A DNA stretch of 34,154 nucleotides from Spirochaetota bacterium (GTDB taxonomy: Bacteria; Spirochaetota; UBA4802; UB4802), in NCBI GenBank assembly GCA_029907515.1, contig JARYLT010000020.1, positions 1-34,154 of the forward strand. The letters run 5' to 3'. Positions 1 to 34,154 of this stretch are shown one piece after another. Positions within the stretch are counted from its first letter, which is position 1, and every line of letters begins with the position of its first letter. The notes below the pieces were generated by a model. The model did not search any database. It saw nothing but the letters and a program-made list of their open reading frames with translations, and was not told the origin of the DNA. The position numbers and the translations under genes are program-made.

Positions 1-1045
1 CATTAAACCTGAATGACACAATATCACCATCCTGCATATAGTAGTCTTTACCAACCAGGTGATACTTTCCTTCTTTTTTAAGGCGCTCCTCAGAACCTGC
101 TACAATAAAATCATCATAATGCATAAGCTCAGCTCTGATGAAGCCGCGTTGAATATCGCTGTGGATATAGCCCGCTGCAAGTGGCGCTGTGATACCTTTG
201 GGGATAAGCCACTGTTTTACTTCATCCTGCCCAACAGTAAAAAACGACTGCAGGCCAAGAGAGTCAAGCATAGCATCACATAATACATGCAATGCAGGTT
301 TTTCCACACCCATGGAAGCGTAAAATTCTTTTTGTTCTCTTTCATCATCTATCAGCGATATTTCGCTTTCAAGCTTTACCGCAACAGCAACCGCCTTCAC
401 GGTATGGTTTGCATAAGCTCTACTAAATGCATCTAGAATTTCACTGCCGCTATCATCAGTATTGAAAACAACTATTATTTTCTTCAATGTAATAAACGGG
501 TAGCTCTTAATCATTGCAATATCATCATCAGCAAGCTTCAGACTGTTTAAAAGATTGCCCTGTTCCAGATGCTGCATAAATGTTTGCAGTAACATAATTT
601 CTTTTTCTTTATGTTGCGCTGTTTTCTTTTTATCCTGATTAAGACGTTCTATCCGCTTTTCTGCAAACACCATATCATGCAACATACATTCACTCAGTAG
701 CCTGTCATAATCGCGCAGCGGGTCCACGCTGCCCTTAACGTGATATACTGAGTCATCGTTAAAAGCGCGCACAACAAAGCATAGGGCATCCATCGTTGCA
801 ATATTGCTGAAAATATTTCCTTCCCTAATAGCTTCATCCGTTACATCACCAATGAGTGAAATATTAATTGTAGCAGGTGCTGTCTTTCTGGGATTGTAAT
901 GTTTCACCAGCGTGGTAAAACGTTCATCGTGGATTGTGGCAACACCAATCCCTTTTTTTATATCAAATGAATTTTTTGTTAAAATTTGTAATAACGTCTT
1001 TTTGCCACTTTGCGGATAACCAGTAATTCCCAATGATAAGCCCAT
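1..1045 (-). CDS. Degenerate YchF/OLA1-like TGS-domain protein (3' end cut by window edge)
   Basis: Read on the minus strand from the ATG at 1045; 348 codons are visible and only the last few residues lie beyond the edge. The C-terminal third is clearly the YchF TGS domain: segments such as TAPLAAGYIHSDIQRGFIRA, the YDDFI stretch and DYYMQDGDIVSFRFN match what I know of YchF. YchF is an OBG-class ATPase that binds ribosomes. The N-terminal nucleotide-binding part is damaged: the Walker A region is GYPQSGKKT (residues 9-17), with Lys where Ser/Thr should follow GK, and the family's DIAG switch motif appears to be ISLIG (about residues 63-67), so the Asp is lost. Length is normal for YchF (about 363). 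It is probably a divergent paralogue and may not hydrolyse nucleotides; a true ychF would be expected elsewhere. The best ribosome site, GGGAG, lies about 13 bases upstream, slightly far. Confidence 0.85.
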   Translation of the reverse strand, partial: MGLSLGITGYPQSGKKTLLQILTKNSFDIKKGIGVATIHDERFTTLVKHYNPRKTAPATINISLIGDVTDEAIREGNIFSNIATMDALCFVVRAFNDDSVYHVKGSVDPLRDYDRLLSECMLHDMVFAEKRIERLNQDKKKTAQHKEKEIMLLQTFMQHLEQGNLLNSLKLADDDIAMIKSYPFITLKKIIVVFNTDDSGSEILDAFSRAYANHTVKAVAVAVKLESEISLIDDEREQKEFYASMGVEKPALHVLCDAMLDSLGLQSFFTVGQDEVKQWLIPKGITAPLAAGYIHSDIQRGFIRAELMHYDDFIVAGSEERLKKEGKYHLVGKDYYMQDGDIVSFRFN

Positions 1046-1085
1046 TGCAGTTATAAAGCTCCCTTACAATATAGAATGTCATATA

Positions 1086-1106
1086 GTCATTGCGTCAAGC
1101 GATGAC
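1086..1106. other. Stem-loop upstream of the YchF-like gene
   Basis: GTCATTGC (1086-1093) can pair with GCGATGAC (1099-1106) around a 5-base loop, with one wobble pair. It sits about 40 bases before the YchF-like start codon, so it would be in the 5' leader of that gene or in the tail of the upstream receptor transcript. Function unknown. Confidence 0.4.
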
Positions 1107-1132
1107 GACTCAGTAATCTTTCTTATGTGAAT

Positions 1133-1151
1133 AAAAGGCCATGTGCCTTTT
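1133..1151 (-). terminator. Likely bidirectional intrinsic terminator after the chemoreceptor
   Basis: AAAAGGC (1133-1139) and GCCTTTT (1145-1151) form a perfect 7-bp stem with a 5-base loop. On the minus strand it is followed by TTTTATTC and lies about 43 bases past the chemoreceptor stop. A T-rich tail also follows on the plus strand. It separates the receptor gene from the YchF-like gene. Confidence 0.6.
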
Positions 1152-1193
1152 TAAAGTATATACATAACACATCCTGTATGTTTATCAAAAAAT

Positions 1194-3659
1194 TTATGCT
1201 ATCTTGAAGAATGACACCATTTCTTTTAATCTTATTGCCAGTGCTTCAACACCCGTTGCATTTGCTGACATCTCCTCAGCTGCGCCAGCATTATTTTGCG
1301 ATAGTTCATTGATAGTGCTTATTGACCGTGAAATTTCCATTATTGCAATACGCTGTTCTTCTGTTGCATTCTTTATCTCTTCAGAGCCTGCCTGAACATC
1401 ACTTATCATGCCCTGAACTTTAGTATTGATTGCCAGTTGTTCTTTCATATCCAAAGCAACCTGTTCAATTCTTTTTGATATATCACGGACACCATTGATG
1501 ATAAAACCAATATTCTGAATTGCCTGAGTAATATTTTGAGTACCTTTTGCCATTTCGGTGCTGTTTTGCTTTATCAGGCCATCTATCTCTTTTATACTGA
1601 TAGCTGTCTGTTCAGCTAATTTTGAAATTTCATCGGCAACAACGGCAAACCCGCGACCAAAATCACCAGCACGTGCCGCCTCTATTGCTGCGTTAAGTGA
1701 TAACAGATTAATTTGTTCAGAAATATCGTTTATAATCTTAACAATATTTTTCATATCATCAGAGCTTTTTGAAAGCACCTGCATGGTTGCATTCATCTGA
1801 TTAAGTGACTGACTGCCTTCGTGTGAACGCTCAGCAATGAGTTCAACCTCTTTAACCGAAGCATTCATAGTGTCAGCAACTGTCTCTATTGTCTGCGATA
1901 GATTCTTTAATAAATTAATAAGTGATGTTAAACTCTGGTTCTGGCTATCGGCACGTTTTGCAACATTTTCCATTCCTGCCGATATTTCTTCAATAGTTGC
2001 TGATATCTCTTCAACTGTGGATGCTTCGCTCTGCACATTATCAGTAAAGGATGTAATTGCCTGCGACATCTGTGTTGATGAAGATGCTAATTCATCAGCT
2101 ATCTGAATAATATGAGCTATCGCCCCGCGCAATTCACTAATAAGCCTATTTACTGCTGCAGATAATATGCCCACCTCATCACCTTTAATAATAGCCAGAC
2201 TTTGTGTTAAATTGCCCTGGGCAACCCCACTTAACACCTCACGTGCTACTTTCAATGGCTCTAAGTGACGCCTGATATTTCTGTACAGTATAATAGTTGC
2301 TATAACACACCAGAATAATCCAATACCCAGTGACAGCAGCGCTAAAAGTTTTGAATATTCATTCATCTCAGCTTTGGGAATGCTTGCAATCAGCAAAAAA
2401 CCCAATTTGCTTCTGGTGCAGTACGCAAATGAATCCTCGCTATTAAAACTATATGAAATAAATACAATCTGATTTTCTAAAAGTTTTTTGCCCCAATCAT
2501 ACCGCAAAAGAGAATCATTTGCCATATCACGATGTGGATGCACCAGACCCACACCATCATTATAGGTAATAAAAATATAGCCTGTTTTACCTATAACCGC
2601 ATTTTCCAGAATGAATTTTCCAAATGAATCAACCGGGATGAGAGCTGCATATATTTTACCATTTATGATGTCACCCGTAGCAAAATATGCTTTCTTTTCT
2701 TTTTCCAGAAAGACAGGTTTTGTAATAAAACTTGTTGAACCCTCAAAGGTTTTCAATGAACCCAGAGCTTTTTCAAAAACTCCATCATATCTGCCTTTGC
2801 CTGAAAGAATAACATTGCCGTTATCCAGTATTGCACAATCTGTATATATTTTTCTAAGCGTAACAATGCGGTTCATGGTATTTCGGTCAGGAAATGAAGC
2901 AATTAAGCTGCAATCATTTTTTGTATATTCAATAAAACTATCTAACTTGTGACCTGTTTGCTTTGCAATAGTATCAATATTGTTTGCAAACATCTTCTGC
3001 ATGTAACTATGTGATAGCACAATGCCAAATGTAACCAGCATAATGACAAGCAGAACATTAACAATACTTGCTGACCCTGTGATGATAGGAATAAGCGAAC
3101 CAAATGCTGTTACTGGTTTTCCGCTGATAACATCCCTGACGTCATCAAATAGCCCCTCCTGTGTTAGCCTGTTAATAGTTTTTGGTATAAAATATGAACC
3201 AAATATAATTGATATGGCAATAGATAAAATTCCACCAAACCACAGGTATAAAAGCTGATCAAAGCTAAGCCCGTAGAATAAAGCGCTGGTAATACTGAAT
3301 ATAGCAAGGCCAATAACCCACTGCGCAATAAGGCCAAGCGAAAACATAACCACCACACTGCTTAACCGCTCTTTCAATATAAGTGCATGTTTTTCGGAAA
3401 AAGATGCTCCTTTTGCTTTTGCTGTAAAATACCAGCGGAACGGTGCAAATAATAGCTGGTACCAGTAATATGTCATCAACGTAACGACAATAAAAACTAT
3501 GATACCAGGAACAATAACAACATGTAGATTAGAAAGGCTTATTTCTGATTTCCAGATAAAAAACAAAACCGTTAGCGGTGCACCAATTAAACCTGAAAGA
3601 GCATTGCCATGAACAAGCATATCAAGATAAAAACGCCGATACAGTTTAATATAGTCCAT
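1194..3659 (-). CDS. Methyl-accepting chemotaxis protein with extra N-terminal membrane domain
   Basis: An 821-residue chemoreceptor that would signal to CheA/CheW from the inner membrane. Domains in order: about four hydrophobic segments at residues 20-42, 46-66, 98-127 and 133-157; a further membrane segment at 188-217; a Cache-like extracytoplasmic sensor at about 220-435 (it contains [19 protein letters not shown], typical of Cache domains); a membrane segment at 438-460; HAMP at about 462-515; and an MCP signalling domain from 530 to the end. The hairpin tip reads [18 protein letters not shown] and then [19 protein letters not shown] (648-685), the canonical CheA/CheW contact region. The N-terminal multi-helix block before the Cache domain is unusual for ordinary receptors. 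A GAGG ribosome site lies 7 bases before the ATG. The ligand cannot be predicted. Confidence 0.95.
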
Positions 3660-3827
3660 AATTGCCTCGCATTTTTTTGAAATTACTATATAATTTTTAA
3701 AAGGTATCGAGACACCTGCAAGTTATGAGAGAGCAGAAGAAAAGTAAGGAAGCTGTAACCAGTTTAGCACGTGAATGATAAAATTTTAAAAAATTAAGAT
3801 GAGTGGACGTTTTTTTATTTCTGCCGA

Positions 3828-4637
3828 TTACGATTTTATTGTTTTTTGAATGCTTGCTTTATTTTTAGTTCCCATTTTTTCAAGCAGTGGCCACACCATC
3901 ACTACCAGCCGCGGGAACACCATTATAAAACGTGTTATAAATCCCTGCGATGACGGCACCACAATTTCAGGTTTTTTTGACTCTATTGCTCTGACCACAG
4001 CCTTTGCCACATCTTCTGGTTTTTGTGGCTTGCTTAAAAACGTAAGCGGCGAACCACCATGTGTTGCTTCATACTGCAACATGGGCGTATTCACTGAATC
4101 AGGAAATACCGTTACAACCTTAATATTGCTCTTTTTTAATTCTATATGCAATGTCAAAAATAAACCACGCAATGCAAACTTTGTTGCTGTATATAGTGAA
4201 CTGTAGGTTTCGGGCACTATTCCAGCAAGTGAGGCGATAGTTACTATTGATGGGCTTTTGCTTTTCTTCAAATATGGCAATACCTCATACGTACAATTGA
4301 TTGGCCCCATTAAATTAACCTGAATCTGACGCATTATTTCTTTATACGAAGCATTTTCAAAAAGGTTTGGTTCAATTATTCCTGCATTATTGACAAGTAT
4401 ATCGATAGCTCCATACTTTTTTACTGCTTTATTAACCGTTGACTTTACTGATTTAATTTCAGTTATATCACAGTACAGGCCATAAACTTTATCACCATAC
4501 TGTTTTTGCAAATCAGCCAGCGCTTTTTTATTAATATCTACAAGCACGCACGTTATATTCTTCTTTATAAATTCAGCAGTTATAGCCCTACCTATACCGC
4601 CTGCTGCACCAGTGATAATTGCAATTTTTGTATTCAT
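3828..4637 (-). CDS. Short-chain dehydrogenase/reductase (SDR)
   Basis: A classical SDR of 269 residues, an NAD(P)-dependent oxidoreductase of alcohols or ketones. Visible motifs: the cofactor-binding TGAAGGIG (9-16); Asp34 at the end of beta-2 (LVDIN), which usually favours NAD over NADP; NNAG (83-86); catalytic Ser136; and Tyr149/Lys153 in YTATK. The C-terminus has a hydrophobic stretch (about 232-252) that could dock the enzyme to a membrane, as in SDRs acting on lipids. It lies 61 bases downstream of the exported hydrolase in the same direction, so the two are probably co-transcribed. AGAGGT precedes the ATG by about 9 bases. The substrate is unknown; a lipid-derived alcohol or ketone is only an inference from context. 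Confidence 0.92.
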   Translation of the reverse strand: MNTKIAIITGAAGGIGRAITAEFIKKNITCVLVDINKKALADLQKQYGDKVYGLYCDITEIKSVKSTVNKAVKKYGAIDILVNNAGIIEPNLFENASYKEIMRQIQVNLMGPINCTYEVLPYLKKSKSPSIVTIASLAGIVPETYSSLYTATKFALRGLFLTLHIELKKSNIKVVTVFPDSVNTPMLQYEATHGGSPLTFLSKPQKPEDVAKAVVRAIESKKPEIVVPSSQGFITRFIMVFPRLVVMVWPLLEKMGTKNKASIQKTIKS

Positions 4638-4698
4638 AGTATTGTACCTCTATTTTAATATATGTAGCGATGCAACGTATTGCACCACAATATGTGTG

Positions 4699-5910
4699 TT
4701 ATTTTTCAATTACTGATAAAAATTCACCCATCTGTTTGCACATACTATTAAAATGCGGATTATACGTCAACCGTGTAATAACTTTATACTTTTCAATATT
4801 TTCTTCGGTATTTTCGCCTTTCCATATTCCAGGATCTGATAAACACTGCTGTCGTTCAGGACTATCTGGTTTGTAATATAAACAATTCCGGTAATCGCCA
4901 TTTTTGCCGTAGTGCGGATCATCAGGTGGTATGGTAATACATATATGCGGTATATTTAAAATCTTCTCTTGTGGAATATAACTGTTTACAGTGATAACAA
5001 AATTATCTTCTCCATCATAATCTTTTTCAGGTTGTGTGGTATATAGAACAAACATCTTTTTACCCGTTACATAATTTTTCATAACAAAGAGCGTTCGTTC
5101 AGTACTTACTGTACGATCATCTATGCTTTGAGCAACAAACACAGGAACCTGAATTCTTTTACCTTCATCAAACAATTCATCAACTTTCTTTATAAGCCTG
5201 TATGTCTGAGTTACACCGTTAAATGTAAATGATTGATACTTGGTATAATCAGTATCATCTTCTATGCTTTCCCAATCTTTAAATGTACCAACAATAGGCG
5301 CTACCCATGCTAATTTAGAATAAATGGCAAAAGCTGGTGCAAACAAAAAGAGTCCTTTAACATCATGATTGGTGTTAGATAGCACATAATGAACAGATAA
5401 CAATGCACCAGTTGAGAATCCACCCATATACACATCTTTTGCATTCTTTTTAAGCTGTAACATACCATAGCGAGTGGCTTTTATCCATTCATCATTTTTT
5501 ACCTTTAATAGGTCGCCTGGTACGGTTCCATGTCCTGGTAAAAGTAAGCCATAAACAAGGAACCCTTTTTCAGTAAAATATTTTCCCACAGCACGTAAAA
5601 AATACGGTGAATCCGACAAGCCATGGATAAGCAAAATCCCTTTTGGATAAATGCCATTAACAGGTTTTACCTGTGGTTTAAAGATAAATGGGCTATTCAT
5701 AGCAACAATAGCATCTTTATTATTTGTTTCAACACGAGCATTTGCAATAACATGTGTCATCAATTCAAGATACTGTTCATACGGTGTTTCCAGTGGGATA
5801 GTAAAAGCGCTGTTAAAACCTGATTCTTTTAACCGTGAAGGATTCTGTGCATAGACAAAAACTAATAGAGTAACTACAAATGAAATACTTATCCATAACT
5901 TTCGTTTCAT
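4699..5910 (-). CDS. Exported alpha/beta-hydrolase (lysophospholipase/esterase-like)
   Basis: About 403 residues starting with a hydrophobic signal sequence (to about residue 21, ending VYAQ), so the enzyme is likely exported or membrane anchored. Two ATGs are adjacent; the second (5910) is chosen because the GGGGG ribosome site (5916-5920) is only 2 bases from the first. Numbering from the upstream Met (5913): oxyanion region LLIHGLSDSP (94-103) and LLPGHG (124-129), nucleophile Ser167 in GGFSTG, acid Asp265 or Asp266 in QSIDDRTVS, and a candidate catalytic His323 in IPHICITIP. The layout resembles monoacylglycerol lipase/lysophospholipase-type hydrolases, but it is longer, with a C-terminal extension holding three Cys (about 344, 357, 392). 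It is probably expressed with the SDR downstream. The substrate is not determined. Confidence 0.9.
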   Translation of the reverse strand: MKRKLWISISFVVTLLVFVYAQNPSRLKESGFNSAFTIPLETPYEQYLELMTHVIANARVETNNKDAIVAMNSPFIFKPQVKPVNGIYPKGILLIHGLSDSPYFLRAVGKYFTEKGFLVYGLLLPGHGTVPGDLLKVKNDEWIKATRYGMLQLKKNAKDVYMGGFSTGALLSVHYVLSNTNHDVKGLFLFAPAFAIYSKLAWVAPIVGTFKDWESIEDDTDYTKYQSFTFNGVTQTYRLIKKVDELFDEGKRIQVPVFVAQSIDDRTVSTERTLFVMKNYVTGKKMFVLYTTQPEKDYDGEDNFVITVNSYIPQEKILNIPHICITIPPDDPHYGKNGDYRNCLYYKPDSPERQQCLSDPGIWKGENTEENIEKYKVITRLTYNPHFNSMCKQMGEFLSVIEK

Positions 5911-5946
5911 CATTTCCCCCTCTAATCGTAGAATTTCACAAATGTT

Positions 5947-6028
5947 ATTCCGAATCTGATTCGGAATCTATTGCTGTATTAATATTCTGAACCTTTTCCT
6001 GAAATAAAATTGGGATAAGGTTCAGAAT
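5947..6028. repeat. Two-hairpin intergenic repeat (REP-like)
   Basis: Two strong palindromes lie side by side. The first has perfect 9-bp arms ATTCCGAAT (5947-5955) and ATTCGGAAT (5959-5967) with a 3-base loop. The second has 12-bp arms ATTCTGAACCTT (5984-5995) and AAGGTTCAGAAT (6017-6028), with further pairing inside after one mismatch. The outer ATTC...GAAT theme, ending CAGAATGAC, recurs at 31732-31806 and 33737-33813, suggesting a dispersed family. It lies upstream of the exported hydrolase. The rest of 5914-6177 is AT-rich with no gene I can support. Confidence 0.6.
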
Positions 6029-6177
6029 GACTTTGCTCATAATATTTTCATAGTATGGTTTCTTAGCCCGGTGAAGTATGATTGTTTACCGCAGTCATAA
6101 ATGCCCTTATATTGTATAATGATTTATATCCAATATTGCTTTTGCAACTACTTTTTATATTGATTTTGTTAGAGGTT

Positions 6178-7098
6178 TTAATTACTAAAACTCACTACCA
6201 AAACTGCTGATTTCATCTGTAAACCGTTTAAAAATGTTTTGTTGTACCATGATGTTTCATTGCGTAACCAGCCACCAAGACTGAGCGATAGTGATATCGA
6301 TTTACTGCTGAGCCACGTAAGTGCCATACCAACCATGGAAGCTTTTATATTGTTTGCTGGTACATCATAGTTTGCAGTTATTGGGAAAGGTACAGTAGTA
6401 GTGATTTTTGATGTAGCATCAGGTTTATTCAGGCTGTAGCTTACAAGATAATATGGTGTTATTTTAAACAAGTCATTATATTTGAAGGAAGGAGCTATAC
6501 CAAACGAAACGCCAAATAAGGTCGCAGAGCTGTCAACTGATAGTTTAGTATTTAAAATTTCAGGTAATGACCCTGTACCATTATATTTCTGTATAAATAT
6601 ACCCGCAAACAGGGGAAGTGAAAATTCACTGGATTCAACCACATCATATCCTATGCCTGTATATAACGAGATTATAGAATAATCAACTTTCATCTGATAA
6701 ATATTAGCATCCAATCCCTTCAAGAAAGCAGATGATAACCTTCCATCGAAATGCATATATGCAGCAATGCCATATATAAGCATTCTATCGCTTGTAGCAT
6801 ACCCAAAACCTGTCCCAGCGCCATATCCTTTTACGTCATTTCCGTTGATTTCAGGGTCATCATATACTTTTTGAACAGTGAAGTATGCAGGAACTATCGA
6901 AACCATATAGTTATCTTCGTTGTAATGCGTCATGGGCACAAAACTATCAGCAACTATGGATGCAGCAATATTGGTTATTCCATCGATAGTTTTTGCGGAT
7001 GGGTTAAGATCAATGCTCTGGGCAAATAGTGTGTATGGAAATAATACTACGATTATGGCTGAAACAATAATAATTACATAACGTATACGTTGTTTCAT
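6178..7098 (-). CDS. Predicted outer-membrane beta-barrel protein
   Basis: A 306-residue secreted protein I cannot assign to a named family. The start is placed at 7098 rather than at the upstream in-frame ATG at 7143, because GGAGAA lies 6-8 bases before it and the signal peptide then starts properly: MKQRIRY, a long hydrophobic core, and a likely cleavage after LFA (residue 26). The mature part has many short alternating segments with aromatic ends (for example YSIISLYTGIGYDV, SISLSLGGWLRNE) and ends VVSFSN, with Phe near the C-terminus, as in outer-membrane barrels. I see no binding motif. It would indicate a diderm envelope. A promoter-like site precedes it at 7243-7271. It could be a porin-like or lipid-transport barrel. 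Confidence 0.75.
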   Translation of the reverse strand: MKQRIRYVIIIVSAIIVVLFPYTLFAQSIDLNPSAKTIDGITNIAASIVADSFVPMTHYNEDNYMVSIVPAYFTVQKVYDDPEINGNDVKGYGAGTGFGYATSDRMLIYGIAAYMHFDGRLSSAFLKGLDANIYQMKVDYSIISLYTGIGYDVVESSEFSLPLFAGIFIQKYNGTGSLPEILNTKLSVDSSATLFGVSFGIAPSFKYNDLFKITPYYLVSYSLNKPDATSKITTTVPFPITANYDVPANNIKASMVGMALTWLSSKSISLSLSLGGWLRNETSWYNKTFLNGLQMKSAVLVVSFSN

Positions 7099-7534
7099 GG
7101 CTGTTTCTCCAAAATTGGTATTATTTAATCCTTCAAATGGCAAGCCTTATTAAAAGATTTTTATAATGAAACCCAATGATAGTGGTAACAGATAGGTGGG
7201 ATACTATAATTGTCTATTATGGGTGTTATCATTATTGAGCATACTTTACAATGCTGTTGAGCTTTTGTCAATGATAATAATAAACGTAATTCTAAACTTG
7301 CACCATGAATTTTCGATAATTGGTAATGGGGTATTGTTAACTATGGTATGATTTTATTGTATTGCAACAATTTATGGTTGACTATTAATGTAATTTATAA
7401 TAGATATTGCTTCTGTACCTATAATTATTTATGTATGATGTAATGTAGACTCGGCCTAAACTGGTGGTTTAGTTTACATGATCTTGTCTTATATATTTTC
7501 ATTTTCTACATGTTATTAAAATGGGATCAACTAT
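7099..7534. other. Intergenic region between the barrel protein and a chemoreceptor
   Basis: A 436-base AT-rich divergent spacer. It holds the promoter-like site for the barrel protein (7243-7271) and a 17-bp palindrome with arms CTAAAC (7456-7461) and GTTTAG (7467-7472), about 60 bases before the chemoreceptor start, which could be an operator or a short hairpin. I see no small gene or RNA. Confidence 0.6.
7243..7271 (-). promoter_or_regulatory. Sigma-70-like promoter for the barrel protein
   Basis: Minus strand: TTGACA (complement of 7266-7271), a 17-base spacer, then TAAAGT (complement of 7243-7248). The -35 is perfect and the -10 matches 4 of 6. It is about 145 bases upstream of the start codon, giving a long leader. 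Confidence 0.45.
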
Positions 7535-9082
7535 ATGCCTGTACTGAAAAGACTAATGCAACATTATGAAAACAGAGACTACCTGGTAAAACAGCAAGCT
7601 GAGGCATTATTTATTTTATATTTTATTATAGCTATTGGCCTTCTTTTAATGGGCATATCTATGTATGTGATTTATAAAGCGTATCACCCTACGCATTTAG
7701 GTGTTGGTATTTGTGAAATAGTATTGCTGATTGCATTTTATCTTAATAAAAATGGTAGAGTTATTGCAGCAAGCTATTTCATGTTGTTGCCTCTCAATAT
7801 AGTGCTATGGTTTATCATTTTCATTATTACAGGAGTAGATGATACAGTAACGGTAGTAGATTCAATATTCTATGTTTTCACATTAATAGCAACAGCAACA
7901 CTTGTCAGTAATAGAACCGCTATAATTGTTTTTACGGTTTTTAATGTATTTGCTCATGCACTCTATACAATATATTTTCATAAAACAGGAGTTTTAAATC
8001 AAAAGCAGTTTCTTGACTTATTGCAGGATGGCATAATAGCATTTAGCGCTTTTGGTGCTATATGTTATGCATTTATAACAATGAAACTGGGATCGCATGC
8101 CGTTGTACTTGAATCTGTACATGAAGCACAAACAAATAAATCAAAAGTAGAAGATATACTACAACAGACTTATGCAGTTGCAGGAGATCTGGCAGTAGCT
8201 ACATCTAACCTTGTTGGAATGACTGATAATTTTTCCGAAACTACACAGGCACAGGCTTCAACCCTGGAAGAGATAACATCATCAGTGGAGGAGGTTACCG
8301 CCAGTGGTGAAGGTGTGCTTGCAATGGCGCAACACCAGGCACAGATGGGCAATACTGTAAAGAATAATATGGAATCACTGTACCAGATAGTGGTTAACGT
8401 TGGTGAGAAAATTAAAGAAGCCATACAATTACGTAATCTTCTCAATGACATGGTGGATAAATCAAGAACTGAAATACAATTCACTCTGGTTGATGTCCAC
8501 AATGCTCTGTCGCAATTTCAGGGCATGAAAAATACTGTTGAAATCATTGAGGATATCTCTGATAAGATTAATCTTTTGTCGCTTAATGCTGCAATAGAAG
8601 CTGCCCGTGCAGGTGAATATGGTCGTGGATTTGCTGTTGTTGCTGAAGAAATAGGCAAGTTAGCTGATAATACACAGTCAAATTTAAAAATCATTAATGA
8701 TATGTTCAACAAAAGTAATAGTGGGATTACTCAGGCATCGCAGCGACTTGATGGATTTATTCATGTCCTCAATTCCATGATTGAAAATATAGAAAAATTA
8801 TCAGAAAGTATTGATCAGGTTGTTAGCCTTGCCAGTGAAGACCTGAAGCTTAACAGGCAGGCACGTAAGTCCTTAGAAGAATTGCTCAATGAGTCAGGTA
8901 ATATTCTGGGCGCAACCAATGAACAAAAACAGGCTCTGGATGAAATAGCTAAAAGTATAAATGTGTTTAATGATACCATACAGGATATAGCCACAAGTGC
9001 ACAGAGCCTGTCAGACTTTTCCGTTAAGCTTGCCACCATGGTTCAGAAATTAAAAAGCCTTTCTGAAATAAAGAATACATAG
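7535..9082 (+). CDS. Methyl-accepting chemotaxis protein with polytopic N-terminal domain
   Basis: A 515-residue chemoreceptor without a periplasmic domain. The first 190 residues contain about six hydrophobic helices (roughly 25-48, 55-70, 78-98, 105-125, 128-148, 165-185), suggesting a membrane-embedded sensor. The signalling domain follows directly, without a clear HAMP. The tip [17 protein letters not shown], then [20 protein letters not shown], lies at about residues 344-380. Polytopic receptors of this build are familiar from spirochaetes, which is part of the reason for the taxonomic guess. It stands alone on the plus strand, and the ribosome site (GGGATC) is weak. Such receptors may sense membrane-soluble ligands or membrane state; this one's ligand is unknown. 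Confidence 0.93.
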
Positions 9083-9111
9083 AAAAAAGAATAAATAAAT
9101 AGAAAATATTC

Positions 9112-9152
9112 TTGACAAAATTTTATTTATAACGGATGTTCGATATAAATAA
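9112..9152 (+). promoter_or_regulatory. Promoter box plus long inverted-repeat operator
   Basis: TTGACA at 9112-9117 is followed by a nearly perfect inverted repeat at 9123-9152. Left arm TTATTTATAACG and right arm CGATATAAATAA match at 11 of 12 positions around the centre GATGTT. A protein bound here would cover the expected -10 region. The next-but-one gene encodes a TetR regulator, so this is the natural candidate for its operator. The -10 hexamer itself is not well spaced: TATAAA at 9144 lies 26 bases from the -35 box. The GGAGG ribosome site of the first gene is at 9163-9167. Confidence 0.6.
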
Positions 9153-9178
9153 TATATTATCTGGAGGTTTGCATTACT

Positions 9179-10462
9179 ATGAATACTTACGAGTATGATG
9201 CAATTATAGTTGGTACCGGACCAGGTGGAGCCACAGTTGCACGGGAACTATCGAAAAAAAAGAAAAAAGTGCTGATGCTGGAAAGGGGGTCAAATCCCCA
9301 AATTAAAGGTAGTTACGCACAGGCTGCATCAATGTTTATGCCAGGGAAGGGAACCTTGTTTACGTATGGTGGGCTTGCCATGGTACGTGGTATAACAATG
9401 GGTGGTAGCTCAATATTTTACTACGCCACGGCGTTTCCACCCCCTGTTGCCATGCTTAAAAAATATGGTATTGATATTACAAAAGAAATTGAGGAGTGCA
9501 AAAAAGAACTACCCGTTGCACCACTCAAAGATGAACTTGTTGGCCCCATGGCAAAGCGCATTATGCAAAGTGCCCGTGAGTTAGGCTATCCGTGGGATAA
9601 GTTGCCCAAGTTTGTGTATCAGGATAAGTGCAGGGCTGATTGTGATAAGTGTAATTTAGGCTGTCCATATGGTGCAAAATTTAATGCACGGATGTGGGCA
9701 GAAGAAGCTGTCACAAATGGTGCAACACTGCTTATAAATGCAAAAGTACAAAGAGTGCTGTTTGATGGCAAGCGTGCAGTTGGTGTTGAGTATACACAGG
9801 GCTTTAAAAAACACAAAGTTTATGGTAATGATATCATTATTGCAGCAGGAGGTATAGGTTCACCAGTTATATTGCGCAATAGCGGTGTTAAAGGAGCAGG
9901 ATTTGATTATTTCTTTGATCCGCTTATTTGTGTCATGGGTACTGTCAGGGATATTAAAGGTGGCAGGGAATTTCCCATGGCAACAGGGCATCAGTTTGTG
10001 GAAGATGGTTATGTCATGACCGATATGACTATACCGCAGTTACTGTATCAGGCATTTACGGCTGAAGTTTTACGCTTTGACCGATTGTTTAGCCACAGCC
10101 ACACATTACAGATTATGATTAAGGAGAAGGATTCACTGGGTGGCTATCTTACTGATAAAGAAGGAGTGCGAAAAAGACTGGCATTTGATGACAAAAAGAA
10201 ACTCATGCATGGCTATGAGCGAGCAAAAAATATTTTAAAAAATGCAGGGGCAAAGCATATATATAAATCATGGTATGTGGCAGCACATCCAGGAGGTACG
10301 GTAAAGATAGGTCACCTTCTTGATAAAAATTTGCAAACTGAAAAGGAACACCTGTATGTATGTGATTGTTCAGTCATTCCTGAGGCCTGGGGTTTACCGC
10401 CAGCACTGACTTTATACAGTTTGGGCAAACGGCTTGCAAAGCATTTAGCAAAATCAAAGTAG
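9179..10462 (+). CDS. GMC-type FAD-dependent oxidoreductase with Cys cluster
   Basis: A 427-residue flavoenzyme of the glucose-methanol-choline family, which oxidises alcohols or related C-OH groups using FAD. N-terminal FAD fold: YDAIIVGTGPGGATVA (6-21) and the acidic LERGS end of the second strand. C-terminal GMC signature: HPGGT (370-374), holding the likely catalytic His, then CDCSVIPEAWGLPPALTLYS. Between them, CRADCDKCNLGCPYGAK (151-167) has Cys151, 155, 158 and 162, a spacing able to hold an Fe-S cluster or disulfides; related Cys motifs occur in bacterial fatty-alcohol-oxidase-like GMC proteins. It is shorter than typical GMC oxidases (500-600). It is the first gene after the inverted-repeat promoter and heads the cluster with TetR and the dehydratase-like genes. 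The substrate is unknown. Confidence 0.9.
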   Translation: MNTYEYDAIIVGTGPGGATVARELSKKKKKVLMLERGSNPQIKGSYAQAASMFMPGKGTLFTYGGLAMVRGITMGGSSIFYYATAFPPPVAMLKKYGIDITKEIEECKKELPVAPLKDELVGPMAKRIMQSARELGYPWDKLPKFVYQDKCRADCDKCNLGCPYGAKFNARMWAEEAVTNGATLLINAKVQRVLFDGKRAVGVEYTQGFKKHKVYGNDIIIAAGGIGSPVILRNSGVKGAGFDYFFDPLICVMGTVRDIKGGREFPMATGHQFVEDGYVMTDMTIPQLLYQAFTAEVLRFDRLFSHSHTLQIMIKEKDSLGGYLTDKEGVRKRLAFDDKKKLMHGYERAKNILKNAGAKHIYKSWYVAAHPGGTVKIGHLLDKNLQTEKEHLYVCDCSVIPEAWGLPPALTLYSLGKRLAKHLAKSK

Positions 10463-10500
10463 ACAGTTTATAAATTTTTACCATAGATATGGGGTTGGAA

Positions 10501-11109
10501 ATGCCAAAGGTAGTTAATCACGATGCATACCGTGATGAGCTTTTGTCTGGATGTTTTTCCGTGTTTGCACGGTATGGTTATGACAGGGTTACTATGCGCA
10601 AGATAGCGCAGGTGCTTGGAGTGTCAACGGGGACACTGTATCATTATTTCCCCAACAAGCAGGCAATCATTAAGGCGCTTTTTGATTGGGTCATGCGCAC
10701 CAATGTTGGTGATGCGTTAAACAGGGTGCGCGATAACGATAACATGGATGAGCGTATTGAAATTACACGGCAGTTCTGGAAAGAGTATGGAGAATATTAT
10801 CAAAAAGTTATGTTACTTGCATTTGACCTGTGGCGCAATAGCAGCGTTGATGAAAATGAGCACATATTTTATGAATTTGCACATACGTATAAGGAAGCTA
10901 TGGTTAAACTATTTGATATACCCTATGAATTTTCAGAAAAGCTGTTTTTAATTTTTTTAGGGTCAGTTTTTCATTCAATCTTAACACCACATCATTATTC
11001 ATATGCAAACACAGTTGATAAGATAGTTGATATTATTAAAGCTGAAAAAGGTCTGGAAAAACAAACAGGTGGTAAAAACAAAAGAACAAACATTAAGCTT
11101 GTGCGATAG
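10501..11109 (+). CDS. TetR-family transcriptional regulator
   Basis: A 202-residue repressor-type regulator. The start is placed at 10501 (MPKVV) because GGGGTTGG lies just upstream; the in-frame ATG at 10489 has no ribosome site. The N-terminal helix-turn-helix (residues 30-50, VTMRKIAQVLGVSTGTLYHYF) is a textbook TetR DNA reader. The C-terminal ligand domain is variable and has no recognisable match. It lies 38 bases after the GMC gene and 43 bases before the next gene, so it is inside the operon it probably controls. The likely operator is the inverted repeat at 9123-9152, giving autoregulation (inference). The ligand is unknown. Confidence 0.93.
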   Translation: MPKVVNHDAYRDELLSGCFSVFARYGYDRVTMRKIAQVLGVSTGTLYHYFPNKQAIIKALFDWVMRTNVGDALNRVRDNDNMDERIEITRQFWKEYGEYYQKVMLLAFDLWRNSSVDENEHIFYEFAHTYKEAMVKLFDIPYEFSEKLFLIFLGSVFHSILTPHHYSYANTVDKIVDIIKAEKGLEKQTGGKNKRTNIKLVR

Positions 11110-11152
11110 TTACTGTGTAAAAGCTGGATGATTACAACGGGAGGTTTTGCCA

Positions 11153-12319
11153 ATGAAAAATCGTTACCTTTCTTCCGTATGGATGAAGCTGGTTGCCACA
11201 CGAGAAGGAAAAAATTTCCTGCATCAATCCATTAAAGAATTTTTTACCCAGTGGGCAAACGATAGCGTATTAAAAAAAGTCACTGCAATGGTAGTATTGT
11301 TCTGTATCAAGCCCTTTGTTAGAGCAACACCAACCGATAAAACCATACAGGAAATCCTTGATGATGAAACCTGGTGGCAGGAACTAAGTGAACGTTTGCT
11401 ACACACAATTGCTGAGCATGATATGGCTATGGTAAAGCACTATGCTGATGCTGTAAGTACCCATGCACCTGATGTTACACGCAAGGTAGCTGGTGATATA
11501 TGGATGTACCCTGCCAAAGTTTTAACGCTTTTTGCCTGTATTCCTTCTGTTGTAAATTGTACAATCCGATGCGCCAACGAAGCATTACAGCCAATGAACA
11601 ATCAGGCACCCGATCTATTAGCTGATGTTGTGAATTCACTTATAAAAGAAATTGATTCTGAATCATTAGGTTGTATGACCAATCAACTGTGTGAGCTTAT
11701 CCGCAAATTTGATACGGGCGATGAGCTTATAAAAGAATCTGCTTCAACACCATTTGAGCAATCTGTCAAAACCATTGCTAATACGGTGTTGGGAAAACTG
11801 GATGAGAAAACAAAGCAACAGTTTTTTTATAGTTTACTATCGCTTAAAAATAAAATTACTGGCGGATTATTAGAAAGCCTTAAAGAACGTCCTGATATAT
11901 TGAGCATACTGATTAATAGTATTATTCTAAGTAAACTGCATAACATTCAGACTGCACGCACAGCATTAAGCAATTACCGAATACAGGAAAACATGACTGA
12001 TTTCCCCGTTGAAGAGATTGCGCATTTTTGCAATGATCTGCTGCGTTTTGTTGTTTCAGTTCATTCTACCAATAAACCGTTGTTTGATTCAATGATAAAC
12101 CGCTTTGCGCATGCGCTGGATACCAGTGCCTTCCAGGATTTTATTACTCAGGCAGGTGGTGATTGTTTTACTGCGCTAAAACCTGTGCTTGGTTATGTTT
12201 TCCCATTTGTACTTACCTGCTGGACTGAGCTTATACAGGAAGAAGATGAAACCATGCAGCAGGCACGCAAAGCATTTGCACGTGCATTATTGAAAGATGT
12301 GGAGGCAGACAATGTTTGA
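11153..12319 (+). CDS. Unrecognised helical protein within the dehydratase operon
   Basis: About 388 residues, no family recognised. The ATG at 11153 follows GGGAGG by about 9 bases and is preferred to the in-frame TTG at 11147. The sequence looks almost wholly alpha-helical, with no signal peptide and no clear metal motif. One mildly hydrophobic segment (about 120-140, KVLTLFACIPSVVNCTI) and another near residues 345-360 (VLGYVFPFVLTCWTEL) could bind lipid or a partner. Its last 8 bases overlap the start of the HgdB-like gene, implying translational coupling and perhaps a stoichiometric partnership. It lies between the TetR gene and the dehydratase-like gene. It could be an accessory or substrate-handling protein. 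Confidence 0.75.
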   Translation: MKNRYLSSVWMKLVATREGKNFLHQSIKEFFTQWANDSVLKKVTAMVVLFCIKPFVRATPTDKTIQEILDDETWWQELSERLLHTIAEHDMAMVKHYADAVSTHAPDVTRKVAGDIWMYPAKVLTLFACIPSVVNCTIRCANEALQPMNNQAPDLLADVVNSLIKEIDSESLGCMTNQLCELIRKFDTGDELIKESASTPFEQSVKTIANTVLGKLDEKTKQQFFYSLLSLKNKITGGLLESLKERPDILSILINSIILSKLHNIQTARTALSNYRIQENMTDFPVEEIAHFCNDLLRFVVSVHSTNKPLFDSMINRFAHALDTSAFQDFITQAGGDCFTALKPVLGYVFPFVLTCWTELIQEEDETMQQARKAFARALLKDVEADNV

Positions 12320-13469
12320 AGAATTTTATACAGTAGCCCAATCAATCAATAATGAATATATTGTTAAGGCAAAAGAGCAGGGGGTACAATGCATTGGCTA
12401 TACCTGTTCATATTTTCCTGAGGAAATTTTACATTCACTGGGCATAATACCATATCGCGTAAAGGGACTTAATGTATCGTCGCTTTCGGTTGCTGATGCT
12501 GCGTTTGGTCCATTTATATGCAGCCACCCAAAGTGTTTGTTGCAGCACTTTGCTGATGGGGATTATTCATTTCTTGATGGCATTGTTGTTACGCCAGGCT
12601 GTGATTCCATGCGAAGGATTGATGAGTGTATTCGTAAAACTGCTGTCAATCTGAATTTGCCGGTGGTCCCACCATTTTTCTTCCACTATGCTGTTCCACA
12701 CAAAATTACTGAATACAGTGTAAAGTGGCTTGTTGATGAATTGCAGCGGTTTATTGACAGTGTTACAGAACATTTTTCATTGTCTTTCTCCTATGAAAAA
12801 TTGAAGGAGTCAATTGCTTTTTATAACCGTATGCGAAAGCGTCTGGAAGAACTTAATACCCTGCGCATGAACTATCCTGCACGCATTGCAGGTGCTGATG
12901 CTGTTGCAGTGTATGTTGCTGGGTTGTCTATGCCCCGTGACAGGTTTTATAGTATGGTAGAGTCGTTGTTATCACAATATACAGGCACCAACCTTGAAGG
13001 CCGCAGGCGGCTTATGCTTATTGGAAGTGCCAATGATGATATAGACTTTATTAAAGCCATTGAAGGCGAAACTGCAGTGGTGGTGGCTGACACATTATGT
13101 TATGGCCCCCGGCTTGATGTTGATTATGTGGATGAGAGTGATGAGCCATTGCATGCACTGGCACTGCGGTACCTTAACCACAGCCATTGCCCGCGCATGT
13201 ATGGTGGATATAAACAGCGGCTTGCAAAAGTAGTGGAAGCCATAGAAAGAGCAAAGGTGGAAGGTGTAGTGTTGCAGAATATCAGGTTTTGCGATCTGCA
13301 TGGCGCTGAAAATGGCTTGATAGAGCGTGACCTGGAGAAAATGGGAATACCCTGTTTGCGCCTTGAGCGAGAATATGGCCCAATGGCTGATTATGAGCGC
13401 ATGCGAATGCGCATAGATGCTTTTATAGAACGCTTAGAAGTAAGAAAATTTGCAAATATAAGTAGTTAG
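12312..13469 (+). CDS. 2-hydroxyacyl-CoA dehydratase/benzoyl-CoA reductase-like subunit (HgdB/BcrC family)
   Basis: 385 residues from the ATG at 12312, chosen because GGAGG (12301-12305) is 6 bases upstream. The family includes 2-hydroxyglutaryl-CoA dehydratase, benzoyl-CoA reductase subunits and double-cubane cluster proteins, all [4Fe-4S]-type proteins reduced by an ATP-driven activator. Family landmarks: GYTCSYFPEEILHSLGIIP (29-47, Cys32), ICSHPKC (Cys70, Cys75), TPGCDSMRR (Cys97), and late RFCDLHGAENGLIERDLE (Cys327) leading to the IPCLRLEREYG fold end. The conserved Cys set suggests a cluster is bound. It overlaps the upstream unknown gene by 8 bases. No partner subunit is adjacent; the next gene (13994) is the best candidate. 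The reaction is not predictable from sequence alone. Confidence 0.88.
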   Translation: MFEEFYTVAQSINNEYIVKAKEQGVQCIGYTCSYFPEEILHSLGIIPYRVKGLNVSSLSVADAAFGPFICSHPKCLLQHFADGDYSFLDGIVVTPGCDSMRRIDECIRKTAVNLNLPVVPPFFFHYAVPHKITEYSVKWLVDELQRFIDSVTEHFSLSFSYEKLKESIAFYNRMRKRLEELNTLRMNYPARIAGADAVAVYVAGLSMPRDRFYSMVESLLSQYTGTNLEGRRRLMLIGSANDDIDFIKAIEGETAVVVADTLCYGPRLDVDYVDESDEPLHALALRYLNHSHCPRMYGGYKQRLAKVVEAIERAKVEGVVLQNIRFCDLHGAENGLIERDLEKMGIPCLRLEREYGPMADYERMRMRIDAFIERLEVRKFANISS

Positions 13470-13522
13470 ATTGATTCATTGTATGGTGGGATTACGCTTA
13501 AAAGGATTGGTATTGGCAAGGT

Positions 13523-13548
13523 TTTCCTGTGCATGGATGCACAGGAAA
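13523..13548. repeat. Perfect 11-bp stem-loop
   Basis: TTTCCTGTGCA (13523-13533) and TGCACAGGAAA (13538-13548) pair perfectly around TGGA. There is no T-run after it, so it is not a normal intrinsic terminator, although it follows the HgdB-like stop by about 55 bases. Confidence 0.6.
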
Positions 13549-13654
13549 TTGGGATGCGGGCGAGGACCTGAATGGATGCTATCCCGCAGCCCGCAGTGGA
13601 AGGACTGATATTTTCATTGTGAGGCACGCCGCCGTTTGAGGCGCGCTTTGGGGG

Positions 13655-13696
13655 TTTGTAAGGGGGCATTTAAGCGTGTAAATGCCCCCTTACAAA
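13655..13696. repeat. Perfect 18-bp stem-loop
   Basis: TTTGTAAGGGGGCATTTA (13655-13672) and TAAATGCCCCCTTACAAA (13679-13696) pair perfectly around the loop AGCGTG. It is the strongest hairpin I found in the window. No T-tract follows on the plus strand. It could be the end of a small mobile repeat, an mRNA stabiliser or attenuator, or part of a structured RNA. Confidence 0.75.
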
Positions 13697-13993
13697 AACA
13701 ATAAATTTTGGTATAAGGAATGAAACTGTATTGAAGGCTTTGGCCAATTGAATCGATTAAAAATCTTAATGGTTTTATTTGGGTTACAGAAAACATGATG
13801 GTAAAAATCAAATGAGCAATTTTGTGAATATTTTAGTGAAAGATCTTATCTTAAGAATAACGAAATTCTTTGGTACTTATAACCGATGCATAACAATTTA
13901 CTACAAGCGATGTTGTGTCTTTATTCAGAGAAGTTAAGATTTTTTTAAATAACGTTAAGTACATAATCTTATTTTGTATAAGGAGAGAAGTGT

Positions 13994-15397
13994 ATGCGCA
14001 ATGCTTTAAAGCAATATAACTTTGACTGGATGTTATGGCGTACGTATGAAGCTGGTTCTCGTCTACTGGCAGGAACCAAGCAGGAATATGATATTGCATT
14101 ACGCTATATTCCATATTTCAGGGACCCTGTTAAAGAAGTTTTCAAAGCAAAGGCGGGGCAATTGTTTTTACAGATGACAGCAACATACCTGGATAATATT
14201 GTTCATGCGCATCAGCGTGGGAAAAAGACGTGCATGACCACGTTCTGCTTTTCACCGGCAATACTGTATGCACTGGATATTGTTCCTGTAACGCTGGAAT
14301 TGCTGACAGTAATGATGACATTTTTATATAAACGGGGTACCGGTGAGTTTTTAGATTACTGCAATGAAGCTGGCTTTACGGAAACATCGTGTTCTTCGCA
14401 GCGTGGATCAATGGGTGCACTGTTAGCTGACATAGGTACGCCAATAGACATGGTCGTCACTGATTCACCGGGTGTATGCGATACCAACGCCAATGCATTT
14501 TCTTTTTTTGCAGCATATAAAGATTTACCATTCTTTCAACTCAACATGCCACCATGGTTGGTGGAAGAGCGTGTAACCGAGTATCAAGTGCAGGATTATA
14601 AGGCACTGGTTGCGTTTCTTGAAGAGCAGAGTGGCAAAAAACTTGATATCGATAGATTGCGCCAGATACTTACCGAACTGCAAAAGCAGGATGAACTCAT
14701 AAACGAGCTTGAGCAATTCCTGTGTTACAGGCCTTTACCATTGCCTGTTACCACCTGCCTTTTTATCTATGCAGGTCGCTTTATGTTTGCTGGTATGCCC
14801 ATCTACACACGCTTGCTTGAATTGCTTGTCAATGAAGGAAGGGAAAACGTTAGGCTGCATCAACAGGGAATTTACACTTCACATGAAAAATCACGGGGAT
14901 TTTTTTGCTACATAGACCATTATACACATAGCTTACGGTTGTGGCAAATGCTACAGGAACTCAATATAGGCTACTCAGGAAATATTTTGAGCCATTTCTG
15001 GGCTGATAGCAATCCGCCGGTAATCCAGAACAACTGGAAAGAGGCTGCGTATTCCATTAAAACCAATACATTAGAAGATATGCTGACAAGTATTGCACAG
15101 ATAAATTCACGTATGCCAATGATAAAATCCATTCGTGGACCGTATGATTCGCCGTATATGTGGCTGCAGGATACACTGGCGCTGGCAAGCATGTATAAGG
15201 CTGACTTTATTGTCTATAATGGTACACCGGGATGCCGAAACACCTGGGGTATGGTAAAGTTACTGGCACAGGATACCGAAAAGGCAGGGTTCCCCACGCA
15301 CATCATGTATGCAGATGCATTTGATGACCGCGTGCAATCGTGGGATGCAACTCGTGACCGCTTTGAGGAGTTTTTGCGCGTACGGAGGCTCATATGA
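13994..15397 (+). CDS. Divergent 2-hydroxyacyl-CoA dehydratase-like protein (second subunit candidate)
   Basis: 467 residues from ATG 13994, with AAGGAG about 9 bases upstream. It has the D-component-like architecture of the 2-hydroxyacyl-CoA dehydratase superfamily but is longer and more divergent than the 12312 protein. Landmarks: TTFCFSPAILYALDIVPVT (82-100, Cys85, equivalent to the YxCxxxPEEIxxALGxxP motif), SCSSQRGSMGAL (Cys133), SPGVCDTN (Cys162), and a late GTPGCRNTWGMVKLL (Cys414). These Cys suggest cluster binding. Its stop overlaps the start of the first activator (ATGA), so production is coupled to it. It may form a heterodimer with the 12312 protein or act as a separate reductase. 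The reaction is unknown. Confidence 0.82.
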   Translation: MRNALKQYNFDWMLWRTYEAGSRLLAGTKQEYDIALRYIPYFRDPVKEVFKAKAGQLFLQMTATYLDNIVHAHQRGKKTCMTTFCFSPAILYALDIVPVTLELLTVMMTFLYKRGTGEFLDYCNEAGFTETSCSSQRGSMGALLADIGTPIDMVVTDSPGVCDTNANAFSFFAAYKDLPFFQLNMPPWLVEERVTEYQVQDYKALVAFLEEQSGKKLDIDRLRQILTELQKQDELINELEQFLCYRPLPLPVTTCLFIYAGRFMFAGMPIYTRLLELLVNEGRENVRLHQQGIYTSHEKSRGFFCYIDHYTHSLRLWQMLQELNIGYSGNILSHFWADSNPPVIQNNWKEAAYSIKTNTLEDMLTSIAQINSRMPMIKSIRGPYDSPYMWLQDTLALASMYKADFIVYNGTPGCRNTWGMVKLLAQDTEKAGFPTHIMYADAFDDRVQSWDATRDRFEEFLRVRRLI

Positions 15398-16179
15398 TTG
15401 TTGCTGGCTGTGACATTGGTTCGCTTACAACAAAGGTGGTTTTGTTTGATGGCAAAAAGATACTGGCTTCATCAATCATTAAATCAAAACCAAAACCAGA
15501 AGACGGTGCTTATGAAGCGCTACAGCAAGCATGTGCGATAGCAACTGTTAATCAGGATACTATTACATATTGTGTTGGCACTGGTTATGGGCGCAAACGT
15601 GTTCCCTTTGCAAACGATACTATATCGGAGATATCGTGTCATACAAAAGGTGCATTCTATCTATATCCCAATGTGCGCACCATTATTGATATTGGTGGGC
15701 AGGATTGCAAAGTTATTTCACTGAATACACAGGGCGAGGTTGATCGCTTTGTTACCAATGACAAATGTGCTGCAGGAACAGGTCGCTTTTTAGAAGTGAT
15801 GGCTAAAGTACTGAAGGTTGAATTACAGGAACTATCGAACATGGCTAAAAAAGGAAATGAGGCTATTACGTTGGCATCAGCATGTACTGTGTGGGCACAG
15901 GCCGATGTTATAAAATATCTTAACGAAGGGATAAGTAAGGAAAACATTGCCTTAGGTGTATGCAAGTCCATGGCAAAACGAGTAGGAGTACTGGTAAACC
16001 AGGCAAGCATAAAGAAAGATGTGTGCATTACCGGTGGTGTTGCAAAAAATACAGCAGTGGTTAAGGAACTTGAAAATCTTTTGGGTGTTACCATTATAAA
16101 AATAACAAATGTTGATCCGCAGCTTACCGGAGCATTAGGTGCTGCGCTATTTGCATATCAAAAAGCCGGAGGTAAATGA
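15394..16179 (+). CDS. Acyl-CoA dehydratase activator, HgdC/BadF family (first of two)
   Basis: A 261-residue ASKHA-fold ATPase. Homologues form a homodimer with one bridging [4Fe-4S] cluster and use ATP hydrolysis to push a low-potential electron into a dehydratase or reductase. Motifs: GCDIGSLTTKVVLFDG (5-20, phosphate loop), VGTGYGR (61-67), DIGGQDCK (99-106), NDKCAAGTGRFLEV (122-135), whose Cys125 is the expected cluster ligand, and SACTVWAQADVI (Cys164), the second ligand. GGAGG lies 6 bases before the ATG, and the start overlaps the upstream stop. Its stop overlaps the start of the second activator. It should serve one of the two dehydratase-like proteins just upstream. Confidence 0.95.
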   Translation: MIVAGCDIGSLTTKVVLFDGKKILASSIIKSKPKPEDGAYEALQQACAIATVNQDTITYCVGTGYGRKRVPFANDTISEISCHTKGAFYLYPNVRTIIDIGGQDCKVISLNTQGEVDRFVTNDKCAAGTGRFLEVMAKVLKVELQELSNMAKKGNEAITLASACTVWAQADVIKYLNEGISKENIALGVCKSMAKRVGVLVNQASIKKDVCITGGVAKNTAVVKELENLLGVTIIKITNVDPQLTGALGAALFAYQKAGGK

Positions 16180-16967
16180 TGATAGTAGCCGGATGTGATA
16201 TTGGTTCTACCACAGCAAAGGCTGTTATACTGGATGATAGCACTATAATTGCAACGATACTGCTTCCAGTGGAAGGAAGCCCCAAAGATGCAGCCCTTCT
16301 GTTGCTTTCTTCAGTACAGGAAAAGACAGGCATACAGCCTTCACAAATTGAAGCTTGGTGCGGGACCGGCTACGGGCAAAAAAATATTCCTTATGCCAGC
16401 ATCGTTGAATCTGAGATTGTGTGCCATGCAAAGGGCATTCAATTTATTGATTCAGATGTGCGTACCATAATTGATATTGGTGGGCAGGATGCTAAAGTTT
16501 GCCGCATTGATGCATATGGGAATGTGCAGCGGTATGTATATAATGATAAATGTGCTTCGGGTACTGGAAGGTTTTTAGAAATCACTGCTGACGTTCTGGA
16601 AGTACCCATTACTGAACTTGCCATTCTTGATGCAAAAGGAGTAAAAGAGGTTACATTGTCCAATCAATGTGTGGTGTTTGCTGAAACAGAAGTTATTTCC
16701 CTGTTAAACAGTGGTGAAGATATGGGTAATATTGTTAAGGGATTGCACAGGGCACTGGCATCGCGAGTGGCATCGCTAGCATTAAGTATTGGAGTTGAGG
16801 AAAAGATAGCTTTTACTGGTGGTGTTGCGCACAATGCTGGTATGGTTGGTGCACTTGAACGGGTCCTTAAAACAAAATTGGTAGTACATGAATATTGCCA
16901 GATGATGGGAGCGTTGGGTGCTGCATTAATTGCGCAGGAAAGGATTAAAAACCGTGTTGCATCCTGA
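16176..16967 (+). CDS. Acyl-CoA dehydratase activator, HgdC/BadF family (second of two)
   Basis: A 263-residue paralogue of the preceding protein with all key sites: GCDIGSTTAKAVILD (6-20), CGTGYGQ (62-68), DIGGQDAK (100-107), NDKCASGTGRFLEI (123-136, ligand Cys126) and NQCVVFAETEVISLL (Cys165). The 4-base overlap with the first activator and the shared direction make co-translation likely. The two differ at many positions, so this is not a recent duplication; either they activate different dehydratase-like partners or they form a heterodimer, as in the two-subunit activators of some benzoyl-CoA reductases (BcrA/BcrD, BadF/BadG). Its end overlaps the next gene by 14 bases if that gene starts at GTG 16954. 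Confidence 0.95.
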   Translation: MMIVAGCDIGSTTAKAVILDDSTIIATILLPVEGSPKDAALLLLSSVQEKTGIQPSQIEAWCGTGYGQKNIPYASIVESEIVCHAKGIQFIDSDVRTIIDIGGQDAKVCRIDAYGNVQRYVYNDKCASGTGRFLEITADVLEVPITELAILDAKGVKEVTLSNQCVVFAETEVISLLNSGEDMGNIVKGLHRALASRVASLALSIGVEEKIAFTGGVAHNAGMVGALERVLKTKLVVHEYCQMMGALGAALIAQERIKNRVAS

Positions 16968-17625
16968 TATAAAAAATGTCCTGGAGTATGTGCAAAACCA
17001 TAAAAAAGGAACAATATATTCTGTAAAAGGTAAAGAACCGTGGCCCGAGGTTTCACATGCTGCAATGATATTTAAAGAAGACATTGGGTGCGAGTTGGGT
17101 GGTCCATTTGGTTCATTAGCCCTGCATTGCATGTATGATGAAGTAGTTGATGGCAGGGTAATAGTAATTGGTAGTGATACGCTTCAAGGACAAACAGTGT
17201 GGGGCAGGTTAACACTGATTGATGCAGTAATAGATGATGAGGAAAGTTATTATAGCTTTTTACAGCAGGTAACACTGATACCAGTACGGCACTCAATGGA
17301 AGGCGTTATGATACGAATACAGCCTTCTGAGTATAAAGAATGGATAAGGATTCACAAAGATTATATAAAAACGCATACCGTAATTCAATTATTTTCCAGG
17401 TTATATACATGGTATAAACAGTTGCCGTGGATAAGGGCCGTTGAATTTGTTGCAATAACATCATGCAGTGATGACATTACCTTACTGCTTCCTCTGATTG
17501 AAAAACACAAAAGTATTATAAAGGCATTTGAAAAGCGCCTGAGTGAAGATATAAAAAGCTGCAATACCTGTGATAACAACGCGGTGTGTTCTACAATTAA
17601 CTCATTATTTGAAAAAGGGCCATAA
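16954..17625 (+). CDS. Stand-alone acetyl-CoA synthase (AcsB/CdhC)-like domain protein
   Basis: About 223 residues from GTG 16954, preferred because AGGAAAGGA (16936-16944) lies 9 bases upstream; TTG 16930 and TTG 16957 are alternatives. From memory, the chain follows the middle domain of acetyl-CoA synthase: KEDIGCELGGP (41-51) for its EDMYVEFGG region, DEVVDGRVIVIGSD (62-75) for DEVEDGKIEVIGPD, EGVMIRI...WIRIHKD (116-136) for EGVMHIG...WIRISKD, and the end LSEDIKSCNTCDNNAVC (196-212) for the start of the A-cluster motif. Cys203, 206 and 212 match the CxxC...C part of the [4Fe-4S] site; the later Ni-binding CGC segment is missing. So it cannot be a full acetyl-CoA synthase. It is followed after 2 bases by a CooC/AcsF-type ATPase. 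Likely role: metal-cluster protein or scaffold (inference). Confidence 0.7.
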   Translation: MLHPDIKNVLEYVQNHKKGTIYSVKGKEPWPEVSHAAMIFKEDIGCELGGPFGSLALHCMYDEVVDGRVIVIGSDTLQGQTVWGRLTLIDAVIDDEESYYSFLQQVTLIPVRHSMEGVMIRIQPSEYKEWIRIHKDYIKTHTVIQLFSRLYTWYKQLPWIRAVEFVAITSCSDDITLLLPLIEKHKSIIKAFEKRLSEDIKSCNTCDNNAVCSTINSLFEKGP

Positions 17626-17627
17626 CC

Positions 17628-18371
17628 ATGGATGTTGAAAAAACAAAAGTCATTGCCTTTTGTGGAAAGGGTGGAGCAGGCAAAACATCGCTGTGTGCAC
17701 TTACAATCAAATACCTTGCCCAAAGCAAAAAACGAGTGCTTGCCATTGATGCTGATCCAGCGGGAGGCCTTTCGTGGGCGCTTGGATTAAAACCTCACAA
17801 AACTCTTGATGATCTGAGGTTGTCGTTACATGAGGCGGTTGGCACTAAGGCAGTGCAGAGCAGTGATGAACTGTATGCAATGGCAAACTATGAACTACTT
17901 GCAAGCCTTGTGGAGCATGCGGGTTTTGATTTTTTGAGCGTTGGGCGGCCTGAGGCTGAAGGATGTTTTTGCAGTATCAATGCTTTCCTTCGTCACTGCA
18001 TTGGCAAACTTACAGAGCATTATGAGTATGTGTGTATTGATGGTGAGGCAGGGCTTGAGCAGGTAAACCGCCGTGTACTTGAAACAGTGACACATTTAAT
18101 CATTGTCAGCGATACATCAAAACGAAGCATAGAAATTGCACTCAATCTTTTTGAACTGGCCAGGCGGCGTACAAAAACTATGCACTGCGGAGTTATTATA
18201 AATAAAATGGGCGATAGTTCCTGCCAGATAGATCCACTTCCAGTATGGGGCATGTTGCCTGTATCTCGTGCCATTGCAGTATATGACAGTGAAGGAAGAA
18301 GTCTTTTGGAGTTAAGTGACAATGAAGAGTATTACACCATGTTTACAGCGATACTAAAAAAATATTTGTGA
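17628..18371 (+). CDS. CooC/AcsF-type nickel-insertion ATPase
   Basis: A 247-residue MinD/ParA-class P-loop ATPase. Deviant Walker A GKGGAGKTS (13-21), DADP (41-44), and GRPEAEGCFCSIN (106-118), whose Cys113-x-Cys115 corresponds to the CxC metal site at the dimer interface of CooC (carbon monoxide dehydrogenase maturation) and AcsF (acetyl-CoA synthase maturation). DGEAGLEQVNRR (138-149) matches the CooC EAGxEH region. Such proteins insert nickel into CO dehydrogenase or acetyl-CoA synthase with ATP hydrolysis. No CO dehydrogenase is present here; the only visible client is the AcsB-like protein ending 2 bases upstream, with the dehydratase-like proteins as alternatives. It appears to be the last gene of the operon. 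Confidence 0.9.
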   Translation: MDVEKTKVIAFCGKGGAGKTSLCALTIKYLAQSKKRVLAIDADPAGGLSWALGLKPHKTLDDLRLSLHEAVGTKAVQSSDELYAMANYELLASLVEHAGFDFLSVGRPEAEGCFCSINAFLRHCIGKLTEHYEYVCIDGEAGLEQVNRRVLETVTHLIIVSDTSKRSIEIALNLFELARRRTKTMHCGVIINKMGDSSCQIDPLPVWGMLPVSRAIAVYDSEGRSLLELSDNEEYYTMFTAILKKYL

Positions 18372-18701
18372 AGCCAGCTAATCCTTATTTTCCTTACGCA
18401 AACTTCTTACTCTTAATTGAAAGTCGATGCTATGGCCATTAAATCAGGGAAAAAATTTTTGATCATCAGTGGGTATATTTGATGAAAGGTTGTGTTCCAA
18501 ATAGGGAACGCAGAATCCATAACAAAATGAAAAAAAGATATCATTACAATATCAAAATTTTTACAAATATTAAAAACTCATGGCAAGATAAAAAAATGAT
18601 GCATGATGCAGAGAACATGGAATACAAGATTTTTGTATTTTTCTTGAAATAAGAAATATCACGAAGTATACATATAAAGAAGTGCATTATAAGGTATTAC
18701 C
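18372..18701. other. Intergenic region before the hybrid kinase
   Basis: 330 bases, AT-rich. A stem-loop with arms at 18492-18498 and 18505-18511 (one wobble pair) could mark the end of the operon, but no T-run follows. A second hairpin, AATACAA (18621-18627) with TTGTATT (18633-18639), is followed by a short T-run and may be a weak terminator. No gene seen. Confidence 0.5.
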
Positions 18702-21700
18702 ATGAACACACACCATTTTGAAAATTCTTTTGATATTCTTGATTATTTTAATGATGCTGTTTTCATCATTACGTATGATGGAAGCATTGTATATGCCAAT
18801 AAAACTGCGTATGACCGATTAGGATATTCAAAAGAGGAATTGTTACAAAAAAACATCAGGGATATTGATTCGCCTAACTATGCCAGGTTAATCCCTGAAC
18901 GTATTGAACAGTTTAAACAACGTGATTCACTGGTGTTTGAATCTGAGCAAGTTACTAAAGATGGCAGTATTATACCTGTTGAAGTAAGTATTCATTCAAT
19001 ACTGTATAACAGTACTCACTGTATAATCAGTGTGGTGCGAGATATTACCTCGCGAAAACAGGCTGAAAAAGAATTACGTGAAAGTGAAGAAAAATGGCGA
19101 GCTATCACTGAAAACCTTACAGATATTGTGTGGATAGTTAATCTTCAATTTGAAACGATATATATAAATAAAGCGGTGGAAAAATTATTTGGATTTACAG
19201 TAGATGAGTACCTGCAGCGTAAGGTTCAAGAAAAATATCCACCTGAAGTATTGCAGGATATATATAACAAACTTATCGAAGAATTTGAAAATGAAAAAAA
19301 ACCGGGGATTGATAAAAACAGAACCAGGATTGTTGAAATACAGGAATATAAAAAAGATGGAACACTTGCCGATTTAAGCGTTCATGTTAAATTTTTACGA
19401 GATGAAGCGGGCAATCCAAATGCCATAATAGGTATATCACGGGATATAACAGAGCAGAAAAAGAGGCTTAAGGAAATTCAACGCTATAAACTCATTTTTG
19501 AACAATCCATTAATGAGATATATATTTTTGATGCTAAAACGCTTATGTTTACCTATGTCAATCAGGCGTCAATTAACAATTTAGGCTATAGCCTTGAAGA
19601 GTTACAACGTATGACGCCTGTTGATATAAAACCTGAATTTACTCTACAGCAATTTAATGAATTATTGTCACCACTCAGAGAAGGTACTGAAAAAAGTATA
19701 GTTTTTGAAACCGTACATAAACGAAAAGATGGTAGTACGTATGCTGTGGAAGTACATTTACAATTAGTGACGATAGATGGCGAAGAACATTTTGCAGCAA
19801 TAATCCTTGATATATCCGAACGAAAACGTATTGAAAAAAGCCTTGATGAAAGCGAAGAAAAATTCCGTGTACTGGCAAAGTCAACACCCATGGGCATTAT
19901 GTTGTACCAGGATGATAAATGGATATATGCTAATCCTGCCGCTGAAGCGCTTTTAAAATATTCAGAACAAGAATTGTGTTCCATGAACTTCTGGGATGTT
20001 GTCCATCCTGATGATAAAACTTTTATTATAGAAAAAGGAAGGAAAAGACAAAAAGGGAAAGTTGTTGGGTTAGTGACGGAGTGCAGGATTATAGATAAAA
20101 GTGGTGCAATAAAATGGGTGCTGTTACATGGTGCAACAGTCATCTATAAAGGAAAACCCGCAGGGTTAATATCGGTTATGGATGTCACTGATAGAAAAGG
20201 AATGGAGGAAGCTCTTAAAGAAAGTGAAGAAAAATTCCGTATCCTGGCAGAATCAACACCCATGACTATAATGATGTATCAGGATAACAAATGGATTTAT
20301 GCAAATCCTGCAGCAGAAGCACTTTTGGAATATTCAGAACAGGAGTTGTTTTCTATGAACTTCTGGGATGTTGTCCATCCTGATGATAAAGCTATTGTCA
20401 TTGAGCGAGGCAGCAAAAGGCAAAAAGGTGAGGATGCAACAGTAGGATATGAATTCAGAGTAATTAGTAAAAGTGGCATGATAAAATGGGTTTTATTGTA
20501 TGGTGCCACAGTAATGTATAAAGGTAAGCCAGCAGGATTGATATCGGTATTGGATATAACGGAAAGAAAAAAAATTGAAGAGGAAAAAAGGAAATTGCAG
20601 GAACAACTATTACAATCACAGAAGATGGAGTCAATTGGTACGCTCGCTGGTGGTGTAGCGCATGAGTTTAACAATATGCTTAATATCATTTCGGGGCATG
20701 CAGAGCTGGCATTATTAAATATACCTCAAGAAAACGATGCACGTAAAGATATTGAAGAAATAAAAAAAGCAGCGGAAAGGTCCGCAGAGATAACAAAAAA
20801 ATTGCTGAAATTTGCACGAAAGCAAGAAGAAAAATCCTCTATTGTAAATGTCAATTCAGCTATTGATTCAATGATTGGAATGCTTAAGAGGCTTATTGGT
20901 GAAAACATCCAGCTTGTATGGCAGCCTGCAAACAGGGAGCTATCGGTTCAAATTGATGAAGTGAGCATTGATCAGATACTGGTTAATCTGAGTGTTAATG
21001 CACGTGATGCTATTGACAAACAGGGAACCATTACAATAAGCACACATAGTGTATCAATTAAAGATGAAGTTGCATTACAGCACAATGTTTTACCAGGAGA
21101 GTATGCATTAATACAGGTGACTGATAATGGTATTGGCATAGATGAAGAGACACAGAAACTCATCTTTGACCCTTTTTTTACCACAAAAGAAGTTGGCAAA
21201 GGGACCGGGTTGGGATTATCAACGGTGTATGGTATAGTAAAAAACAATGGTGGCTTTATTGAAGTGCAAAGCGAAAAAGGGAAAGGTACAACGTTTAAAA
21301 TCTATTTACCTGTATTCATAGAAAGAAGAAAATTTGCACAATACCATGACAATGCAGTAAATGACCTGTTTCATGGAACTGAAACAATTCTTATTGTTGA
21401 GGATGAAGTTTCAATTCTTAAAATGATTAAAAAGATGTTAGAGATTTTAGGATACACCGTATTGGAAGCAGGTGACCCGTTTGAAGCATTGGAAATTGTG
21501 AAAAATTATATTGGGACAATACATCTTCTCATTACTGATGTTGTTATGCCAAAAATGAATGGTGTTGACCTGGCAAAACTTGTTTCAGCAATATATCCTC
21601 AGATTAAAATATTATATACCTCAGGATATTCTGCTGAAGTGCTGCTGAAACATAATATCAAGACCAGTGATATTAATTATTTAAGTAAGCCTGTTTCATT

Positions 21701-21743
21701 TGCCAGTTTGGCGTCTACTGTGAGAACGATTCTTGATAATTGA
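18702..21743 (+). CDS. Hybrid sensor histidine kinase with five PAS domains and a receiver
   Basis: A 1013-residue soluble signalling protein. Five PAS domains lie at about 8-122, 127-252, 260-377, 382-498 and 506-623. A HisKA region follows with GTLAGGVAHEFNNML (His654 the phosphorylation site), then the HATPase domain: N box NLSVNARDA (Asn766), DNGIGI (808-813), FDPFFTTK, and GKGTGLGLSTVYGIVK. A C-terminal receiver domain (894-1013) has Asp901, phosphoacceptor Asp946 (LITDVVMP) and Lys996. There are no membrane helices, so it senses a cytoplasmic cue such as redox state or a bound small molecule. The fourth and fifth PAS domains are near copies. Output partner unknown. It ends just before the convergent acyl-CoA ligase, with 2 bases between. 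Confidence 0.95.
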   Translation: MNTHHFENSFDILDYFNDAVFIITYDGSIVYANKTAYDRLGYSKEELLQKNIRDIDSPNYARLIPERIEQFKQRDSLVFESEQVTKDGSIIPVEVSIHSILYNSTHCIISVVRDITSRKQAEKELRESEEKWRAITENLTDIVWIVNLQFETIYINKAVEKLFGFTVDEYLQRKVQEKYPPEVLQDIYNKLIEEFENEKKPGIDKNRTRIVEIQEYKKDGTLADLSVHVKFLRDEAGNPNAIIGISRDITEQKKRLKEIQRYKLIFEQSINEIYIFDAKTLMFTYVNQASINNLGYSLEELQRMTPVDIKPEFTLQQFNELLSPLREGTEKSIVFETVHKRKDGSTYAVEVHLQLVTIDGEEHFAAIILDISERKRIEKSLDESEEKFRVLAKSTPMGIMLYQDDKWIYANPAAEALLKYSEQELCSMNFWDVVHPDDKTFIIEKGRKRQKGKVVGLVTECRIIDKSGAIKWVLLHGATVIYKGKPAGLISVMDVTDRKGMEEALKESEEKFRILAESTPMTIMMYQDNKWIYANPAAEALLEYSEQELFSMNFWDVVHPDDKAIVIERGSKRQKGEDATVGYEFRVISKSGMIKWVLLYGATVMYKGKPAGLISVLDITERKKIEEEKRKLQEQLLQSQKMESIGTLAGGVAHEFNNMLNIISGHAELALLNIPQENDARKDIEEIKKAAERSAEITKKLLKFARKQEEKSSIVNVNSAIDSMIGMLKRLIGENIQLVWQPANRELSVQIDEVSIDQILVNLSVNARDAIDKQGTITISTHSVSIKDEVALQHNVLPGEYALIQVTDNGIGIDEETQKLIFDPFFTTKEVGKGTGLGLSTVYGIVKNNGGFIEVQSEKGKGTTFKIYLPVFIERRKFAQYHDNAVNDLFHGTETILIVEDEVSILKMIKKMLEILGYTVLEAGDPFEALEIVKNYIGTIHLLITDVVMPKMNGVDLAKLVSAIYPQIKILYTSGYSAEVLLKHNIKTSDINYLSKPVSFASLASTVRTILDN
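19845..20570 (+). repeat. Tandem duplicated PAS module inside the kinase
   Basis: Coding bases 19845-20195 and 20217-20570 encode near-identical PAS domains with a spacing of about 124 codons. Shared runs include NPAAEALL, NFWDVVHPDDK and YKGKPAGLISV. The DNA is also visibly similar (for example the stretch encoding NFWDVVHPDD), pointing to a fairly recent in-frame duplication. Confidence 0.85.
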
Positions 21744-21745
21744 AA

Positions 21746-23440
21746 TTACATTTCAATAAGCATTTTCTTGATTTCCCGCTTCAATATTTTACCAACACCA
21801 CTGGTGGGTAATTGATCCATAAATACAATAAGCTTTGGCACTTTGTATGGGGCAACATGTTCTTTTAAGTATTGAAGAATTTTTTCCTTTTCCTGTTCAC
21901 TTTTTTCAATACCAGGTTTCAATACAATAGCACAACCCACTCTTTCTGAGCCAGGGCGTTCAGGATCAGGTATACCAACGGAGGCTGCAATCTCAACATC
22001 TGGATGCTGGGCAAGTACCTCATCAAGTTCACGGGTGAATACCTTAAAACCAGATACAATGACCATATCCTTGACCCTGTCAACAATATAGAAATATCCA
22101 TCTTCATCCATCTTTGCCACGTCGCCCGTGTACATCCATCCATCCTTAACCGCTCTGGCTGTTTCATCAGGCTTGTTATAATATCCTTTCATCAATTGAG
22201 GGCCTTTAATTACTATTTCACCAGTTTCGCCTATCTTTGCAAGCTGTCCAGTATCAGGATCAATTAATTTCACATCCGTGTCAGAGATTGGCATACCAAT
22301 GGAGCTTGCTTTTTTTGTTCCATATCGTGGATTACATATCATGACTGGTGACATCTCAGTCATTCCATATAATTCTATAAAATTTCCTTCACCAATAATT
22401 TCTTCTAACGATTTGATATATTCTGCTGGGAAAGGCGCTGCAGCACTCAGGCACCACTTGAGATGGTTTTTCAGGTTAAGCTTTTTAAATGCGGGTTGTT
22501 TTAATAGTTCAAAATAGACAGTTGGTACGTTTACCACGAAAGTGGGTTTATATGTTTTCAAAGCATTTATCAGGAAATGCGCATCCCGGGGATTAGGAAC
22601 ACATATCTGAGTTATTCCTTGAGTCATGGTAAAACCCCCCAGTGCAAGGCCAGCTATGTGAAAAAGTGGAAATGCTGAAAGTGCTATATCTTCTGGTTGT
22701 AAGTCCAACCAGGTTAAAACCTGATGTCTATTTGACATATAGCTTTTCTGAGTGAGTATGGCACCTTTTGCGGGACCTGTGGTACCACCGGTATACATCA
22801 TGAAGATCATATCTTCCCAGTTACGTTTTACCAGTACGGAAGCAGGTGGGGATTGTTTAATAGCATCCATGAAACGTACCACCTCTTTACCTTTTAAAGG
22901 GTTTACAGGTGCAGTTGGTATCTTTTTTAACAATTTACCTAGCACGCGTTTGACACCCGGCAAAAAGTCAGCAATTTCGGTTACTACAACATGAGTAAAC
23001 GGAGTGGAGTTACTGACTTCAGCAATTTTTTCAAATAAAATATCAAGAGTAATAACTACCTTTGTCCTTGAATCATTTAACTGATGTTCCATTTCTGATG
23101 GAGTTAGCAAAGGGCTAAGCCCCGTCGTTACCCCTCCTGCTTTTTGTACTGCAACAACCCCAATATAGTGTGCAGGAATATTAGGTAGATGCAAACCTAC
23201 AACATCATCAGGTTTTAAACCAATTCCCAGTAGATAATTGGCCAGCCTGTTGGATAACTCATCCAGTTGTTTAAAGGTAATGTGAGCACCCATGTAAATG
23301 AGGGCTGTTTTGTCCGGGTATTTTTGAACCATCTCAGAAAATTTTTCAGCAAAGCTTTTTGTTTCATAGGTAAGAGTTGGTGGAACATGCTTGTCGTAAT
23401 GTTTAAGCCATGGCTTCGATGAATATACATCATTATTCAT
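21746..23440 (-). CDS. Acyl-CoA synthetase (AMP-forming, long-chain fatty acid ligase type)
   Basis: 564 residues from the ATG at 23440, chosen because GGAGG (complement of 23446-23450) is 5 bases upstream; the earlier in-frame ATG at 23452 overlaps that site. It converts a carboxylic acid, ATP and CoA to acyl-CoA through an acyl-adenylate. Motifs: MYTGGTTGPAKGAILTQKS (about 215-233, phosphate loop), ELYGMTEMSP (A5), GWMYTGDVAKMDEDGYFYIV and DRVKDMVIVSGFKVF (hinge), and near the C-terminus PTSGVGKILKRE with the adenylation Lys. The overall build is that of FadD-like medium/long-chain ligases. It has its own promoter with palindromes and no close downstream partner on its strand. Substrate chain length unknown. 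Confidence 0.95.
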   Translation of the reverse strand: MNNDVYSSKPWLKHYDKHVPPTLTYETKSFAEKFSEMVQKYPDKTALIYMGAHITFKQLDELSNRLANYLLGIGLKPDDVVGLHLPNIPAHYIGVVAVQKAGGVTTGLSPLLTPSEMEHQLNDSRTKVVITLDILFEKIAEVSNSTPFTHVVVTEIADFLPGVKRVLGKLLKKIPTAPVNPLKGKEVVRFMDAIKQSPPASVLVKRNWEDMIFMMYTGGTTGPAKGAILTQKSYMSNRHQVLTWLDLQPEDIALSAFPLFHIAGLALGGFTMTQGITQICVPNPRDAHFLINALKTYKPTFVVNVPTVYFELLKQPAFKKLNLKNHLKWCLSAAAPFPAEYIKSLEEIIGEGNFIELYGMTEMSPVMICNPRYGTKKASSIGMPISDTDVKLIDPDTGQLAKIGETGEIVIKGPQLMKGYYNKPDETARAVKDGWMYTGDVAKMDEDGYFYIVDRVKDMVIVSGFKVFTRELDEVLAQHPDVEIAASVGIPDPERPGSERVGCAIVLKPGIEKSEQEKEKILQYLKEHVAPYKVPKLIVFMDQLPTSGVGKILKREIKKMLIEM

Positions 23441-23480
23441 GGCAACCTCCATTGTATAATAGTATTTTTATGTGCTACTG

Positions 23481-23510
23481 TATATATAACATAAAATGTT
23501 GATAGTCAAC
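23481..23510 (-). promoter_or_regulatory. Promoter with two overlapping palindromes for the acyl-CoA ligase
   Basis: Minus strand: TTGACT (complement of 23504-23509), 17-base spacer, TATATA (complement of 23481-23486). Two perfect 13-bp palindromes overlap it: AACATAAAATGTT (23488-23500) in the spacer, and GTTGATAGTCAAC (23498-23510) over the -35 box. Such placement fits repressor control. The regulator is unknown; either TetR protein in the window is possible. Confidence 0.6.
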
Positions 23511-23530
23511 TAAAATATAATAATGAAAAA

Positions 23531-24472
23531 TCATCTGACTGCTAATTCTTCAGGGTATGGATCAAGATATTGTTGAGATAGTAAGTATGTATCATTGAAT
23601 CTATGTGCCCAATTCCGTAATAGTTCTATAATAACTATACGGCTTATTTTATGTTCGCGGTATTGATCCAGTAAATGCAGAAAATGTTTTTTTTCATTTG
23701 AATTGAGTTTATCAGAGAAATATCCAAATATGTGTAATATAGTATTAACATGCTGTTTTTGTGAGGGCTTTCTGGTGAAAGCAGTATAAAATACTGTTTT
23801 ATAATCATTCAGCGTTTTTTCAAATGCACCCTTTTTATATCCAGCAACTATTCTTCCTAACTGGCTAAGCTTTCGTTGATTATATGTCATCATAATATAT
23901 TTATTCTCCTGGTGAAATTGTATAAGTTTTTGAATAGACACATTATTTGATAACATTTCTCTGAAACGTGCTAAGGTGAATATCCTGATTAAGAAATTTT
24001 CTCTTATATCTTCATCACGCAGCCTGCCTTCATCTTCAATAGGTAAATATCCAAATTTATTGATTACTTCTGTAGCAAAAAGCCCCTTGCCCTTGCTGTG
24101 AAAAATGCTACCCATGGTGTCTTTATAAATTTTTGTTCCTGATACCCCACACGATGGCGATTTTGCCTTCAATATAAAACCATCAACATCCTGAAGAGTG
24201 GAAAGAAATGATGTTGCAAATTGTTGCATTAGATCCGTTACATCCTTTTGTGTAGCTGGTTGAAAAAGCCTGAATTGATTATTAGCATAATAGACCAGAA
24301 TACGGTTTCGTGGTACACCTAAACCAATTGAAACTTCCGGGCATACATTGAAAGGTTTACAGTATTTCAGAAGTAAACTGACAAAATCATCATTAATTGT
24401 TTGCCCATTATATCTGACATTTTGACCATTAAGGCATGCACTGACACATATAACTGGTTTTGGAAATTGCAC
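23531..24472 (-). CDS. DUF523-DUF1722 fusion protein (YbbK/YbgA type)
   Basis: 313 residues starting at GTG 24472, with GGAGG about 7 bases upstream. The N-terminal DUF523 domain shows its four Cys landmarks: VSACLNGQNVRYNG (Cys9, Cys13 region), NVCPEVSIGLGVPR (Cys44) and KAKSPSCGVSGTK (Cys108), likely a metal or Fe-S site. The C-terminal DUF1722/YbgA domain starts near residue 180 with FHQENKYIMMTYNQRKLSQLGRIVA. This fusion is widespread in bacteria, sometimes beside photolyase genes; its function is not established, though recent family names suggest thiouracil or sulfur chemistry for DUF523, which I cannot verify here. No operon partner on its strand. A palindrome-bearing promoter lies upstream (24500-24527). 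Confidence 0.9.
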   Translation of the reverse strand: MQFPKPVICVSACLNGQNVRYNGQTINDDFVSLLLKYCKPFNVCPEVSIGLGVPRNRILVYYANNQFRLFQPATQKDVTDLMQQFATSFLSTLQDVDGFILKAKSPSCGVSGTKIYKDTMGSIFHSKGKGLFATEVINKFGYLPIEDEGRLRDEDIRENFLIRIFTLARFREMLSNNVSIQKLIQFHQENKYIMMTYNQRKLSQLGRIVAGYKKGAFEKTLNDYKTVFYTAFTRKPSQKQHVNTILHIFGYFSDKLNSNEKKHFLHLLDQYREHKISRIVIIELLRNWAHRFNDTYLLSQQYLDPYPEELAVR

Positions 24473-24499
24473 AAGATTCCTCCATTGAAAAGTGATTTT

Positions 24500-24527
24500 A
24501 ATTTACATGATGTAATATGTTTGTCAA
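24500..24527 (-). promoter_or_regulatory. Promoter and palindrome for the DUF523 gene
   Basis: Minus strand TTGACA (complement of 24522-24527), 16-base spacer, TAAATT (complement of 24500-24505; 4 of 6). The 13-bp palindrome TTACATGATGTAA (24503-24515) overlaps the -10 side, a typical repressor position. Confidence 0.4.
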
Positions 24528-24560
24528 TAAAAAAATTGGTTGACCGTCCATCCAGTTTAA

Positions 24561-25397
24561 CAGGCTCAAAGCCAGGCAGCATCGGTTGAAGAGGTTACAT
24601 CAGCTATTGAAGAAGTCAATGCCAGTATGGATTTGGTAAATCAGCATGTGAAAGATCAAACAATAAGCCTTGAACTTTTGGATTCCATGACAAGTGATTT
24701 TACTGAACTGTTTGGCCAGCTACGGCAAACTATCGATACAGTAGCCCGTAAAATATATGCTACAGCAGAACAATCACGAAATAATGAAAAGACCCTGGAA
24801 GAGCTCAATATAACAATGCAGGAAGTTGGTGTAAAATCTCAGCAAATGAATTCAGTAGCAGATGTTATTGATACCATAGCAGAATAGATTAGCCTGCTGG
24901 CACTTAATGCTTCAATTGAGGCTGCGTGTGTGGGTGAAGCAGGAAGAGGATTTGCTGTGGTTGCGGATGAGATATCAAAATTATCAGATCAAACAGGAGA
25001 AAGCTTAAAGGAAATTTACAATTTAACTAAAGAAACGGAAACTCAAATACAGAAGGGAATAAAAATTGTACAGGAAACAGTGCAGGCAATGAGTGCTGTA
25101 ATCCATAATGTAAATGAAATATCAAACGATATTCAAAACATAAGTAAAAATATGGCAATGCAAATTGAAAATAATAAAACTATAAGTGACAAAACAAAAG
25201 AAACACATCAGCATGCAGATGAAATACATTATTCTGCTTCCGAACAGATGACAGCACTTGGTGAAGTTGCAAAATCTATTGCAATGATTAATGATTATAC
25301 TCAGGATCTGTCAAACGCTGTAGTTAATCTTCTTGAAATTGCAAAAATTGTTGATAACGAGGCACTTCAGTTGAAAGAAAGGACACAGACACTATAG
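24561..25397 (+). pseudogene. 5'-truncated methyl-accepting chemotaxis protein with in-frame amber codon
   Basis: Only the cytoplasmic signalling part of a chemoreceptor survives. The frame opens after a TAA at 24558 with QAQSQAASVEEVTSAIEEVN, typical of the start of the signalling domain, and no sensor, membrane or HAMP part precedes it. At 24885-24887 a TAG stands exactly where the hairpin tip normally has Gln or Lys before [13 protein letters not shown], a single C-to-T change from CAG. Reading continues in the same frame to 25397 through [21 protein letters not shown]. Just past the amber codon, AAR of the motif is AAC, one further C-to-T type change. The remnant ends 13 bases before the stop of the convergent U32 gene. 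Loss of the 5' half, no ribosome site and the stop together argue for a dead gene. Confidence 0.88.
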
Positions 25398-25410
25398 CAT
25401 GTGTTAAGTG

Positions 25411-27429
25411 CTATTCGCAATCAATAAGTACATCATAGTTAGCATAGTGTTGCGGGCAAAATTGTTTATGTTTGAAACTATATACCGCATCAGGTATACG
25501 TAGTCGTGTAACCAGATATATCCGTGGTTTTTTAAATTGAATATATCCATTATAATATTTAGTTGTAATATCCAGCGCATCAATATCGCCTGAAATAGTA
25601 AAATAAGATACTGAATTATTTTTGTAAAATTCATACGTAAAAGAATTAACACAGTAGCAAAAATCGCCAGCACACAGAACAACATTGTTCCCTTTAAAAA
25701 ATTCAAGCCAGCCATACGTAGGAATAATAAAATGTTTAAAACCACTCTGCATGTAGTTTTCAATTTTTGTGATGGTATCATCCAGTTCATCTTCAGGAAC
25801 AAATACAGGCAACTCAATAAAGGTATTGTTTGCATCTGTAGTTTGCAATTTTTCAACATGTTGCCAGGTATACGCAGTGTTATTTGATTGTATGGCAGTA
25901 TAATTTTTTTTAATTATGGCAATGTGTGTAATAATATCGCTTTTCTTTTGTTGGTTTATAGATTCATGATGCTTTATATAGTCATTATAGAGTTCTTCAT
26001 AAAATGTACGCCGCAGCTGTTTTAATTGTGAAAGCGGAATAAACATAGTATCGTTTATAGTTACTGAAACAGTTGCTATAAAAGGAAAATGTGCTGTCTG
26101 GGAAAAAATAGTTTGAATAGTATTGGGTGATAGTTCCTGTGTAATGGCTTTCTGGATTGGGATAGTATATGTATACTGTACCGTAAATGTATCAATGCAA
26201 GCAGAAATGTTAAACTCAGAATCAATTGTAATATGAATCTGTACTGAGTATGGTTTATAGTGAATAGCTTTTAATTTTTTTAAAGTGTTATCTGATTTGC
26301 TTTCTCCTATTATATATACAGAAAGTGGCAGCTTACTTTTGATTGAAATATACCACTCCAGAGAATGTTTGTTTTTGTCATAGGTATAGTCTAACAGAGT
26401 GCCTTCATAAACTTTTTTCCCACTGTTATCGACAATTCGCAAACGAAGCCCTTTTTGCAATGGGTGCCTGGTGGAAATTATACATGATTTATTTTTTACC
26501 TGTGTTACAGTACCAATATATGTTCCTGCTACACCTAATGTTGTAGCGTCAACCAGTGCATCATATGAACTATCGAACATATATCCTTTGGTTGTACTAC
26601 GCAAACCTGGTGCTTCTTTTTTAAATGGCTTGCCTTCCATCAATGAGTCAATTAATTTCCTGTAATATGAAACTACCTCTTTAACGTACCAGGTACTTTT
26701 TAAACGTCCTTCAATTTTAAACTTTGTAATGCCTGCGTTGATATAATCAGCAAGGGATGGACCAAGTGCAAGATCTTTCATTGAAAAAGGATAGCGTGTT
26801 GTGCCATTTATTATGAACGGATAGCGGCACGGCTGCAGACAACGCCCCCTGTTTCCCGACTGGCTAAACAAATACGAAGAAAAAAGGCAGCATCCCGAAA
26901 ATGAAAAACACATTGCTCCGTGAATGAACACTTCATATTCACAGGGGACTTTTTGTTGAATGGCTTTAATCTCATGTAGCGATAGTTCCCGGGGCAATAT
27001 AATCCTTCCCACACCCAAATTTTTTAGAAACTGTGCATGCATGCTGTTGTGGCAAAATGTTTGTGTTGAAGCATGAATGGTGAGGGAAGGATAATACGTG
27101 CGTATAAGCTGTATTAAACCTATATCCTGAACAATAATAGCATCAACGGCATATTCCATTGCAAGATTAAGAATTTCAGCCACCTGTTCCAGTTCATGAT
27201 CATAAAGCAGCGTGTTAAGCGTTAGATATATCTTTTTATTATGGTGGTGAACGTAGTTTACCGCATATTTGAATTCATCAAGCGTAAAATTTTTTGCGCG
27301 CTTGCGAGCATTGAAATCCTTTAGGCCTGAATACACCGCATCGGCTCCCGAATCAAGCGCTGCTACTAATGCTTCAGGGGAACCTGCAGGTGCAAGTAGT
27401 TCAATTGATTGATAATGTGATTGTTTCAT
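25411..27429 (-). CDS. U32 family peptidase-like protein (RlhA/TrhP-related)
   Basis: 672 residues. The N-terminal 330 residues form the U32 TIM-barrel-like domain: ELLAPAGSPEALVAAL (10-25), GADAVY, IHASTQTF, IFIHGAMCFSFSGCC (168-181) and NRGRCLQPCR (193-202). Cys174, 180, 197 and 201 form the Cys set of this family. Members such as RlhA and TrhP are Fe-S proteins needed for hydroxylation of 23S rRNA or tRNA, with prephenate-linked chemistry; others were named collagenases. The C-terminal part has a linker domain and a DUF3656-like region; overall length is close to E. coli RlhA (about 650). The ATG overlaps the stop of the D-aminoacylase (ATGA), so the two are translationally coupled. Role in RNA modification is more likely than proteolysis. 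Confidence 0.9.
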   Translation of the reverse strand: MKQSHYQSIELLAPAGSPEALVAALDSGADAVYSGLKDFNARKRAKNFTLDEFKYAVNYVHHHNKKIYLTLNTLLYDHELEQVAEILNLAMEYAVDAIIVQDIGLIQLIRTYYPSLTIHASTQTFCHNSMHAQFLKNLGVGRIILPRELSLHEIKAIQQKVPCEYEVFIHGAMCFSFSGCCLFSSYLFSQSGNRGRCLQPCRYPFIINGTTRYPFSMKDLALGPSLADYINAGITKFKIEGRLKSTWYVKEVVSYYRKLIDSLMEGKPFKKEAPGLRSTTKGYMFDSSYDALVDATTLGVAGTYIGTVTQVKNKSCIISTRHPLQKGLRLRIVDNSGKKVYEGTLLDYTYDKNKHSLEWYISIKSKLPLSVYIIGESKSDNTLKKLKAIHYKPYSVQIHITIDSEFNISACIDTFTVQYTYTIPIQKAITQELSPNTIQTIFSQTAHFPFIATVSVTINDTMFIPLSQLKQLRRTFYEELYNDYIKHHESINQQKKSDIITHIAIIKKNYTAIQSNNTAYTWQHVEKLQTTDANNTFIELPVFVPEDELDDTITKIENYMQSGFKHFIIPTYGWLEFFKGNNVVLCAGDFCYCVNSFTYEFYKNNSVSYFTISGDIDALDITTKYYNGYIQFKKPRIYLVTRLRIPDAVYSFKHKQFCPQHYANYDVLIDCE

Positions 27430-29147
27430 GCTTTCAATACTCTTCCAGGCATTATTCCTTTTTTCAGATTTGCATTTTCAACAATGTGTTTTCCATTAAT
27501 AAATACATGGACTATCCCGGTTGACGATGCTGGTTTTCCGTCATCGGTTAATTGTTCATTTATTTCGTCTGGGTCAAAGATCACAATATCTGCAAAAGCA
27601 TTATGTTTAATGATTCCACGGTTTTCAAGTTTGTAGCGGCTTGCTGCAAGGCCCGTGATTCTGCGAATTGCTTCCTCCAAAGGAAATAATCTTAATTCTC
27701 GTGAATAATGTCCAATAAATCTCGGGAAGCATCCATAAGCTGAAGCAGGAGGGGTACCTTCCTTATAGGCAGGAAGAATTGAATCAGCCCCTATGCTCAT
27801 CATTGGATGAAGTAACATTTTGTTAAACATTTTTTCTAACCATGGCTTTGCAGGATATCCATATATGTATGTTACTTCTCCTTCTTCTTCAAGGGTCAAT
27901 CTGCATAATGCATCAAACGGGTCAGTTTTCCATACCTTTGCAATTTCAACAAAAGATTTTCCTTCAGTCCATCTATTCCTATCACTTCGCACTGATAATA
28001 CCTTCACTGGCTTCCATCCAATTGCTCTGATGTGCGGGTCAGACCATGAGTCTTCTTCCCAGTGTGGCCATTGCGGTATTACTGTTTCAATCTGCTTCTT
28101 GATTTTTTTTCTGACTTCTGGGTCTTTAAGGCGTTCAAGCAATTTTTTACGTCCACCTCTGTTAACCCATGGTGGGAAAAGTGCTGTTATTGTGGTGTTC
28201 CCCATAGTATATGGTACAGCATCCATGCCAACATCTATGCCTTTGTCGATAGCTTTATTAATAATTTCAAGTCCTTTGTCAAGTGCAGGATTGGGTACTC
28301 CTGGCAATGGGATTACCGAATTTATTGCTTCAATTATTGTAAAAAAATATGGGAGCACATTGCTTATCCATCCAAGGAAGGGTAGCGAATGTAAATGTGA
28401 TATCTGTAATGGCACCTTAGCTTTTTCAGCAATTGTTACTGCTTCAGTTATTGAAAATGGTAATGTAGTACAATAACCTCTTAAGTGGGATGCATAGGGT
28501 CTACCATATTCACCAGCAACCTTAGCAAGTTCAATGAGTTCATCAGTGTGTGCATACATGCCAGGATAATACATAAGACCTGTTGAAAAGCCAACACAAC
28601 CTGCATCCATGCATTCACGCAGCAGTTTTTTCATTTGTTTTAATTCTTTGTCGGTACAGAATCTGTTTTCATCTCCCATGACCGAAATACGGATTGGCCC
28701 ATGTGCTGCCAGTTGTGCAATATTACACATAAGACTATTTCGTTGAATATAAGATAGGTATTCTTTCATGGACTCCCAGTAAAATTGTTTTACCGGGACA
28801 CTCATACTCTGAATAAGCTCTAAAACCATTGATTTGTATTTTGGAAGACATGGTGCCATTGCCCATCCGCAATTGCCAACAACTGATGTGGTGACACCTT
28901 GTAGTACAAAGGATGAAAATCGCTGGACAGGGTCCTGATCAACAATGTATAAATCATGATGCGAATGAATATCAATAAAACCTGGTGCAACAATTTTACC
29001 AGAAGCATCAATAACAATGTGTGAATGATCTTCATGTAATTGTTTATCAAGTATGATTTTATCTTTCTTTATACCAATATTTCCATAATATGCTTTTGAC
29101 CCTGTTCCATCAATGATTATACCATTTTTTATCAATATATCTATCAT
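27426..29147 (-). CDS. N-acyl-D-amino-acid deacylase (amidohydrolase family)
   Basis: 573 residues, a metal-dependent amidohydrolase that would remove the acyl group from N-acyl-D-amino acids or act on related amides or dipeptides. Motifs: APGFIDIHSHHD (54-65, metal His61 and His63), GNCGWAMAPC (91-100, with Cys93, the zinc ligand found in D-aminoacylases), AHGPIR, SHLR (His221), SHLH (His251) and GADS (Asp455 the likely catalytic acid). The C-terminal beta domain ends with ADIVIFDPDEI and the hydantoinase-like VFINGKHIVEN. GGAGG precedes the ATG by about 8 bases. It forms a two-gene operon with the U32 protein and is divergent from the second TetR gene. Cytoplasmic; no signal peptide. Confidence 0.92.
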   Translation of the reverse strand: MIDILIKNGIIIDGTGSKAYYGNIGIKKDKIILDKQLHEDHSHIVIDASGKIVAPGFIDIHSHHDLYIVDQDPVQRFSSFVLQGVTTSVVGNCGWAMAPCLPKYKSMVLELIQSMSVPVKQFYWESMKEYLSYIQRNSLMCNIAQLAAHGPIRISVMGDENRFCTDKELKQMKKLLRECMDAGCVGFSTGLMYYPGMYAHTDELIELAKVAGEYGRPYASHLRGYCTTLPFSITEAVTIAEKAKVPLQISHLHSLPFLGWISNVLPYFFTIIEAINSVIPLPGVPNPALDKGLEIINKAIDKGIDVGMDAVPYTMGNTTITALFPPWVNRGGRKKLLERLKDPEVRKKIKKQIETVIPQWPHWEEDSWSDPHIRAIGWKPVKVLSVRSDRNRWTEGKSFVEIAKVWKTDPFDALCRLTLEEEGEVTYIYGYPAKPWLEKMFNKMLLHPMMSIGADSILPAYKEGTPPASAYGCFPRFIGHYSRELRLFPLEEAIRRITGLAASRYKLENRGIIKHNAFADIVIFDPDEINEQLTDDGKPASSTGIVHVFINGKHIVENANLKKGIMPGRVLKA

Positions 29148-29467
29148 GGGTAAACCTCCATATGTATAGAGTATTTTTGATTAAATAACGGCTAGATATG
29201 AATTGTATAATAATGATAGCTGGATATGTTTTTTTCAAACATTTTAATGTTTATTTTTAGTGATAATACCAAAAAATAATTATTAGTGTAAAGTATTGAA
29301 TTATATGACTCCGTTACCTCAATCCGCATGAATTAATAAAGTATTGTATGTACGAAACAAGGTTAAGGAATTAATGCTGAATTATCTTAGTTGTTCATGC
29401 AATCATTAGTAAAAAAATAAGATTTATTAACTTGACATGTTTAATGAAAATATAACATATTTGCTCT
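29148..29467. other. Divergent spacer between the D-aminoacylase and a TetR gene
   Basis: 320 AT-rich bases. On the plus strand TTGACA (29432-29437) lies about 30 bases before the TetR start, with a weak -10 candidate CATATT at 29456-29461. An imperfect inverted repeat ACATGTT...AACATAT spans about 29435-29459 and could be an autoregulatory operator. If that -10 is used, the transcript would start almost at the ATG. No gene seen. Confidence 0.4.
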
Positions 29468-30058
29468 ATGAAAAATGCACAATCATTTCGTGAATTAAAA
29501 GAATCTGAAAAAGAAAATAGGAAAAAAATAATTATTGATGCTGCAGAACGCGTATTTGCAACAAAGCCTTTCAATCAGGTAACAATGCGTGATATAGCTA
29601 AAGAGGCAGGTATAACTGCAGGTGCCATTTATCGCTATTTCCCGGACCAGCAATCATTATTTGTGGAAGCTTTCCTGCGGGGTGCCGAAAAAATAATTAA
29701 TGATCTTGAACAGGTTATTTCCCGCAGCAAAAATCCATTAAAAGATACTATCGCCACATTTTTAAAATTTTTGATGAAGCATGATCAGTATTTCAGGATG
29801 ATGACCCATTTTATGCTGGATGCACATTTAAACCAGGATCTTGTTGAAAAGCTTAATGAAGCAGAACGAAGGCTTTTAGATCAATTTACAAAGTTGTTTG
29901 AACAAAGGCCGCATGCCAGGTTACTTGCTCACAGTTTATTTGCTGCAATGAATGGCGTTGTGATTACGTTTCATAATTATCCTGGCAGGAGCAAAAAAGA
30001 TATACACCAGCATATGAACAGGTTGGGCGATATGCTATACCAGTTATTTTCGCAATGA
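29468..30058 (+). CDS. TetR-family transcriptional regulator
   Basis: 196 residues. Helix-turn-helix VTMRDIAKEAGITAGAIYRYF at 38-58, preceded by the typical helix IIDAAERVFATKPFNQ. The C-terminal ligand domain shows no motif I recognise. No Shine-Dalgarno sequence is visible before the ATG, so translation may be weak or leaderless. It is convergent with the acyl-CoA dehydrogenase gene, and their ends overlap by 15 bases. Neighbourhood suggests it controls the acyl-CoA dehydrogenase, the D-aminoacylase operon, or both; TetR regulators of fatty-acid breakdown that bind acyl-CoA are well known, but this assignment is inference. Confidence 0.93.
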   Translation: MKNAQSFRELKESEKENRKKIIIDAAERVFATKPFNQVTMRDIAKEAGITAGAIYRYFPDQQSLFVEAFLRGAEKIINDLEQVISRSKNPLKDTIATFLKFLMKHDQYFRMMTHFMLDAHLNQDLVEKLNEAERRLLDQFTKLFEQRPHARLLAHSLFAAMNGVVITFHNYPGRSKKDIHQHMNRLGDMLYQLFSQ

Positions 30059-31645
30059 TATAGCCATATGTGCATCTTCAACTTCGTGAAGAGCACAGTT
30101 TTGAAATTCATGCAAAAGATTATGACATGCATGTTCCCACATAATACAAAGATGATCGTTTTCCTGTCCAGGATAAATAAAATTACTCTGCAAACATTCC
30201 GTAAATGATGCAGCAATCTCATTAATTGATTTACTGTTTGCATTGTAAATAAGGTCGTGAATGAAATCATGCACCGGGTACCATGACGAAGCACGCTGAA
30301 TGTCGCGATATATTTGTGTTAAAAGCACATTGCGAGGACCTTCCCATAATTCATTGATCATCATGTCACGGAAAAGCCGTGGCAGGCTTGAAAAATCTTC
30401 CATAACGCCATGCCCACCAAATACTGCGATTGCTTTTCGTAAAATATCAGTTGCATCCCATGAAGCAACTATCTTCTGCAGCATGATAAGGATGCGCACC
30501 CGGAAACGCTTTCTTTGAATTTCTACATCCTCATCGGTTACAAGGCCGCCTTTTAATCCACCGGGCAGTGACTGAAACATTTCATAGATTTTAAATGCAC
30601 CAGCAAGTGTTCGTTGTGCATAGTGATTAATTTCATCAAGCTGTCGTTTGAGTAGCGGAAATTGGTTGATGGGGAATCCAAATGCATTTCGGAACTGTGC
30701 ATACTGTGTTGCTTCGCGTGAAGCACGAATCATTGCTGCTGCTGCCGATAACCCTACGGTCAGCCGCGAGTGTGTTAAAACTATGCCTACGACATTGGCA
30801 ATGCCTCGTTCTATTGGTCCGGCTTTATAGGCGATAGCTCCATTGAATGTAATCTCTGCTGTGGGAAGTTCTGCTGTTCCCAACTTCCATTTAAGCCTGT
30901 CAATAGTATAACCATTACGTTTTTCGTTTGTTTTATCACTCCATGATGGCATGACAAAAAGGCCAACATGCTCTGACCCCTTAGGACGGGCAGTAATAAC
31001 AACATAATCTGCATGTGTTGCAGAACAGAAGAATTTTTTGCCGTATAAAAGCCAATGGTCACCATTATCTACTGCTTCAAGATCATTGGCTGCAACATCT
31101 GATCCTCCCTGAATTTCTGAGAGGTACTGCGCACCAATTGCAAACTCACCATCAATGCCTTCTTTGCAATGCTGTAAGATTTTTTCCAGTTTGGGATGAT
31201 CATGGTATTTTTCCAGAAGTGCAACCAGTCCTTCGGTACATACTAACGGACACGCAATACCTGCTTCGCCATTTTCATAGATAAGGATTAATTTTACCAG
31301 GCGTTCCCACGGTAACGTTTTTGCTGAAAATAATCCCTGGCCAAATACTTCCTTTTCCATTTCTTCAAGTTCTTTTGGGCGTACAATGCGATCTATCCTG
31401 TGATTATGCCCATCGTAATGTTGCATGAAAATTCTGTTGTGTGGTTGTGCTATTGTATCAGCTATATCCCGCCATCTATAAGAAGCCAATTTTGAAAGCT
31501 TACGGGCAGCCTGGTCAACTTTTTCAAAATCATCTTTTGCAAAATAGTAAGTTACCTTTTGTAAAAAGGGATCATCTGCATAATAATCCACGTTTTTACG
31601 CCATTCTAGATATTCATCAAAATTGTAACTAGTATTCAGTGCCAT
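30044..31645 (-). CDS. Acyl-CoA dehydrogenase family protein (large, AidB/ACAD-like)
   Basis: 533 residues, longer than ordinary acyl-CoA dehydrogenases (about 380). It would use FAD to make a trans-2-enoyl-CoA from an acyl-CoA. Visible: YLSEIQGGSDVAAN (174-187, FAD/substrate loop, like the TEPxxGSD region), KKFFCSATHADYVVITAR (203-220), RLTVGLSAAAAMIRASREATQYAQFRNAFG (294-323), FGGHGVMEDFSSLPRLFRD (409-427), and NELWEGPRNVLLTQIYRD, whose Glu435 is the likely catalytic base. An N-terminal helical extension and a C-terminal tail of about 85 residues resemble AidB-type members, so activity on CoA esters is likely but not certain. GGAGG lies 5-6 bases before the ATG. The stop overlaps the convergent TetR gene. 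Confidence 0.93.
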   Translation of the reverse strand: MALNTSYNFDEYLEWRKNVDYYADDPFLQKVTYYFAKDDFEKVDQAARKLSKLASYRWRDIADTIAQPHNRIFMQHYDGHNHRIDRIVRPKELEEMEKEVFGQGLFSAKTLPWERLVKLILIYENGEAGIACPLVCTEGLVALLEKYHDHPKLEKILQHCKEGIDGEFAIGAQYLSEIQGGSDVAANDLEAVDNGDHWLLYGKKFFCSATHADYVVITARPKGSEHVGLFVMPSWSDKTNEKRNGYTIDRLKWKLGTAELPTAEITFNGAIAYKAGPIERGIANVVGIVLTHSRLTVGLSAAAAMIRASREATQYAQFRNAFGFPINQFPLLKRQLDEINHYAQRTLAGAFKIYEMFQSLPGGLKGGLVTDEDVEIQRKRFRVRILIMLQKIVASWDATDILRKAIAVFGGHGVMEDFSSLPRLFRDMMINELWEGPRNVLLTQIYRDIQRASSWYPVHDFIHDLIYNANSKSINEIAASFTECLQSNFIYPGQENDHLCIMWEHACHNLLHEFQNCALHEVEDAHMAISLRK

Positions 31646-31731
31646 AATGCCTCCTCTTAGAAAATGGTAGATAATCTTACTGAAATTTCTTGTGTCGATT
31701 TGTTGGGATGAGAAATATTTTCATTTCCATA

Positions 31732-31806
31732 TCATTCTGATGAAACCAGTTACCTGATAATGTTGTGGTTTGAAACATTAGATTATCATCCTTTGTCTAA
31801 GAATGA
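31732..31806. repeat. Degenerate hairpin repeat (REP-like)
   Basis: TCATTCT (31732-31738) and AGAATGA (31800-31806) are complementary outer arms. The spacing and outer motifs resemble the elements at 5947-6028 and 33737-33813. The interior is poorly conserved, so this looks like an old copy. Confidence 0.4.
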
Positions 31807-31866
31807 CAGTTAATACTTCATTTTGATCAGTAAGAATTGCTACATCGTAATTAGTCAAAATTATAA

Positions 31867-31917
31867 TAAACAATGTTTACTAAAGTAAATATAATTTACT
31901 ACAATATATTTTGTCAA
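31867..31917 (-). promoter_or_regulatory. Promoter and clustered operators for the acyl-CoA dehydrogenase
   Basis: Minus strand: TTGACA (complement of 31912-31917), 18-base spacer, TATATT (complement of 31888-31893). Over and below the -10 lie TTTACT (31876-31881), AGTAAA (31884-31889) and TTTACT (31895-31900) in alternating orientation, and TAAACAATGTTTA (31867-31879), a palindrome with a single central base. This is a dense array of half-sites typical of a repressor-controlled promoter. It is about 245 bases before the start codon, so the leader is long. TTAGTAAA also occurs once upstream of the second TetR gene (about 29407). Confidence 0.6.
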
Positions 31918-32234
31918 TAATTTCAATACGTATTAATAAAAATTCTTATTTTGTTATAAACAGTATAGCTATACTACTTTGGATGAGGGTTAGCATTAGT
32001 TAGACAAAAAATGTTGTGTGGTATATGTGGTTATTGTGTTACATTATCATGTGTTCATGTTATATTTTTTATGGCATGTTCTCTAATACAGTTAAGTGAT
32101 TATTCAAATAAAAACGATTGATAATTTAATACTGTAGTACCAAATTGATATTTCATAGTGCATGTTGAAATTATTGAGTTCACTTTAATTTGGCATGTAT
32201 CTTTAAAGATATACTTTTAGCAGATGTGTAATAT

Positions 32235-33071
32235 ATGAATGAAAATGAATTAAACAAAATATATGAAATAATACTGCAGCGGTTACACCAGCCTTTTATT
32301 GTGGACAGTTCAGTAGTGCATTTTGCCGAATCAACATTGGGGATTGATCCACAGGAACTTGCTGAACATATATCAGATGAAAATGGGATTATTGATCTTA
32401 TTATTATACCTGACAATCATTTCAGAAAAAATATTGAACCATTTATTCCAACATCTGGTATAAGCAGTAAAGATATAAATAAAATAATTTGCAACATTGA
32501 AAAAGCTGTTCATAACATTTCTATTAATATAGAAGGGAAATATATCAATTGTAGTAATCCAGCATATTACCGGGCATTTATCCATAAACTCTATTTACAT
32601 AAGGAAAATATTGTTATTTTGCCCCAAAAAGAATTATTCAATAACTATATTGCAGCACGTATAGCAATACGTGTATTTGCAAAAAATCATGATTTATACA
32701 TGCTACAAAAAATAGCAGATGCCCTGGTTGCAGAAAGTGAAGAATCATTGGTATATGATTCAATAAAGCTATATACAAGCATTGTGGATAATGAAACAGA
32801 TGTATATACAGCATTGTCAATACATAAGCAGCGTTTACAGAAGCAGTTGTGGGATATGTATGAATTTAAAAGACTAATGGAAACCTATAGCATGGAATTC
32901 TTGATGTCATTGCGGAAAACATTTCCTGTAGTTGATCCTATCAAAGCACAGTATCATATAAAACTTATTGATGCCATGAGTACTGCCCTGTTTGGCAAGC
33001 CAGCAAAAAGTTTTGCTCCGGAAATTGAAATTGATAATAATAATTACAAAGATTTGCTGAATACCATCTAG
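32235..33071 (+). CDS. Unrecognised cytoplasmic protein
   Basis: 278 residues, no family recognised. There is no signal peptide, membrane segment or metal motif. The N-terminal third contains DLIIIPDNHFRKNIEPFIP, with beta-strand character, and the rest is mostly helical, rich in Lys, Glu and Ile, with a basic stretch near 225-240. Base composition and codon use match the neighbours, and the frame is long and uninterrupted, supporting a real gene. No good Shine-Dalgarno is visible before the ATG. It is convergent with the P-loop protein, with 2 bases between their ends, and follows a palindrome-rich spacer. The residual alternative is that the start lies a few codons downstream. Confidence 0.75.
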   Translation: MNENELNKIYEIILQRLHQPFIVDSSVVHFAESTLGIDPQELAEHISDENGIIDLIIIPDNHFRKNIEPFIPTSGISSKDINKIICNIEKAVHNISINIEGKYINCSNPAYYRAFIHKLYLHKENIVILPQKELFNNYIAARIAIRVFAKNHDLYMLQKIADALVAESEESLVYDSIKLYTSIVDNETDVYTALSIHKQRLQKQLWDMYEFKRLMETYSMEFLMSLRKTFPVVDPIKAQYHIKLIDAMSTALFGKPAKSFAPEIEIDNNNYKDLLNTI

Positions 33072-33073
33072 TA

Positions 33074-33604
33074 TTATTGCTGGTTCAAAGTGAAATCATT
33101 AATAATGAGTACGTCATTAAAACCTTCAAGCTTAGTTGGTAATTCTTTTTTATTATACAATTGTCTGATGACATATTCAGGTATGGTAAGACTTAACCGT
33201 TTGCTCTGCTCAATACATTTTTCAAGTGGTGTATCCAGAAAGATTGCACCTATTGTTTTTTTATTTTCCTTTGCAATATTGATAAACCGTTGCCGGGATT
33301 TTTTTGTCATAAATGTATTAATTATCAATACATTACGCTTGTTCTGAATAAAGTGTTCGGTTATCTTTCTTTCAACATGTTTGGCCAGCACATCATCTTC
33401 TTCAGTAAATTTTTCTGCTGCCCATGGCTCACCAAAATGAGTCATTTCATACATAAGTTTTCTAAGCTCCAGTCGTGATATACGATACAACCCTGAATTT
33501 TTAAAATACATATTAGCAAATTCTGTTTTACCTGAACCATAAAGGCCACACAGAAGAACGATATTGTATGTTTTAAATTTTTCTATGGCTTCATAGTATT
33601 TCAT
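33074..33604 (-). CDS. Small P-loop kinase-like ATPase
   Basis: 176 residues from the ATG at 33604, preferred to the ATG at 33619 because GGAGGG lies about 9 bases upstream. Walker A CGLYGSGKTEF (about 19-29), then a lid/substrate part with SRLELRKLMYEMT, and a Walker-B-like NVLIINTF followed by an Arg-rich SRQRFINIAKENKK and LDTPLEKCIEQSKR, the arrangement of AAA_33/polynucleotide-kinase-type small kinases (zeta-toxin and gluconate-kinase relatives share it). The substrate (nucleic acid end, sugar or small molecule) cannot be told. No antitoxin-like partner is adjacent; the convergent unknown gene at 32235 has no toxin-antitoxin character that I can see. Confidence 0.8.
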   Translation of the reverse strand: MKYYEAIEKFKTYNIVLLCGLYGSGKTEFANMYFKNSGLYRISRLELRKLMYEMTHFGEPWAAEKFTEEDDVLAKHVERKITEHFIQNKRNVLIINTFMTKKSRQRFINIAKENKKTIGAIFLDTPLEKCIEQSKRLSLTIPEYVIRQLYNKKELPTKLEGFNDVLIINDFTLNQQ

Positions 33605-33736
33605 GGAGTTTCCCTCCAACTGTAAAATTTATTCCTGATATCATTTGTAATCTTCCAGCCTGTCAGGGCAAAAAACTTACAATGTCATTTAGAATTCCCA
33701 ATTTTATCAGGATAAGAAATCTTATTAGTTCTAGAA

Positions 33737-33813
33737 GTCATTCCGAGTGAACTGAATCTATTAAAAGATGTCTTTGTTTCATTATAGGGATTCTTCACCT
33801 CTGGCTCAGAATG
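33737..33813. repeat. Hairpin repeat (REP-like) beside the IS110 element
   Basis: CATTCCGAG (33739-33747) and CTCAGAATG (33805-33813) are outer arms with 8 of 9 complementary positions. Inside, GAATC and GATTC repeat the symmetry. It matches the theme of the repeats at 5947-6028 and 31732-31806. Its right end is 25 bases from the transposase stop codon. Confidence 0.55.
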
Positions 33814-33838
33814 TACTGTGTTCCATGTCAAAAAAAAA

Positions 33839-34154
33839 TTAAATTTTTTGATAACATGGTTCATAAATTCTTCCATTTTTCACAATTGCAAATATCTGCC
33901 TTGCCAGCTTATTTGCTACTGCCACTAACGCTACCTTTTTACACTTACCATTGCTTAACAAACGATCATATTGCTCCTTACATGTCTTATTGTATTTTTT
34001 TGCTGATAATGCTGCCATATAAAATATTTTCCTCATGTACCTATTTCCCTTTTTTGATATAACACCTCTACCATGTACCGATACGCCAGATTGATTTGCT
34101 GATGGATTTAATCCTATAAAACTAGAAACTTGCTTGGCATTATTAAAATTTTCA
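33839..34154 (-). mobile_element. IS110-family transposase, C-terminal part (runs off the right edge)
   Basis: Minus-strand frame open from 34153 to the stop at 33839, about 104 residues visible. FIGLNPSANQSGVSVHGRG, ISKKGNRYMRKIFYMAAL and GKCKKVALVAVANKLARQIF are hallmarks of the Transposase_20 (IS110/IS116/IS902) C-terminal domain. IS110 elements move by a serine-containing DEDD recombinase guided by a bridge RNA, and they lack ordinary terminal inverted repeats. The visible non-coding end is at most about 25 bases before the hairpin repeat, which suits the IS110 rather than the IS1111 subgroup; the RNA-bearing end would lie beyond the window. No frameshift is seen in the visible part. Confidence 0.9.

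Follow-up and report, generated by a model that had tools for sequence, protein, structure and literature searches.

Two neighbouring plus-strand genes in the window (here, the whole analysed stretch of 34,154 nucleotides from a Spirochaetota bacterium) raise the question of why a strongly folded block of hairpins should lie between them. The upstream gene (12297–13469) encodes a protein of the 2-hydroxyglutaryl-CoA dehydratase D-component family (PF06050), and the downstream gene (13994–15397) belongs to the same family. A 390-aa open reading frame (11147–12319), located directly upstream of the first PF06050 gene and overlapping it, has no Pfam match. For the block itself, the initial annotation considered three possibilities: a mobile non-autonomous repeat, a structured RNA, or a processing or attenuation element.

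The conserved composite repeat occupies positions 13516–13700 on the plus strand, its limits being set by the end of similarity to other copies, and comprises four hairpins named A to D. Hairpin A (13523–13548) has an 11-bp stem with the arms TTTCCTGTGCA (13523–13533) and TGCACAGGAAA (13538–13548) and the loop TGGA; together with its closing bases (13532–13539), the loop reads CATGGATG. Hairpin B (13555–13595) has an outer 7-bp stem formed by TGCGGGC (13555–13561) and GCCCGCA (13589–13595) and a conserved core GAGGACCTGAAYGGATGCTATTCCGCA. Hairpin D (13655–13696) is a perfect 18-bp stem (13655–13672 paired with 13679–13696) with the loop AGCGTG. These three pairings, noticed at the outset, are all exact at the positions given for them, and between B and D lies a fourth, shorter one, hairpin C (13622–13648), in which the short stem 13622–13630/13640–13648 bears the loop CCGTTTGA and is followed by the conserved run CTTTGGGGG. 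The predicted fold of 13480–13720 has an energy of −97.4 kcal/mol on the plus strand (z = −5.8) and −82.9 kcal/mol on the minus strand (z = −7.5), with 0 of 200 dinucleotide shuffles being as good in either case. The view that the block is compositionally unlike its surroundings holds on one side: the GC content is 52% in 13500–13699 and 27–28% just downstream, in an AT-rich stretch of 280 bp, whereas that of the upstream gene is only slightly lower (42–50%). The block has no Rfam match at gathering or permissive thresholds. A weak sub-threshold match to Rfam Scr5676, a Streptomyces sRNA, was observed for the C-D part of a copy from another genome of the phylum (G035, L180 3814–3903, minus strand; 19.2 bits, E 0.42), and, given this match, the C-module core CGGCGTTTGAGG is of possible interest in actinomycetes.

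A search of the genome and its relatives, as proposed in the initial annotation, shows that the block is not single-copy. The window's own genome is coded here G000 and the further genomes of the phylum G001 onward, with contigs denoted by C and loci by L. In BLAST of the block against G000, three further places were found, namely C149:55212 (86% identity over 181 bases), C182:50818 (85% identity) and C180:9900 (A-B only), and related copies occupy three to seven places besides the window. Further copies exist in all four congeneric species searched; there are almost none in G003, the nearest congener as judged by the flanking gene (89% amino-acid identity). The module order A, B, C, D is constant across aligned copies, though several copies consist of A-B without C-D, and in some A-B is followed by a different hairpin, TTTGGCACTTTCTTTTG...CAAAAGAAAGTGC, in place of C-D. 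A second dispersed hairpin, TTTGGCACTTTCTTTTG...CAAAAGAAAGTGCCAAA (L015, L019, L021, L053 5018–5072 and, on G003:C7, L168), was also seen after many A-B copies, where it replaces or trails C-D, and it occurs without A-B as well in G003.

The wider distribution was followed with covariance models for A-B (R1), C-D (R2) and the order-wide A-B (R3). R1 and R2 match in other families of the order, and in several cases (G035 C2 and G029 C29) both modules are adjacent in the same order; the composite of G035 is longer, with extra hairpins after D. Of the 393 genomes of the phylum, 14 score positive with R3 under strict filters, which may miss weak copies; 13 of these belong to the same order as G000, and the remaining one (G340) lies outside that order. 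The matches number 7 in G000 and 12 each in G001 and G035, 12 being the maximum for any genome. The A stem of R3 is offset by one column; copies on which the model was not trained are still recovered at 50–70 bits, and the R3 alignment is excluded from the pair counts given below. Both R3 matches of G340 lie on contigs of 3.8 and 6.6 kb (C14 and C52; L233 and L234) and are of the near-genus A-B-C-D type; they could represent mis-binned contigs or horizontal transfer. The exact motif is present in only one record among the GTDB r220 contigs, CALEUQ010000067.1 from a congener, and no match to the element was found in phage and plasmid records; a lone pattern match in a viral contig, which seems to fall within GC-rich sequence of coding type, was judged to be due to chance. 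In other families of the order, more hairpin modules are seen before C-D, e.g., GTCCGCCGNCAGGCGGAC and GAGTCC...GGCGAG...GAGTT (L101, L104, L107, L118, L122), which suggests a larger set of interchangeable modules.

The junction between the two PF06050 genes has a different arrangement in relatives. The two genes directly overlap in G003 and G002, where the downstream ATG lies inside the end of the upstream gene and the DNA corresponding to 13445–13982 (about 538 bp) is missing; in G004, the same junction holds about 150 unrelated bases. The extra stretch is bounded by a tentative 4-bp direct repeat TAAG (13441–13444 and 13979–13982), and no terminal inverted repeats of the insert were found. 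Within it, only the composite core recurs elsewhere, the right, AT-rich part (13700–13985) having no second copy in G000, and the gained stretch is much longer than the repeated core of about 185 bp. The same holds for the C149 site, where G003 is without about 440 bp that include the copy, while at the C180 site G003 has the neighbouring CAAAAGAAAGTGC hairpin and no A-B. Thus, about 538 bp were probably gained in G000 at a point where close relatives have the two genes joined; this gain is the simplest reading for the window, although at some sites there may instead have been a deletion in the relatives. At two more gene junctions, copies are present in different species, in one case with the orientation reversed (L185 versus L243; L217 versus L249/L250), which suggests preferred sites.

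With other copies, 14 positive genomes and empty sites in relatives, the mobile non-autonomous repeat is the best fit among the three initial guesses, and the repeat family is probably mobile. The block is, with good probability, one instance of a palindromic DNA repeat that is modular, dispersed and low in copy number, a non-autonomous mosaic of the REP/BIME/BOX type found essentially in one order, which arrived on the stretch of about 538 bp. This repeat-bearing stretch would have separated the two overlapping genes after the split from the nearest relative compared, and the locus exemplifies how overlapping genes can be parted by DNA that bears a repeat. Against this reading, the inserted stretch far exceeds the repeated core, terminal inverted repeats are missing and the direct repeat is of just 4 bp, the copy number is far below that of classical REPs, and most RAYT transposase loci have no convincing copy.

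The block might alternatively be an attenuator or mRNA-processing element whose dedicated function is to fix the relative amounts of the two dehydratase-like proteins, as its sense orientation between two co-directional operon genes and its very stable fold would allow. Such a function is very unlikely: the insertion is confined to this species among those compared, with G003, G002 and G004 having the operon without it, the remaining copies lie beside unrelated genes, some of them antisense, and the window copy has no T-run of the kind seen in intrinsic terminators after hairpin D on either strand. Among matches between co-directional neighbours, 20 have the same and 14 the opposite orientation, a count resting on simple ORF calls. 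Still less credible is an independent small-RNA gene present in several copies; a multi-stem fold with covariation would suit it, but there is no sigma-70-like promoter in 13300–14100 and no terminator tail, the sequence upstream of the copies is not conserved, and no Rfam family corresponds to it. The lack of a terminator tail and of a promoter, together with the mixed orientation, therefore makes a dedicated regulatory role in the operon unlikely. The lost overlap and the hairpins in the transcript may plausibly affect the downstream gene, and such effects on the operon would be a by-product of the insertion.

The block is neither single-copy nor devoid of compensatory changes, which the comparison of aligned copies, also suggested at the start, reveals in both A-B and C-D. 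In A-B, both sides change at 8 of 22 pairs across ten copies (12 cells versus 2.6 in shuffles, with 0 of 500 shuffles as high), and the covariation signal is lost when the pairing partner is slid; in hairpin A of the window, compensatory change affects 7 of the 11 pairs. In C-D, there are 10 cells with a both-sided change versus 3.7 in shuffles, and pair 10–24 of hairpin C switches between G-C and A-U. When the arms of hairpin A were compared for the 63 A-B matches of the order, arms of the same copy formed 6.1 of 8 Watson–Crick pairs, as against 2.5 of 8 for arms taken from different copies. Given the dependence among related copies, these pairing figures should not be read as probabilities, and it is the size of the difference that counts.

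The kinds of pairs in hairpin A bear on whether the pairing is required in DNA or in RNA. Watson–Crick pairs number 310 versus 134 expected from independent arms, while G-U pairs (5.8%) are depleted, 19 being seen versus 33 expected. A G-U pair on one strand corresponds to an A-C mismatch on the other, and the depletion thus favours a requirement acting on DNA or on both strands; the same G-U pattern would be expected from template-switch correction of imperfect palindromes. The proposal of a structured RNA is borne out as regards strong covariation, but G-U pairs are depleted, the orientation to genes is about random, and DNA palindromes fit better. The copies face either way relative to genes, lack both a promoter and a terminator tail, and tend not to contain G-U pairs, features that point to a DNA-level palindrome resembling REP, BIME or BOX rather than to a dedicated RNA switch. 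The hairpins would act mainly as DNA, in the form of a single-stranded hairpin or a cruciform, and this action may preserve exact complementarity between the arms, with the loop of A staying conserved.

The family, previously uncatalogued and order-wide, has its closest counterparts in BOX and BIME elements. In Streptococcus pneumoniae, BOX elements consist of boxA, boxB and boxC modules, are regarded as parasitic and are able to affect co-transcribed genes (PMC3049150). Like BOX, the new repeat is a strongly folded composite of distinct modules in a fixed order, variable in size and with some copies lacking modules; it differs in having no more than about a dozen model matches per genome and in being relatively GC-rich and order-wide, the two being compared by description. 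BIMEs and REPs are imperfect palindromes in mosaic groups, mostly extragenic, which are kept by complementary changes (PMC2817692). The new repeat shares palindromes kept in this way and, in G001, the location of some copies by RAYT genes. However, it has 7 model matches in G000 and at most 12 in any genome under the strict filters, in contrast to the more than 100 per genome expected of a REP/BIME, no RAYT gene was seen to be flanked by inverted repeats of it, and most RAYT loci are without it. REPs and mosaic palindromic repeats are usually species-specific, whereas the new repeat spans several families. GTAG- and CGTC-tagged repeats are also dispersed DNA palindromes, but single ones of 20–40 bp (PMC3733652), and the new repeat is a 185-bp composite of four hairpins. 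Unlike MITEs, which are AT-rich, the block has 52% GC in 13500–13699; a search for terminal inverted repeats found none, and the ends of the 538 bp show only the 4-bp direct repeat TAAG. Since the four-module plan is kept across several families, with stems diverging and loops fixed, it provides a natural alignment for the question of what recognizes the repeat, be it a transposase, CsrA or another protein.

CsrA deserves attention because of the loop of hairpin A. In most copies this loop, taken together with the closing pair, is CANGGANG or CAGGANG, and it contains GGA in 56 of the 63 A-B matches of the order. In many copies the apex of B, on stems that vary, has a second loop of the CAGGANG or CACGANG type, and GGA is present at 30 of 47 predicted B apices, with the stems varying in step, as counted by a rough automatic inner-hairpin search that missed about a quarter of the copies. 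An ANGGA core in a hairpin loop, the sequence feature of CsrA-binding RNA, is present. The A-loop consensus equals the RsmE/CsrA optimum A/U-CANGGANG-U/A (PMC5864733) and resembles the CsrA SELEX consensus RUACARGGAUGU (PMC7652899), and csrA is found in all 14 positive genomes. Transcribed A, and in many copies B, might thus display a CANGGANG-type loop and the copies might serve as CsrA sponges or local mRNA sites, a reading that we consider unlikely. Almost all negative genomes, and almost all genomes of the order, likewise have csrA; CANGGANG on its own is expected often by chance (about 10 times in the window); very stable stems have been described as possibly unfavourable for CsrA; the orientation to genes is about random; some B loops have CGA instead; and G-U pairs are depleted. 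Compared with the CsrA-sequestering RNAs of the CsrB/RsmY/RsmZ type, the repeat has GGA-loop hairpins in common, with an A loop matching the CsrA/RsmE consensus, but it has no promoter or terminator of its own, has stems of up to 11 bp and occurs in either orientation. The match is striking but rests on one inherited loop, and the chance that CsrA binds the predicted loop is small. About as small is the likelihood of a mobile repeat family with a near-ideal CsrA/RsmE-binding loop on freely changing stems, whose insertions would place CsrA sites or add to a dispersed sponge; if this were true, the repeat would spread the targets of a post-transcriptional regulator by transposition.

As to how the preferred non-autonomous repeat spreads, most genomes searched encode Y1/RAYT transposases. 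In G001, copies on C20, C51 and C58 precede a RAYT start by about 330–490 bp and share its direction, and the C67 copy reaches the same leader, so that the composite was probably amplified there as part of RAYT units. Several RAYT genes are present in G001, but the family search finds none, because the contigs end within these genes or immediately ahead of them. For many G001 copies, the contig ends no more than about 1.3 kb away (C20, C51, C58 and C67; L024, L249, L248 and L023). In G000, a degenerate A-B (L039) precedes a truncated RAYT and is oriented oppositely to it. A narrower version of the preferred explanation, in which the hairpins are substrates of RAYT (Y1) transposases as in REP/BIME systems, agrees with these locations and with the report that BIMEs keep their palindromes by complementary mutations (PMC2817692), but it is doubtful, though less so than CsrA binding. 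The genus RAYT loci inspected sit among a different repeat, GGGGTCAGAGC, none of 39 other fetched RAYT loci (some overlapping) has a convincing copy, and no inverted pair of the element was seen to flank a RAYT, the G001 copies being upstream only, as far as the contigs show. RAYT as a general partner is accordingly unsupported outside G001. The repeat would probably spread either through co-transposition with RAYT units or through the action in trans of a transposase. In the window, an exact GGGTCAGAGC, a motif found around RAYT genes in the genus, is located at 30970–30979 on the minus strand, within the acyl-CoA dehydrogenase gene (30044–31645).
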